NCBI GenBank assembly: GCA_947167125.1
Contig: CAMVGT010000009.1
Location: 1-55,121 of the forward strand
DNA length: 55,121 nt
Origin: an uncultured Erysipelotrichaceae bacterium
GTDB taxonomy: Bacteria > Bacillota_I > Bacilli_A > Erysipelotrichales > Erysipelotrichaceae
Direction of reading: 5' to 3'
Below the pieces are notes generated by a model. It had not been told where the DNA came from. It saw only the letters and a list, made by a program, of their open reading frames with translations, and ran no database searches. This document shows positions 1 to 55,121 of this stretch, piece after piece; within the stretch, counting starts at the first letter, position 1; each line of letters begins with the position of its first letter. The position numbers and the translations under genes were made by a program.

Positions 1-38
1 GACAGCAGAATTGAATGTAATTCTTTCCTGCTTACAAG

Positions 39-71
39 CCTCGCCTATAGTTCATTAGAACTTAGGCGGGG
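39..71. other. Long hairpin downstream of the macro-domain gene
   Basis: CCTCGCCTA (39-47) and AGTTC (49-53) pair with GAACT (58-62) and TAGGCGGGG (63-71), giving about 14 pairs with one G-U pair, one bulge and a 4-nt ATTA loop. It lies just past the end of the minus-strand macro gene and could end its transcript, but there is no clear U-tract on either side. Such hairpins also occur at IS200/IS605-type ends; no transposase is visible in the 38 bases before it. Confidence 0.5.
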
Positions 72-79
72 TGATTGAC

Positions 80-1108
80 TTATTCAGATGATCCCAGCTG
101 ATGCTGACCGTTGTCGAAAAGAATGGAATTGATTTGATAAACATCATAGATTCTGTTTCTGATGCAGTATTCGACGATCAGATCAAAGCGTGAAGAGTGA
201 GACAGTGTCATTCCTGCCCGCGCAAGAAGATCCTGGGTTTCAGCATAATTCAGTTCAAGCGCGGCTGCGAGAGCCAGCGCTGTAGTTTTCTTCGGAACAT
301 AGTCTGCGTTGGAACGGATTTTGGAAAACAGTTTCCGGTCGATATTCGCTCTTTTATAGGTTTCCACATCCGTGAGTCCTTTTTCATCGATCAGTGACAG
401 CAGCTTTTCCTGGAAGGTCGCACCTTTTGTTTTCAGGATGTCGTCTACGGAACCTGTCGGAAAGGTTGGAACCGCATCGGAAAGAATGATGCCGGTGCTG
501 TTGGAATATACAGATCTTCCCATCCGCGCTTTTTCTCTTTCATAGGCAGAACGGGAATATTCCGCAGCCTGCTGCTTTGAAACGAGATTGTCATTGATGA
601 ATGCATGAACACCGTATTTTGTGGAAGAAGACAGTTCGTATGAATCTTTGTCAAATACCGTCAGGATGACATTGAGCTCAGAATCCTCCAGAAAGGATTC
701 GATGGTTTTCAATGCGGTTGACAGCGCGAGATCTTTCGGAAAACCATAGACGCCGGTGGAAATCAGAGGGAATGCGATGGAGGAACAGCCGAGAACTTCG
801 GCAAGCGCCATGCATTTTCTGTAGCAGGACGCAAGTGTCTCAGCTTCTTTATTCTCTCCTCCCATCCAGATGGGACCGACTGTATGGATGACATATTTTG
901 CCGGCAGGGCAAATGCTTTTGTGACAGCTGCTTCACCGGGTTTGATCTGTCCGATTTTCTGCCGCTCCTTCAGCATTTTGTCATAGCCTGCCGCTTTGTA
1001 AACTGCCGAATCCGTTCCGCTGCCGACTGCAGGTTCGGGATTGGCGGAATTGACGATGGCATCCGCCTTTACTTTTGTAATGTCATTCCGGATCAGTTCA
1101 AAAGGCAT
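80..1108 (-). CDS. Macro-domain (ADP-ribose-binding) protein with C-terminal HTH-like domain
   Basis: 342 residues. Residues 1-160 form a macro domain: IRNDITKVKADAIVNSAN at the start, GxTxAVYKAAG-type loop near residue 31, IHTVGPIW near 74-81 and the phosphate loop STGVYGFP near 117-124. Members bind ADP-ribose and often remove it or deacetylate O-acetyl-ADP-ribose. Residues about 215-342 form a second all-helical domain (YKRANIDRKLFSKIRSN, then ALALAAALEL and LLARAGMTLS) that resembles a Cro/XRE-type helix-turn-helix. I recall this fusion from other Bacillota, but its role is unknown to me. It lies 15 nt downstream of the AI-2E-type permease gene, so the two are probably co-transcribed. Family assignment is firm; the substrate is not known. 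Confidence 0.9.
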   Translation of the reverse strand: MPFELIRNDITKVKADAIVNSANPEPAVGSGTDSAVYKAAGYDKMLKERQKIGQIKPGEAAVTKAFALPAKYVIHTVGPIWMGGENKEAETLASCYRKCMALAEVLGCSSIAFPLISTGVYGFPKDLALSTALKTIESFLEDSELNVILTVFDKDSYELSSSTKYGVHAFINDNLVSKQQAAEYSRSAYEREKARMGRSVYSNSTGIILSDAVPTFPTGSVDDILKTKGATFQEKLLSLIDEKGLTDVETYKRANIDRKLFSKIRSNADYVPKKTTALALAAALELNYAETQDLLARAGMTLSHSSRFDLIVEYCIRNRIYDVYQINSILFDNGQHQLGSSE

Positions 1109-1123
1109 AAAGTCTCCGTCAGC

Positions 1124-2287
1124 TTATTCAGCCTCTTCCGCGTCAATCCGCTGTCTGCGCATCTGCAGTCTCGGGAAGATCAGATCCTTGTAAATATATG
1201 TAATGATTGCGGCAGCCGGGATCGCGAGAATGATGCCGGCGATGCCGAACAGCTCACCGCCGATGATGACCGAAGCCAGAATCAGTACAGAGGATACACC
1301 GAGCGAGCCGGAGAACAGACGGGGTTTGATGACATAGCCGTCCAGTGTCTGCAGCAGCAGTGTGAATATGATAAACATCAGTGCCTGAACCGGATTGTGG
1401 AGCACCAGCAGGAATCCGCCGAGCACGCCGCCGATAATCGGACCGAATGTCGGAATCAGGTTTGTGATTGCGACGATAAATGAAACCAATGAAGCGTAAG
1501 GAATATTGAATACAACCATGAACACTGCATTGCATAAACCGACGATCAGTGCGTCAATCAATGTATATCCGACATAGTGCGTCATGATGTCATCGCAGTG
1601 CGCCAGGAATGTGTTGTGTCTTTTAATGGTTTCTTCACTGACAAGAACACGGCGCAGACGGCTGACTTCATTCAGGATTCCTTCTTTTCCGGCAAGGAAA
1701 TAAACAGCGAAGATCAGACCGATCATCCATGACACCATGCTGGAGCCGAACTGGAAGGATTTCTTAGCAACGCCGGAAATGTAATCGGGAATATGATTGA
1801 TGAAGCCGTCAATCCAGTCGCTTGCCTTATCGGCAGCCGCGCTGAGATCGATATTGTATACAGCTGCCTTTGCCTCGAGTTCCTCGATCATTCTGTCAGC
1901 GCTGCGGATGTAATTTGAAAGGTTGGAGATCAATGTATTCAGCGATTCCGCCAGGGCAGGAATCAGGATGACCAGAATCAGAACCAGCACAAGAAGCACA
2001 AGCAGGATGGAAAGGATCACTGCACCGGTATGCGCTGTTTTCCGGTTTTTCAGGCCGCCAAAGACTTTCTTTTCAAAAAAGACACAGATCGGATTGATCA
2101 GGTAGGCAAGAATGATGCCGATTGTCATGGAAGAAATCGTTCCGATCAGAAAGGATATTCCGCCTGCCAGGACCGGCAGGTTCTGAATGAAATAATAGAA
2201 CAGGATCGCGATACAAAGTGCTGCGGCTGTTCCGATCCAGCTTTTTTCAAGAAGACGTTCCAGTTTTTCTCTTGTTTTTCTGTTCAT
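1124..2287 (-). CDS. AI-2E family transporter (PF01594-type permease)
   Basis: 387 residues with an N-terminal pair of membrane segments (about 17-65), another near 88-115, and a C-terminal cluster with the family signature region near residues 265-300 (ITNLIPTFGPIIGG). A GGAGG-like Shine-Dalgarno (CGGAGGC) precedes the ATG. The family contains exporters of AI-2, sodium/proton antiporters and many members of unknown substrate, so AI-2 export should not be assumed. First gene of a probable two-gene minus-strand operon with the macro-domain gene. Confidence 0.88.
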   Translation of the reverse strand: MNRKTREKLERLLEKSWIGTAAALCIAILFYYFIQNLPVLAGGISFLIGTISSMTIGIILAYLINPICVFFEKKVFGGLKNRKTAHTGAVILSILLVLLVLVLILVILIPALAESLNTLISNLSNYIRSADRMIEELEAKAAVYNIDLSAAADKASDWIDGFINHIPDYISGVAKKSFQFGSSMVSWMIGLIFAVYFLAGKEGILNEVSRLRRVLVSEETIKRHNTFLAHCDDIMTHYVGYTLIDALIVGLCNAVFMVVFNIPYASLVSFIVAITNLIPTFGPIIGGVLGGFLLVLHNPVQALMFIIFTLLLQTLDGYVIKPRLFSGSLGVSSVLILASVIIGGELFGIAGIILAIPAAAIITYIYKDLIFPRLQMRRQRIDAEEAE

Positions 2288-2307
2288 TGTCCGAGCCTCC
2301 GAACTTA

Positions 2308-2338
2308 ATTATATGATATTGTCCATCGCTGTGTTCAA
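2308..2338 (-). promoter_or_regulatory. Probable promoter of the permease-macro operon
   Basis: On the minus strand a perfect TATAAT (2313-2308) lies upstream of the Shine-Dalgarno. The best -35 candidate is TTGAAC (2338-2333) with a long 19-bp spacer, so the -35 is weak or activator-dependent. Confidence 0.4.
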
Positions 2339-2406
2339 AAACACGATGATATACAAAACCTTAAGATTGACGGGTGTATCTTAATATCTATTTTGCAGGA
2401 CTTGTT

Positions 2407-2449
2407 TATAATGTATACCGTTAAGGATATAAGAATGATTAACGGTATA
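2407..2449 (+). promoter_or_regulatory. -10 box and perfect 11-bp inverted repeat at the ABC transporter start
   Basis: TATAAT (2407-2412) is followed at once by TATACCGTTAA (2414-2424), a 14-nt spacer, and TTAACGGTATA (2439-2449). The arms are perfectly complementary, and the right arm includes the A of the ATG start. Transcription from this -10 would begin inside the left arm. The element is best read as a repressor operator over the transcription start; a mRNA hairpin that places the AAGGAT Shine-Dalgarno next to its loop is an alternative. Confidence 0.6.
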
Positions 2450-5400
2450 TGCTGCAGCTGAAAGATATCTGTAAAAAATATGTAACGGGAGATCTGTCTC
2501 AGACTGCCCTCGACCATGTATCGCTCAGCCTGCGTGACAATGAGTTTGTTGCCGTTCTCGGACCTTCAGGTTCAGGAAAGACCACAATGCTCAATATCAT
2601 CGGCGGACTGGACCGGTATGACAGCGGCGATCTGATTATCAATGATATCTCGACGAAAAAATACAAAGACCGTGACTGGGATTCCTACCGGAATCACACG
2701 GTCGGTTTTGTGTTTCAGAGCTACAACCTGATTCCCCATCAGACGATCCTTTCCAATGTTGAGCTTGCCCTTACCATTTCCGGTGTATCCGGAAGCGAAA
2801 GAAGCAGAAGGGCAAAGGAAGCACTGGAAAAAGTGGGACTCGGCGATCAGGTCCATAAAAAACCGAATCAGCTTTCCGGCGGACAGATGCAGAGAGTCGC
2901 AATCGCAAGAGCTCTTGTCAATGATCCGGATATTCTGCTGGCGGATGAACCGACCGGCGCTCTGGATACGGACACATCCGTACAGGTTATGGATCTGTTA
3001 AAAGAAGTCGCCAAAGACCGTCTGGTTGTCATGGTTACCCATAATCCGGAACTTGCCGAAGAATATGCGACCAGAATCGTCCGCTTAAAAGACGGAAAGA
3101 TCATTTCCGACAGCGATCCGTATCTGATTACGGAAGAACCGACAAGAACGGACAATCTCGGAAAATCCTCCATGTCGCTTCTGACTTCCCTGGCGTTAAG
3201 CTTTAACAACCTGCGCACAAAGAAGGCAAGAACATTTCTGGTGGCTTTTGCCGGTTCCATCGGTATCATCGGCATCGCACTGATTCTTTCTCTCTCCAAC
3301 GGCGTCAATGATTACATCCGCTCGATTGAGGAAGATACGCTTTCGGAATATCCGATCGCAATCCAGACCAGCGCTGTTTCACTGACGGCGGGAATAGAAA
3401 GAACCGACACAACGGAAGAAGTCAGTGAAGACAGGGTACAGGAAAGAAAAACGATTACCCGGATGTTCTCAGGTCTCAATACAAATGACCTGGTTTCACT
3501 GAAGGAGTTCCTGGAAACCCCGGAAAGCGAGATGGACACCTATGCCAAGGCAGTCGAATACAGCTATAACATCGTCCCTGAAATCTGGCAGGTTTATAAG
3601 GAAGACAAAGTCAGACAGGTCAATCCGGATGTGACGTTCAGTTCCATGGGACTTGGATACTCCGGTAGCTCCGCGGCGCTTTCCGCCTTTATGAGCACCG
3701 ATACATTCCATGCGATTCCGGATGATCCCGATCTCTACATGACACAGTATGAAGTCAAAGCCGGACGCTGGCCTGAGAAATTCAATGAATGCGTCCTTGT
3801 CCTTTCCGCAACCGGAAGAGTCACCGACTATACACTCTATGCAATGGGACTGCGCGATCCGGATGAGCTGAGTGAGATGCTGAAGGAACTGTCGGAAAAT
3901 GACAAGCTTATTACAAAAGACGACAGCCAGCTCATGGATTTTGACTATGAAGACTTCCTGAATGTGAAATTCAGTCTGATCTGTTCCGCCGACCGCTTTG
4001 TCTATGACAAGGAATTCGGCGTCTATACAGACAAAGGCGAAGATCAGAAGTTCATGAAGAACCTCGTGGAAAACGGAACCGAAGTCACCATCTGCGGCGT
4101 CGTTCAGCCGAAGGATACAGAATCCGCCGCAATGTTAATGACAGGTATCTGCTATCCGACGGAAATGACACAGTATGTAATCCGCCAGTCTCTGCAGAGC
4201 GATATCGTGCAGGCACAGCTGAAAGATCCGGATATCAATGTCATCACCGGCAAGCGGTTTGATGACCGTTCCGGCGGCGAATTCGATCTTTCCAAAATCT
4301 TCAGTGTGGATGAAAAGGCACTGCAGAATGCATTCAATTTCGATATGAGTTCCCTGAACAGCGGATTCACCGGAATCGATCTCTCCGATGCGGTCGATCT
4401 TTCCTCTTTGAATTTCGATGCTCCGGAAATGAATCTCGATCTTGCCTCAATGCTCAGCCAGCTGAAATTCGATGTGGATTCGAAGCAGCTGATGGACCTT
4501 GCGGAAAGCACGGTCAAAGGTTATACCGATTATTCAGCCAAAAAGGAAACAACCGACTGGGCAAAGCTGCCTGAAACAGCCGGTGAATATTTCAGAAGCG
4601 AAGAAGGAAGAGAGCTGCTGCGCACGGAAGTGAACAAGCTTCTTGATGAAAGCGGAATTTCCGCTGTCGATCCTGCCGTATTCAGAAATGCTCTGGTACA
4701 GGTGATGTCCGGCTATCCGCAGTGGCTTGTCGATCATGAAATCCCGACAGCGGATCCGGCTGTCTACGCGGAATATCTGGATGAATATCTGAATTCAGAA
4801 GACGGACAGAAACGGATCAGTGAAGCTGCCGCTTCCATCTCCGGCGCATTTGCGGATGCGGAAATCACAGAAGAACAGCTCACATCCATCGGCTCCGCGC
4901 TTTCCGAAGGCTATACAGCCTATGCGAAAGAAAAGGGAAACATTCCCGATCCTTCCTTATTCACTGATTCCGTGGATTCGTATCTGAATATGGAAAGCAC
5001 ACAGTCGGAACTGACATCCGGCATCGCAAAGGCAATGAATGCGGATGATCTTTCCCGTCAGATCAGCGGGATCATCAATACACAGACAGCAGGGTTTGCA
5101 GGAAATCTGCAGAACTCCATCGCAAACGGCGTACAGCAGATGATGTCGCAGATGGCATCCGGACTGACCTCGGCAATCTCACAGCAGCTGTCGGCTTTCT
5201 CCGATCTTTCCAATGTATTCTCCGTCAATGCCAACGCCTTCTCCGAAGCAATCAAGGTTAATATGACGGAAGAAGATCTGCAGCAGCTGATGAGTTCCAC
5301 CATGTCCACACGCAGCTATACCTATGATTCCAATCTGCGCTCCTTCGGATATGCGGATCTCAACAAGCCGTATACAATCTCGATCTATCCGAGAGACTTT

Positions 5401-5940
5401 GAATCCAAGGAATCCATTCTGAAAATCCTGGATCAGTACAACGCCAGAATGCGCGAAGAGGATGATACCAAGGTTATTGAATATACCGATGTGGTCGGAA
5501 CGCTCATGAGCGGCGTTACGAACATCGTCAACACTGTCAGCTATATCCTGATCGCCTTTGTCGCTGTATCCCTGATCGTTTCCTCGATCATGATCGGCAT
5601 CATCACATACATTTCCGTTCTTGAAAGAATCAAGGAAATCGGCATTCTCCGTGCCATCGGCGCTTCCAAACGGAACATTTCGGAAGTGTTCAATGCGGAA
5701 ACCTTCATCATCGGTCTCTTATCCGGACTGCTTGGCGTCGGTATCACATATCTGTTATTGATTCCGATCAATTCGGTCATTCATAACCTGACTGACAACT
5801 ACGCGATCAACGCGTTCCTGCCGGCCGGCGCTGCCGTGATTCTGGTTATGATCAGTGTCATCCTGACTCTGATCGGCGGTCTGATTCCTTCCAGACAGGC
5901 TGCACAGAAAGATCCGGTCATCGCGCTGAGATCAGAATAA
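2449..5940 (+). CDS. MacB/FtsX-type ABC transporter, ATPase and permease in one chain
   Basis: 1163 residues. Residues 1-225 are an ABC ATPase with Walker A GPSGSGKT (38-45), signature LSGGQ (142-146) and Walker B ILLADEP. A first membrane segment lies near 262-287, then about 730 residues of presumed extracellular domain rich in DLS/DAV helices, then three membrane segments near 1025-1150 with the FtsX/MacB motif ERIKEIGILRAIGAS. One ATPase fused to one permease suggests a homodimeric mechanotransmission transporter, as in MacB. These systems extrude peptides, toxins or lipoproteins or signal across the membrane; the substrate here is unknown. The ATG at 2449 is the only usable start, because an in-frame TAA lies at 2440. 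The Shine-Dalgarno is poor (AAGGAT about 21 nt upstream) and the upstream palindrome overlaps the start. Confidence 0.92.
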   Translation: MLQLKDICKKYVTGDLSQTALDHVSLSLRDNEFVAVLGPSGSGKTTMLNIIGGLDRYDSGDLIINDISTKKYKDRDWDSYRNHTVGFVFQSYNLIPHQTILSNVELALTISGVSGSERSRRAKEALEKVGLGDQVHKKPNQLSGGQMQRVAIARALVNDPDILLADEPTGALDTDTSVQVMDLLKEVAKDRLVVMVTHNPELAEEYATRIVRLKDGKIISDSDPYLITEEPTRTDNLGKSSMSLLTSLALSFNNLRTKKARTFLVAFAGSIGIIGIALILSLSNGVNDYIRSIEEDTLSEYPIAIQTSAVSLTAGIERTDTTEEVSEDRVQERKTITRMFSGLNTNDLVSLKEFLETPESEMDTYAKAVEYSYNIVPEIWQVYKEDKVRQVNPDVTFSSMGLGYSGSSAALSAFMSTDTFHAIPDDPDLYMTQYEVKAGRWPEKFNECVLVLSATGRVTDYTLYAMGLRDPDELSEMLKELSENDKLITKDDSQLMDFDYEDFLNVKFSLICSADRFVYDKEFGVYTDKGEDQKFMKNLVENGTEVTICGVVQPKDTESAAMLMTGICYPTEMTQYVIRQSLQSDIVQAQLKDPDINVITGKRFDDRSGGEFDLSKIFSVDEKALQNAFNFDMSSLNSGFTGIDLSDAVDLSSLNFDAPEMNLDLASMLSQLKFDVDSKQLMDLAESTVKGYTDYSAKKETTDWAKLPETAGEYFRSEEGRELLRTEVNKLLDESGISAVDPAVFRNALVQVMSGYPQWLVDHEIPTADPAVYAEYLDEYLNSEDGQKRISEAAASISGAFADAEITEEQLTSIGSALSEGYTAYAKEKGNIPDPSLFTDSVDSYLNMESTQSELTSGIAKAMNADDLSRQISGIINTQTAGFAGNLQNSIANGVQQMMSQMASGLTSAISQQLSAFSDLSNVFSVNANAFSEAIKVNMTEEDLQQLMSSTMSTRSYTYDSNLRSFGYADLNKPYTISIYPRDFESKESILKILDQYNARMREEDDTKVIEYTDVVGTLMSGVTNIVNTVSYILIAFVAVSLIVSSIMIGIITYISVLERIKEIGILRAIGASKRNISEVFNAETFIIGLLSGLLGVGITYLLLIPINSVIHNLTDNYAINAFLPAGAAVILVMISVILTLIGGLIPSRQAAQKDPVIALRSE

Positions 5941-5947
5941 ACAAATT

Positions 5948-5979
5948 TGCTCTGCGGACAATCCGGCAGAGCATTTTTT
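5948..5979 (+). terminator. Intrinsic terminator of the ABC transporter gene
   Basis: TGCTCTGC (5948-5955) pairs with GCAGAGCA (5966-5973), followed by six T. Confidence 0.9.
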
Positions 5980-6016
5980 GTTAAAATGGAACTGCTTGAA
6001 CAAAGGAGATTTAACT

Positions 6017-6472
6017 ATGCTTGAAGTTGGTATCAAGGCACCGGATTTTACATTGAATGATCAGAACGGAAATCCGCATTCTCTTTCCGATTACAGAGGA
6101 AAGAAAGTGATTCTGTATTTCTATCCGAAGGATCAGACAGCAGGCTGTATCAAGGAAGCCTGCTCGTTCCGCGACCGCATGCCGCAGTTTACTGAAAAAG
6201 GAGCTGTGATCCTCGGCATTTCCAAAGACACATCCGCATCCCATAAGAATTTTGAAGAAAAGCAGCAGCTTCCGTTTACGCTTCTTTCCGATCCGGACCA
6301 TCAGGTTCTTGAACTGTATGATGTCTGGGTGGAAAAGAATATGTACGGCAAGAAAGTAAAGGGAACTGAGCGTTCCACCTATCTGATTGATGAAAACGGC
6401 ATCATTGCCAAAGCCTATCAGAAGGTCAAGCCTGCAGACCATGCGGACAATGTGCTGCGTGATCTGGCATGA
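6017..6472 (+). CDS. bcp: Thioredoxin-dependent peroxiredoxin, BCP/PrxQ type
   Basis: 151 residues from ATG 6017, chosen because AAGGAG (6003-6008) sits at the right distance; a longer reading frame to 5978 would run into the upstream terminator. Thioredoxin-fold peroxidase that reduces H2O2 and organic peroxides with electrons from thioredoxin. It has the BCP pattern with peroxidatic and resolving cysteines five apart (GCIKEAC) followed by SFRD. The usual TPGC is here TAGC, a loss of the conserved proline beside the peroxidatic cysteine. The stop overlaps the start of yaaA by 4 nt, so the two peroxide-defence genes are translationally coupled. Confidence 0.93.
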   Translation: MLEVGIKAPDFTLNDQNGNPHSLSDYRGKKVILYFYPKDQTAGCIKEACSFRDRMPQFTEKGAVILGISKDTSASHKNFEEKQQLPFTLLSDPDHQVLELYDVWVEKNMYGKKVKGTERSTYLIDENGIIAKAYQKVKPADHADNVLRDLA

Positions 6473-7209
6473 AAATCATTCTCGCTCCCGCCAAGCAGAT
6501 GAAAACGGCGGATGATGATTTTTCCTGGCGCGATCTTCCGGTTTATCTTGAAAAGACGGAAATCCTGATGAAAAAGATGAAGCAGATGGATGACCGGCAG
6601 CTGAAGGCAATGTGGAGGTGTTCCGAACCGATTGCCTGGCAGAATGTGGAACGGCTGGAAGACATGGATCTGCGCGGCAGGCTTTCCCCGGCTGTCTTTT
6701 CCTATGACGGTCTTGCCTATAAGCATCTTTCCGTCGGGGCAATGACATGGGATCAGCTGGAATACCTGCAGAGCCATCTGCGGATTCTCAGCGGCTTCTA
6801 CGGCATTCTGAAGCCGTTTGACGGCATCACGCCTTACCGTCTGGAAATGCAGACAGTCATGCCTGACATCGGCGATCTCTATACCTTCTGGGGCGATCTG
6901 CTGTATCGGGAACTGATTGATGATGATCATCTGATCATCAACCTGGCTTCCAAAGAATATTCCAAAGCGGTTGAACCGTATCTGACTGATAAAGACAGAA
7001 TGATCACAATCGTATTTGAAAAGACTGCCGGCAAACCGGGTCTTGGATCCGCCATCATCAAAGTCGCCCGAGGAGAATTTACATACTGGATGGCGGAAAA
7101 CAATATTACGGATCCGGAAGATCTGAAATCTTTCAATGTTGGATTTACTTATCAGGAAGAGCGTTCAGATGATACGCATTTTGTCTTTACGGAAAACAAA
7201 AAAGCATGA
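6469..7209 (+). CDS. yaaA: YaaA family peroxide-stress protein
   Basis: 246 residues, full length for the family, beginning MKIILAPAKQM and containing the conserved LYTFWGD region near residues 142-148 and INLASKEYSKAV. In E. coli YaaA limits intracellular unincorporated iron and DNA damage during H2O2 stress; the biochemical activity may be DNA binding. It overlaps bcp by 4 nt and so is expressed with a peroxidase, which supports a peroxide-stress role in this organism. Confidence 0.93.
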   Translation: MKIILAPAKQMKTADDDFSWRDLPVYLEKTEILMKKMKQMDDRQLKAMWRCSEPIAWQNVERLEDMDLRGRLSPAVFSYDGLAYKHLSVGAMTWDQLEYLQSHLRILSGFYGILKPFDGITPYRLEMQTVMPDIGDLYTFWGDLLYRELIDDDHLIINLASKEYSKAVEPYLTDKDRMITIVFEKTAGKPGLGSAIIKVARGEFTYWMAENNITDPEDLKSFNVGFTYQEERSDDTHFVFTENKKA

Positions 7210-7278
7210 ACCGAATCTTTTCTGCATGCATGAAGCATGAAGGATTATAATAGTTCTGAAAATAAGGAGAAAACAGAA

Positions 7279-8559
7279 ATGAAAAGGGAAACAATGTGCA
7301 TTCAGGCCGGCTATGAACCGAAGAACGGCGACCCCCGGATGATTCCGATTATCCAGAGCACAACATTCAAATATGACACCAGCGAAGACATGGGAAAGCT
7401 GTTTGACCTGGAAGCGGAAGGCTACTTCTACACCAGACTGCAGAATCCCACCAACGATATGGTTGCCGCAAAGATCGCGGCGCTCGAAGGCGGAACTGCC
7501 GCGATGTTGACATCATCCGGACAGGCAGCTACTTTCTTCTCCGTATTCAACCTTGCGTCTGCAGGCGATCATGTTATCGCTTCAAGCGCGATTTACGGCG
7601 GAAGCTACAACCTGTTCAATGTCACAATGAGAAGAATGGGCATTGATTTCACCTTTGTCGATCCGGACTGCTCCGATGAGGAACTCGAAGCAGCTTTCAA
7701 GCCGAACACAAAATGCGTCTTCGGTGAAACCATGGCAAATCCGGCTCTGATCGTGTTTGATATCGAGCGATTTGCCAATGCGGCTCACGCCCATGGCGTA
7801 CCGCTGATTGTCGACAATACATTCGCGACACCGATCAACTGCCGTCCGATTGAATTCGGCGCGGATATCGTTACCCATTCCACAACCAAATATATGGATG
7901 GCCATGACGCGACTGTCGGCGGCTGCATCGTTGATTCCGGCAAATTTGACTGGATGGCACACAAGGACAAATTCCCGGGACTGACAACACCGGATGAATC
8001 CTACCATGGCATTACATATGCTGAAAAATTCGGTCTTGCCGGCGCGTTTATCACCAAGGCAACCGCTCAGCTGATGCGCGACCTCGGTTCCATCCAGGCA
8101 CCGATGAACGCATACTTCCTGAACCTGGGTCTGGAATCCCTGGCGGTCAGAATGGAACGCCACTGTTCCAATGCGCAGAAAGTCGCTGAATTCCTTGAGA
8201 AGAATGAACATGTCGCATGGGTCAACTATCCGGGACTTCCTTCCAACAAATATTATGAAAGAGCCAAGAAGTATATGCCTAACGGCACATGCGGCGTTAT
8301 CTCATTCGGCGTCAAAGGCGGCAGAAAAGCAGCTGAAGAATTCATGAAGCATCTGAAGGTTGCGATCATCGCGACACATGTGGCGGATGCCCATACATGT
8401 ATCCTGCATCCTGCCAACAGCACACACAGACAGATGAGCGATGAAGAGCTTCTTGCGGCAGGAGTCGGACCGGATCTGGTCAGACTTTCCGTCGGCATCG
8501 AAAATGTCGATGACATCATCGATGATCTGAAAAACGCTCTGGATCAGCTGAAAGACTGA
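7279..8559 (+). CDS. metY: O-acetylhomoserine sulfhydrylase (MetY-type PLP enzyme), copy 1
   Basis: 426 residues from ATG 7279, preceded by AAGGAG (7264-7269). A Cys/Met metabolism PLP enzyme: the cofactor aspartate in PLIVDNTFATP, the Schiff-base lysine in THSTTKYMDGH, and the C-terminal RLSVGIENVDDII. Length and the Nter TxxIQAGYEP fit O-acetylhomoserine sulfhydrylase, which makes homocysteine or methionine from sulfide or methanethiol; methionine gamma-lyase is a close alternative. A TATAAT (7246-7251) lies upstream. I see no S-box or T-box in the 69-bp leader. A second, divergent copy lies at 27791. Confidence 0.88.
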   Translation: MKRETMCIQAGYEPKNGDPRMIPIIQSTTFKYDTSEDMGKLFDLEAEGYFYTRLQNPTNDMVAAKIAALEGGTAAMLTSSGQAATFFSVFNLASAGDHVIASSAIYGGSYNLFNVTMRRMGIDFTFVDPDCSDEELEAAFKPNTKCVFGETMANPALIVFDIERFANAAHAHGVPLIVDNTFATPINCRPIEFGADIVTHSTTKYMDGHDATVGGCIVDSGKFDWMAHKDKFPGLTTPDESYHGITYAEKFGLAGAFITKATAQLMRDLGSIQAPMNAYFLNLGLESLAVRMERHCSNAQKVAEFLEKNEHVAWVNYPGLPSNKYYERAKKYMPNGTCGVISFGVKGGRKAAEEFMKHLKVAIIATHVADAHTCILHPANSTHRQMSDEELLAAGVGPDLVRLSVGIENVDDIIDDLKNALDQLKD

Positions 8560-8565
8560 ATTGAT

Positions 8566-8606
8566 CAATGCAATTGCTTTGCATTGAAGGTATTTCCGTT
8601 TACAAT
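8566..8606 (+). promoter_or_regulatory. Promoter of the PTS IIB gene with inverted repeat on the -35
   Basis: -35 TTGCAT (8579-8584), 16-bp spacer, -10 TACAAT (8601-8606). An 8-bp perfect inverted repeat, CAATGCAA (8566-8573) and TTGCATTG (8579-8586), covers the -35. It could be an operator, or the remnant of a metY terminator without a T-run. Confidence 0.5.
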
Positions 8607-8632
8607 AGAATCAGGAAAACAGGGGGATAGAT

Positions 8633-8938
8633 ATGAAGAGAATACTGCTTCTCTGCGGAGCCGGAATCTCTACTGGAATGCTTGTTCAGAAACTGGAAGA
8701 GGCCGGAGAAAAGCTTGGTAAATCAGAATATGAGTTTGAGGCGACAACCATCGAACAGGCGGACATCTATGTACCGAAGGCGGATGTGGTCCTGGTTGCG
8801 CCGCAGATCAAATTCCAGCTTGGTTCGCTGCAGCGGAAATATCCGGATGCGAAGTTCTCTGTGATGGACATGCATATGTTCGGCATGGTGGACGGCGAAG
8901 CGATTATCGAGCTCGCAGAACGTACAATTGAAGGATAA
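8633..8938 (+). CDS. PTS lactose/cellobiose-type IIB component, orphan
   Basis: 101 residues, the full size of a single-domain IIB of the lactose/cellobiose family. The phosphorylated cysteine is in the P-loop LLCGAGISTGML, followed by the family's VLVAPQIKFQ region. GGGGG Shine-Dalgarno 8 nt upstream. IIB passes phosphate from IIA to the incoming sugar at IIC, yet no IIA or IIC gene lies on either side, and the gene has its own promoter and terminator. It may serve IIC partners elsewhere or act as a regulatory phosphocarrier. Confidence 0.93.
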   Translation: MKRILLLCGAGISTGMLVQKLEEAGEKLGKSEYEFEATTIEQADIYVPKADVVLVAPQIKFQLGSLQRKYPDAKFSVMDMHMFGMVDGEAIIELAERTIEG

Positions 8939-8940
8939 GG

Positions 8941-8967
8941 GAAACGGAGAAATCCGTTTCTTTTTTT
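8941..8967 (+). terminator. Intrinsic terminator of the PTS IIB gene
   Basis: GAAACGGA (8941-8948), GAAA tetraloop, TCCGTTTC (8953-8960), then seven T. Confidence 0.95.
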
Positions 8968-9037
8968 GACATCCGGCCGGATCTGTATTTTGAAATTGAA
9001 GAACATGTATCGGATAATGCATTTATTCCCGCGATCG

Positions 9038-9045
9038 TGTAAACT
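9038..9045 (+). promoter_or_regulatory. -10 box six bases before a start codon
   Basis: TGTAAACT ends at 9045, and the ATG of the next gene begins at 9052. A start site at the usual distance would coincide with the ATG, giving a leaderless mRNA. No Shine-Dalgarno is present. The -35 is not recognisable. Confidence 0.35.
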
Positions 9046-9051
9046 GGAATT

Positions 9052-9468
9052 ATGGCAATCGATATTGAAAAAGAAAAAGCCGAAGCGATCAACGCGGCGA
9101 ATGATGCCCTGTATTATCTCGGCAGGGCGGACGAAATACTGAATAAGGCAAGGAACTGGGGAATTGCGGATATCATGGGCGGCGGCATGTTAATCACTGC
9201 TGTCAAAAGACAGCGCATGCGCGAAGCCTCTGAAGAAATCAACCGTGCCCGGGCAGCGCTCAATCAGCTGAATGAAGAACTGCTGGATCTGAACAATTAT
9301 TTTACGCTGGATATCGGACTGGATGACTTCCTGAGCGCGGCGGATTATATTTTCGACAATTTCTTTACCGATATGATGTCACAGAGCCGCATCAACACCG
9401 CCCGCAGGCAGGTGCAGGATGCGATTGCTCAGGTGGAAGGAATACTGGACGCCCTTGCCGGACTTTAA
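9052..9468 (+). CDS. Conserved helical protein of unknown function
   Basis: 138 residues, almost entirely predicted alpha-helix with heptad-like spacing in residues 1-35, 55-80 and 105-137, and a glycine-rich hinge IADIMGGGMLITAVKRQRM in the middle. No signal peptide or membrane segment is evident. I do not recognise a function. It reads through to 18 nt before the patatin-like gene and may form an operon with it and the NUDIX gene. No Shine-Dalgarno precedes the ATG, and a -10-like box lies only 6 nt upstream. Confidence 0.8.
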   Translation: MAIDIEKEKAEAINAANDALYYLGRADEILNKARNWGIADIMGGGMLITAVKRQRMREASEEINRARAALNQLNEELLDLNNYFTLDIGLDDFLSAADYIFDNFFTDMMSQSRINTARRQVQDAIAQVEGILDALAGL

Positions 9469-9485
9469 GAACGGGGGGCTTTTTT

Positions 9486-10352
9486 ATGATCGGTGTGATT
9501 GATGTCGGCGGCGGACTGCGCGGAGCATACGGGGCCGGCGTACTGGACAGATGCCTTCATGAAGGCATTCATTTTCATTATGGAATCGGCGTATCGGCAG
9601 GCAGCGCGAATCTGGCAAATTATTTCGCGGACCAGCCGGGAAGATGCTACAGCTTCTACTGCGATTACGCATTCCGAAAACAGTACATGTCGGTTCAGAA
9701 TCTGATTGAAAAGCACAGCTATATCGATATGGACTATGTGTATTCAACACTGTCGGATGAAGACGGGGAATATCCGCTGGATTACGATACCATTCTCAAA
9801 AGCAGGGCAAATCTGACAGTCGTCGCGACCAATGCTTTAAACGGACTGCCCGTCTATTTTTCCAATGAGGATATGTCGCGCAATCATTATGATATTTTCA
9901 AGGCAAGCTGTTCGGTTCCGGTGATCAACCGCGCCTATGAGGTCAACGGCATTCCCTGCTATGACGGGGGAATGAGCGATCCGATTCCGTTTGAAAAGGC
10001 ATTTGATGACGGATGTGATTATGTCATTGTGATTCTGACAAGACCGGCTGACTATTACCGCAGTCCGAAGAAGGATCATCTGATCGCTGAAATTCTCAGA
10101 CACGAATACCCGATGGCTGCCTCCGCCATGACTTCAAGAGCGGAAATCTACAACCGGCAGCTGCGCGCCGCCCATGATCTTGAAGAAGAAGGAAAGCTTC
10201 TGATTGTGGCGCCGGACAATATCGAAGGCATGTCAACACTTTCCAAAGACCGCGACGCGATCCGGGATCTCTATGCCAAAGGATATGAAGACGGCAGCCG
10301 GACCATTCCGTTTGTACAAAAGATCGCCGCAAATCCGCAAAATGGTTTATGA
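9486..10352 (+). CDS. Patatin-like phospholipase (RssA/YjjU-like)
   Basis: 288 residues. The Ser-Asp dyad of the patatin fold is intact: oxyanion glycine loop DVGGGLRGAYGAG (near 6-18), nucleophile in GVSAGS (near 37-42) and catalytic Asp in the DGGMSDPIP motif (near 159-167). Intracellular lipid acyl hydrolase; no signal peptide. A GGGGGG Shine-Dalgarno precedes the ATG. The last codons run into the NUDIX gene, so the two are coupled. Confidence 0.93.
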   Translation: MIGVIDVGGGLRGAYGAGVLDRCLHEGIHFHYGIGVSAGSANLANYFADQPGRCYSFYCDYAFRKQYMSVQNLIEKHSYIDMDYVYSTLSDEDGEYPLDYDTILKSRANLTVVATNALNGLPVYFSNEDMSRNHYDIFKASCSVPVINRAYEVNGIPCYDGGMSDPIPFEKAFDDGCDYVIVILTRPADYYRSPKKDHLIAEILRHEYPMAASAMTSRAEIYNRQLRAAHDLEEEGKLLIVAPDNIEGMSTLSKDRDAIRDLYAKGYEDGSRTIPFVQKIAANPQNGL

Positions 10353-10359
10353 TTCTTGC

Positions 10360-10929
10360 ATGAACTTAACTGAAGAACTGGAAGACTATATTCCTTTTAA
10401 TGAACAGGAAGAAAAAGACAGGGATCTGATTCTGCATCTGCTGAAAACACAGCCTGCAATCTATACCCGCGAAAACCGCACTGTCCATATGACAGCCTCC
10501 GCATGGGTTGTATCAAAAGACAGAAAACAGGTTCTGATGGCATATCACAATCTGTATCATTCCTGGGCATGGCTTGGCGGCCATTGCGATGGCGATGAAG
10601 ATATGCTGAATGTGGCAATTAAGGAAGTCAAAGAAGAAAGCGGACTCACGGAAGTAAAGCCGGTCAGCGAAAAAATCTATTCCCTTGAGGTTCTGACCGT
10701 TGACGGTCATATCAAGCATGGCGAATATGTATCCAGCCATCTGCATCTGAATGTGACCTATCTTCTGGAAGCGGACAGCACGCTTCCTGTCCATAACAAA
10801 CCGGATGAGAATAAAGCTGTGGCGTGGTTTCCTCTGGAAGAAGTTTATGAAAGATCCACAGAGCCATGGTTTGTGGAGCGGATTTACAAAAAACTGAATC
10901 AGAAGCTGGATTCATTCACAACTGATTAA
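10360..10929 (+). CDS. NUDIX hydrolase
   Basis: 189 residues if started at ATG 10360; an in-frame ATG at 10342, which overlaps the patatin stop, is an equal alternative because neither has a good Shine-Dalgarno, and translation is probably coupled. The NUDIX box reads G-HCDGD-E-DMLNVAI-KEVKEESGL, matching Gx5Ex7REUxEExGU except that Lys replaces the Arg. The family cleaves nucleoside-diphosphate-X compounds with Mg2+. The N-terminal LEDYIPFNEQEEKDR is typical of a Bacillota subfamily whose substrate I do not know. Confidence 0.9.
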   Translation: MNLTEELEDYIPFNEQEEKDRDLILHLLKTQPAIYTRENRTVHMTASAWVVSKDRKQVLMAYHNLYHSWAWLGGHCDGDEDMLNVAIKEVKEESGLTEVKPVSEKIYSLEVLTVDGHIKHGEYVSSHLHLNVTYLLEADSTLPVHNKPDENKAVAWFPLEEVYERSTEPWFVERIYKKLNQKLDSFTTD

Positions 10930-10943
10930 AAATGCAAGGATGG

Positions 10944-10967
10944 GGAAGACGGAGTTCTTCCTTTTTT
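10944..10967 (+). terminator. Intrinsic terminator after the NUDIX gene
   Basis: GGAAGA (10944-10949) pairs with TCTTCC (10956-10961), followed by six T. The stem is short but the U-tract is strong. Confidence 0.8.
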
Positions 10968-10975
10968 GCTAGAAT
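10967..10975 (+). promoter_or_regulatory. Extended -10 immediately before the radical SAM gene
   Basis: TGCTAGAAT is an extended -10 (TGnTAnAAT). The ATG follows after six bases at 10982, which predicts a leaderless or nearly leaderless transcript. No -35 or Shine-Dalgarno is apparent, and the box abuts the T-run of the previous terminator. Confidence 0.45.
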
Positions 10976-10981
10976 CAAGGT

Positions 10982-11932
10982 ATGGAACGGTATCTATCAT
11001 TTTCTGACTGGTGCAAAAATACATACGGAAGAAAACTGTACCGCTGTGCGCTGGATGCGGGAATGACATGCCCGAACAGGGACGGCACAATTGATGAGCG
11101 GGGATGTATTTTCTGTCTGGGCGGTTCCGGTGATTTCGCTGTGAAATACAATGGCCAGCCGATGAAAAAAGAAGATCTCATCTTCAATCATCAGGATGCA
11201 GAGCCCGGCGACTATATCGCTTATTTCCAGTCTTTCACAAATACCTACGCGCCGATCAGCCGTCTGCGGTTTCTCTTTGAACATGCACTGGATGATCCGA
11301 TGTTTGCCGGAATATCCGTCGCGACAAGACCTGACTGCATAAGCGAAGAAACCGGTGAACTGTTTGCGGAACTTAAGAAGAAACATCCTGACAGGCTGAT
11401 TATGGTGGAACTGGGACTGCAGAGCATGCACGAATCAAGCGCGGTATGGATGCGGCGCGGCTATCCGCTTTCCGTTTTTGAACAGTCGCTTTCCATCCTG
11501 AAAAAAGCAGGCGTGAATATTGTCGTTCATGTGATTATCGGTCTTCCCTTTGAAACACCGGAAAAGATCTATGCAACAATTGAATATCTGAACCGGTGCG
11601 GAATTGACGGCATCAAGCTGCAGCTGCTTCATTATTTGGAAGGAACGGATCTCGGTCTTCTTTATCAATGGGATCCGGAAATGTACCGGCCGCTCGAGCT
11701 CAATGAATACTGTGAAATTGTCTGCGAATGCATTGCCCGTCTTGATCCTTCCGTTGTGATCCACCGCTTAACCGGTGACGGCAACCGTGAGGCATTGCTT
11801 GCGCCGCTATGGAGCACAGACAAAAAAAGAGTGCTGAATACAATCCGCCATGAACTAAAGGTGAAAAACATCACGCAGGGATGCAGGAGGAATCATGAAT
11901 CAGAAAGAAATTCTGGAACTGCTGGATCATGA
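10982..11932 (+). CDS. TIGR01212-family radical SAM protein (YhcC-like)
   Basis: 316 residues. The N-terminus carries the family's cysteine cluster CPNRDGTIDERGCIFC, with spacing unlike the usual CxxxCxxC but typical for the YhcC group, then GGSGDF and the core motifs TRPDC and VELGLQS. The family is cytosolic, binds 4Fe-4S and SAM, and its substrate is not established as far as I know. The 3' end overlaps the next gene by 38 nt, so the two are co-translated. Confidence 0.9.
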   Translation: MERYLSFSDWCKNTYGRKLYRCALDAGMTCPNRDGTIDERGCIFCLGGSGDFAVKYNGQPMKKEDLIFNHQDAEPGDYIAYFQSFTNTYAPISRLRFLFEHALDDPMFAGISVATRPDCISEETGELFAELKKKHPDRLIMVELGLQSMHESSAVWMRRGYPLSVFEQSLSILKKAGVNIVVHVIIGLPFETPEKIYATIEYLNRCGIDGIKLQLLHYLEGTDLGLLYQWDPEMYRPLELNEYCEIVCECIARLDPSVVIHRLTGDGNREALLAPLWSTDKKRVLNTIRHELKVKNITQGCRRNHESERNSGTAGS

Positions 11933-12389
11933 AGGAATTCCGTATACATATTTTGAGCATCCTGCAGTTTACACAATGGAAGAGATGCGGCTGCTGAATC
12001 TTCCTGACAGCGAATGCGTGGCTGTGAATCTGTTTCTCAGAGATGATAAGAAAAGATATTATTATCTTGTGACAATGAGCGGCAGACATAAAACAGATCT
12101 TAAAAGCATGCGCCATATTCTCGGCACAAGACCGCTCTCATTCGCTTCCGAAAATGATCTGCGTAAAATTCTCGGCATTGAAAAAGGGAATGTGACGCCG
12201 CTTGCTGCAGTCAATGATACAGACAGCAGATGCGAAACAATTATCGACATCCGTTTTCAGAACCGTAAGATCGGAATCCATCCGATGGTCAATACGGCAA
12301 TGGTGTTTATGAACGGCACCGATCTCTTTAATCTTCTGCAGCGCGCCGGTCACAATGTGCGCTGGGCAGCGTTCGAACAGATCATGTAA
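11895..12389 (+). CDS. YbaK/ProX-type aminoacyl-tRNA deacylase
   Basis: 164 residues. YbaK/EbsC-like domain with FEHPAVYTMEEM at the start, KDDKKRYYYLVTMSGRHKTDL-like strand with the catalytic-site lysine region, and GxVTPLAAVNDT near residues 98-110. The freestanding ProX/PrdX group removes Ala mischarged on tRNA-Pro in trans. A good Shine-Dalgarno (AGGAGG, 11885-11890) lies inside the end of the upstream radical SAM gene, fixing the start. Confidence 0.88.
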   Translation: MNQKEILELLDHEGIPYTYFEHPAVYTMEEMRLLNLPDSECVAVNLFLRDDKKRYYYLVTMSGRHKTDLKSMRHILGTRPLSFASENDLRKILGIEKGNVTPLAAVNDTDSRCETIIDIRFQNRKIGIHPMVNTAMVFMNGTDLFNLLQRAGHNVRWAAFEQIM

Positions 12390-12427
12390 GCATGGTCAAA
12401 ACATTATGAAGCATCAGTTGATATGAG

Positions 12428-12433
12428 TATAAT
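12428..12433 (+). promoter_or_regulatory. -10 box of the aldo/keto reductase gene
   Basis: A perfect TATAAT 31 nt before the ATG, with AGGAGG at 12451-12456. The -35 region (around 12405-12410, TATGAA-like) is weak. Confidence 0.55.
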
Positions 12434-12464
12434 CTGATTACAAAAAAGTGAGGAGGATAATCGG

Positions 12465-13589
12465 ATGAAGGAGTATTTTGGAACACAGATGCCGAAACTC
12501 GGTTTCGGTATGATGAGACTTCCGAAAAAGGAAAACGGTTCCTTTGATGTGGAACAGGTCAAGACAATGGTTGATCGTTTCTTTGAGGCAGGACTCAGAT
12601 ACTTTGATACAGCCTATGTTTATCAGGGATCGGAAGAAGTTGTAAAGCAGGCGCTGGTTGAGCGCTATCCCCGCGAAAGCTATTTCCTGGCCACAAAACT
12701 GAATGCCGGTACATGGGCGGCAGCGGATGAGGAAGCTGCCAAGAAACAGCTGGAAATCTCTCTTGAACGTACAGGCGCCGGATATTTTGATTTCTATCTT
12801 CTGCATGCATTAAGCAAGGACAACATCGGCAATTACGATAAATACGGAATCTGGGATTTTGTCAAAGACGCAAAGGAAAAGGGACTGATCAGACATTACG
12901 GTTTCTCATTCCATGATTCCGCTGATGTGCTGGATCAGCTGCTGACAGAACATCCGGATGCGGAATTTGTCCAGCTTCAGATCAACTATGCGGACTGGGA
13001 GGATCCGATTGTCCAGTCGCGCAAAGTCTATGAAGTATGCGTGAAGCACAACAAGCCGGTTGTTGTTATGGAACCGGTCAAAGGCGGCACGCTCGCAATT
13101 CCGCCGAAGGAAGTTTCCGATCTTTTCAAAGCTGAAAATCCGGACACTTCCTGCGCATCCTGGGCAATCCGCTTTGCGGCAAGCCTGGAACAGGTCATGG
13201 TTGTACTTTCCGGTATGTCCTCGATTGAACAGATGGAAGACAACATTTCCTATATGAAGGAATTCAGACCGCTGGATGAAAAAGAACGCGGTGTGATTCA
13301 TAAAGCACAGGAGATTCTTGACGCAATTCCGCAGATCAAGTGCACATCCTGCCATTACTGCACAAACGGATGCCCGATGCAGATCAATATTCCGGACATC
13401 TTCAAGGCAATGAACCGGAATCTGATTTTCGGCCAGATGGAAGCAGCACAGCGCGGCTATGCCAACGCCGTAAAGAACGGCGGAAAAGCTTCCGAATGTA
13501 TCCATTGTCTGCAGTGCGAGGACGCGTGCCCTCAGCATATCGAAATTACATCCTGGCTGGAAAGAGCAGCCGCTGAACTGGAAAGGTAA
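12465..13589 (+). CDS. Aldo/keto reductase with C-terminal 2x4Fe-4S ferredoxin-like domain
   Basis: 374 residues. The AKR catalytic tetrad is intact: Asp48, Tyr53, Lys78, His114. The last 90 residues carry two CxxCxxCxxxC clusters (CTSCHYCTNGCP and CIHCLQCEDACP), enough for two 4Fe-4S centres. This architecture is frequent in anaerobes; the clusters may shuttle electrons to the flavin- or NAD-linked site. The physiological carbonyl is unknown. AGGAGG Shine-Dalgarno. larC follows after 11 nt and may be co-transcribed. Confidence 0.93.
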   Translation: MKEYFGTQMPKLGFGMMRLPKKENGSFDVEQVKTMVDRFFEAGLRYFDTAYVYQGSEEVVKQALVERYPRESYFLATKLNAGTWAAADEEAAKKQLEISLERTGAGYFDFYLLHALSKDNIGNYDKYGIWDFVKDAKEKGLIRHYGFSFHDSADVLDQLLTEHPDAEFVQLQINYADWEDPIVQSRKVYEVCVKHNKPVVVMEPVKGGTLAIPPKEVSDLFKAENPDTSCASWAIRFAASLEQVMVVLSGMSSIEQMEDNISYMKEFRPLDEKERGVIHKAQEILDAIPQIKCTSCHYCTNGCPMQINIPDIFKAMNRNLIFGQMEAAQRGYANAVKNGGKASECIHCLQCEDACPQHIEITSWLERAAAELER

Positions 13590-13600
13590 CCTATAGCCAA

Positions 13601-14905
13601 ATGAAAACACTTTATCTTGAATGCAATATGGGCGCAGCCGGCGATATGCTGATGGGAGCTCTGAGCGAACTGACCGATCAGCAGGCGTTCATTGACAAAA
13701 TGAACAGCCTGAATATTCCCGGCATGACCCTTTCCGCATCTGAATCTGTCAAATGCGGAATCAAGGGCACCCATATGTCAGTTGTGATCGATGGTGAAGA
13801 AGAGATCAGCGATGATCTGAGTCATGAACATCATCACCACCATGACGATGATGAGGAACACGATCACGATCACGAACATCATCATCACCATGACGATGAT
13901 GAAGACGATCGCGAGCATGAACACCATCATCATGACCATGATCATGATCACGGACACCACCACCATCACACATCCCTGGCGGATATTGAAAAAATGGTCG
14001 CCGGATTCAATGTGTCGGAAAAAGTCAGAAGCGATGTTCTTGCGGTTTACCGTCTGATTGCGGAAGCTGAAAGCAATGCGCATAACCAGCCGGTTGATCA
14101 GATTCACTTCCATGAAGTCGGCAGTATTGACGCGGTGACGGATGTGACCGGTGTCTGTGTGCTGATGGAAATGATCGGCGCTGATCAGATCATTGCGTCT
14201 CCTGTTGCGACAGGAAGCGGATTTGTCAGATGCGCGCACGGAATCCTTCCGGTTCCCGCTCCTGCAACAGAATTTATTCTCAGAGGCGTTCCGAGCTGGG
14301 CAGGAAGAGAAAAGGGTGAGCTCTGCACACCGACAGGCGCTGCTCTTCTGAAGCATTTTGCGTCTAAATTTGAACCGATGCCGGTGATGGCAGTGGAAAA
14401 GACCGGCTACGGCATGGGCACAAAGGACTTTGCGACAGCCAACTGCGTCCGCGCTTTCCTCGGCGAAACACAGACAGAATCCACCGTGAAGGAACTGGTA
14501 TGCAATCTGGATGATGAATCACCCGAAGCGATCGGATTCGCAATGGAACAGCTGTTTGCGGCAGGAGCTCTTGATGTTTATGTGACACCGGTTCAGATGA
14601 AAAAGAACCGTCCGGGCATTGTATTCACGTGCATGTGCCGCGGAAGTGATAAAGAAAAGATGATGGAACTGATGTTCCGCCATCTGACAACACTGGGCAT
14701 CCGCGAATATACATGCGAAAGACATGCACTCAGAAGATCTGAGAAGGTTCTGGATACTTCGTTTGGAAAAGTCAGAATCAAGCGTTCTGAAGGATATGGA
14801 ACAGTCAGGGAAAAACTGGAATATGAAGACCTGGCTGCGATTGCGCGTGAAAAGGGCATGGGCATTGAAGAAGTCCGTGCACAGATCAAAAAGGAAATTG
14901 GATAA
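13601..14905 (+). CDS. larC: LarC, nickel-pincer cofactor cyclometallase, with His-rich insert
   Basis: 434 residues in one uninterrupted frame. N-terminus LYLECNMGAAGDMLMGAL, central DQIHFHEVGSIDAVTDV and the GELCTPTGAALLKHF motif are family hallmarks. LarC inserts nickel into pyridinium-3,5-bisthiocarboxylate mononucleotide, the last step of NPN cofactor synthesis for LarA-type racemases. Residues 75-123 hold 27 histidines mixed with Asp/Glu, a probable nickel store or delivery loop that is unusually long. In Lactiplantibacillus the gene is split by a programmed frameshift; here it is fused. larA, larB and larE are not in the window. Ten nt separate it from the amidohydrolase gene. Confidence 0.94.
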   Translation: MKTLYLECNMGAAGDMLMGALSELTDQQAFIDKMNSLNIPGMTLSASESVKCGIKGTHMSVVIDGEEEISDDLSHEHHHHHDDDEEHDHDHEHHHHHDDDEDDREHEHHHHDHDHDHGHHHHHTSLADIEKMVAGFNVSEKVRSDVLAVYRLIAEAESNAHNQPVDQIHFHEVGSIDAVTDVTGVCVLMEMIGADQIIASPVATGSGFVRCAHGILPVPAPATEFILRGVPSWAGREKGELCTPTGAALLKHFASKFEPMPVMAVEKTGYGMGTKDFATANCVRAFLGETQTESTVKELVCNLDDESPEAIGFAMEQLFAAGALDVYVTPVQMKKNRPGIVFTCMCRGSDKEKMMELMFRHLTTLGIREYTCERHALRRSEKVLDTSFGKVRIKRSEGYGTVREKLEYEDLAAIAREKGMGIEEVRAQIKKEIG

Positions 14906-14914
14906 AGATTTGTT

Positions 14915-16054
14915 ATGACAGTTATCAGAAACGGATTGATCTTTGATGCAGTGAACAAAGATCCGTATCGCGCGGATATTCTGATCCGTGAAGGCAAGAT
15001 CGCTGCGATCGGAAATGACTTTTCCGATACGGATGTCATTGATGCGGCAGGCAGAAATGTCTATCCCGGATTTGTGGAGGCGCACTGCCATTTAGGACTT
15101 GATGGCTATGGCATCGGCGTGGAAGGAAAAGACTACAACGAACTGGGTGATATCTGCACCCCGCAGATGCGGGCAATTGATTCGTTCAATCCGTTTGATC
15201 CTTCCGTCGGATTTGCATTGAAAGGCGGAGTCACATCCGTCGCAACCGGTCAGGGAAGCTCCAACGCGATCGGCGGTACATGGATTGCGGTGAAAACAAG
15301 CGGTGTCAGTGTTGATGAAATGCTGATTAAGGATCCGGTTGCCATGAAGTGCGCTCTTGGTGAAAATCCGAAGAGATGCTACAGGGAAAAAGGAAACTCA
15401 GCCCGTATGTCGACTGCTTCCGTGATCCGCAATATGCTGTTTACTGCCATGGACTATATGGCAAGAAAAGAAGCTGCCGGGGATGACATCAGCCGCAGGC
15501 CGAAATTCGATCATAAATGCGAAGCGATGATTCCCGTTCTGAAAAAGCAGATTCCCTTAAAGATTCATGCCCATCAGGCAAATGATATTCTGACCGCTGT
15601 CAGGATTGCCCGTGAATTTGATCTGAAGATGACTCTGGAACATGTAACAGAAGGCCATCTGATTGCCGATCAGCTTGCCGGCGCAAAGGAATATATGCTT
15701 GCGGTAGGTCCGACCATGACGCATGCGTCCAAGTTCGAACTGCAGAACAAGACATTTGAAACACCAGGTATTCTTGCAAAGAAGGGATGCCATGTTTCAA
15801 TCATCACCGATTCTCCTGTCATTGAGCAGGAATATCTGCCGCTGTGCGCAGGGCTTGCGGTAAAGAGCGGAATGGATCCGTTCGACGCCCTGAAAGCAAT
15901 CACAATCAACGCGGCTGAACATGTCGGAATTGCGGACCGTGTCGGTTCCATTGAAGTCGGAAAAGACGCCGATATCGTCATCGAAAACGGTTCATGCTTT
16001 GACAGCATGTCTGAAATTGAAGCAGTGCTGATTGACGGAAAAAGAGTCCTTTAA
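14915..16054 (+). CDS. Amidohydrolase (imidazolonepropionase-like), metal-dependent
   Basis: 379 residues. Composite amidohydrolase fold with the metal motif EAHCHLG (near 54-60), HAHQ (near 216-219), the LEHVTEGH strand (near 239-246) and the catalytic Asp in ITDSPV (near 299-304). N- and C-terminal beta segments (DILIREGKIAAIG, VGKDADIVI) complete the urease-like sandwich. The substrate, probably a cyclic amide, is unknown. No clear Shine-Dalgarno, so translation is probably coupled to larC 10 nt upstream; nothing biochemical links the two. Confidence 0.9.
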   Translation: MTVIRNGLIFDAVNKDPYRADILIREGKIAAIGNDFSDTDVIDAAGRNVYPGFVEAHCHLGLDGYGIGVEGKDYNELGDICTPQMRAIDSFNPFDPSVGFALKGGVTSVATGQGSSNAIGGTWIAVKTSGVSVDEMLIKDPVAMKCALGENPKRCYREKGNSARMSTASVIRNMLFTAMDYMARKEAAGDDISRRPKFDHKCEAMIPVLKKQIPLKIHAHQANDILTAVRIAREFDLKMTLEHVTEGHLIADQLAGAKEYMLAVGPTMTHASKFELQNKTFETPGILAKKGCHVSIITDSPVIEQEYLPLCAGLAVKSGMDPFDALKAITINAAEHVGIADRVGSIEVGKDADIVIENGSCFDSMSEIEAVLIDGKRVL

Positions 16055-16077
16055 ACAGTTATCATACACAGATGAGT

Positions 16078-16106
16078 AAGGAGCTGAAACAAACGGCTCC
16101 TTTTCT
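16078..16106 (+). terminator. Intrinsic terminator after the amidohydrolase gene
   Basis: AAGGAGC (16078-16084) pairs with GCTCCTT (16096-16102), followed by TTCTT. Confidence 0.75.
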
Positions 16107-16153
16107 TACATTTGGGGAAGTTGTATGATATATGTGTATCTGGGAGTATCTCT

Positions 16154-16618
16154 ATGCCTGAATTAATCAGACCTGAGCTCAATGAGCTTTCCTTCCTGAG
16201 CAAAATGCTCGGAAGCAGACGGACGATGGATTGGTGCGGAAGTACTATATCTTTTCCAAAAGATAAATGGGCAGATTTCTATAAGGAATATGTTGAAGCT
16301 GATCCGAAGGATAAATTCTTCCGGCTCATTTACTGTCCCGGCTGCAACGATTTCGTCGGTGCTGTCTGCTATCAGTGGAATCAGGAATTCAGCCGATATG
16401 ATCTCGGACTGCTGATTGACGCGGGTAGAAGATTCTGCGGATACGGAAGATGGGCGCTTGAGGCAATCAAGAAAACAGCGGCCAAATCCGGAATTTCCTC
16501 TTTGTGGGTAACGATTCAGAAAAACAATACCGCCATTGATTTCCTGGAAAAGTATGGCTTTGTGAAGGAAAAGGAAGACGGGGAGATCCTGCTGGAATAC
16601 TGCGAATTAAGCGCGTGA
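16154..16618 (+). CDS. GNAT-family N-acetyltransferase
   Basis: 154 residues from ATG 16154, chosen because GGGAG (16142-16146) is well placed; an upstream TTG at 16112 would give 14 extra residues but lacks a ribosome binding site. The acetyl-CoA loop is seen as DAGRRFCGYGRWALEAI (V/I-x-x-x-x-x-G-x-G pattern), followed by the NNTAIDFLEKYGFVKE strand typical of GNAT proteins. The acceptor is unknown. -10 TATGAT at 16124-16129. A small membrane protein gene follows after 8 nt. Confidence 0.88.
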   Translation: MPELIRPELNELSFLSKMLGSRRTMDWCGSTISFPKDKWADFYKEYVEADPKDKFFRLIYCPGCNDFVGAVCYQWNQEFSRYDLGLLIDAGRRFCGYGRWALEAIKKTAAKSGISSLWVTIQKNNTAIDFLEKYGFVKEKEDGEILLEYCELSA

Positions 16619-16626
16619 GGCAGTGT

Positions 16627-16794
16627 ATGGGAGATTTTTACAGAGAAAAGAAGCCGCATAAACGGAAAAAGGATACAGGTCTTGCGGTCATGATCGGTGT
16701 GATTGTCCTGACGGTTGTTATCGTCATGTTCTTTATCTTTATCATCGTACCGCTGCTGATGGACAATTGGTGGGCATGGCTCAGCGGTCAATAA
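16627..16794 (+). CDS. Small single-span membrane protein (55 residues)
   Basis: A 55-residue frame with a basic N-terminus (MGDFYREKKPHKRKKD), one long hydrophobic segment (residues about 19-44) and the end DNWWAWLSGQ. GAGG (16617-16620), which overlaps the GNAT stop, is a Shine-Dalgarno at 6-nt spacing, and a terminator follows the stop by a few bases. Those flanks support a real gene coupled to the GNAT. The topology suggests N-in with a positively charged cytoplasmic tail. Function unknown. Confidence 0.75.
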   Translation: MGDFYREKKPHKRKKDTGLAVMIGVIVLTVVIVMFFIFIIVPLLMDNWWAWLSGQ

Positions 16795-16798
16795 AAAC

Positions 16799-16850
16799 AA
16801 TGTCTGTGCATCGGTTTACATCCGTAAACTGAGACACAGACATTTTTATT
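16799..16850. terminator. Bidirectional terminator between the GNAT/small-ORF unit and addA
   Basis: AATGTCTGTG (16799-16808) pairs with CACAGACATT (16835-16844), with an inner GTTTAC/GTAAAC stem. T-runs follow on both strands, so it can end the plus-strand unit and the minus-strand addBA unit. Confidence 0.9.
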
Positions 16851-19800
16851 TACTCCACCGGAACTTCCGTGCCGTTGTGGAAACTCCATGCGTAGAGTTC
16901 GATTTTATGATCCGGATAGAAGGAATGCATGACATCGCGGTATGTTCTCAGCTGCGGTGCATATTCCTCTTTGATTTCTTCCGGGGTCAGTTTGTCGGTC
17001 TTGAAATCAATGACGACAATTTCTTTTTCGCCGATCGCCGCAAAGTCGATGGTTCCGTTGATCCGCGCGTCTTCGCTTTCATAATAGAACGGATATTCCT
17101 TATGGATTTCCATCGCTGTGCATCTGCGATAGAGATCGCTGTGACCGAATGCGTAAAGATCTTTCAGCGCTTTTTCGCCAAGGGAAGGATCCATGACGCT
17201 TCTGATCAGTTCTTCTGTCCATTCCTGATCATCCGGCATATCTTCGCATGCCTTATGCATGAGCGTACCGTATTGCGATCCGCCTGTATTTTTCTTTGCG
17301 AAGGGAGGCAGAACGGGATGCGTTTCTTCCGCATTCAGCATGCTTCTGGATTTCTCAAGTGAACTCGGTGTTTTGATTGCCGGCAGGATTTCCGGCTCAA
17401 ACTGCAGACGGGGAAGACTCTTTACGGATTCAGCGCGCAGATGATCGGTCAGATATCTGTACTGATACGGATCCGCTTCGTGCATGATATGACGCACTTC
17501 AAGCAGTCCGTTTTCATTGAGTCCTTCTTCATGTTCCAGAGCGGCTGTCATCAGTCCGGTGATGCCGTTGCGCTCGGAAAGGGCGGCAAGATCAATCACA
17601 GGTGTTTTGTCTTCTGCCGCTTTGGCAAGATCAACCACGATCAGCTTGTTCTGTGCGCGCGTGATTGCCACATAAAGAACACGTGTGAATTCTTCAATAT
17701 CTTCTCTGCTGCATCTGTCCTGCACAAGAATTCGCTGGATTGTCGGCAGGGCAATCCGGTATTCGGGATCGATGTCGCGGATGCCGAGCATCAGCTCATC
17801 ATCCACCAATACGGATTTTGAGGCATCGTTGAACGTGTTACCGCTGGTTCCCCAGAGGAATACAATCGGATACTGCAGACCTTTGGAGTGATGGATTGTC
17901 GTTACCGTGACGACATCATCTCCTTTACCGGAAGTGACTGCTTCTGAAGAATTTTCCGCTTCTCCTTCTTCGATTTCATGAATCAGAGAAGGAAGATCAT
18001 AGAGTCCTGCTGAAACGGAAAGATCATAGAGATAGTCAAAGTTGGCCTGATCCTTTTTCGAGAGAACATCATACAGCACAGCTTCATCCGGAATCCTGCT
18101 GTCTTTGACCGGCGTGTTGGCAATTGCCGTCAGAAGAGCCTGGATGCCGTTATGTTTCAGAATGCGGCTGTAGGAAAGAAACAGCTCATTGATTTCAGGA
18201 TGCTGTTCATATAAGCCGTCCGCGAAACCTCTGTTCAGTTTCATCGCATCGGCGAGATCCTGATCGCTGAGCGAGAACAGAGGACTGGTTGCGACAGCCG
18301 CAAGCGCGATTTCATCCTTTGGATTCTGCAGGAGTCTTGCGATATTGAGAATATCCCGGCAGAGATCCGAGCGGTAGAAGCCTTCCCTGGAATCGATGTC
18401 ATAAGGGATATGGTAAAGATCGAAAAAACGGCGCAGAACAATCTGATCGCCATGGCTGCGCGAGAGAACCGCAAAATCCGAAAATTTCAGTTCGCCGTTG
18501 CTTTCAGCAATCATTTCACAGATTTTCTGTGAGATATAGGAAGCTTTGTAGGCTTTCGCGTCACCTGCTGTCATCTTGGCTTCCGGATCAGGCGGATCAG
18601 GCGGATCAAGAAGAATCAGGGTGACAGGCGCATCAGAGCACGGTGTTTTCTGCTGCGGACTTCCTGCTTCGACATTGTCCTTCGGACCATAGGAATCATG
18701 GATTCCTTCGACATTCATCAGTCTGCTGAAAAGCAGATTGGTGAATGCGACAATGCCTTCATGCGAGCGGTAGTTGTAGCGCATATTGAAGACAGCAGTT
18801 TTCTCATCCTCCATCAGGCTGCGCATCAGCTGCGGCTTGGCCTGACGGAAGCGGTAGATGGACTGCTTGACATCCCCAACCCGGAAGATAGGGATTTTTC
18901 TGTCAGCTTCCGCAATTTCACGAAGAATGGTGTCCTGCAGATAGCTGGTATCCTGGAATTCATCGATCATGATTTCATCGAATGAATGATTGAGCTTTTT
19001 CGCGATTCTTCCGTTGTTTGCACGCAGAATTTCAAGGGCATACCGTTCCATATCGGAAAAATCCATCGCCGGCAGTTCTTTCTTCAGCTCTGTGAAGCGA
19101 TTGGCTGTTTTTTCCGCAAGCTGTGTAAGCGAGCAGATGATTTCTTCCTGCAGCGCTGAATTGGCGGCGAAGGAAGACTGCTCATAGCTGACTTCAAGAA
19201 GGGATGAGATCTTTTCGTGCATGCCGGTACGAAGCGATTCGGTTAAGGGATCAGCGGCTTTGGGAATCTTATTGACAGCCGCTTCTTTGAGCAGGGCAAG
19301 ATAGCCGTCATAGTCATTCTGCTGAATATTCATCAGACAATGATTCATCAGATTGAGTGTCTGAACGATCATTTCCCCGGAAATCTTCTTTTCCGGCTCT
19401 TCAGCCAGACGTTCTTTGATCGCTGCCGCATATTCAATGATCTGTGCGCATTCACGCTCGAGATAATCAAACCATGCGTCTTTGATCATCGGCGGCAGCT
19501 GCTTCAGAGTCGCAAACTGCCCGTATGTTTCGCGGCAGCGTGCATACCATTCATGAGGATCCACCGAAGAAGCCGCATGCGTGTTGATATTGCAGACAGC
19601 TTCATACAGATTCGTGTAGTTTTCCGGACGGGAAGAGAAGTATTCAGTAAGCCTCAGCATTTTTGCGAAGCCTTCTTCTCCTTCCGCCATTTCCGATAAG
19701 GAAAGACGGAATGCTTCCTTTTTCAGAAGTTCGTTCTTTCCTTCGCTCAGAATGTTTTTCGATGTCGCCGGGTCCATGCCGATGGTGCTGCAGAAGCGGC

Positions 19801-20149
19801 GGATAATATCAAGACAATAGGAGTCAATGGTGGTGATGTCTGCTGTAACAAGCAGGGAAATCTGCTTGTTGATATATTCTTTTTCATCCGGATCATCGCA
19901 CTTTGCAAGAAGATCATGAAACTGTCTGGAAAGACGGTTTTTCATTTCTTCTGCTGCCGCTGCCGTAAAGGTTAACGCGAGAATGCGGTCAATGCTGACT
20001 CTGTCTTCCAGGCACCGCTTCATCATTCTGGCGACCAGAACCATCGTCTTGCCGGCACCGGCTGACGCGCCGACCACAATATTTCTGCCGCTGTTTTCCG
20101 TAATGATTTCAAGCTGATACGGATCAAAACGTGAAAGATCGGTTTTCAT
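16850..20149 (-). CDS. addA: AddA, ATP-dependent helicase/nuclease subunit A
   Basis: 1099 residues. UvrD-type helicase with Walker A GASAGAGKT (27-35), motif IMIDEFQDTS, RVGDVKQSIYRFRQAKP, HHSKGLQYPIVFLWG and LYVAITRAQNKL, then a C-terminal RecB-type nuclease with VVIDFKTDKL. It degrades and processes double-strand ends for RecA loading with AddB. Somewhat shorter than the usual 1200 residues. Its start overlaps the addB stop by 4 nt (ATGA), the usual coupling of the two subunits. Confidence 0.95.
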   Translation of the reverse strand: MKTDLSRFDPYQLEIITENSGRNIVVGASAGAGKTMVLVARMMKRCLEDRVSIDRILALTFTAAAAEEMKNRLSRQFHDLLAKCDDPDEKEYINKQISLLVTADITTIDSYCLDIIRRFCSTIGMDPATSKNILSEGKNELLKKEAFRLSLSEMAEGEEGFAKMLRLTEYFSSRPENYTNLYEAVCNINTHAASSVDPHEWYARCRETYGQFATLKQLPPMIKDAWFDYLERECAQIIEYAAAIKERLAEEPEKKISGEMIVQTLNLMNHCLMNIQQNDYDGYLALLKEAAVNKIPKAADPLTESLRTGMHEKISSLLEVSYEQSSFAANSALQEEIICSLTQLAEKTANRFTELKKELPAMDFSDMERYALEILRANNGRIAKKLNHSFDEIMIDEFQDTSYLQDTILREIAEADRKIPIFRVGDVKQSIYRFRQAKPQLMRSLMEDEKTAVFNMRYNYRSHEGIVAFTNLLFSRLMNVEGIHDSYGPKDNVEAGSPQQKTPCSDAPVTLILLDPPDPPDPEAKMTAGDAKAYKASYISQKICEMIAESNGELKFSDFAVLSRSHGDQIVLRRFFDLYHIPYDIDSREGFYRSDLCRDILNIARLLQNPKDEIALAAVATSPLFSLSDQDLADAMKLNRGFADGLYEQHPEINELFLSYSRILKHNGIQALLTAIANTPVKDSRIPDEAVLYDVLSKKDQANFDYLYDLSVSAGLYDLPSLIHEIEEGEAENSSEAVTSGKGDDVVTVTTIHHSKGLQYPIVFLWGTSGNTFNDASKSVLVDDELMLGIRDIDPEYRIALPTIQRILVQDRCSREDIEEFTRVLYVAITRAQNKLIVVDLAKAAEDKTPVIDLAALSERNGITGLMTAALEHEEGLNENGLLEVRHIMHEADPYQYRYLTDHLRAESVKSLPRLQFEPEILPAIKTPSSLEKSRSMLNAEETHPVLPPFAKKNTGGSQYGTLMHKACEDMPDDQEWTEELIRSVMDPSLGEKALKDLYAFGHSDLYRRCTAMEIHKEYPFYYESEDARINGTIDFAAIGEKEIVVIDFKTDKLTPEEIKEEYAPQLRTYRDVMHSFYPDHKIELYAWSFHNGTEVPVE

Positions 20150-22863
20150 TTGCTCTTCTCCTTCTTTTCAGCCAGAGGCCCTTCAAAGATCGGCTTTGCG
20201 GTTACGGTTTCACCATGATAGCGGCAGATATCATGATAATCGCACCATTGGCAGGCGTTGGTTCCGACCGGCTGCACATCAATGCAGGGCTGCGCATCCG
20301 CTTCTGTTCCAAGAAGCCTGTTATAGAAATATTCATAGATTTCATACAGGCAGGCACGGACTTCATCATAAATATATTTCTTGTTTAAACCGGCGACATA
20401 TTCGCCATCCCTGTCAATCGCGTCGGTACGTCCGGTGAATGTCCAGCCTTTTAAATTCCTGCTCTTTCTTCGCGCGTCCTTTGCGTCCGAAGAATTTTCA
20501 GAACGGAAATCCGTTTCCGTCAGCTTCCAGTTATTGCGCGCGACTGAGGCGGCTTTGATCACTTTTTTGTCTGTGATGTCATCGGTTTTCAGGGAGTAGT
20601 AATAGGTTCCTGCCGGAATCACTTCTTCTTCCTTCTTTTCATAAAGATCCAGCGCCGCCGCAAGATACGTGACCAGCTGCAGCTGCTGTCCGCTCTTGAC
20701 CGAAGCCTCGCTCAGCGTCTGCGTGGATGATTTGTAATCCATGATTTCAATCATGTGATTCGCATGGTCCGCATTGATCCTGTCAATGGTTCCGTTGAGG
20801 CGAACATGTTCGGAAACAGGGAAATTGTAAAAGGATACTTCGGAAGCTTCCGGCACAAATGTCGTGCTGTTTTCAAATTCCGCAAGGAATGCGGCAGCTT
20901 TTTCAAGCGAGCGGATCATCCTTTCCTTGGAAAGCTGAATCCTGGCGGCATCGCCCGGAGACGCGATCAGCAGCGCGTCAAAATACGGGCTCAGCAGTTC
21001 GTCAATGGTTTCAGCAGTCAGCTTTGATGCATAATCCGGATCGGGTCTGCCATCCGGGCCGATGATCGAGCGCTCCATCACCGCATGCTGCCAGGTTCCG
21101 ACACTGTCAGCCGAAAGATCCGGCTTCCGCGGTCTGCGCACATACAGGCCGTTTGAGAAGAAATACCGGTAGGGGCAGCGGAACCAGTTTTCAATGCCGC
21201 TGATCGAACCGCGGATATACGGCTGCTCACCGTCCTTTCTTAAAAACAGATTTTCTGCGGTTTCATGATTAATGCCATGGATATTCTGACGTTTGAGATC
21301 ATAGGAAACAACTTCCCATCTGGTGTCCGGCTTGATATCTTCAATTTCAAAGGCAGGAATCTGCTGTCTGCCCTGATAGTCATTTGTAAAACAGGAATAA
21401 ATCAGTTCATTGCGGCAGCTGTTTTCAATCCAGCCCAGCTGGCGCAGATAGGAATTCTGTCTTTCATCCAGAGAAGGGAATCCTTCAATTCTGCGTACAT
21501 ACTGCTCATCAAACAGTCCGCTCATTGCGGAAAAACCGGGATAGTCGCTTCCGCTGCATCCCAGCACATAGGTGTTTTCTTTTGCCGGTACAGGATGCTG
21601 AAGATCAGTCACCGTGCAGAAATCAGTGACCAGGCGATGCGAGGAAACAGAAGGGTTTCCGCACATTCTGCAGAAGAAAAGCACATCTTCATCAGTTTCA
21701 ATCAGATCAATGCAGTCCTGCAATGTACTCAGGATCGATCTGCCGGCTGCCATTTCATCCGGATTGGCAAGCAGAGGCGATACCGCAATGATTTCATAGC
21801 TTCTGATCAGTTTCTGCTTCGGATCTTCACAGCTGCTGAGCTGATCGATATATTCCTGGATCAGTTCGAAATAATCCTTCGCCTTTTCTTCTGCTTCCGC
21901 ATAGACAGATACCGGATCCCGGCCGAGTTTTTTATCGGGATCGGGTTTTTCACTTTCCGCGCGGGAATAGGCAAGACGGTAGGCATCCGCTTTATCCGGC
22001 GCGTCGATTCCTTCAAGAACCTGGCTCAGGAAATCCAGCACATTTTCTTCGCACCGATGCGGGAAAGCACCGGCGTCAATCGCATTCAGAAGATGCTGAC
22101 TGTCCGGGCTGACGGAAAACTCCGCAAGCGTGCGCAGGCATGTACCGATTGCGGCGGAAACTTTCCGGTTTGTATAGGAATAGGGAATACGGTATCTTTC
22201 AAATACCTGGGCGAGCACGGGCATCTGTCTGTCCGGCGCGCAGAGGACAATATTGCAGGGCTGCTCATTGCGGCAGATCTGCTGGGCACAGCCTTCAATT
22301 TCCATTCTTACTGAAAGCGCGTTTTTCCTTGAAACAGAAGCAGGAACTGCCTGTGCGACCGTGATTTCAGGAATTCCTGATTCCCTGAGACGGCTGCGCA
22401 TGCGGTCATTGAAATAATCCGACTCAAAGCTTTTTACAATCTGGATTCCTTTTTCTTCAGATGTTTCCGCAATGACTGTCTCTGCTCTTTCGGCAGTCTT
22501 TTTTTCGGGAAGATCGAGCGTCAGCGCAGTTCTGACAATGTCTTTGAGCTGCTCTTCCGCTTCATCTTCAGCAGGGAGCGCGTCCGTGTCAATTTTCCAT
22601 AATGCAAGACTGCGGGCAAAGGAAATCACCTCTTCATAGAAAGAGGGGAATGAGAACATCCTGCTGTATTCAGGATATTTTTCTTTTTCTGAACAAAGTT
22701 TTTTCATCAGCTTCAGACACAGCACAGGTGTGGTGTCTTCTTCGCTGGCGCCGAACAGGCGGCTCAGGCTGACAGTCTCAAGGCCCTGTGTGTTCAGGCC
22801 GGACTGCGCAGCGTCATGAAAGAGATATTCTTTCAGATATTCAGGTGCGATCAGTTTTGTCAT
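20146..22863 (-). CDS. addB: AddB/RexB, helicase/nuclease subunit B, short form
   Basis: 905 residues against about 1150 for Bacillus AddB. The C-terminal nuclease is intact with MIEIMDYKSS, and the iron-sulfur staple cysteines are present: one in NWFRCPYRYF and three in CQWCDYHDIC. The N-terminal Walker A (GxxGxGKT) of Bacillus AddB is absent; the chain begins directly with MTKLIAPEYL. As in streptococcal RexB, AddB helicase ATP binding is not required, so the protein is probably functional. No Shine-Dalgarno precedes the ATG, and TGGTAGACT lies 6 nt upstream of it. Confidence 0.9.
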   Translation of the reverse strand: MTKLIAPEYLKEYLFHDAAQSGLNTQGLETVSLSRLFGASEEDTTPVLCLKLMKKLCSEKEKYPEYSRMFSFPSFYEEVISFARSLALWKIDTDALPAEDEAEEQLKDIVRTALTLDLPEKKTAERAETVIAETSEEKGIQIVKSFESDYFNDRMRSRLRESGIPEITVAQAVPASVSRKNALSVRMEIEGCAQQICRNEQPCNIVLCAPDRQMPVLAQVFERYRIPYSYTNRKVSAAIGTCLRTLAEFSVSPDSQHLLNAIDAGAFPHRCEENVLDFLSQVLEGIDAPDKADAYRLAYSRAESEKPDPDKKLGRDPVSVYAEAEEKAKDYFELIQEYIDQLSSCEDPKQKLIRSYEIIAVSPLLANPDEMAAGRSILSTLQDCIDLIETDEDVLFFCRMCGNPSVSSHRLVTDFCTVTDLQHPVPAKENTYVLGCSGSDYPGFSAMSGLFDEQYVRRIEGFPSLDERQNSYLRQLGWIENSCRNELIYSCFTNDYQGRQQIPAFEIEDIKPDTRWEVVSYDLKRQNIHGINHETAENLFLRKDGEQPYIRGSISGIENWFRCPYRYFFSNGLYVRRPRKPDLSADSVGTWQHAVMERSIIGPDGRPDPDYASKLTAETIDELLSPYFDALLIASPGDAARIQLSKERMIRSLEKAAAFLAEFENSTTFVPEASEVSFYNFPVSEHVRLNGTIDRINADHANHMIEIMDYKSSTQTLSEASVKSGQQLQLVTYLAAALDLYEKKEEEVIPAGTYYYSLKTDDITDKKVIKAASVARNNWKLTETDFRSENSSDAKDARRKSRNLKGWTFTGRTDAIDRDGEYVAGLNKKYIYDEVRACLYEIYEYFYNRLLGTEADAQPCIDVQPVGTNACQWCDYHDICRYHGETVTAKPIFEGPLAEKKEKSK

Positions 22864-22869
22864 AAGTCA

Positions 22870-22878
22870 AGTCTACCA
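22870..22878 (-). promoter_or_regulatory. Extended -10 immediately before addB
   Basis: On the minus strand TGGTAGACT is followed by six bases and the addB ATG. That spacing predicts transcription starting at the A of the ATG. Read-through from the MerR-type gene 31 nt upstream is the alternative. Confidence 0.4.
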
Positions 22879-22894
22879 TTCCTGCTGGCACATT

Positions 22895-23710
22895 TTATTG
22901 CCACGCGTGGCTTAAATTATTCTCTTCAATACAAGCGCGGATACGGAAGCGGAAAACCGTTCCGCTTTCCTGTTTTTCAATATTCATCAGAAATCCGGTT
23001 GTGCCGGACTGATAGCGCAGTCCGTTCTCCTTTGCATAGGAGATCATCGGTTCCAGCTGCTCTTTACGGATTGAGGAAAAATCTGTGATCTCAATGACCT
23101 GCGAAACACAGAGTCCGTTGGGAATCCGGATTGCGCCGGAAGGAGGATCTGTTTTCAGTTCATCGAGGACGTGGCGGTATGTTCCGATGCCGATCCGGAT
23201 TGGAACGGTTTCTGAACGGAATTCACCGTTAAGAACTTCTGAAGAAATATAAACAGTCGGCGTCATCATTGTATAGATGCCGACAGGATGCGTCGCATGC
23301 CGGTTTGTCAGAAAATAGCCGAGATCATAAAAGTCTATTTTTTCATCGACGGACTGCAGAACCGTGATCTTTTCAATGACGGAGCTTTCACGCAGATGCT
23401 GCTCCTCCAGTTCCAGATAGCGCAGTCTTATCTGCAGTTCATTGATCTGATTCTGAAGGATTTCCTTTTCCTTCCGGAACATGCCGAGCAGATGGTCTGA
23501 ATTCTGGTTCTGATACAGTCCGGCAATCTCTTCGATCGGAAAAGAATAGCCGCGCAGTTTCCGGATATAGGCAAGGCTGACATAGTCGGCTGCTGTGTAA
23601 TCATAATATCCGTTTTCCAGTTTCTGCGGGTGAAGAAGTCCTTTTTTCCGGTACATCCGGATTGTTTCGGGATGAATCCCCGTTAATTTTGACAATTCGT
23701 TGATTTTCAT
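22895..23710 (-). CDS. MerR-family regulator with GyrI-like effector domain (BmrR type)
   Basis: 271 residues from ATG 23710 (GAGAAG upstream); an in-frame start at 23761 would overlap the promoter region. Residues 1-75 are a MerR winged HTH (KINELSKLTGIHPETIRMYRKKGLL), then a coiled coil (about 80-110), then a GyrI-like/multidrug-binding domain to the end. BmrR-type proteins bind bulky or cationic ligands and untwist promoters with 19-bp spacers. Just such a promoter lies divergently upstream and drives the flavoprotein reductase. The regulator is also 31 nt upstream of addB and could be co-transcribed with it. Confidence 0.92.
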   Translation of the reverse strand: MKINELSKLTGIHPETIRMYRKKGLLHPQKLENGYYDYTAADYVSLAYIRKLRGYSFPIEEIAGLYQNQNSDHLLGMFRKEKEILQNQINELQIRLRYLELEEQHLRESSVIEKITVLQSVDEKIDFYDLGYFLTNRHATHPVGIYTMMTPTVYISSEVLNGEFRSETVPIRIGIGTYRHVLDELKTDPPSGAIRIPNGLCVSQVIEITDFSSIRKEQLEPMISYAKENGLRYQSGTTGFLMNIEKQESGTVFRFRIRACIEENNLSHAWQ

Positions 23711-23730
23711 GTGATTTATTTCACTTCTCA

Positions 23731-23761
23731 TTGACCCTGTAGTCAATACAGAGTTTATCAT
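23731..23761 (+). promoter_or_regulatory. MerR-type promoter with 19-bp spacer and operator dyad
   Basis: -35 TTGACC (23731-23736), exactly 19 bp, -10 TATCAT (23756-23761). The spacer holds the dyad ACCCTGTA (23734-23741) - GTCAA - TACAGAGT (23747-23754), complementary at 7 of 8 positions. This is the classic MerR-family arrangement, with a poor spacer corrected by DNA distortion on activation. On the opposite strand a TATGAT overlaps the -10 and may serve the regulator gene, so it is probably autoregulated. Confidence 0.88.
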
Positions 23762-23778
23762 ATTTCCGTCTCAAATTT

Positions 23779-23797
23779 TTGTCCTATAGAAGGACAA
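23779..23797 (+). other. 5'-UTR hairpin before the flavoprotein reductase
   Basis: TTGTCCT (23779-23785) pairs perfectly with AGGACAA (23791-23797) around a 5-nt loop, directly before the GGGGG Shine-Dalgarno. Near the predicted mRNA 5' end, it may stabilise the transcript. Confidence 0.5.
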
Positions 23798-23812
23798 GGG
23801 GGAAAAGAAGAC

Positions 23813-26332
23813 ATGAAAAAAATGGTTCTTTCGGCAATGAGTGCCATGATGGTTCTCTCACTTGCCGGATGCTCCGGCGGCTCAGGCGCTGCGGGCATCT
23901 ACACTCCCGGCACATATACAGGAACAGGCAAATCCGATGCGCTGGGACACACACTGACAGTTGATGTTACAGTCACTGCCGACAAGATCGAAAAGATTGA
24001 AATCAAAGAAGAAGACTTTGACTTTGATCAGCCGTATGACACAATTCCGCAGGCAGTCATTGACGCCAACGGAACAGACGGTGTCGACGCGGTTTCCGGC
24101 AGCACCGAAACATCCGATGCTCTGATCGCTGCGATCAACGCGGCTCTGGCACAGGCAAAGGGTGAAGCTGCTGAAGAAAGCACAGGCAACGTTCCCGTCA
24201 CTTACACAGCCGGCACATATACAGGACACGGCACAGGTTACAACGGACCGCTGGAAGTTGCAGTTACATTCGCGGAAGACAAGATCGAAAAGATCGAGAT
24301 CGTAAACTCCGTTGAAACAGAACATGTAGGAACTCCTGCATTTGAAATCCTTCCGGATCAGATCATCGAAGCCAACGGAACAGGCGTTGACAATGTATCC
24401 GGCGCCACATTCTCTTCCGCAGCTCTGAAAGCGGCAGTCGCTGACGCTGCTGAGCAGGCAAAGGCTTCCGACCTCGAAGGCTTCAAGAAGAATACAATCG
24501 AAGTTACAGCAGGCGAAGCAGTTGATGAAACATATGATGTCGTTGTAGTCGGTGCAGGCGGCGCCGGCATGGCTGCTGCAGCACAGGCTGCCCAGGACGG
24601 CAACACTGTACTCGTCATTGAAGAAAATGCTGAAATCGGCGGAAACACTCTGGTTTCCGGCGGACAGTATCAGTCTGTTATGCCTTACCTCGTATGGGAA
24701 CCGGAAAATCCCGATGCGACAAAGGGCACAAAGTATGACGGAACTGAATGGGATAAGCAGATGGCTCCGGTCAGCACACTGGATGAACTGCGTATCATTG
24801 AAAACTGGTCCGAAGAACCGTTTGATGAAGCATATTATAAGGATCATGAATTTGTCGCAGGCGATACAGCCGAACTGGCAAAGCATGGTGTCCATGCGGA
24901 ATATCTCGAAACTCTGAAAGCTCTCAAGGCTGAAATCAAGCCTTATCTGGAATGGGCTGAACCGAAGGTTGCGGCAGGTGCCGGTGAAATCACACTGTTC
25001 TCCACAATCAACCTCCACATCTTCCAGACATACTATGGCGGACTCCGTCCGACAGCTGACATGAGCGAATGGATGTACGGCGATTATGATCTGGTTTCCC
25101 AGTTCATCAAAGACGGCCAGGATCTCAAGCCGTGGCTTGAAGAACAGGGCGGCAAGTTTGTTGAAAACCAGCAGACTCTGATCGGTGCTCTCTGGTACAG
25201 AGAAAACGAATTCGCAGGTGCTGAGATTGACGGCGTTGAATACGGCGGAAGATGGGGCACATACTTCATGGCTCCGAAGAACACTCTGCTCAACACTTCC
25301 TCCACAGCATCCCAGAACAAGATCATGCTCAGAACAACAGCTGAAAACCTGATCGTTGAAGACGGTAAGGTTACAGGCGTTACCGGCAAGATGTGGGATG
25401 GCACAGAAGTTACAGCACACGCAAACAAGGGCGTTATCCTGGCAACAGGCGGATTTGCCGCAAATGTTGACATGGTTATCGAAAACAACCAGTACTGGTC
25501 TGAAGAATATCTGACAAAGGCTACAAAGACCACAAACCGTTCTTCCCTGCAGGGTGACGGCATCGAAATGGCAGAAGCCATCGGCGCTGACACAACAGGC
25601 ATGAACTTCACACAGCTGATGCCGATCTCCTGGGTTGACAACGGCAACCTGGCATTCGGTGCCGGCAACTACGCAGTCTGGATCAATCCTGAAACAGGCA
25701 AGCGTTTCGTTGATGAAACATCCGAGCGTGACGTTCTCTCCCTGGCTGAATTCAAAAACGGCATGGAAGTCAACGGCACAAAGGGTGTCTTCGTTGAAAT
25801 CTACAACAAGGAACAGCCGCTTCCCGCACCGATGCAGCTGGGCGATGAAGACTACGAAGGCAGATACTACACCACAACAATTGACAAGCTCGGCGAACTC
25901 TTCACAAAGCTTGGCGTCAAGGCTGATCCGGCAGTTGTCAGACAGACAATCGAAGATTATGACGCAGCAGTCATGGCAGGCACAGACGCTGCTGATTATC
26001 CGGATGTCAAGAAGACAGCCGCTTCCAGAACAGTCGGCAACTGCGAAAAGGATGAAAACGGCAAGTACCTCCCTGACACATATGACCTCGACGGCGCACA
26101 GCTCAGAGTCCGTCTGATGGCTCCGTCCACACACCACACAATGGGCGGTGTCAAGGTTGATACAGACCGCAGAGTTCTCGGAACAGACGGCAAGGCAATC
26201 GAAGGCCTCTATGCGGCAGGTGAAGTCACCGGCGGCATCCATGGCGGTAACCGTCTCGGCGGCAACGCGATTGTTGAAATCTTCGTTTCCGGCCGTACAG
26301 CAGCCAAGGCTGTTACAGCTGACAATCAGTAA
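23813..26332 (+). CDS. Lipoprotein flavin reductase: two FMN-binding domains plus FAD-binding fumarate reductase-like domain
   Basis: 839 residues. Lipoprotein signal with lipobox LAGC (Cys20), so an outer-surface membrane-anchored enzyme. Two tandem FMN_bind domains follow (about 28-112 and 130-215) with ApbE-type flavinylation motifs DAVSGST (Thr98) and DNVSGAT (Thr199). Residues 240-839 are a FAD_binding_2 reductase: GAGGAGMAAAAQAA, IEENAEIGGNT, ETSERD and the C-terminal HGGNRLGGNA. The family reduces fumarate, urocanate or other enoates and related acceptors. It is therefore a probable extracellular terminal reductase fed by covalent FMN. Its MerR/GyrI regulator and 19-bp-spacer promoter suggest induction by its substrate. 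The acceptor is unknown. Confidence 0.93.
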   Translation: MKKMVLSAMSAMMVLSLAGCSGGSGAAGIYTPGTYTGTGKSDALGHTLTVDVTVTADKIEKIEIKEEDFDFDQPYDTIPQAVIDANGTDGVDAVSGSTETSDALIAAINAALAQAKGEAAEESTGNVPVTYTAGTYTGHGTGYNGPLEVAVTFAEDKIEKIEIVNSVETEHVGTPAFEILPDQIIEANGTGVDNVSGATFSSAALKAAVADAAEQAKASDLEGFKKNTIEVTAGEAVDETYDVVVVGAGGAGMAAAAQAAQDGNTVLVIEENAEIGGNTLVSGGQYQSVMPYLVWEPENPDATKGTKYDGTEWDKQMAPVSTLDELRIIENWSEEPFDEAYYKDHEFVAGDTAELAKHGVHAEYLETLKALKAEIKPYLEWAEPKVAAGAGEITLFSTINLHIFQTYYGGLRPTADMSEWMYGDYDLVSQFIKDGQDLKPWLEEQGGKFVENQQTLIGALWYRENEFAGAEIDGVEYGGRWGTYFMAPKNTLLNTSSTASQNKIMLRTTAENLIVEDGKVTGVTGKMWDGTEVTAHANKGVILATGGFAANVDMVIENNQYWSEEYLTKATKTTNRSSLQGDGIEMAEAIGADTTGMNFTQLMPISWVDNGNLAFGAGNYAVWINPETGKRFVDETSERDVLSLAEFKNGMEVNGTKGVFVEIYNKEQPLPAPMQLGDEDYEGRYYTTTIDKLGELFTKLGVKADPAVVRQTIEDYDAAVMAGTDAADYPDVKKTAASRTVGNCEKDENGKYLPDTYDLDGAQLRVRLMAPSTHHTMGGVKVDTDRRVLGTDGKAIEGLYAAGEVTGGIHGGNRLGGNAIVEIFVSGRTAAKAVTADNQ

Positions 26333-26343
26333 TTGAATTCACT

Positions 26344-26375
26344 GACAGATCCGGTTTTCCGGGTCTGTCTTTTTT
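26344..26375 (+). terminator. Intrinsic terminator of the flavoprotein reductase gene
   Basis: GACAGATCCGG (26344-26354), TTTT loop, CCGGGTCTGTC (26359-26369) with one G-U pair, then six T. Confidence 0.95.
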
Positions 26376-26411
26376 CTTTGCGCATCAGAAAAGGATCCAT
26401 CACCGGATCCT

Positions 26412-27527
26412 TTATGATTTTCTGATCTGTTTTGCAAGAAGGCGGATCATCACAGTCATCATAACTATGATTGCCAGAAGTAACAGGAAAGCGGTAAGCG
26501 GGGACAGTGCGATCAGACGGTCATAGATGGCATTCATATAAGGCAATGTTCCGAAAATACATTCTTCTGAATTGCTGAAGACAAGAATTGCGGACAGATT
26601 CATAAAGAAATGGATGATCATTGCCCACCGCAGCTTTCCGGTGATTTCATAAACCGATCCGGCCGCAAGACCGAAGAAGAATGTATATACAAACTGACCG
26701 GGATTGCGGTGCCATAGTCCAAACAGCAGTGAAGCTGTCAATACTGCTAACCAAGGCGGGAAATATGCCGCAAGATGATGCTGAATCAATCCGCGGAAGG
26801 CAGTCTCCTCAATGATGGGAGCCAGCACAAGACCGATCAGACACATGGAGGAAGATGATGCCAGTGTATAGCAGAAGCCTTCCACCATCGTGACTGCCTG
26901 GGGAAGATAATTCTTAAGCATTGCCAATAGCAGACACGAACCTGCCGCAATCATAATGCCTGTAAACATGCATACCGCAAATGTGAGAATCAGGGAACCG
27001 GCCTTGATTTTCTGCTTCTTCCTGAACTCTGATATCAGCACTGTCACAATACTGAGAAGTGCACATACAGGAGTGAACTGCGGATAAACCAGATCGCTAA
27101 GCTGAACAAAACTGCTGAAATTCAAAGATGGATATAAAGTCTGCAGATAATACGGAATCTCCGTGCAGCAGCCAATCATCATCAGACATCCGCCCAAAAT
27201 ACATAGTGCCGCAAAGCATATATACAGCCGTGCTGTTTTCCTGCTATGAAGGCTGTTATGCAAAGCTTCCGGCAGGATTACCGTCACAAAGAAAACAAGA
27301 AAGAGAAGCGGTGCGAAATGGAAATAAACAGATACAGCTGAAAAATATGCCGGATCGAGAATGGTTTCCGCAATGTGCAGATACCAGAGATCCGTCATGC
27401 GGAAAAAAGGATATCGGCGGTTCCAGTAAAAGACCGCAGACACCAGCCATACGATACAGCAGACCAGAATGCATAAACCTTTCAGAATTCTGATAGATTC
27501 ATTTTTGTGTTTTGTCTGTGTTTTCAT
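26412..27527 (-). CDS. CPBP-family intramembrane metalloprotease
   Basis: 371 residues from ATG 27527, chosen for GGAG at 3-6 nt before it; longer in-frame starts to 27584 have no ribosome binding site. Many membrane segments. The CPBP (CaaX protease, bacteriocin-processing) motifs are present: EETAFRG (motif 1), FGLWHRNPGQ (motif 2) and HFFMN (motif 3), which supply the Glu and His metal ligands. Members process prenylated proteins or bacteriocins or give self-immunity. No peptide gene is visible beside it, so its substrate is open. Confidence 0.9.
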   Translation of the reverse strand: MKTQTKHKNESIRILKGLCILVCCIVWLVSAVFYWNRRYPFFRMTDLWYLHIAETILDPAYFSAVSVYFHFAPLLFLVFFVTVILPEALHNSLHSRKTARLYICFAALCILGGCLMMIGCCTEIPYYLQTLYPSLNFSSFVQLSDLVYPQFTPVCALLSIVTVLISEFRKKQKIKAGSLILTFAVCMFTGIMIAAGSCLLLAMLKNYLPQAVTMVEGFCYTLASSSSMCLIGLVLAPIIEETAFRGLIQHHLAAYFPPWLAVLTASLLFGLWHRNPGQFVYTFFFGLAAGSVYEITGKLRWAMIIHFFMNLSAILVFSNSEECIFGTLPYMNAIYDRLIALSPLTAFLLLLAIIVMMTVMIRLLAKQIRKS

Positions 27528-27600
27528 ATTCTCCATCATACATTTTTTTCTTCCTGTATGCACTTCACTGCAGGAGAGGTTCACCTATAGATCAAGGCTA

Positions 27601-27617
27601 TAACAGAGAATCTGTTA
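27601..27617. promoter_or_regulatory. Palindrome between the divergent CPBP and metY genes
   Basis: TAACAGA (27601-27607), 3 nt, TCTGTTA (27611-27617), a perfect inverted repeat. The 263-bp divergent region (27528-27790) otherwise shows no clear -35/-10 pair and no S-box or T-box hallmark. It may be an operator for one of the two genes. Confidence 0.4.
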
Positions 27618-27790
27618 CCTGTATTGGCGCTATTTTCATTCCTGCATGAGAATAAATGCGTAAAGGAAAAAACAAACATGAAGACAGAAAACATACTGAT
27701 CCGGAAGCTTCTTAACAGCTGCCGAATGTGAAGCATACATCCATATATCAGCAGTAACAGAACAGATTGAGAAGAAAGAAGGAAAAGAAA

Positions 27791-29095
27791 ATGACAGATA
27801 TCAGAAATCCCAAAAACTGGAGCCTTGAAACAAAGCAGCTTCACATCGGCCAGGAAACAGCAGACCCCGCAACAGACGCAAGAGCAGTTCCGATTTACGC
27901 GACAGCGTCATATGTATTCCACAATGCCCAGCATGCGGCAGACCGCTTCGCCCTGAAAGATCCGGGCAATATCTACAGCCGTCTGACCAATCCGACAGAA
28001 GGCGTATTTGAAGAAAGAATCGCGGCTCTTGAAGGCGGATCGGCAGCGCTTGCGACCGCTTCCGGCGCAGCGGCGATCACATATACAATCCAGGCTCTTG
28101 CCAAAGCAGGTGAACACATTGTGGCCGCAAAAACAATTTACGGCGGCACATTCAACCTGCTTGCCCATACACTGCCTCTGACAGCCGGCATTACTGCGAC
28201 CTTTGTGGATCCGGATGAAGAAGGTTCATTTGAAAATGCGATTCAGGAGAATACAAAAGCGATTTTCATTGAAGCGCTCGGAAATCCCAATTCCAATCTG
28301 ATCGACATTGAAGCAGTCGCAAAGACAGCCCATGCCCATGGCATCCCGCTGGTGATTGATTCGACATTCGCGACACCGGTGCTGATCAGACCGATTGAAT
28401 ACGGTGCTGACATTGTCGTCCATTCCGCGACAAAGTTTATCAACGGACACGGAACCGCAATCGGCGGCGTGATTGTGGAATCCGGCAATTTTGACTGGAA
28501 GGCATCCGGAAAATACCCCTGGATCAGCGAACCGAATCCAAGCTATCACGGCATTTCGTTTGCGGACGCGGTCGGCCCGGCAGCCTTTGTGACATATATC
28601 CGTGCAATTCTGCTGCGCGATACCGGCGCGACAGTCAATCCATTTGCGGCATTCCTTTTCCTGCAGGGACTCGAAACTCTTTCCCTCCGCGTTGAGCGCC
28701 ATACAGAAAACGCACTGGCTGTTGTTAAATATCTTGCGTCTCATCCGCAGGTGGAAGCAGTTCATCATCCTTCGCTTGCCAGTGAGCCAAGCCATCCGCT
28801 CTATGCAAAATATCTTCCGAACGGAGGCGGTTCCATCTTCACATTTGAAATCAAAGGAGATGCGGAAACAGCCAAGAAGTTTATCGACAATCTGCCGATC
28901 TTCTCACTTCTGGCAAATGTGGCCGATGTCAAATCACTTGTGATCCATCCGGCAAGCACCACCCATTCCCAGCTCAGTGAAGAAGAGCTTCTCGATCAGG
29001 GAATCAAACCGAATACCATCCGTCTTTCGATCGGAATCGAAAAGATCGATGATCTGATCGCAGCGCTGGATGCGGCATTTGAAGCAGTGAAATGA
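27791..29095 (+). CDS. metY: O-acetylhomoserine sulfhydrylase (MetY-type PLP enzyme), copy 2
   Basis: 434 residues from ATG 27791, preceded by GAAGGAAAAG. It has the same fold and motifs as the copy at 7279: DSTFATPVLIRP, Schiff-base lysine in HSATKFINGHG, and IRLSIGIEKIDDLI. The ETKQLHIGQE N-terminus and 434-residue length match authentic O-acetylhomoserine sulfhydrylases well, so this copy is the stronger MetY candidate, and the first may have another thiol or elimination role. The two copies are clearly diverged, not a recent duplication. Confidence 0.9.
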   Translation: MTDIRNPKNWSLETKQLHIGQETADPATDARAVPIYATASYVFHNAQHAADRFALKDPGNIYSRLTNPTEGVFEERIAALEGGSAALATASGAAAITYTIQALAKAGEHIVAAKTIYGGTFNLLAHTLPLTAGITATFVDPDEEGSFENAIQENTKAIFIEALGNPNSNLIDIEAVAKTAHAHGIPLVIDSTFATPVLIRPIEYGADIVVHSATKFINGHGTAIGGVIVESGNFDWKASGKYPWISEPNPSYHGISFADAVGPAAFVTYIRAILLRDTGATVNPFAAFLFLQGLETLSLRVERHTENALAVVKYLASHPQVEAVHHPSLASEPSHPLYAKYLPNGGGSIFTFEIKGDAETAKKFIDNLPIFSLLANVADVKSLVIHPASTTHSQLSEEELLDQGIKPNTIRLSIGIEKIDDLIAALDAAFEAVK

Positions 29096-29100
29096 AACAG

Positions 29101-29120
29101 GCAGCCGAAAGGCTGCTTTT
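29101..29120 (+). terminator. Intrinsic terminator of the second metY
   Basis: GCAGCC, GAAA tetraloop, GGCTGC, then TTTT. Confidence 0.85.
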
Positions 29121-29126
29121 AAAATG

Positions 29127-29146
29127 AAAAAACGGCCAGAGCCGTT
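29127..29146 (-). terminator. Intrinsic terminator of the YczE-like gene
   Basis: On the minus strand AACGGC - TCTG - GCCGTT is followed by six T. The stem starts with bases of the stop codon of the gene it ends. Confidence 0.85.
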
Positions 29147-29829
29147 CAGATTTCAAAATATTTTCTGAGCGCAAGACCGTCTTTGAATTCAAATAACCGT
29201 TCGATGATTCTCGAAAAGAAATTGATCAGGATGCCGTTGAGGAAGGCACAGATCACCGTTCCTGCCTTTACGCCTTCAAAATGGCCGAAACCGAAGAACA
29301 GGAAGGAAAGAATCACCGCGATGATACAGCTGACAACATCATAGATAATCTTGGTTTTTCCCTGATCCGCTTTCAGCTTTGAACTGACTTCCATTACAGT
29401 CAGCTCATATGCGGCAGGGGTGATGTATGTGCGGAAATAGAAGGCAACACCGATCGCGCATACCGCCATCCCGCAAAGATACAGGATCAGCCTGATTACA
29501 AAGGATGAAGCCGGAATCATTCCGACAGGAATCATGATCAGATCCAGAATGGTGCCGTATACAAATGCGGTGATAAAGGAAAACAGATACGATTTCCTGA
29601 ATCTTCCCATAAAGATCCCAAGCAGAACAAGCAATACTGCCTGCAGTGTATATTCCGCCATTCCGAAAGAGAAAAACGGGAAAATCTGTGAAAGTTTCAG
29701 GTGGAGAATATAAGCCGGCGCGACCACGGATGACATTCCGAAATCTGCCCGCTCCATGAGTGCTGTTCCAAGTGCCAGGAAGACGGCACCGGCAAGCCAT
29801 GCGGCTTCTGTATAAAACGTTTTCTTCAT
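29146..29829 (-). CDS. YczE/YitT-like integral membrane protein (DUF6198-like)
   Basis: 227 residues from ATG 29829, chosen for GGAG 6-9 nt upstream. Five or six hydrophobic segments; starts with a conserved AxxLAGxVFLALGTALMERADFGMSSV stretch (residues 8-36 region), the hallmark of the YczE/YyaS group. These membrane proteins have no proven function. It forms its own transcription unit, convergent with metY. Confidence 0.8.
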   Translation of the reverse strand: MKKTFYTEAAWLAGAVFLALGTALMERADFGMSSVVAPAYILHLKLSQIFPFFSFGMAEYTLQAVLLVLLGIFMGRFRKSYLFSFITAFVYGTILDLIMIPVGMIPASSFVIRLILYLCGMAVCAIGVAFYFRTYITPAAYELTVMEVSSKLKADQGKTKIIYDVVSCIIAVILSFLFFGFGHFEGVKAGTVICAFLNGILINFFSRIIERLFEFKDGLALRKYFEI

Positions 29830-29884
29830 TTTCGCTCCAAAATAATGCATGGGCAATTATAGCACAACCCTCTCATTCTTCCCG

Positions 29885-29890
29885 TATAAT
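29885..29890 (+). promoter_or_regulatory. -10 box of the nitroreductase gene
   Basis: Perfect TATAAT 27 nt before the ATG at 29917, with AAAGGTG (29904-29910) as Shine-Dalgarno. The -35 is not clear. Confidence 0.5.
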
Positions 29891-29916
29891 ACGGTCAAAG
29901 ATTAAAGGTGAATGAA

Positions 29917-30738
29917 ATGGACGAAAAAACAATTCAGGAAAAAATACAGAACGGAAGGAATTTCATCCGTGCTTTCAATGAAGAGTATGACGGATATGAA
30001 ACCGATCAGGAACTGAAAAAGCCGCAGCCGCCTTTGGTAAAGGAACCGATGGGGACAGAAATGATTTCACTGCCGATGAATTTTGAAGATCTGAATCTTG
30101 AAAATGATTTCCTCAAAATCATCGGCACAAGAAAATCGCACCGCGTTTATACACCGGAAAAGATGAACCTTCTGCAGCTGAGCTTTCTGCTCTGGAGCGC
30201 GCAGGGAATCAGGGAAATCAGGGGAAAGGCTTACGCAACACTCAGAACTGTTCCCAGCGGCGGCGCAAGGCATCCGTTTGAATGCTATCTGGCTGTGCTG
30301 AATATGGAAGATCTGGAAAGCGGACTGTATCATTATCTGCCGATGAAACATGCTTTGGAAAAGCTTCCGTGCGATGTTGATCTGAAACAGTTTATATCAG
30401 ATTCCTTATGCGGACAGGCCTGGGCAGCCAAAGCCGGTGCCGTATTCTATTTCAGTGCTGTCTTCTATCGGGCGGAGTGGCGATATGGAATCTATGCGCA
30501 TGCGCCGATGCTGATGGACGCAGGCCATGTGACGGAAAATCTGTATCTTGCATGTACAGCGGCAGGACTTGGCGGATGCGCAATCGCGGCAGTCGATTCG
30601 GATGTTTCCGATCAGGCTTTCAGACTGGATGGAAAAGAAGAAGCGGTTTTCTATGCGATGCCGGTCGGATCTGTCAGTGCTGCTGATGAAAAAGCTGAGC
30701 AGGATTTCTATGCATTTGTGAAAGAACAGGGACTTTGA
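29917..30738 (+). CDS. SagB-type nitroreductase family dehydrogenase
   Basis: 273 residues from ATG 29917; the in-frame GTG at 29908 falls inside the Shine-Dalgarno and is not used. FMN-binding nitroreductase fold with the SagB/ThcOx features RKSHRVYTPEKMNLLQLSFLLWSAQG region (residues about 72-97), RTVPSGGARHPFE and a C-terminal AxGLGGCAIAAVDS. SagB enzymes oxidise azolines to azoles in peptide natural products, but freestanding members are common and no cyclodehydratase or precursor peptide is seen here. Confidence 0.9.
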   Translation: MDEKTIQEKIQNGRNFIRAFNEEYDGYETDQELKKPQPPLVKEPMGTEMISLPMNFEDLNLENDFLKIIGTRKSHRVYTPEKMNLLQLSFLLWSAQGIREIRGKAYATLRTVPSGGARHPFECYLAVLNMEDLESGLYHYLPMKHALEKLPCDVDLKQFISDSLCGQAWAAKAGAVFYFSAVFYRAEWRYGIYAHAPMLMDAGHVTENLYLACTAAGLGGCAIAAVDSDVSDQAFRLDGKEEAVFYAMPVGSVSAADEKAEQDFYAFVKEQGL

Positions 30739-30776
30739 AGACAGTTTTCCTATATAATAGTTGCAGGAAAAAATCG

Positions 30777-31280
30777 ATGAAAAAGCATGTTATGATCCTT
30801 TCACTGCTGCTGACATTCCTGTTCGGCGGCTGTTCTTCGAAACCGGAAAAAGCATCCGATCTTTACCGCGGATGCATTTTCGCTGTGAAAAACGGCGACA
30901 TCACCAGCTATGGCGTCTATATCGAAGTTAAAGACCGCGTATCGGATTTTTCCATCATGAACCTGAGAACCTATGATGAAGCATTTGTGAATGATGTGCT
31001 GAAATACCAGGCTGACACATCGAGAATCTATTACCGCACCGACACGATTCTCAGCGCGTGTCATCAGGATGGCTATGGCGATCATTCCTATTTCATGTCC
31101 GCCACCCAGCCGCTGTATAAAATCCCTGAAGACAAATACAGAAAACTGCTTTCAAAGCTGGAAAGCGCGACAATTGAGGTAAAGCTTTCAGATACCAAAA
31201 CGGACAAAACATATACGTTCAATACCGTTCTTCCGGTTGTTGAAGCGGAAGAAGCGTATCATCATAAAGATGGAGAGTGA
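30777..31280 (+). CDS. Small lipoprotein of unknown function
   Basis: 167 residues from ATG 30777; the frame opens further upstream but AGGA and the signal peptide favour this start. MKKHVMILSLLLTFLFGGC is a lipoprotein signal with lipobox FGGC. The mature part has alternating beta strands and no recognised domain. TATAAT at 30753-30758 suggests a separate promoter. It ends 4 nt before the DUF3320-like gene, so both may be co-transcribed. Confidence 0.82.
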   Translation: MKKHVMILSLLLTFLFGGCSSKPEKASDLYRGCIFAVKNGDITSYGVYIEVKDRVSDFSIMNLRTYDEAFVNDVLKYQADTSRIYYRTDTILSACHQDGYGDHSYFMSATQPLYKIPEDKYRKLLSKLESATIEVKLSDTKTDKTYTFNTVLPVVEAEEAYHHKDGE

Positions 31281-31284
31281 TCAT

Positions 31285-31851
31285 ATGGCTGCACGTTCCG
31301 GAATCACATACAGCGCGGCAGATCTGCCGTATACAGCAGTAACATCCGAAGAGTTTCTGGACGGTTCCTTAACCGCTGAAATCAAAAAGCGGATCAAGGC
31401 GGTGATTCAGGAGGAAGCACCGGTATGCGAATGGCTTCTGATCAAGCGGGTGATCAACAGCTTCGGTATCTACAAAGCCGGAGCGAGAATCAAACCGGAA
31501 ATGGAAGCGATTCTGTCCATGATGAAGCTGAATGTTCAGACAGACAAAACCGGCAGAGTTTACTGGAAAAGCACTCAGAGTCCGGAAAAGTACAGCGGCT
31601 TCAGACTGTTCGGCGATTATGATCTGACATGCCGCGATGTTCAGTATGTGCCTGACGCTGAGATCGCCAACGCGGCGGCATATATCTGCGCAGGCAAAAC
31701 GCTTTCCTATGATGATCTGGCAAGACAGACAGCCGCATTGCTCGGTTATACAAGAATGGGATCCAATGTGGTGCAGGGAATGAAGCGCGGTATCGCGTAT
31801 GCAGTGAAAACAAAACGGATTTCATCGAAATCCGGAAAATATATCGGTTAA
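31285..31851 (+). CDS. Freestanding DUF3320-like protein
   Basis: 188 residues from ATG 31285, fixed by GGAGAG (31272-31277). The part around residues 30-75 (IQEEAPVCEWLLIKRVINSFGI, then KAGARIKPEMEAIL) resembles the DUF3320 winged-helix module that normally sits at the C-terminus of large superfamily 1 helicase-nuclease proteins. Here it stands alone with a second helical segment at 120-188. Nucleic-acid binding is plausible but unproven. No helicase gene adjoins it. Confidence 0.65.
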   Translation: MAARSGITYSAADLPYTAVTSEEFLDGSLTAEIKKRIKAVIQEEAPVCEWLLIKRVINSFGIYKAGARIKPEMEAILSMMKLNVQTDKTGRVYWKSTQSPEKYSGFRLFGDYDLTCRDVQYVPDAEIANAAAYICAGKTLSYDDLARQTAALLGYTRMGSNVVQGMKRGIAYAVKTKRISSKSGKYIG

Positions 31852-31855
31852 GCAG

Positions 31856-31874
31856 ACGGACTCTGTCCGTTTTT
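31856..31874 (+). terminator. Intrinsic terminator after the DUF3320-like gene
   Basis: ACGGAC (31856-31861), TCT loop, GTCCGT (31865-31870), then TTTT. Confidence 0.85.
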
Positions 31875-31890
31875 GCGTGCAGGAGGCAGT

Positions 31891-32874
31891 ATGAGAAGTA
31901 AATTGAATCTGTTTACACATAACGGAATATTCCATGCGGATGATGTATTCGCAGCAGCGATGCTGTCGCTGATGGCGGATGAAATCAACGTGGTCAGAGG
32001 CGGCGATCAGGAAGTTCCGAAAGATCCCGACTGGATCGTATTTGATATCGGAGAAGGGGAACTGGATCATCACTCCGTTGAAAACAAAGAAAGAAACGGC
32101 ACCCATCCGGGAACGGATGTTCCCTATGCCGCATGCGGACTTGTCTGGAAGAAATTCCACCGCGAGATTCTTGAAGCTATGGATTGTGAACCGCGCTATA
32201 TGGAATCGGTTTATCAGAGACTGGAAACATCTCTGATCCTGGGAATCGATGCCGAAGACAACGGATTCGATCCGGTTGCGGCGGAACTGGCAAAGATGCC
32301 GAATGTGACGGATGATCAGAAGGCCAGAATTGTATTTCTTTCCAAAAATGCATTTTCCGTTTCCAAGGTGATCAAGGATTTCAATCCGCCCTGGAATTCG
32401 GATATGGATCAGAACGATGCCTTTGACGATGCGGTCAGCTATGCCAAAGACATTCTGATCAACCGCATCGACAGCATCATTTCCTCCCTGGACGGAAGAG
32501 ATTATGTACTTAGGGCGATTGATTATTCAGCCGATCACATCATGATTCTCGATCCGTTTGCGCCATGGGAAGGTGTTTTATACGGACAGTTCCGGAATCC
32601 GAAGGCACAGGATATCTGGTATGTTGTTTCTCCGGCGCTGCGCGGAGGATGGAATGTACAGTGCGCTCTGAGCAATTCGGATGACAGGACATCATTCCGT
32701 CATTCGCTTCCGGCTGAATGGCATGGATTGCGGAATGAAGAACTGCGGAAAGTTTCCGGAATTGAAACGGCTCTCTTCTGCCATGCCAGCGGTTTCCTTG
32801 CTGGATGCGAGACGATGGCCGATGCGCTCGCAATGGCATCCAAAGCAGCTTCACTGCCTGTCAGCGGACATTAA
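31891..32874 (+). CDS. MYG1/UPF0160 family protein (DHH-like nuclease)
   Basis: 327 residues from ATG 31891, with AGGAGG at 31881-31886. Family motifs are THNGIFHADDVFAAAM (near residues 8-23), DIGEGELDHHS (near 53-63) and the middle GIDAEDNG. Eukaryotic MYG1 is a 3'-5' RNA exonuclease of the DHH superfamily, and the bacterial members share its active-site histidines and aspartates. It lies alone between two terminators. Confidence 0.92.
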   Translation: MRSKLNLFTHNGIFHADDVFAAAMLSLMADEINVVRGGDQEVPKDPDWIVFDIGEGELDHHSVENKERNGTHPGTDVPYAACGLVWKKFHREILEAMDCEPRYMESVYQRLETSLILGIDAEDNGFDPVAAELAKMPNVTDDQKARIVFLSKNAFSVSKVIKDFNPPWNSDMDQNDAFDDAVSYAKDILINRIDSIISSLDGRDYVLRAIDYSADHIMILDPFAPWEGVLYGQFRNPKAQDIWYVVSPALRGGWNVQCALSNSDDRTSFRHSLPAEWHGLRNEELRKVSGIETALFCHASGFLAGCETMADALAMASKAASLPVSGH

Positions 32875-32880
32875 AAAACA

Positions 32881-32930
32881 AACGGACTGAACAGCTGCAC
32901 CAGAGCAGCAGAATCAGTCCGTTTTCATTT
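32881..32930. terminator. Bidirectional terminator between MYG1 and tetR
   Basis: AACGGACTGA (32881-32890) pairs with TCAGTCCGTT (32914-32923), with an inner GCTGC/GCAGC stem. T-runs follow on both strands. Confidence 0.9.
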
Positions 32931-32936
32931 TTTCTT

Positions 32937-33473
32937 TCAGCGGATCATTTTACCGGAGAAGAGACTGCAGATCATGTTTTCCAGATAGGCCTCATCTTCA
33001 TCGGCGCCGCTGAGAATATAGGAACGGGCAATCGACGTCATGCCGGAAGCCAGGAAATCAGCAGTGAAGAAGCGGTCCTCACGGCTGGAATCAGCCATGA
33101 AGCAGTCGCATTCAATCAGGGAGCGGTACTGCTGATCATACATATAATGAATGATGCCGTTGTTGACCAGCTTTGTCAGGAAAACCTTGTGCTCGGTCAG
33201 ATAGCTGCTGTAATTATGCGCAAGCTGCTGCAGAGTCAGTGTCGAACCGCATCCGGCATCGGGCTGAAAGGAACAGCTTTCCGACAGCTCATAAAGAATG
33301 ACATTTTCCTTGGACTCAAAAAGAGAGTAGAAAGTCTGTCTGGAAATATCAGCGCGCCTGCAGATGGAGGAAACGGAAATGGACTGGAAACTGCAGTCAT
33401 CAAGCAGTTCCAGCATCGCTTCGGCGATCTGTTTCTGTGAAGTACACGCTGTCCGGTTTTTTCCTCGGTACAT
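32937..33473 (-). CDS. TetR/AcrR-family regulator, probable repressor of itself and lon
   Basis: 178 residues from ATG 33473 (GGGAG upstream); a longer frame to 33524 would run through the promoter. TetR N-terminal HTH: QKQIAEAMLELL, then SISVSSICRRADISRQTFYSLFESKENVI. The C-terminal ligand domain is of the short TetR_C type seen in regulators such as DhaS-like proteins. It is divergent from lon, and the intergenic DNA has two copies of the palindrome TTGACAGTTGTCAA, strong candidates for its operator. The signal is unknown. Confidence 0.92.
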   Translation of the reverse strand: MYRGKNRTACTSQKQIAEAMLELLDDCSFQSISVSSICRRADISRQTFYSLFESKENVILYELSESCSFQPDAGCGSTLTLQQLAHNYSSYLTEHKVFLTKLVNNGIIHYMYDQQYRSLIECDCFMADSSREDRFFTADFLASGMTSIARSYILSGADEDEAYLENMICSLFSGKMIR

Positions 33474-33495
33474 ACTTTCTCCCTTTCCTGCCCAC

Positions 33496-33565
33496 ATTGA
33501 ATCAAAAAACTTGACAGTTGTCAAACTAAATGGGATGATACAGCCATCAGCTTGACAGTTGTCAA
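33496..33565. promoter_or_regulatory. Divergent tetR/lon promoters with two identical palindromic operators
   Basis: TTGACAGTTGTCAA occurs at 33511-33524 and 33552-33565, 41 bp apart (about four helical turns). The first copy supplies the -35 of both promoters. Plus strand: TTGACA (33511-33516), 17 bp, GATGAT (33534-33539) for lon. Minus strand: TTGACA (33524-33519), 17 bp, TTCAAT (33501-33496) for tetR. The second copy lies just after the lon transcription start. A repressor bound to both would shut lon off and dampen tetR. Confidence 0.87.
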
Positions 33566-33590
33566 GGTTTTGGTAAAGGAGGTATCCCCG

Positions 33591-35858
33591 ATGATTATTA
33601 TTCCTGTATATAATCAGGTCATTCTGCCTGATTCCAATATTTTCCTTCCTCTTGACCGGATGCGTTCGGCATCCAGTTCATCTCCTTCCGCTAACGAGAA
33701 GGTGATGTTCCTGTTCCAGAAAAGACAGGAACAGAGATTTACAGAAGACAGCTTCTATCCGATCGGCGTTGTCGGCTTTGTTGCCCAGACCGCGATCCAG
33801 AATATGGTTGTGGTCCATACAGTTCAGAGAGTCAATGTTGAAAATGTAACTGTCAGGGCAGATCACAGTCTTTCCGTCAATGTTTTCCGCAGACCGGATA
33901 TTGAAGATATCGGCGCAAATGAGGAAAAGGCGCATCTGGAAGACGCAAAGCAGTCGCTGCGCAGAATCCTGGCGTCCTATCCATGGGGCAATCAGGTGAT
34001 TCCGCTTCTGAACCAGGTCAGTTCGCTTTCCGAAATCATCTGCATGGTTTCCTTATGGATCAATATCACGCCGGAAGAAAAATATCTGCTTGCGGCGGAA
34101 GACTCCCGCAAGGCAAGAACAGAAAAGATCGAGAAGGTGCTGTTTGAATATCTCGAACTTGCGAAAGTGACCAGCGAAGCCCAGTCCGCACAGAATGAGG
34201 AATACAAAAACGCATACCGTGAATCGGCAATCCGCAAGCAGATGGAATATCTGCAGAAGGAACTGGATGAGATGCATCCGGAAAATGTTTCCGACCTGCG
34301 CAGACTTGAACTCAAGGTGCAGGAATGCCATATGAACGCGGATGCCCGCAAGGAAGCGGACAAGGTTCTTTCCCGTCTCAAGCAGGATGGCAAGAACAGT
34401 CCGGAATACGGCATGCTGTATGACTATCTCGATTTCATTACCAATCTGCAGTGGGAACACAGCGAACCGCAACGGATTGATCTGGAAGAAGCGGAGCAGG
34501 TGCTGGAAGAAGACCATTTCGGTCTCGAACAGGTCAAAAAGAGAATCATTCAGCAGATTGCAGTCATGAATCTGAAGAAAACACAGTCCGGTTCAATCCT
34601 TCTGTTTGTCGGTGCTCCCGGTACCGGCAAGACCAGTATCGGCCAGTCCATCGCCAGGGCAACACACCGCAAATATGTCAGAGTATCGCTCGGCGGTTCA
34701 CGCGATGAAGCGGATATCCGCGGACACAGAAGAACCTATATCGGCGCAATGCCGGGAAGAATCATGGACGGTATCGCCAAGAGCGGCGTTTCCAATCCGG
34801 TCATGGTGCTGGATGAAGTGGATAAACTGTCGGTTTCCCTGAACGGCGATCCTTCTTCCGCATTGCTGGAAGTTCTGGATCCGGAACAGAACAGCACGTT
34901 TACGGACCATTACATGAATGTTCCGTATGATCTTTCCGATGTTCTCTTCATCTGCACTGCCAATACAACCGACACCATCCCCCAGCCGCTTTTGGACCGA
35001 ATGGAAGTGATCCGCTTCAACGGCTATACAATCGCTGAAAAATTTGAAATCGCAAAGCGGCATCTGCTTCCCAAGGCAATGGAGAAAACCGGCATCAGCC
35101 GTGAACATCTGGAAGTCAGCGATGAAGCGATCCGCACAGCGATTTCAGACTACACTATGGAAGGCGGCGTCAGAGGCCTGAAGAAAGTGATGGAAACCCT
35201 CTGCCGCTCAGCCGCGGTTGAGATCGCAAAGAATCCGGACGTCTGTGTCAAAGTGGATGAGCATACACTGCGCGATTATCTGGAAGGCAGACCGATTCAT
35301 CATGAAAGAATCAGCGAACCGGGAAGGGCAGGCATTGTGACAGGCCTTGCCTGGACACCGGTCGGCGGTGAAATTCTCTTCATTGAAACGATGTTCACCA
35401 AAGGAAACGGCAAGATCACCGTCACCGGTCAGCTTGGCGATGTCATGAAAGAATCAGCCCAGATTGCAATCTCCATTGTCCGCAGTCTCTATCCTGAAAA
35501 AGCGGAACTGTTTGAAAAGAATGACCTGCATATCCATGTGCCAAGCGGGGCCGTCAAAAAAGACGGGCCTTCCGCCGGTATTACACTTGTGACAGCGATT
35601 GCGTCACTGGTGACGCAGAAACCGGTCAGACCGACATTGGCAATGACCGGTGAAATCTCGCTGCGCTCTCTCGTCATGCCGATCGGCGGCCTGCCTGAGA
35701 AACTGATGGCAGCCGAACGGGCAGGTGTGAAGACTGTTCTGATTCCGTATGAAAATGAAGAAGATTTACGTGATGTTCCTGAAGAAATCAAAGGAAAGCT
35801 TGAAATTATTCCGGTCAGGGATGTGGCACAGGTTCTGAAAATTGCCGGAATTGAATAA
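33591..35858 (+). CDS. lon: Lon protease (LonA type), ATP-dependent
   Basis: 755 residues from ATG 33591 with AAGGAGG at 33576-33582. N-terminal substrate domain (about 1-200), coiled coil (about 200-245), AAA+ ATPase with Walker A GAPGTGKT (341-348) and Walker B MVLDEVDK, and a protease domain with catalytic Ser661 in KDGPSAGIT and Lys704 in LPEKLMAAERAG. Degrades damaged and regulatory proteins in the cytosol. Control by a dedicated adjacent TetR regulator in place of the usual heat-shock repressor is the unusual point. Confidence 0.96.
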   Translation: MIIIPVYNQVILPDSNIFLPLDRMRSASSSSPSANEKVMFLFQKRQEQRFTEDSFYPIGVVGFVAQTAIQNMVVVHTVQRVNVENVTVRADHSLSVNVFRRPDIEDIGANEEKAHLEDAKQSLRRILASYPWGNQVIPLLNQVSSLSEIICMVSLWINITPEEKYLLAAEDSRKARTEKIEKVLFEYLELAKVTSEAQSAQNEEYKNAYRESAIRKQMEYLQKELDEMHPENVSDLRRLELKVQECHMNADARKEADKVLSRLKQDGKNSPEYGMLYDYLDFITNLQWEHSEPQRIDLEEAEQVLEEDHFGLEQVKKRIIQQIAVMNLKKTQSGSILLFVGAPGTGKTSIGQSIARATHRKYVRVSLGGSRDEADIRGHRRTYIGAMPGRIMDGIAKSGVSNPVMVLDEVDKLSVSLNGDPSSALLEVLDPEQNSTFTDHYMNVPYDLSDVLFICTANTTDTIPQPLLDRMEVIRFNGYTIAEKFEIAKRHLLPKAMEKTGISREHLEVSDEAIRTAISDYTMEGGVRGLKKVMETLCRSAAVEIAKNPDVCVKVDEHTLRDYLEGRPIHHERISEPGRAGIVTGLAWTPVGGEILFIETMFTKGNGKITVTGQLGDVMKESAQIAISIVRSLYPEKAELFEKNDLHIHVPSGAVKKDGPSAGITLVTAIASLVTQKPVRPTLAMTGEISLRSLVMPIGGLPEKLMAAERAGVKTVLIPYENEEDLRDVPEEIKGKLEIIPVRDVAQVLKIAGIE

Positions 35859-35878
35859 TCGTTCATATCAGTGATGTA

Positions 35879-35903
35879 AGCCAGCCTGAACCGGCTGGCT
35901 TTT
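35879..35903 (+). terminator. Intrinsic terminator of lon
   Basis: AGCCAGCC (35879-35886), 6-nt loop, GGCTGGCT (35893-35900), then T4. Confidence 0.9.
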
Positions 35904-35961
35904 ATATGTATTCTCTGCTGTGATAAAATAAAGCCGTCTGATTGAATGACCCGGGGATTAT

Positions 35962-37446
35962 ATGAGTGAAAGAAAAGATGAAAAAAGATCGGAACATAAG
36001 AATTTCTTCAATCATTCCGGTGAAATCAGCCTGAATGACAATTTCCGCTTTCTCAAAAGAAGGCAAAGGCTGATGGAAAAAATAACCGGCTCTTCTCATC
36101 CTGGAAGAATTCTGATTGCGGCTTTTGCGGTTCTGATTGTCATCGGTTCCCTGCTGCTGAGCACACCGCCTGCCAATGCGGCGGAACATGTCTCCTATAT
36201 CAATCATCTGTTTACAGCTGTCAGCGCAGTCTGTGTGACCGGACTGTCAACAGTGACTGCTGCGACGCAGTACACCACATTCGGAAAGGTGATCCTGATC
36301 ATTCTGATGGAACTCGGCGGGCTCGGCCCGATGACGGTTGTCGCTGTCTTTCTTGCCAATAGACGGAAGCGCATGGCAATGTCGGAAAAGAAATTCTTCG
36401 CGGCAGCTTCAGGCAAAAGCAATCTTCATGATGTACCGCGCTATATCCGCCGGATTTTCCTCTATACATTTGTTTTTGAACTGGCCGGATTCATTCTTCT
36501 CAGCTTCCGCATGACGGAAGTGTACGGGCTGAAAACAGGCCTTTTCAATGCATTGTTTCTCTCTGTTTCCGCATTCACCAATGCCGGATTTGATCCGATC
36601 GGCTCCAGCAGCCTTCTTGCGTACGCTGCAGATCCGCTGGTCAATCTGACGGTCATGACATTGATCATTTTCGGCGGTCTTGGTTTCGTGGTGTGGTTTG
36701 AACTGTATGATCTGCTGAAATCCAGATTTGTCAAAGGTAACGGGATTGTCCGCAGACATACCTATCTTTCCGTTCATGCAAAAACAGTGCTGAAAATGAC
36801 AGTTTCCCTTCTGTTTTCCGGTGCGGTGCTCTTCTATGTTTTTGAAAGCGAAAACAGCGGCACGATTGCCGGTCTTGACGGATTGGACAGAATGCTGATC
36901 TGCCTCTTTCAGTCCGTGACGCTGCGGACAGCCGGTTTTGCGACAGTGAATTTCGGCCGCTGTACCAGACCGATGCTGATGATCATGTGTTTCTACATGC
37001 TGACCGGAGGTTCCCCGGGCGGAACCGCAGGCGGTATGAAAACAACAACAGTCGCCGTTCTGTCGGCGACTGCTTCCAATACATTAAAGGGAAATCAGAA
37101 TGATGCGATGATCTCAAACAGGAGAATTTCACCGGAAATGCTGAAACAGGCTTTTGTTGTTCTTTACCTGTATCTTGCAACATTGTTCATTTCCCTGATT
37201 CTGCTGACCGTATTCGAACCGGGGCAGGATCTGCTGCTGCTTGTTTTTGAAGCTTTTTCGGCAATCGGAACAGTCGGCATTTCTGCCGGGATCACTTCAT
37301 CCCTTTCGACGGGAGGCAGATTTGTGATCATGATGCTGATGTTTATCGGCAGACTCGGTCCGCTGAGTATCTATACGGCATTCCAGAAAGAAAAGAAAAT
37401 CATTACCCATGTCACATATCCGGATGCGGATATCATGATCGGTTAG
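35962..37446 (+). CDS. ktrB: TrkH/KtrB-type potassium uptake channel
   Basis: 494 residues with a charged N-terminal tail of about 45 residues before the first membrane segment. Four P-loop/membrane repeats of the Trk/Ktr/HKT family with selectivity-filter glycines seen in VCVTGLST, FTNAGFDPI, TLRTAGFAT and AIGTVGISAG. The membrane pore of a K+ (possibly Na+-coupled) uptake system; the RCK partner follows after 12 nt. No c-di-AMP riboswitch is visible in the 103-bp gap upstream. Confidence 0.94.
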   Translation: MSERKDEKRSEHKNFFNHSGEISLNDNFRFLKRRQRLMEKITGSSHPGRILIAAFAVLIVIGSLLLSTPPANAAEHVSYINHLFTAVSAVCVTGLSTVTAATQYTTFGKVILIILMELGGLGPMTVVAVFLANRRKRMAMSEKKFFAAASGKSNLHDVPRYIRRIFLYTFVFELAGFILLSFRMTEVYGLKTGLFNALFLSVSAFTNAGFDPIGSSSLLAYAADPLVNLTVMTLIIFGGLGFVVWFELYDLLKSRFVKGNGIVRRHTYLSVHAKTVLKMTVSLLFSGAVLFYVFESENSGTIAGLDGLDRMLICLFQSVTLRTAGFATVNFGRCTRPMLMIMCFYMLTGGSPGGTAGGMKTTTVAVLSATASNTLKGNQNDAMISNRRISPEMLKQAFVVLYLYLATLFISLILLTVFEPGQDLLLLVFEAFSAIGTVGISAGITSSLSTGGRFVIMMLMFIGRLGPLSIYTAFQKEKKIITHVTYPDADIMIG

Positions 37447-37458
37447 GGAGGAAAATAT

Positions 37459-38127
37459 ATGTCAGAGTCCAGTTCAAATCTGTTCGCAGTCATCGGAATG
37501 GGAAATTTCGGTGCGTCGATTGCCAGAACAATGGCAAATGCCGGCGGAGACGTGATTGCGATTGACAAAGATATGCTCATCATTCAGGAGCTTGCGGAAA
37601 CCGTACCCAATGCGATCTGCGCAGATTCCAGGGACATTGAAATGCTGAAAGAAGCAGGTGTGCAGGATGCGGATACGGTCATTGTCGCGATCGGCTCGCA
37701 CATGGAAGATGCAGTGGAAACCATTCTGAATCTGAAGGAACTCGGGATTAAGAATATCATCGCCAAAGCCAACAGTGTCCGCTATGGCTATGTCATGGAA
37801 CGGGTCGGAGCGGATACCGTCATCGAACCCGAAAATGAAATGGGGCAGAGAATTGCGATTTCATTGATGAATCCGAAGATCCGCGATATCTACCAGATGA
37901 ATGATGACTTCGCAATCATGGAAATCGTGACACCCGAACTCTGGCGCGGAAGGGAACTGCGGCAGCTGAATCTGCGGGAACTGTATGGTGTCAATGTCAT
38001 CGGACTTCGAAAAGCAAATGAGAAGCGTGTCGATATCAACATCAGTGCCAATACCGTTCTGCACGATGATGATTTCCTTGTCATTGCGGCCGATGCAACA
38101 AGGATTGCTTCGCTGAATCTGGACTGA
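37459..38127 (+). CDS. ktrA: KtrA/TrkA-type RCK regulatory subunit
   Basis: 222 residues. Rossmann RCK_N domain with GMGNFGASIA (near 13-22), ending the second strand with the acidic IDKD, then an RCK_C domain (about 140-222; ELWRGRELRQLNLRELYGVNVIGL). Binds ATP/ADP and c-di-AMP in homologues and gates KtrB. GGGAGG Shine-Dalgarno 12 nt after ktrB, so the two genes form an operon. Confidence 0.95.
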   Translation: MSESSSNLFAVIGMGNFGASIARTMANAGGDVIAIDKDMLIIQELAETVPNAICADSRDIEMLKEAGVQDADTVIVAIGSHMEDAVETILNLKELGIKNIIAKANSVRYGYVMERVGADTVIEPENEMGQRIAISLMNPKIRDIYQMNDDFAIMEIVTPELWRGRELRQLNLRELYGVNVIGLRKANEKRVDINISANTVLHDDDFLVIAADATRIASLNLD

Positions 38128-38199
38128 CAGACAGCAGTTTATTAGAAATACTTATCTGTTTTCTCCATATCCTTGTGCTAATATATTTTCACTGGGAAA

Positions 38200-38218
38200 A
38201 TGACATTTGTCATATTAT
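38200..38218 (+). promoter_or_regulatory. tetR/lon-like palindrome and -10 box before the RpiR-like pair
   Basis: ATGACATTTGTCAT (38200-38213) has the same TGACA-N2-TGTCA core as the two tetR/lon operators. Its last T is the first base of TATTAT (38213-38218), a likely -10 nine bases before the ATG at 38228. A protein bound there would block this promoter. Confidence 0.55.
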
Positions 38219-38227
38219 AGGTGTACG

Positions 38228-38989
38228 ATGAATACATTAATATCCATCCTGCTTACAATCCTCAACAACATCAGAACGGATAACACAACCGGGGAAATTG
38301 TCAGACAGATCCTGCTTTCATATCAGGATTTTAAAAATATGAAGGCTTCCGATCTGGCGCAGAAGAGCTTCTGCAACACATCGACTGTCAACCGCTTCTG
38401 CAAGAGCCTCGGTTTTTCGTCGTTCAATGATATGAAAGCCTTCATGGTATCCAGCCGCAGCGTCAGACGCTCGCAGCTGGAACATCATATGGAAATCACA
38501 GACGCTGAAGCGATTCTGAACAGCATTTCCAATTACAATCAGGATTTCAGCATTGAACGGTTCAAGGATGAATGCGGACGGATCAACGAAATGATCGCGT
38601 CAGCGCCGCGTACGGTTGTGATCGGAGCAGTATTTCCGGAAGCACTGACCTTCCATTATCAGGAAGATATGCTGGAAATGGGAAAATGCGTTTATAATGC
38701 ACCGCTGTCAAGAAAACTGGAAGTCCCAAATGAAGACCCGGAGGCTGTGATCATCCTGATCACATTCACGGGAAGGCTGATCAATTACTGCCGCAGCGAA
38801 TATACGGAACTCTGCAGCAGATTCAGAAAAGTCATCCTGATTACCGGAAATGAGGAAATCGTTCCGGAGAGTGAGGAAGGACTGATTCTGCATCTTCCTT
38901 TTGCGGGTGATGATGAAGCGAGCAACGCGGTATTTGTCGAAATCATGAGATATCTGAAATACCGCTACTATATGGAATACAGGAAATAA
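38228..38989 (+). CDS. RpiR/MurR-family regulator with SIS-like domain (first of a pair)
   Basis: 253 residues from ATG 38228 (AGGTG 5 nt upstream). N-terminal RpiR HTH (KASDLAQKSFCNTSTVNRFCKSLGFSSFNDMKAFM, residues about 38-73) and a C-terminal SIS-like sugar-phosphate domain (about 100-253). Members sense phosphosugars and control sugar use genes. The second regulator follows after 4 nt and the giant esterase gene after that; this context suggests the pair controls that gene. The SIS glycine/serine signatures are weak. Confidence 0.85.
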   Translation: MNTLISILLTILNNIRTDNTTGEIVRQILLSYQDFKNMKASDLAQKSFCNTSTVNRFCKSLGFSSFNDMKAFMVSSRSVRRSQLEHHMEITDAEAILNSISNYNQDFSIERFKDECGRINEMIASAPRTVVIGAVFPEALTFHYQEDMLEMGKCVYNAPLSRKLEVPNEDPEAVIILITFTGRLINYCRSEYTELCSRFRKVILITGNEEIVPESEEGLILHLPFAGDDEASNAVFVEIMRYLKYRYYMEYRK

Positions 38990-38993
38990 TCAT

Positions 38994-39785
38994 ATGTATA
39001 TCGTTGAACACATTGAGAATCTGTACGCAAGCGCGAAATACGGCTCTGCCGATTATGAAATCGCGTGCTTTCTTCTGATGAATATCGAGCGCCTGGACAG
39101 AATTACTCTGACTGAGATTGCGAAGGCAACCGGATGTCCCAAGTCAACAGTCTCGGCCTTTTTCTCTGCCTACGGCCTCCCCGGCGGATTCAGCGCTTTT
39201 CAGCGTTCACTGCAGACCGAATTCGGCGTCAAGAATCTTGCGATCAGCCGCCATGTGGAAATGTGCAGAAGCCTGTCGGAAAAGATGCATGCCTTCCGGG
39301 CAGTGGATGAAAATGATATCAAGCGGCTGGCTGCAGCTGCATTGAACAGCGATAAATTCCTGATTGTCGGCACAGTCCGCTACCGGGATATCTTTTATAC
39401 ATTGATTTATTATCTGAGACTTCTCGGCATCTATGCCCGCTATATTCCCAATTCCGATCTCAATACAGCAGGGGATCTGTTTGAAACAGCCACTGCAGAC
39501 AAGAAGATTCTTTTCCTTGTGCCTTCAGATTCCTATACGGAATTTGTTTATAAAACTGAAAGCGCGCCGCAGTTTTCCGACTCCTACCGGAAGATCAGAG
39601 GAGAGCGCTATTACCTCTGCCGGGCGAATGATCCGTCTGCACCGAAAGAAAATGTATTCCTTTTTAATCCGGCATCCAATCCATATGAATGGATTCTGTC
39701 TATGATGGTTTTTTCTGCAGATCTGTTCACAGAATGTGCATCAAGGGGTAATATTGAATCAGCAAGATCTATCTACGTACTGTAA
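38994..39785 (+). CDS. RpiR-like regulator with degenerate SIS domain (second of a pair)
   Basis: 263 residues. N-terminal HTH of the RpiR type (ITLTEIAKATGCPKSTVSAFFSAYGLPGGFSAFQRSL, near 37-71) and a C-terminal domain with the SIS position and a Rossmann-like FLIVGTVRYRD, but without the serine-rich phosphosugar loop. It is clearly related to its neighbour in layout and poorly conserved in sequence. Two such genes in tandem may encode a heteromeric regulator. No terminator is evident before the esterase leader. Confidence 0.8.
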   Translation: MYIVEHIENLYASAKYGSADYEIACFLLMNIERLDRITLTEIAKATGCPKSTVSAFFSAYGLPGGFSAFQRSLQTEFGVKNLAISRHVEMCRSLSEKMHAFRAVDENDIKRLAAAALNSDKFLIVGTVRYRDIFYTLIYYLRLLGIYARYIPNSDLNTAGDLFETATADKKILFLVPSDSYTEFVYKTESAPQFSDSYRKIRGERYYLCRANDPSAPKENVFLFNPASNPYEWILSMMVFSADLFTECASRGNIESARSIYVL

Positions 39786-39803
39786 GCATACATCATTTTA
39801 TAA

Positions 39804-39855
39804 TTGTTCAAAAAAATTGAACAACGGCCGTAATATGGCAAAGTAAACGCTTACA
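39804..39855 (+). promoter_or_regulatory. cre-like site and 8-bp inverted repeat upstream of the giant esterase gene
   Basis: On the minus strand TGTAAGCGTTTACT (39855-39842) matches the CcpA cre consensus TGWAARCGYTWNCW at every position. Just before it, TTGTTCAA (39804-39811), five A, TTGAACAA (39817-39824) is a perfect inverted repeat and may bind the RpiR-like proteins. The -10 is uncertain (TAGTAT at 39865-39870 is one candidate). The 190-bp region from 39786 holds no other feature I can name. Confidence 0.65.
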
Positions 39856-39975
39856 TTGCGATGGTAGTATTGTATCAGCAGGCAAATGCAGAAAGGGGGG
39901 ACAGATTGTAATTACTTGCCTGAAGATTTTTCGCCACTACATAATTCTAGTTTTAATTTTGGAGGAGTCTAAAGC

Positions 39976-42900
39976 ATGTTAAATCTGAAGAAAATTGGAA
40001 TCAGCATGGTTGCTGCACTGATGGCTTTCTCATCCTCAGGAACAGTTGCATACGCAGAAGAAGCAGCTCCTGAAGAAGAAGTCGTTATTGAAGAAGCAGC
40101 CGAAGAAGTTTCCGAAACAGAAGAAATCGCAATCGAGGAAACTGAAGCTGAACCCGCAGCTGAAGTCGAAGCAGACGCAGAGATTACAGCTGAGGAAACT
40201 ACAGATGCTTATGAAGCCACATTTGCAGGTGTTGTAACAGATGCAGGTGAATATGTTGACTCAATGACCATTGATTTCGGTAATCAGACAATCTCTGGCC
40301 TTGATAAAGACACATTCAGTGTATATATGACATCGACAGTCGATTATGGCGCTGCCAAAGGTCAGCCGTATGCATATTTTGATGCATCGAAGCCGCTTCC
40401 TGTCGTTAAGACCGAAGTGGACGGCGGAACTGTCAAGGTCTATTTTGACCAGACAGCAGCTCCTGTACTGACATGGCTTGCAGAAGGCAGAAACTATCCC
40501 GCTATTCTTTCATTCACAATCGAACAGAACAAGCCGCTGCAGACAATTCTCGCTGACGGCAAGGCTCTCGACTTCACAGCTTCCTATTTCAGTGAAGCAA
40601 CAAGCTGGGCTGATCTTGAGAATGAAGAACTCGCTAAGTTTGAAAATGTCCAGGATGAAATCAACTATCAGTTCCACAAGGGAACAAATGATAAGCTGAT
40701 CGTCTTCTTCCATGGCAATGGCGAAGGCGACTTCCCGACAAAAGACACAAACAATAACGTTGCACAGATCCTCGCTAACAGAGGCGGTGCTGCTTGGGTA
40801 TCCGAGGCTCAGGAAGTCTTCGGTGATGCCAGCGTTATGGCATTCCAGGCACCGAACATGTGGTATTTCGCTATCAAAGACGGACTTCTGGCTCCGGTTT
40901 ATAACGAAATCCAGGCTGTAATTGCTGAAAACGGAATCAATCCGGATGAAGTATATCTGTCCGGCGCATCCGCTGGCGGATTCATGTCCACCAGAATGAT
41001 CATCGCTTACCCTGACCTGTTCAAGGCTGCAATGATCAACTGCCCTGCGCTCGATGCTGCAAACGCACGTTCAGATACAACAACAGCAATCCCGACAGAT
41101 TCTGAAATCGCATCCATCAAGGATTCCAAGACAGCGATCTGGCTGGTTCAGGGTGAAACAGACAGCTCCGTCGATCCTGAACTCTGCTCCAAGAGAATCT
41201 GGAACCTGATCACTGACGAGAGTGTCGTAACTGAAAAGACATATGAAGGAACAGCAGGAATCGCTTCCGGCTTCACAACATATGAAACAACAGACGGCAA
41301 GTACAAGCTCTCCCTGTATGAAACATTCGACCTGGGTGAAGTAACCGGTATCTCCGGCGAAAAGAGACTCGGCGGCAAACTGAAGTTCGCTGAAGACTAC
41401 GATCAGGACGGTGTTTTAACAGAAGTTAAGTACAGTGACCACTGGTCATGGATCTACACACTGAGAAACAACCCTGAAGCAGCAGATGGAAAGCACATCT
41501 GGAACTGGGCTGTTGACTATGAACCTGCAGTTGAAGTAACCGGCACACAGACTGTTGTCGTTACCGGCGATGACTGGGGTCCTGCAGTTGAAAAGACAGT
41601 TATCAAGACTGATGCTCCGATCGATGCTGAAAGCCTGATCCCTGCAAACTTCAAAGTTGTAGAAACCAAGGAAGTTCCGAACTGGGCTGCCGGCGGAGTA
41701 CCGACAACACAGACTGCAGAACGTAAGGTTCTCGATGTTTACGCATCCGATGAAAACGGAAACAAACTCGAAGGCGGCGAATATGTAGCAGTTGTTATGT
41801 ACATTTCCCCGAGCGAAGGTTCCCCGTTCTTCTATGAACTCGGCACCGGTTTCAACAGATGGGTTGACCAGTATAACCTGAAAGTAAATGCACAGGTCAC
41901 AACAGAAGGCAAGAAGGCTGAACTGACAGCTGACACAGACATTGACTTCTATGACAATGACATGTGGGTATCCGAAGTTGCTGACAAGTTCAATCAGGAT
42001 ACATTCACAGCTTCCGACAAGACACCGATCGTCTACGGCGAATTCGTTCCGAAAGACGGCGGACAGGACAAGGCTCTTGTTATCTGGCTGCACGGTGCAG
42101 GCGAAGGCACAAATAAGGGCAAGAACGATAACTACATCGATCTGCTCGGCAACGAAGTAACAGCATTTGCAGGCGAAGAATTCCAGAGCCTGTTCGGCGG
42201 CGCTTATGTGGTTACACCGCAGGCTCCGACAATGTGGATGGACGATGGCACAGGCGCATATCAGAGCGGCGACAAGGGTTCCGTATATGCTGATGCTCTC
42301 TTCGAATTCATTCAGAATTATGTAGATTCTCATCTCGATATTGACCCGAACAGAGTCATTATCGGCGGCTGCTCCAACGGCGGCTACATGACAATGGAAA
42401 TGATCCTGAAGCATCCGGATTACTTCTATAAGGCATTCCCGATCTGCGAAGCATTCGCTGATAAATTCATCACTGATGAACAGATCAAGGCACTGGCTGA
42501 GGGCGGCACGGGCATCTGGTTCACATTCGCAGACGCAGACACAACTGTAGATCCTACAGCAACATCCATCCCGACATACAACAGACTCGTTGAAGCTGGC
42601 GCAGACGTCCACAAGACACAGTGGGAAGATGTCCATGACACAACAGGCAGATTCGTTGATGCGGACGGCAATCCTTATGTCTATGCAGGACATTGGAGCT
42701 GGATCTACTTCGACAACAACTCTAACATCTGTGACGAACACGGCGAAAATGAGTGGGAGTGGCTCGCTGAAGTACCGGAAGGTGCAGGCCTGACAATCAG
42801 AGGCACTCAGAAGATCCGTATCACAGGCGATGACTGGGGCGCAGGCGTTGACCGTGCGATCCTCCACCTCACAAAGGAAATCGATCCGGAATCCGTCGCA

Positions 42901-45900
42901 AGAGATGACTTCACAGTTACAAATGCGTTCAGCGGCGGCAAAGCTACAGGACGTACAGTTCTCAAGGCTTACACATCCGATGCAGAAGGCAACAAGGTTG
43001 ACGAAGCTTCCGAATATGTCACAGTCGAACTGAGAATTACTCCGAGAGAAGGCAACCCGATTCTCTGGTCGATGCAGACATGGACAAACAGCTGGGCTGA
43101 TCCGTATGAACTGTTCGTGAATATCACAGACGGTCAGGAGATCAACACAGCTGACGGTCAGAAGGTCACAGGTATCGCTGTCAACACATCCTTCGATGTG
43201 AAAGACGTTGAAAACGAAGATGTTCTGATCCCGCAGCTGGATGGCTATGAATACAGCACATTCACAGCTAAAGACGGAATGGTAATTCCTTACGGACTCT
43301 ACGCTCCGGAAGAAGATGACAAGAAGAACGCTCTGATCATCTGGAACCACGGTGTCGGTGAAAGAGGAAGCGATCCTCGTATCGCTCTGCTCGGCAACGA
43401 AGTTACAGCTCTGAACGGAGAAGAATTCCAGGCACTGTTCGAAGGTGCTTACGTATTAGTACCGCAGACTCCTGCTTCCGGCAGAGGCAACATTGTCAAC
43501 GGCAAGATCGAACTGATCGAAAAGCTCGTTGCGGAAAATCCTGACATTGACCCGAACAGAGTCATCGTCGGCGGATGCTCCATGGGCGGCGGCCAGACAA
43601 TGAACATGGTTTATGCAAGAGCTGATCTCTTCGCTGCTGCATATCCTGTCTGCCCGGCTTCCACAAGCAGCCAGGTATCTGATGAACAGATCAACAACAT
43701 CGCAAATCTGCCGATCTGGTTCACACACTGCATCAATGACGGCACAGTCAACTACAAGAACACAACTGAAGCTCTGATCGAAAGACTCAAGGCTGCAGGA
43801 AATGAAAACGTCCACCTGTCCGCATTTGAAGATGTCCATGACACAACAGGCAGATTCAATGATCTGACAGAAGACGGAAGCGACTATGTCTATGACACAC
43901 ATTGGAGCTGGGTATACTTCGACAATAACGAATGCTATTGCGATGAATGCGGCGAAAATGAGTGGGAATGGCTCGCTAAGCAGAACAGAATGAATCAGAC
44001 AGAAGCTGGTGTCTATGTCACAGAGAATCCTGATGAAGACTCCAACTCCGGCTACATCGCTACATTCGTCTACAAGACAGATGAAGACCTCGACAAAGTC
44101 ACAGTATTCGGCGGCTTCCAGTTCTTCACTGAAGAAGAAGGCGACAGATATCTGACAGGCTACACAGGCGGTATCAAGGTTAAGGATGCTTACCAGGCTG
44201 CTGCTGATGAAGATGTCATGTATCCGTATGGCTACGATCCGGTTACCGGAAAGGGCCAGCTCGAATATGAACTTGAAGAAGTCATTGACGGCGTATGGAC
44301 AGTATCACTGCCTCTGCCTGCAGACCAGTGGTTCTATGCTTACAACATCACTAAGGACGGCGTCACAACTAAGGTTGAAGACCCGACAAATCCTTATACA
44401 CTGAACCCGAACAACGGCAACAACTCCGGCTGGTGCGTATTCTGGACAGGTACTCCTGAAGATGCTCTGGGCGAAATGGGCCGTACATATCCGAGAGAAG
44501 ACGAAAAGGTCGGTACATACGAATACAAGATGTACACCAACGTCAAGGGCGATGAAGCTCCGATCGTTGTCTATCTGCCTTATGGCTATGACAGCTCGAA
44601 GACATACCCTGTTCTCTACATCTCTCACGGCGGCGGCGGAAACGAAATGGATTGGCCGACAGTAGGCGCAGTCAAGAACATCTTCGATAACGCAATTGCC
44701 AATGGCGAAGTTGAGCCGACAATCGTTGTTTCCATGAACAACACAGAACTCGGCTGGAACTACGACAACATCCGTGACAACCTGCAGTATCACCTCTTCC
44801 CGTACATGGAAGAAAACTACAACGCATCCAAGGACGCTAAGGACAGAGCATTCGCTGGTCTCTCCATGGGCGGCCTGACTGCAACAAATATCTACACATA
44901 CGCTGCTGACCAGTTCGGCTATATCGGTATCTGGTCCGCAACAAACGGCAACCTCGATGTCAAGAGTGTTCCGAATAACGATTATCCGACAGTCATGCTC
45001 GGTGCCGGTAAGATGGACTTCGGTAACGGCGGATATCCTGGACTGATCGCGAAGGCTGCAGAAGCCGGACTCGACTGGTCTGATGATATGTACTACACCA
45101 ACGATGCCCACAACTGGTTCTGCTGGCCGGATCTGCTCTCCACATTCGCTTCCAAGTATCTGTGGAGTGATGCTGATAAGGCAGCTAACGTTGAGTATGA
45201 AGAGTCCGAACCTGGCGCAAACGTTGACGGCAAGACAGTCACATTCGTCTATGAAGACGATGATGCTAGAAATGCTGTTAAGGTTACTGTTCAGGGTAAC
45301 ATGCAGTGGTACAAGTGGGACGAAGTTGAAGGCTACGACGCAGCCGGCGACAACTCTCATATGCACAACTACGATGCTTATCACTATGAAGAAGGCATGT
45401 TCAACACCGGCTATGGTATCAACGGCGACACAGCAGTTTATGTACTGAGCCAGACAAGTGATGAACACTTCGAACTCGCTCTCGATCTCCCTGGCAACCT
45501 CTACTACTATGACTACACAGTCTACTATGCAGACGGTTCCAAGAAGACAATCAAAGACCCTGCAAATATGCCTGAAGCTAACCCGGCAAACGGCCATGAC
45601 GCAGGTCACAGCCTTGTATACGTCGGTTCTGCTGATGATACAACAGCTGGTCAGGAATACATCTATGAGAGAACAGATGACCAGAAGGGTTCCTATGAGT
45701 TCGTTCCGTACAAGGCAGTTGACGGCACAACTCAGTACCTCGGTGTCTATCTGCCGAAGGACTATGATGAAGCCAACACTTACAAAGTTGTCTATGTAAG
45801 CCATGGCGGCGGCGGACAGGAAAATGAATGGATGACAATCGGTGCTGTACCGAACATCCTCGACAACCTGATCGCTGACGGCGAAGTAGAACCTACAATC

Positions 45901-46929
45901 GCTGTCACAATGGACAACACATACTTCGGCTGGAACTTCGATACAATCGCTAAGAACTTCGAAGAAGCTATCTTCCCGTATATGGAAAAGAACTACTCCG
46001 TATCCGGCAGAGCTGAAGACAGAGCTCTCTGCGGTCTGTCCATGGGTTCCATGACAACATCCACAATCATGCTGAAGTATCCTGCACTGTTCGGATACTA
46101 CGGCGCATTCTCCGGCTCCAACATCATTGACGCTGCTGATGTAGATGAACTCGCTAAGAAGGTTATCTACCTCTCCGCTGGTGCAGTCGATATGGCTTAC
46201 TATCAGAGCAAGCCTGTAGGACCGGGTAAGACAGTCGATCTCGCTAACCTGCTGAAGGATCTCGGAATCAGCTTCAACAACGGAACTGATGAACCGGATG
46301 TACTCGGCGGTGCACACGACTGGGGCGTTTGGAGAGAATCCTTCTCGATCTTCGCTAAGGATTACCTCTGGACAGTAGAAGACGACAGATTCGTCGACGT
46401 CAGAGACGAGTCCAAGTACTACTACGATGCAGTATACTGGGCAAGAGACAACGGCATCACTAAGGGTTATGCTGAAGACAACACCTTCAGACCTGATGAA
46501 GGATGCACAAGAGCTCAGATGGTTACCTTCCTCTGGAGAATGGCAGGCAAGCCTGAACCTTCCGCTAACGCGAAGACATTCCCGGATGTCAAGTCCAACC
46601 AGTACTACTACAAGGCAGTCCTCTGGGCAGCTGAAAACGGCATTACAAAGGGCTACAAAGATGGTACCTTCAAGCCGGATGACACTTGCTTAAGAGAACA
46701 TGCAGTTACATTCCTGTACAGATTTGCTGGTCAGCCGGCACCGAAGACAACAGTGAACCCGTTCAATGATGTCACAGCGTCCGACTACTACTACAAGGCA
46801 ACTCTCTGGGCTAACGAAAACGGTATCGCTAAGGGCTACTCCACAGGCTCACATGCCGGCGGATTCGGTCCGAAGCTCGAATGCCTCAGAGAACACATCG
46901 TTACCTTCCTGTACAGATACGCCAAATAA
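39976..46929 (+). CDS. Giant SLH-anchored surface protein with five esterase domains
   Basis: 2317 residues, GGAGGAG before ATG. Signal peptide 1-28 (VAYA|EE), then an acidic linker to about 80. Three repeats of an Ig-like/beta domain plus a PHB-depolymerase-like alpha/beta hydrolase follow: beta 82-200, hydrolase 222-515 (GASAGG, Ser332; DHWSW, His489); beta 518-650, hydrolase 676-935 (GGCSNGG, Ser800; His906); beta 938-1060, hydrolase 1096-1335 (GGCSMGG, Ser1202; His1309). Two repeats of a CBM48/E-set-like domain plus a feruloyl-esterase/Fes-type domain come next: 1345-1490, 1500-1725 (GLSMGG, Ser1630; His1712) and 1740-1890, 1895-2134 (GLSMGS, Ser2022; His2114). Three SLH repeats (2139, 2202, 2263 to the end) anchor it to the wall. 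All five Ser and His are present. Likely removes acetyl or feruloyl groups from glycans; substrates unproven. Boundaries are approximate. Confidence 0.92.
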   Translation: MLNLKKIGISMVAALMAFSSSGTVAYAEEAAPEEEVVIEEAAEEVSETEEIAIEETEAEPAAEVEADAEITAEETTDAYEATFAGVVTDAGEYVDSMTIDFGNQTISGLDKDTFSVYMTSTVDYGAAKGQPYAYFDASKPLPVVKTEVDGGTVKVYFDQTAAPVLTWLAEGRNYPAILSFTIEQNKPLQTILADGKALDFTASYFSEATSWADLENEELAKFENVQDEINYQFHKGTNDKLIVFFHGNGEGDFPTKDTNNNVAQILANRGGAAWVSEAQEVFGDASVMAFQAPNMWYFAIKDGLLAPVYNEIQAVIAENGINPDEVYLSGASAGGFMSTRMIIAYPDLFKAAMINCPALDAANARSDTTTAIPTDSEIASIKDSKTAIWLVQGETDSSVDPELCSKRIWNLITDESVVTEKTYEGTAGIASGFTTYETTDGKYKLSLYETFDLGEVTGISGEKRLGGKLKFAEDYDQDGVLTEVKYSDHWSWIYTLRNNPEAADGKHIWNWAVDYEPAVEVTGTQTVVVTGDDWGPAVEKTVIKTDAPIDAESLIPANFKVVETKEVPNWAAGGVPTTQTAERKVLDVYASDENGNKLEGGEYVAVVMYISPSEGSPFFYELGTGFNRWVDQYNLKVNAQVTTEGKKAELTADTDIDFYDNDMWVSEVADKFNQDTFTASDKTPIVYGEFVPKDGGQDKALVIWLHGAGEGTNKGKNDNYIDLLGNEVTAFAGEEFQSLFGGAYVVTPQAPTMWMDDGTGAYQSGDKGSVYADALFEFIQNYVDSHLDIDPNRVIIGGCSNGGYMTMEMILKHPDYFYKAFPICEAFADKFITDEQIKALAEGGTGIWFTFADADTTVDPTATSIPTYNRLVEAGADVHKTQWEDVHDTTGRFVDADGNPYVYAGHWSWIYFDNNSNICDEHGENEWEWLAEVPEGAGLTIRGTQKIRITGDDWGAGVDRAILHLTKEIDPESVARDDFTVTNAFSGGKATGRTVLKAYTSDAEGNKVDEASEYVTVELRITPREGNPILWSMQTWTNSWADPYELFVNITDGQEINTADGQKVTGIAVNTSFDVKDVENEDVLIPQLDGYEYSTFTAKDGMVIPYGLYAPEEDDKKNALIIWNHGVGERGSDPRIALLGNEVTALNGEEFQALFEGAYVLVPQTPASGRGNIVNGKIELIEKLVAENPDIDPNRVIVGGCSMGGGQTMNMVYARADLFAAAYPVCPASTSSQVSDEQINNIANLPIWFTHCINDGTVNYKNTTEALIERLKAAGNENVHLSAFEDVHDTTGRFNDLTEDGSDYVYDTHWSWVYFDNNECYCDECGENEWEWLAKQNRMNQTEAGVYVTENPDEDSNSGYIATFVYKTDEDLDKVTVFGGFQFFTEEEGDRYLTGYTGGIKVKDAYQAAADEDVMYPYGYDPVTGKGQLEYELEEVIDGVWTVSLPLPADQWFYAYNITKDGVTTKVEDPTNPYTLNPNNGNNSGWCVFWTGTPEDALGEMGRTYPREDEKVGTYEYKMYTNVKGDEAPIVVYLPYGYDSSKTYPVLYISHGGGGNEMDWPTVGAVKNIFDNAIANGEVEPTIVVSMNNTELGWNYDNIRDNLQYHLFPYMEENYNASKDAKDRAFAGLSMGGLTATNIYTYAADQFGYIGIWSATNGNLDVKSVPNNDYPTVMLGAGKMDFGNGGYPGLIAKAAEAGLDWSDDMYYTNDAHNWFCWPDLLSTFASKYLWSDADKAANVEYEESEPGANVDGKTVTFVYEDDDARNAVKVTVQGNMQWYKWDEVEGYDAAGDNSHMHNYDAYHYEEGMFNTGYGINGDTAVYVLSQTSDEHFELALDLPGNLYYYDYTVYYADGSKKTIKDPANMPEANPANGHDAGHSLVYVGSADDTTAGQEYIYERTDDQKGSYEFVPYKAVDGTTQYLGVYLPKDYDEANTYKVVYVSHGGGGQENEWMTIGAVPNILDNLIADGEVEPTIAVTMDNTYFGWNFDTIAKNFEEAIFPYMEKNYSVSGRAEDRALCGLSMGSMTTSTIMLKYPALFGYYGAFSGSNIIDAADVDELAKKVIYLSAGAVDMAYYQSKPVGPGKTVDLANLLKDLGISFNNGTDEPDVLGGAHDWGVWRESFSIFAKDYLWTVEDDRFVDVRDESKYYYDAVYWARDNGITKGYAEDNTFRPDEGCTRAQMVTFLWRMAGKPEPSANAKTFPDVKSNQYYYKAVLWAAENGITKGYKDGTFKPDDTCLREHAVTFLYRFAGQPAPKTTVNPFNDVTASDYYYKATLWANENGIAKGYSTGSHAGGFGPKLECLREHIVTFLYRYAK

Positions 46930-46963
46930 TCTGTTTCTGAGTTAATCATTCGGAAGGATTAGA

Positions 46964-46993
46964 AAGCCGTCCGCAGAAATGCGGGCGGCTTTT
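46964..46993 (+). terminator. Intrinsic terminator of the giant esterase gene
   Basis: AAGCCGTCCGC (46964-46974), 6-nt loop, GCGGGCGGCTT (46981-46991) with one G-U pair, then TTTT. Confidence 0.93.
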
Positions 46994-47019
46994 CAGAGAA
47001 AAGGATTCAAAACGGAAAG

Positions 47020-47046
47020 AAGGCAGGTCCTGCCTGAACCTGCCTT
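47020..47046 (+). repeat. GGCAGG/CCTGCC hairpin before a lipoprotein gene
   Basis: AAGGCAGGT (47020-47028) pairs with ACCTGCCTT (47038-47046). A second CCTGCC inside the loop (47029-47034) gives a direct repeat and a competing pairing. There is no T-run, so it is not an obvious terminator. Confidence 0.5.
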
Positions 47047-47083
47047 CACCCGTTTCAGTCAAACCAATATCGGGAGTTACATT

Positions 47084-47458
47084 ATGAAGAAATTATTATC
47101 ACATTTATTTTCTCTTGTTCTGGTTCTTGTTCTGCTGACAGCTGCAGGCTGCAGCAGTTCCAATGTGACGGGTGAAGCACTTGCAGGGGAATATGATCTG
47201 GTTTCTATGCATGAACCTGCTGCAGAAGGAAAAGAACCTGAAACATGGTATGCTGCGGATCAGGGAATCACAGGTGTTCTGACACTGAAGGAAGACGGCA
47301 CCGGCGTATATGAATTTATGTATCAGACGATTGAACTGACATATGATACGGATAAGAAAACAATCTCCTATGATGGATATGAGGATCCGTTTACATATAA
47401 AGACGGTGTGCTTGAATGGACGATGGGAGAAAATGTTCACTCATTCCAGAAACGATAA
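47084..47458 (+). CDS. Small lipoprotein, unknown function
   Basis: 124 residues from ATG 47084 (GGGAG 47072-47076); the frame is open further upstream but that part covers the hairpin. MKKLLSHLFSLVLVLVLLTAAGC is a lipoprotein signal with lipobox AAGC. The mature part has the pattern GEALAGEYDLVSM then LTLKEDGTGVYEF and a final EWTMGENVHSFQKR, typical of short lipocalin-like domains in Bacillota. Possibly a small surface lipid- or peptide-binding protein; no experimental guide. Confidence 0.85.
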   Translation: MKKLLSHLFSLVLVLVLLTAAGCSSSNVTGEALAGEYDLVSMHEPAAEGKEPETWYAADQGITGVLTLKEDGTGVYEFMYQTIELTYDTDKKTISYDGYEDPFTYKDGVLEWTMGENVHSFQKR

Positions 47459-47473
47459 ATATGACGAATTATG

Positions 47474-47495
47474 AACCGGATGAATTCCGGTTTTT
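47474..47495 (+). terminator. Intrinsic terminator of the small lipoprotein gene
   Basis: AACCGGA (47474-47480), 5-nt loop, TCCGGTT (47486-47492), then T-run. Confidence 0.85.
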
Positions 47496-47710
47496 AAATA
47501 CTCTGCAAATTTCCCGCATCGTAAAGCTCGCATGGACATTTGGCTTTGTTTCTTCGACTGTATTGTTCGGATACTTTCTTTTGTGCAGCTGATATTGTTA
47601 ATTCGCTGCTTATTGAAAGGCCGGCTGTGCTGTGTGAAATGAAAATATGCTCACCAGCAAAGCTGCCGGAAATGATCTGAATCCTCATGAATCAATACTT
47701 CTGTAAATAC
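47496..47710. other. Gene-free stretch
   Basis: About 215 bp between the lipoprotein terminator and the tRNA terminator. A 64-residue minus-strand frame lies here but has no Shine-Dalgarno or familiar motif, so I do not call it. No RNA motif recognised. Confidence 0.4.
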
Positions 47711-47736
47711 AAAAAAAGAGAACTTTCGTTCTCTTT
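47711..47736 (-). terminator. Intrinsic terminator of the tRNA operon
   Basis: Minus strand: AAAGAGAAC - GAAA - GTTCTCTTT followed by four more T. Confidence 0.93.
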
Positions 47737-47741
47737 TGATA

Positions 47742-47817
47742 TGGTGGAGCTAAGGAGGATCGAACTCCTGACCCCCTGCTTGCAAAGCAGGTGCTCTCCC
47801 AGCTGAGCTATAACCCC
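47742..47817 (-). tRNA. tRNA-Ala (anticodon TGC)
   Basis: 76 nt including encoded CCA. Anticodon stem CCTGC with loop TTTGCAA gives TGC. The acceptor stem has the G3-U70 pair that marks tRNA-Ala. T-loop GTTCGATCC is present. Confidence 0.97.
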
Positions 47818-47836
47818 ATATGCCAATCTAATGAAA

Positions 47837-47913
<77 letters not shown>

Positions 47914-47933
47914 ATCTCATCGACTGCCTTAAT

Positions 47934-47962
47934 ATAATACCAACCACCCATTCTCCTGTCAA
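47934..47962 (-). promoter_or_regulatory. Strong promoter of the tRNA-Ile/tRNA-Ala operon
   Basis: Minus strand: perfect -35 TTGACA (47962-47957), 17-bp spacer, -10 TATTAT (47939-47934). The transcript would start about 13 nt before tRNA-Ile. Confidence 0.93.
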
Positions 47963-48080
47963 CAAGAAAATCAAAATTTTTTAGAAATTTTTCAACTAAT
48001 TTTTTGAGATCTTTTTGGGCCGGAAATCAGGCTTTTATAAAGATTCTGTGTGCCTGTGATTTACGGGCAGGGCGAAGCTG

Positions 48081-48089
48081 TGATAAAGT
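48081..48089 (+). promoter_or_regulatory. Extended -10 of the export-family gene
   Basis: TGATAAAGT fits TGnTAnAnT and lies 29 nt before the ATG at 48119, with AAGGAGG at 48105-48111. No clear -35. Confidence 0.5.
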
Positions 48090-48118
48090 AACGGACGGGA
48101 AATGAAGGAGGTACGGAA

Positions 48119-48613
48119 ATGGTTGAAACATTTATCGCATGGTGGGCGGCGCATGTGCCGCTGTCTCCCAAACTGTCTGTATTCCTTGTCAGTATGATTC
48201 CTCTGATTGAAGAAAGAGGCGGACTGATTCTTGCCAGAATGCTCGGCATTCCGATGTGGGAAGGCATTTTCTGGTGTGTATTCGGAAACATCGTTCCGAT
48301 TCCGTTTATTCTCCTTCTGATCAAATCGGTGATTCACTGGATGGCGGATCATCATATGTCCGGTGCTGCGGAATGGCTGATCAGAAAAGCGGAGAAAAAC
48401 AAACCGAAGATCGACCGCTACGGTTTTGCCGGACTGATGCTGTTTGTCGGCATCCCTCTGCCGGGAACCGGTGCCTGGACCGGAAGCCTTGTGGCTGCAC
48501 TGTTTGATATGGATCTCAAAAAAGCTTCCATATCCATCCTGCTTGGAATCTTCCTTGCGGCAGTGATTATGACAATTATTTCATACGGACTGATTGGAAA
48601 CGTGATCTCGTAA
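48119..48613 (+). CDS. COG2426/small multidrug export family membrane protein
   Basis: 164 residues. Hydrophobic segments at about 18-40, 47-70, 103-125 and 136-160, with the family pattern MIPLIEERGGLILARMLGIP near residues 25-45 and LFVGIPLPGTGAWTGSL near 106-122. The COG2426/PF06695 name comes from a drug-resistance phenotype of one member; transport of drugs here is unproven. AAGGAGG Shine-Dalgarno. Confidence 0.88.
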   Translation: MVETFIAWWAAHVPLSPKLSVFLVSMIPLIEERGGLILARMLGIPMWEGIFWCVFGNIVPIPFILLLIKSVIHWMADHHMSGAAEWLIRKAEKNKPKIDRYGFAGLMLFVGIPLPGTGAWTGSLVAALFDMDLKKASISILLGIFLAAVIMTIISYGLIGNVIS

Positions 48614-48663
48614 CCGGGACCGCGTTTTTTGTATTATGATTATTTCATCAAAGGATATGCGAT

Positions 48664-49302
48664 ATGAAATACAGTACGGTAATTGTGGCTGCCGGAAAAG
48701 GGCAGAGAATGAAGCTTGGCTATAATAAGGTTTACGCGCGTCTCGATGACGGAAGAACGATCCTTGAACACGCAATGGATATTTTCCTGAATGATGAGGA
48801 CTGCGTGCAGATCACGGTTGTGACAGATGCGCAGGATTATTATCACAATGTCAAAGGAAGATGGCCCGGAAAGATCACACTTGCCCGCGGCGGGGAAACA
48901 AGACAGCAGAGTGTATCCAACGGACTCAATACAGTGATCGGAGAAGCTGTGATGATTCATGACGGCGCAAGACCTTTTCTGGACAGAGAAAGCCTTGAGA
49001 GGCTGAAGAAGGCACTGGAAACAGAAGATGCCGCTCTGCTCTGTGTTCCATGCAAGGATACGATCAAGGTTGTAACAGACGGCTATATTACTGAAACCCC
49101 GGACCGCAATACATTGATGAATGCACAGACTCCGCAGGCCTTCAGGACAGAGCTTCTTGTTGAATGCATGCGCAAAGCCGCAGAAGAGGGCTTTACGGGA
49201 ACGGATGATACTTCCCTTGTCGAGCGGTATTCTTCAGCGCGTGTCAAAGCTGTAGAAGGCTCATATGCCAATATCAAGATCACGGTACCGGAAGATCTTT
49301 AA
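48664..49302 (+). CDS. ispD: IspD, 2-C-methyl-D-erythritol 4-phosphate cytidylyltransferase
   Basis: 212 residues, a little shorter than the usual 225-235. CTP-binding loop VIVAAGKGQRM, metal/base motif GGETRQQSV, IHDGARPF and the C-terminal ANIKITVPEDL. Third step of the MEP isoprenoid pathway, joining CTP and MEP. AAAGGAT Shine-Dalgarno and -10 TATTAT (48632-48637). No ispF is fused or adjacent. Confidence 0.95.
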   Translation: MKYSTVIVAAGKGQRMKLGYNKVYARLDDGRTILEHAMDIFLNDEDCVQITVVTDAQDYYHNVKGRWPGKITLARGGETRQQSVSNGLNTVIGEAVMIHDGARPFLDRESLERLKKALETEDAALLCVPCKDTIKVVTDGYITETPDRNTLMNAQTPQAFRTELLVECMRKAAEEGFTGTDDTSLVERYSSARVKAVEGSYANIKITVPEDL

Positions 49303-49311
49303 TCATCAACG

Positions 49312-49338
49312 AAGAATCTGCTGCAGGCAGGTTCTTTT
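49312..49338 (+). terminator. Intrinsic terminator of ispD
   Basis: AAGAATCTGC (49312-49321), 5-nt loop, GCAGGTTCTT (49327-49336) with one G-U pair, then T-run. Confidence 0.8.
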
Positions 49339-49352
49339 GTATACAGGAAATT

Positions 49353-49399
49353 TCTTCTGAATCGTCATTCAGAAGATGACGGTGTGTCTGACTTATAAT
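49353..49399 (+). promoter_or_regulatory. 10-bp perfect inverted repeat upstream of the pepD -10 box
   Basis: TCTTCTGAAT (49353-49362), CGTC, ATTCAGAAGA (49367-49376) are perfectly complementary. TATAAT lies at 49394-49399, so the palindrome covers the -35 position, where the sequence does not match TTGACA. Suits an activator or repressor site. Confidence 0.6.
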
Positions 49400-49425
49400 A
49401 TGGAAAAGAAACGGAGCAGATAAAT

Positions 49426-50862
49426 ATGGAATTTGATCTTTCAAAAAGACATTGTTACTACTTCAATGAAATCACAAAAATCCCCCATGGCAGCCGGAAT
49501 GAAAAGGCGCTCAGCGATTATATTGTCAGCTTTGCGAAAGCGCATGGCTATGCCTGCAGACAGGATGAGGTTTTCAATGTGCTGGTTGATAAACCGGCAA
49601 GCCCGGGCTATGAAGACTGCGCACCGGTGATCCTGCAGGCGCATATTGATATGGTCAATGAAAAGAACAAGGATTCCGGCCATGATTTTGATAAGGATCC
49701 CCTTGACTTATATGTGGATGAAGAAGGATGGCTTCATGCTAGAGGCACCACACTCGGTGCGGATGACGGCAGCGGAGCGGCATATATGCTGGCAATCCTG
49801 GATGATCCGGATCTCAAACATCCGCCGATTCAGTGCATCTTCACAACAATGGAGGAGATCGGCCTGATCGGAGCTTCCAGTCTGAAAGCGGAAGATTTCC
49901 ATGGAAAGAAACTGATCAATCTCGACAGCGGCGGTGAAGTCGAAACCACAGTCAGCTCCGCCGGCGGCGCAAGGGCACAGATTATCTGCAGACTGCAGAA
50001 GGAAGCCAATGATCTGCCCGCATATACATTCGGAATCCGCGGGCTGCTCGGCGGACATTCCGGCGGACTGATTCATCTTGAAAGAGGAAACTCCAATATC
50101 CTTGCGGCAAGAATCCTGAAGGAAATGAAACTGAACGGAATTGATTTCTGTCTGGTCAGATTCAATGGCGGTCTGAAATACAATGCCATTCCCCGTGAAG
50201 CGGATGTGACATTTGTTTCCTCAGCTCCTTATGAAAAAATTGAAGCTTCCATCAGGAAGACAGAAGCCGCGATCAAAGAGGAACTTGAATTCAGCGATCC
50301 CGGTTTCAGAGTCGAACTTGAAGAAAGCGGCAGTGAAGAATGCCGCATCACTGGTGAAATCAGCGGTCATATCGTCGATTATATGTATCTGATGCCCAAC
50401 GGCCTGATGCACCGCTCACTGAAGCTTGACGGCTTGACTGTTTCTTCGCTGAATGCGGGTGTGGTGATTACAGAAGATGACCGTTTCATCATTGAAGATC
50501 TGATCCGCTCTGCGATCACATCGCACACCGATACACTCATTTCACAGCTTGAACTGCTCGGTTCTGTCTATGGATTTGAAGTCTGCATCGGCGAACGCTA
50601 TTCCGGCTGGAATTTCTCCGCAAATTCAGAACTGCGCGAAGTACTGCGGGATGTTCTTGCGAGAAGAGGAAAGCAGCTGATTGAGCGGGCAACGCACGGC
50701 GGCCTTGAAACAGGTATTTTCAAAGGCCTGATTCCGGATATGGATATCATCACATACGGTCCGATCGCAGAAGGCGAACATACACCGGATGAAAAGCTGG
50801 ATCTTGCGTCCTTTGACAGATCCTATAAAATCCTTACTGAAGTGCTGGAAAACTGCAGATAG
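49426..50862 (+). CDS. pepD: Aminoacyl-histidine dipeptidase PepD (M20 family)
   Basis: 478 residues, the usual length. Dizinc M20 peptidase with metal ligands in QAHIDMV (His near residue 75) and LGADDGSG (Asp near 109), catalytic Glu pair in TMEEIG and the late TLTHGGLE-like ERATHGGLETGIF. Cleaves Xaa-His and other dipeptides in the cytosol. GGAG Shine-Dalgarno. It stands alone between terminators, with a palindromic candidate operator upstream. Confidence 0.95.
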   Translation: MEFDLSKRHCYYFNEITKIPHGSRNEKALSDYIVSFAKAHGYACRQDEVFNVLVDKPASPGYEDCAPVILQAHIDMVNEKNKDSGHDFDKDPLDLYVDEEGWLHARGTTLGADDGSGAAYMLAILDDPDLKHPPIQCIFTTMEEIGLIGASSLKAEDFHGKKLINLDSGGEVETTVSSAGGARAQIICRLQKEANDLPAYTFGIRGLLGGHSGGLIHLERGNSNILAARILKEMKLNGIDFCLVRFNGGLKYNAIPREADVTFVSSAPYEKIEASIRKTEAAIKEELEFSDPGFRVELEESGSEECRITGEISGHIVDYMYLMPNGLMHRSLKLDGLTVSSLNAGVVITEDDRFIIEDLIRSAITSHTDTLISQLELLGSVYGFEVCIGERYSGWNFSANSELREVLRDVLARRGKQLIERATHGGLETGIFKGLIPDMDIITYGPIAEGEHTPDEKLDLASFDRSYKILTEVLENCR

Positions 50863-50883
50863 GATCAAAAAACAGACAAAAAG

Positions 50884-50920
50884 AAAGGATCTTCCTGATT
50901 TTGATTGGGAAGATCCTTTT
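50884..50920. terminator. Bidirectional terminator between pepD and the DUF4015 gene
   Basis: AAAGGATCTTCC (50884-50895) pairs with GGAAGATCCTTT (50908-50919). T-runs follow on both strands. Confidence 0.95.
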
Positions 50921-50930
50921 ATTCGGGATG

Positions 50931-52646
50931 CTATTCGGTGATTCTTTCGTGGAAGGCAGGCACATATGCCCAATAACGGTAAAGCTCGGAAGGAGCGTTC
51001 CAGACCATATAGCCGTCATCCAGTCCGTTGACATAGAGACCTTCGATCTGTTCATTGATCTTATCGACGGTGTATTCCACCTGCGGCTCCTGCCATGTGG
51101 TGTCAAATCCCTGGATCCAGGTTCTGACTTTTGCCGGACTCGGTGTTTCGTTCTGGCGCTCGACAACATACATGCCCCAGTAGTTCAGAAGGGTGTACGG
51201 AACTTCCCAGACAGCCTGCGGAATTCCGTAGTCATGAATCGCGAAGTGATCCGGATACGGCATTGCGCACATGACATCGGCGATATTGGACATCATCGGC
51301 CAGTACTGACCATAGGCGCATACGTAATCATTGGACGTTTCGCCGAAGACATCGGCGGAGAAATAGACATTTCTTTCGTGAAGTTCATCACGGACATAGA
51401 ACATAAAGCGGTTGATTGCCTGCGCCATTGTTTCATTGTAATCATTTCTGAAATCAATGCTGTCAATGACAAGATCGATTCTGTCCGGGAAACGGATGTA
51501 GTCGAAATTGATTTCATTGAATCCCATTTCCTCGGCAGCTTCAATCGCAAGTCGGACATTGTATTCCCAGACGGATCTCTGGTAAGGGGAAGGCCAGTAG
51601 GCACTTGCCAGCATGTAAGGCGTTCCGGAAGCTTTATCAACCAGAACACTTTCCGGATGGTCTTCCGCATATAAATCATCTTTGAATGTGACAATGCGTC
51701 CGATGACATAGATGCCGGCATCTTTGCATTTCTGGATGGCTGCCTTGTAATCATCGAATGTGTTGAACGCATATTCATAGGAGGAAGGACTGTATTCCTT
51801 GATGACCGGCGATTCATACGCCGGGCCATCGCTTTCCTTGACGTCAATGATGAACGCGTTGACATCGCTGTTCTGCGCGATTTCGATATAATCATCGATA
51901 TATTCGATACATGCCTTGTTCAGATAGAGAGTGCGGCATTCCCTCGGCATTTTATTGTCCGGGAAATTTCCTTTTTCCAGAACCGGATAATCCAGCGTGT
52001 AGGCATTTCCGCCGCCATAGAGATCTTCTCTTTCATACTGGAAGTCAGCGACTGTATCAACGATATCCTCCTGACTGCGGACGAGATATTCGCTGCGTAC
52101 ATATCCCTGCTTGTCACCGACATTGACGAGATACCTGTCAACGCTTCCATCACTCAGAATCTGTCCGAATCCGATGATTTCCGCTTCCTGTCCTTTTTCG
52201 GTCTGGGAAGCGATTGCCGGGCCGCTTGCGTCCTTGTAAAGAACTGCAGGCAGATTCAGATATCCGGATTTTTCCTTGACCGCGTCTTTGGGATCGCTGC
52301 AGAGCTGCTCATCCGTCATCAGATATTCTTCGCCATCGATGAACACCAGACGGTATTCTTTTCCGACCTCATCCTTGTCTTCTTCATTTTCCTTGACAAT
52401 CAGCGGCACAACACGCGTTTCAACCGGTGTTCCTCTGACCAGAGTCAGAGAACCTTCCCCTTCGCGCTTTACGATGTCGACTGTTCTTTCTTCGGAAGAG
52501 ACATATAATGTTTCGCGTTTCTTTTCTTCTTCCAGTCTGGCCTGCTCCGCCAGATATTCCTGATACTTCGTATAGCCGAAGTAGCCGCCGCCTGCTGCCA
52601 GCAGCAGTACGACCGGTGTGATGATCACCCATTTTTTCAATCTCAT
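50931..52646 (-). CDS. Membrane-anchored DUF4015-type putative glycoside hydrolase
   Basis: 571 residues from ATG 52646, with GAGGAT 6 nt upstream; the TTG at 52658 is less likely. An N-terminal membrane anchor (MRLKKWVIITPVVLLLAAGGGYFGY), then a basic/acidic coiled coil, an SH3-like stretch (about 65-210), and a TIM-barrel like the DUF4015/PF13200 family: AFIIDVKESDG, GIYVIGRIVTFKD, NEINFDYIRFPD and YFSADVFGETS, whose Asp/Glu are candidate catalytic residues. A cell-surface alpha-glycoside or polysaccharide hydrolase; specificity unknown. Confidence 0.85.
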   Translation of the reverse strand: MRLKKWVIITPVVLLLAAGGGYFGYTKYQEYLAEQARLEEEKKRETLYVSSEERTVDIVKREGEGSLTLVRGTPVETRVVPLIVKENEEDKDEVGKEYRLVFIDGEEYLMTDEQLCSDPKDAVKEKSGYLNLPAVLYKDASGPAIASQTEKGQEAEIIGFGQILSDGSVDRYLVNVGDKQGYVRSEYLVRSQEDIVDTVADFQYEREDLYGGGNAYTLDYPVLEKGNFPDNKMPRECRTLYLNKACIEYIDDYIEIAQNSDVNAFIIDVKESDGPAYESPVIKEYSPSSYEYAFNTFDDYKAAIQKCKDAGIYVIGRIVTFKDDLYAEDHPESVLVDKASGTPYMLASAYWPSPYQRSVWEYNVRLAIEAAEEMGFNEINFDYIRFPDRIDLVIDSIDFRNDYNETMAQAINRFMFYVRDELHERNVYFSADVFGETSNDYVCAYGQYWPMMSNIADVMCAMPYPDHFAIHDYGIPQAVWEVPYTLLNYWGMYVVERQNETPSPAKVRTWIQGFDTTWQEPQVEYTVDKINEQIEGLYVNGLDDGYMVWNAPSELYRYWAYVPAFHERITE

Positions 52647-52660
52647 AACGATCCTCAAGC

Positions 52661-52688
52661 TTTATATCTTTTCACATTGTGCAGACAA
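52661..52688 (-). promoter_or_regulatory. Promoter of the DUF4015 gene
   Basis: Minus strand: -35 TTGTCT (52688-52683), 16-bp spacer, -10 TATAAA (52666-52661), 15 nt before the ATG. Confidence 0.6.
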
Positions 52689-52841
52689 TGCTGTTCATCA
52701 GGATAGGTATCCCGGGTAAATATGAATCCATTCTAATAGATGTTGGAAAAGTTTAAAAGTGTCTCGGAAAGAACTGACCCATTAAATTTTGTCCGCAGAT
52801 ATCTGGATTTTCATGCCAATAAATAAGCAGGAGGTTCTTTT

Positions 52842-53351
52842 ATGCGCTGTGCAAGATGTCTTAATACAGATGAAAGCTATTTCTATCACGGCAGCAGGGG
52901 ATGGTACTGCCGCCGCTGCATTTCCTTCGGCGCCGCAATGGTGGAGGAGGAAGGAGAGCCTGCTTCTCTTTCTCCGGTTCAGGAAGGAAGCGGCGAATAC
53001 ATGCTGGAATATCCTTTGACAAAGGCGCAGGCTGTGATTTCTCATGACTGCGCAGGGCTGATTGATGAAACCGATGTCCTTTTGAACTGTGTATGCGGAG
53101 CAGGCAAGACAGAGCTGGTCGCGGAAAGCATCGGAAAAATGATGAAGCAGGGAAAGAAAGTCTGCTTTGCGATTCCCCGCCGCCAGGTGGTCCTGGAATT
53201 AAGAGAGCGCCTTTCCCAGTATTTTCCCCATGCAAAGGTCATTGCGGTCTGCGGCGGGCATACTTCAGAAACGGATGGGGATCTGATCATCTGCACAACC
53301 CATCAGCTCTACCGCTATTTCCGGGCCTTTGATTTACTGATTCTTGATGCG
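52842..53351 (+). pseudogene. comFA: comFA, truncated late-competence DNA helicase
   Basis: Residues 1-170 match the ComFA start: zinc ribbon CxxC pairs (Cys3, Cys6, Cys23, Cys26), TKAQ motif and Walker A CGAGKTE (86-91), with TTHQLYRYFRAFDLLILDA leading to Walker B. There the match ends: the next residues are YGIIGLNSKGS in place of the expected DE..DAFP, so the last two thirds of a roughly 400-460-residue helicase are missing. The frame runs on to 53645 but overlaps a well-formed small gene. GGAGG Shine-Dalgarno is intact. Probably a disrupted gene; natural transformation would then depend on another copy or be lost. Confidence 0.85.
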
Positions 53352-53359
53352 TATGGAAT

Positions 53360-53417
53360 AATAGGACTAAATTCAAAAGGCTCGGCAAATAAAGGGTTTT
53401 TGAAGCTTAGTCCTATT
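53360..53417. repeat. Long imperfect palindrome at the comFA break
   Basis: AATAGGACTAA (53360-53370) and TTCAAAA (53372-53378) pair with TTTTGAA (53398-53404) and TTAGTCCTATT (53407-53417). The outer 11-bp arms are perfect, the inner 7-bp arms too, around a 19-nt centre starting GGCTCGGCAAA. It starts about 10 bp after comFA homology ends. It could be a terminator (TTTTGTTT follows) or a remnant end of an inserted element. Confidence 0.7.
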
Positions 53418-53463
53418 TTGTTTAGCCCACAAATGAGACTAATGATCGATTTAAGGAGGAAAC

Positions 53464-53766
53464 ATGCGCAGAATGAAGATCTTTCTGCGAAGCGTAGTGC
53501 TGCCTGTAACTCTGGCAGTACTGTTAGCGATGTTGTTCCGTCCCGTCTATTACAAAGACAATCAGCTGAACATACTCCTGATGTGGATCTGCATCGGAGT
53601 ACCGTTCGGTATCCGAAGGATGTTTCTTTGGCTTGTGCCGCATAAGTATGATCTTGCCGGCACGGTCGGAGTAGTTGCTTTGGATGTTGTGTTGGGAGGA
53701 ATCATCGGAGGCTTCGCACTTATATTCCAGATTCTTAGAGGTGTAATCGAAACCGTAAAAGGGTAA
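53464..53766 (+). CDS. DUF6050-like small membrane protein
   Basis: 100 residues. AGGAGG upstream and two or three hydrophobic segments (about 9-25, 33-60, 65-90), with the pattern LLMWICIGVPFGIRRMFLWLVPHKYDLAGTVG in the middle, which I associate with the DUF6050 family. Function unknown. First gene after the comFA break. It overlaps the residual comFA reading frame. Confidence 0.75.
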   Translation: MRRMKIFLRSVVLPVTLAVLLAMLFRPVYYKDNQLNILLMWICIGVPFGIRRMFLWLVPHKYDLAGTVGVVALDVVLGGIIGGFALIFQILRGVIETVKG

Positions 53767-53832
53767 AATGGAATTACATATTTGTTTCACACAGGTATGG
53801 GATAATCAATTACAGAAAGGCAGGGATCAGAT

Positions 53833-54048
53833 ATGGCTCAAGGCAGATTTCAGGTTGATCAGACAGTTTATCTGATCTCTTCTGTCAATTGGATCAAAGA
53901 AGCTAAGGTACTGAAGTACTCCGGAGGATTCTATACAATCAAATGGACAGATTCTGACGGAGGAACCAGAGTCAGGGAATCAAGGCTGTATGCTTCAAAA
54001 GAAGAAGCTGAATCAGCCAGAGATTCCGTAAAGAGAAACAGAGCGTAA
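53833..54048 (+). CDS. Small SH3/KOW-like protein
   Basis: 71 residues. GRFQVDQTVYLISSVNWIKEAKVLKYSGGFYTIKW has the alternation of a small beta barrel (Tudor/KOW-like), ending in a charged helix. AGGCAGGG upstream is a weak Shine-Dalgarno. Function not recognised. Confidence 0.65.
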   Translation: MAQGRFQVDQTVYLISSVNWIKEAKVLKYSGGFYTIKWTDSDGGTRVRESRLYASKEEAESARDSVKRNRA

Positions 54049-54085
54049 AATCGGAACTTGCTAAATTCATTACAGGGGGGCAGAA

Positions 54086-54295
54086 ATGAAAAAAGAAACA
54101 AATATAATGCTTTTAATTATCAGCGCTGTACTTGGTGTGGTAGGTCTGATACTTATCGTGATATCAATCGTTGGAGAGCCCAAATCGAATTGGGGTCTGA
54201 TATCGACGCTTGGATGTGTAGCTCTTGGCAGTTCATTGCATATCATCAGCATGATAAAAAACAAGAAAAACAGATATAGCGAAATCGGGCTTTAA
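54086..54295 (+). CDS. Small two-span membrane protein
   Basis: 69 residues with hydrophobic segments at about 8-28 and 37-55 and a GGGGGG Shine-Dalgarno 5-10 nt before the ATG. Basic C-terminal tail (KNKKNRYSE). Not recognised. The next gene begins 12 nt later. Confidence 0.7.
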   Translation: MKKETNIMLLIISAVLGVVGLILIVISIVGEPKSNWGLISTLGCVALGSSLHIISMIKNKKNRYSEIGL

Positions 54296-54307
54296 TGAGG
54301 TAAGAAA

Positions 54308-54607
54308 ATGGCTTTAGAAGAAGAGAGCATCGTTCAGACATGGCTGAACGGTCTTAAGACTTTAGATGTAAAAACAAAAAAGATGTTCGGCTGCTATTGC
54401 CTCTATTGCGACGGGCAGGCTGTCGGTTGGATCCATGACAGCGTGTTAAGCTTGCGAGAAGTAGGATTGGATTATTTACCTGAGGATATCAAACGGCCGC
54501 ATCAGGAAGACAGTATACAAGAATTGGTTATTCCTCTCGACTATGTGAGTGCAGAATGGCTGCCGAGAGCAGTTCAGGACACCGCAGATATACGAAAAAG
54601 AATGTGA
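54308..54607 (+). CDS. TfoX N-terminal domain-like protein
   Basis: 99 residues. KTKKMFGCYCLYCDGQAVGWIHDSVLSLR is the TfoX/Sxy N-terminal pattern, usually VTSKKMFGGYGLYCDG. In Gammaproteobacteria TfoX controls competence genes; in Bacillota this short form has no assigned role. Its position after a broken comFA is suggestive but may be chance. AGG Shine-Dalgarno. Confidence 0.75.
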   Translation: MALEEESIVQTWLNGLKTLDVKTKKMFGCYCLYCDGQAVGWIHDSVLSLREVGLDYLPEDIKRPHQEDSIQELVIPLDYVSAEWLPRAVQDTADIRKRM

Positions 54608-54637
54608 CAAATTCGCGTTTGTGGGGGAGGAAAGAAA

Positions 54638-55060
54638 ATGCAGAAACGAATAAGGATTATCGCAGGATTTCTTGCCGTTATGATAGTTATTTCGCTTGCA
54701 GCTTGTACTTCAAGCAAGGAAAAGACAGTGTTCGATAAGATTAAAGAGAGCCCGGCTGCAAAGATGGAATTACCAGAAGGGACCAGCACTTATGTCGATA
54801 GTGAGATTGCATCACTTCGTTCTTTTGCTGATCTGAAAATACAAGCATCTCCTTTGGAACCTGCTGACGATGAAGAGGACTGGATATATCGTATTGTCTT
54901 TAATCCCGCTGAGAAAGTGACAGGAACCGATGAAATCATAGTTTCTTTTCACAAAGACTACTTACAGATCAATACAGAGTATTATCTGCCTGCAGATGGC
55001 GTGTCATATGAGAGTGTCCTTGAATGGGCTGAAGGAAAATTTATCTACTTTATGAAATAG
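54638..55060 (+). CDS. Small lipoprotein, unknown function
   Basis: 140 residues. MQKRIRIIAGFLAVMIVISLAAC is a lipoprotein signal with lipobox LAAC. The mature part has a helix (KTVFDKIKESPAAKM) and beta strands with EDWIYRIVFNPAE. GGGGGAGG precedes the ATG by a few bases. Last gene of the small-gene segment; the window ends 61 nt after it. Confidence 0.82.
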   Translation: MQKRIRIIAGFLAVMIVISLAACTSSKEKTVFDKIKESPAAKMELPEGTSTYVDSEIASLRSFADLKIQASPLEPADDEEDWIYRIVFNPAEKVTGTDEIIVSFHKDYLQINTEYYLPADGVSYESVLEWAEGKFIYFMK

Positions 55061-55121
55061 AACGGCAAATTCCCGTTTATCGCTGAGTAACCAAAACTGA
55101 ATAATAAGATTTGAGCGTTCA

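Follow-up and report, generated by a model that had tools for sequence, protein, structure and literature searches.

The window analysed here, a 55,121-nucleotide stretch of contig CAMVGT010000009.1 from an uncultured Erysipelotrichaceae bacterium, contains one gene whose product combines five esterase domains with three SLH repeats, and this raises the question of how such a chain came together and what so many ester-cutting sites might do at a cell surface. We believe, with a probability of roughly 0.55, that the product is exported and kept on the wall through its SLH repeats, and that its five acyl-esterase lineages would deacylate plant cell-wall oligo- and polysaccharides before their uptake.

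The gene is a single open reading frame of 2317 aa with an ATG start, in which the terminal stop is the only one in frame, against 12 to 187 stops in each of the five alternative frames of these bases. A preliminary description had proposed the order signal peptide, acidic linker, three plus two units of beta domain and hydrolase, and three SLH repeats. This layout is borne out by the reading frame and by Pfam and PDB matches, and the features, with the two upstream neighbours, are as follows (D1 to D5, the five units):

38207..38989, plus strand, RpiR-family regulator, upstream context (Pfam scan)
38994..39785, plus strand, second upstream open reading frame, RpiR-like by eye (no Pfam match at 1e-5)
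39976..46929, plus strand, whole gene, multi-esterase surface protein, 2317 aa
39976..40056, plus strand, signal-peptide-like N-terminus, aa 1-27, ending ...VAYA|EE (sequence read by eye)
40057..40203, plus strand, acidic linker, aa 28-76 (residue count)
40204..40590, plus strand, D1 N-terminal Ig-like domain, aa 77-205, diverged EstA_Ig_like (D1-type relatives reach PF18435)
40591..41526, plus strand, D1 EstA-type alpha/beta-hydrolase, aa 206-517, triad S332-D396-H489 (Pfam, PDB match, alignment, tree)
41533..41940, plus strand, D2 EstA_Ig_like domain, aa 520-655 (PF18435)
41941..42771, plus strand, D2 EstA-type hydrolase, aa 656-932, triad S800-D855-H906 (Pfam, PDB match, alignment, tree)
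42781..43200, plus strand, D3 EstA_Ig_like domain, aa 936-1075 (PF18435, own-genome match 42826-43167)
43201..43989, plus strand, D3 EstA-type hydrolase, aa 1076-1338, triad S1202-D1255-H1309 (Pfam, 3doh match over residues 958-1277, alignment, tree)
43993..44475, plus strand, D4 CBM48/isoamylase-N-like E-set domain, aa 1340-1500 (phmmer alignment through the CBM48-CE1 structure 6rzo)
44476..45201, plus strand, D4 CE1-type hydrolase, aa 1501-1742, triad S1630-D1681-H1712 (Pfam, PDB match, alignment, tree)
45208..45645, plus strand, D5 E-set domain, aa 1745-1890 (similarity to the D4 E-set)
45646..46374, plus strand, D5 CE1-type hydrolase, aa 1891-2133, triad S2022-D2072-H2114 (PDB match, PF00756, alignment, tree)
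46381..46926, plus strand, three SLH repeats, aa 2136-2317 (Pfam)

The putative signal peptide was read by eye from the pattern KK...AYA, and the linker behind it holds 22 D/E among 49 residues and no K/R. At the other end, the three SLH anchors named previously all score above the Pfam cut-off of 20.8 bits (43.3, 48.4 and 21.6). Promoter and terminator scans gave nothing usable. Two long minus-strand frames are open within the esterase gene, at 41446-43350 (634 aa) and 44305-46317 (670 aa), and are probably by-products of its codon use. Right behind the gene, an open reading frame called from 46979 (46979-47458) reads by eye as a small lipoprotein, and its true start, equally judged by eye, is probably an internal ATG (MKKLLSHLF...AAGCSSS).

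On the basis of Pfam, PDB and BLAST comparisons, the hydrolases fall into two families, as had been proposed, EstA-type for D1 to D3 and CE1-type for D4 and D5. Pfam recognized PF00756 (Esterase), two PF18435 (EstA_Ig_like) stretches and three SLH stretches in the protein, and the first three hydrolases matched Peptidase_S9/Abhydrolase_2. In phmmer searches, D1 aligned with Thermotoga maritima EstA (3doh) at 2.1e-8, and D2 and D3 also aligned with this structure. EstA shares with these units an Ig-like N-terminal domain joined to an alpha/beta-hydrolase, but has one unit per protein; its natural substrate is, to our knowledge, unknown. D4 and D5 aligned with the XynZ feruloyl esterase (1jjf/1jt2) and with the CBM48-CE1 esterases 6rzo, 6mot and 6ne9, and PF00756 together with the alignment to known CE1 feruloyl esterases shows the fold and triad of carbohydrate esterase family 1 (CE1). 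When the protein's own segments were compared by BLAST, the hydrolases of D2 and D3 were 47% identical and those of D4 and D5 42%, while that of D1 was more distant (27% with D2, 26% with D3). Across the groups the best match, D3 with D5, had an E value of only 0.01, which, set against the identities within groups, argues for three EstA-type and two CE1-type units. Among the small beta domains, PF18435 recognizes those of D2 and D3 directly, while that of D1 gave no PF18435 match in the window protein and is reached solely through D1-type relatives that pass the cut-off (for example G050:C1:487429, E 4.8e-9, placed in the D1 clade of the tree). Pfam reported no CBM48 family in the window protein, and the D5 E-set resembles that of D4 by BLAST (29-30% identity, E 1.2e-12). 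A structure model of D1 built from a four-row alignment was poor (pLDDT 56, pTM 0.51); Foldseek returned 3doh as its top match (E 3.6e-12), which, with such a model and TM-scores of 0.31-0.36, lends weak support.

The nucleophile positions (332, 800, 1202, 1630 and 2022) are all serine and the candidate histidine positions (489, 906, 1309, 1712 and 2114) all histidine, exactly as first listed, and the acid residues D396, D855, D1255, D1681 and D2072 can now be added. An oxyanion-hole HG motif stands ahead of every nucleophile in all five domains, and S1630 and S2022 align by phmmer with the serine that is Ala in 1jt2. We aligned domains of at least 200 aa from the fetched loci, a set gathered through profiles seeded from this family and thus not a random sample. 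In the EstA-type alignment (n=95) the serine and the aspartate (D396, D855, D1255) were present in 95/95 and the histidine in 94/95, with one gap, and in the CE1-type alignment (n=21) the serine, the aspartate (D1681, D2072) and the histidine were each present in 21/21. This conservation extends to proteins in which a D1-type domain is the sole esterase. A missing acid residue or oxyanion hole was looked for and not seen, in keeping with the earlier remark that no copy is visibly dead, and the five ester-cutting domains are apparently intact.

To get insight into the origin of the domains, we compared them with their relatives in two trees, a quick search for the EstA type (95 domains, SH-aLRT support only, several long branches flagged) and a careful search for the CE1 type (21 rows). 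The clade that contains D1 (19 rows, support 100) comprises, from two families, both stand-alone D1 proteins and fusions that begin with D1. The nearest group of D2 consists of domains of the genus (7 rows, support 100), and a looser group (18 rows, support 84) includes the second domain of two-esterase proteins from another family (f2). D3 was grouped with two domains of the genome G221 (3 rows, support 99) and, weakly (82-84), with the domain that comes first in those f2 proteins. The D3-like domain or domains come first and a D2-like domain last in six f2 pairs (L016, L018, L031, L033, L087 and L108) and in the three-esterase protein L107, and the order is D2 then D3 in the window protein and in the G221 protein on contig C79 (G221:C79). 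Misfits to the D3-like/D2-like pattern are L109, L036 and L004, with both domains elsewhere in the tree, and L035, with its first domain; L084, which joins D1 to a D2-like domain, also falls outside it. In the CE1 tree, D4 and D5 are in separate clades (96/97 with 11 rows versus 87/81 with 6 rows). The trees thus suggest, with moderate support in places, that the five catalytic domains represent five lineages also found in other proteins of the order, and we read the window protein as a probable assortment of distinct old enzymes joined by shuffling. A recent tandem duplication as the source of all five was rejected, D4 and D5 being 43% identical and in different CE1 clades, and D1, D2 and D3 lying in different EstA-type clades. 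Such a duplication does hold for another G221 protein, on contig C83 (G221:C83), whose CE1 pairs are 47 to 98% identical.

In similarity searches, with the own genome counted throughout, 44/60 close relatives had a match at E <=1e-3. At E <=1e-20 a match was found in at least 44/272 genomes of the family and in at least 15/392 genomes of a phylum draw (12 of the same order and 3 of the same class), both being lower bounds because at most two candidates were scored per genome; no match at this threshold lay outside the class in that draw. PF18435 occurred in 52/294 genomes of the order. Among 114 hand-picked open reading frames with any domain profile match, whose shares are not rates, 23 had at least two esterase matches longer than 150 aa, seven at least three and two at least five, namely the window protein with five and G221:C83 with seven. 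The latter (L106, 337-9945, plus strand, 3203 aa), from the same genus, resembles the window protein in its CE1 units and SLH repeats and differs in its set of domains, six of the CE1 type and one of the EstA type. The 98% identity between two of these CE1 domains points to amplification in recent times, in contrast to the window protein. The closer counterpart is G221:C79, of the same genus, which reads D1, metallo-beta-lactamase, hydrolase, D2, D3, E-set start, a 100-N gap, CE1 and SLH. It is 74% identical to the window protein over residues 519-1351, and its CE1 groups with D5 (84/85 in the CE1 tree). It shares D1, D2, D3, the E-set start, CE1 and SLH with the window protein, and differs in the metallo-beta-lactamase and additional hydrolase between D1 and D2 and in the scaffold gap. 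G233:C40, with CE1 and SLH, was considered as a further D5-SLH case and rejected, since the CE1 tree places its CE1 with that of a paralog in the window genome (G000) on contig C59.

The anchors vary among the genomes, with SLH ends in the window genome, G221 and G233, choline-binding repeats in G014 (over the Pfam cut-off in L026, below it in L027), an LPXTG-type end in G057, DUF4214 in G004 and, by eye, sortase-like tails in several f2 proteins. In six multi-domain proteins, a metallo-beta-lactamase is fused to esterase-like hydrolases:

1238-7093, plus strand, metallo-beta-lactamase fusion L025 (G000:C59)
2766-6530, plus strand, metallo-beta-lactamase fusion L039
2548-6747, minus strand, metallo-beta-lactamase fusion L029
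245-7102, plus strand, metallo-beta-lactamase fusion L103
3-4847, minus strand, metallo-beta-lactamase fusion L161
1878-6500, plus strand, metallo-beta-lactamase fusion L169

L025, the C59 paralog, has at least 1952 aa with a metallo-beta-lactamase, a hydrolase, two CE1 and SLH, and ends at the contig edge; the nearest PDB sequence match of its metallo-beta-lactamase is hydroxyacylglutathione hydrolase (E 2.6e-6). In f2, the EstA-type genes of G037 have alpha-N-acetylglucosaminidase (NAGLU), GH3 and PTS genes nearby, and those of G050 an alkyl-sulfatase-like metallo-beta-lactamase, PTS and a restriction gene, so that the neighbours in these two genomes (10 proteins, two stretches) are of mixed context with no clear substrate. 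The varied combinations of these modules among relatives suggest a surface system of modular build, which may strip acyl groups off complex glycans.

Several multicatalytic carbohydrate esterases bear comparison with the window protein. Fll4 of Flavimarina sp. Hel_I_48 combines a CE6 with two putative CE1 domains, and its authors present it as the first enzyme described to contain three distinct esterase domains (PMC12247016); it was also the only characterized enzyme with more than two that we found in open-licence PMC full text. According to the excerpted text of that paper, its third esterase domain was inactive on every substrate studied, and 'CE1' domains like those of Fll4 may fall in unclassified CE families (PMC12247016). 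The two proteins are alike in having several esterase domains per chain, some of the CE1 type, and Fll4 has a central domain called CBM48 by one tool, as well as acetylxylan and feruloyl esterase activity, which the window protein may share. They differ in that Fll4 has three esterase domains against five, includes a CE6, not seen in the window protein, and sits in a xylan PUL with SLH unmentioned in the excerpted description. DmCE1B of Dysgonomonas mossii is a CE1-CBM48-CE1 protein whose C-terminal CE1 retains its triad and shows minimal activity on model substrates; in its structure the CBM48 adjoins the active-site groove, and no binding to any tested glycan was seen for the CBM48 domains of two CE1 enzymes, as excerpted from PMC8040265. 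CE6-CE1 fusions are known from Bacteroides ovatus and Flavobacterium johnsoniae, and the full-length B. ovatus protein boosted xylanase more than its separated domains did (PMC7110780, in excerpt), an analogy by which esterases may work better in one chain. DmCE1B and these fusions resemble the window protein as fused carbohydrate esterases, DmCE1B also in its CBM48-CE1 unit, and differ, as far as the excerpts describe them, in having two esterase domains and a Bacteroidetes PUL setting. No SLH-anchored protein of such a layout appeared among the titles and abstract openings listed in searches of open-licence PMC papers. The window protein would be a variant of the multicatalytic carbohydrate esterases, and the five-esterase, SLH-anchored chain itself may be new, as judged from the papers listed. 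The preliminary description, too, knew of no protein with this layout, but the near-ortholog and the multi-esterase proteins of the genus make it less isolated than was thought.

Of the ten window neighbours scanned, three gave no match and the others were TrkH and TrkA (Trk potassium uptake), Lon, RpiR, IspD, a peptidase and a small exporter, with no glycoside hydrolase among them. SLH matches occurred in 25 open reading frames of the genome, and 24 of these (all except that on C55) were scanned for domains, at least three of them in part. Esterase-like hydrolases were present in three (on C9, C59 and C5) and subtilases in three, the surface set also holds LRR proteins, and no named glycoside hydrolase family was found in the 24. 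An SLH-anchored right-handed beta-helix protein with no specific family match (L184, G000:C33, 1835-4363, plus strand) might act on polysaccharide. Classically, SLH domains bind a pyruvylated secondary wall polymer made with CsaB. Among SLH genes of this genome lies L114 (G000:C1, 5421-7286, minus strand), which encodes a 621-aa protein with a polysaccharide pyruvyl transferase (PS_pyruv_trans) domain; it is weakly CsaB-like (31.6 bits against a cut-off of 213) and a possible wall-polymer modifier. GH10 and GH11 were not found in the genome, an absence that is provisional since the draft, in 130 contigs, is an estimated 94% complete. Over their cut-offs there were five GH43 matches and one of GH28, as well as 13 of PF00756, four of which belong to the window protein and the C59 paralog. 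No signal peptide was seen by eye in the three strongest GH43 and the GH28, and these four, the ones whose sequences were read, look cytoplasmic. A xylan-degradation cluster was accordingly set aside as an explanation.

In the reading that we favour, the protein would be exported and then attached to the wall through its SLH repeats. Each unit pairs a hydrolase with a small beta domain and would provide one of five separate serine acyl-esterase sites, and several acyl decorations (acetyl, feruloyl or related) might be removed at the cell surface from plant cell-wall oligo- and polysaccharides. The bared oligosaccharides may then enter the cell, where GH43/GH28-type enzymes would cut them, and different specificities on one tether could help where several decorations stand side by side. 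Failure to find GH10 and GH11, together with cytoplasmic-looking GH43 and GH28, fits side-chain stripping before oligosaccharide uptake, and also means that a role on xylan is not backed by these xylanases. The investment in esterases, seen in the 13 PF00756 matches and in 3/24 scanned SLH proteins, speaks for this role, against which stand the lack of a glycoside hydrolase among the ten scanned window neighbours, the SLH-anchored beta-helix protein, the weak CsaB similarity of L114 and the failure of CBM48 domains in two CE1 enzymes to bind glycans. The product had been suggested as a possible processive or multi-specific deacylase; the second term gains support from the assignment of the five domains to different lineages and is our best reading of the sequence, while the first was dropped, as no sequence feature speaks for processivity.

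The targets might instead be host or microbial glycans, such as mucin O-acetyl esters or the capsule or wall of the bacterium or its neighbours. We consider this unlikely: GH10 and GH11 not being found, the EstA-type genes near alpha-N-acetylglucosaminidase and GH3 in G037 (another family of the same order) and the subtilases and LRR proteins of the surface set would agree with it, but the genome has GH43 and GH28, the CE1 relatives of known structure that come closest are plant feruloyl/acetylxylan esterases, and the Pfam and NCBIfam matches included no sialate-esterase family. It is more improbable still that polyesters or small phenolic esters are cut, in the manner of PHB/PHA depolymerases or of enzymes on chlorogenate- or tannin-like compounds. 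The whole protein does reach 123 bits in three stretches with a PHA depolymerase type 1 model, there is an Esterase_PHB match, and a promiscuous PHB depolymerase ranked fifth in the D1 fold search; yet all scores are under the curated cut-offs (123 vs 150 and 99 vs 107.85 for the whole protein in NCBIfam, and 22.1 vs 23), and the D1 model behind the fold search is the poor one (pLDDT 56). Moreover, we know of no PHA depolymerase designed as five tethered sites of two families.

A different doubt concerns the number of working sites, since only one or two domains might be active and the others kept as binding or scaffold modules for size and reach. The inactive third domain of Fll4 (PMC12247016, in excerpt) and the minimally active C-terminal CE1 of DmCE1B (PMC8040265, in excerpt) are precedents for this, and intact triads do not prove activity; the triads are nevertheless kept in all five domains and across the aligned relatives, D1-only proteins included, and we regard this alternative, too, as unlikely. 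An assembly artefact, a chimera in which separate esterase genes became one long frame, is very improbable indeed. The genome is a draft in 130 contigs and relatives encode the modules separately, but the independent genome G221 repeats, on C79, the D2-D3 order with an E-set start directly behind D3, as well as a D5-type CE1 followed by SLH, even though the 100-N gap separates its two stretches. This recurrence of both junctions, together with one clean frame in the window, argues against a chimera.

Tentatively, the order could be running a modular surface 'poly-esterase' system, in which two to seven ester hydrolases from at least five old lineages are shuffled in order, sometimes joined to a metallo-beta-lactamase, and given an anchor per species (SLH, sortase-type or choline-binding). 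This would be a single-chain esterase counterpart of the cellulosome, here in a cell where GH10 and GH11 were not found, that might strip several acyl decorations at once, with the backbone left to be cut in the cytoplasm or by neighbours. Ester decorations restrict microbial access to plant fibre. Esterase fusions are also of applied interest. The five-esterase chain and its seven-esterase relative offer a direct test of synergy by esterase fusion, and also of whether a bacterium profits from de-esterification without surface backbone hydrolases of its own.
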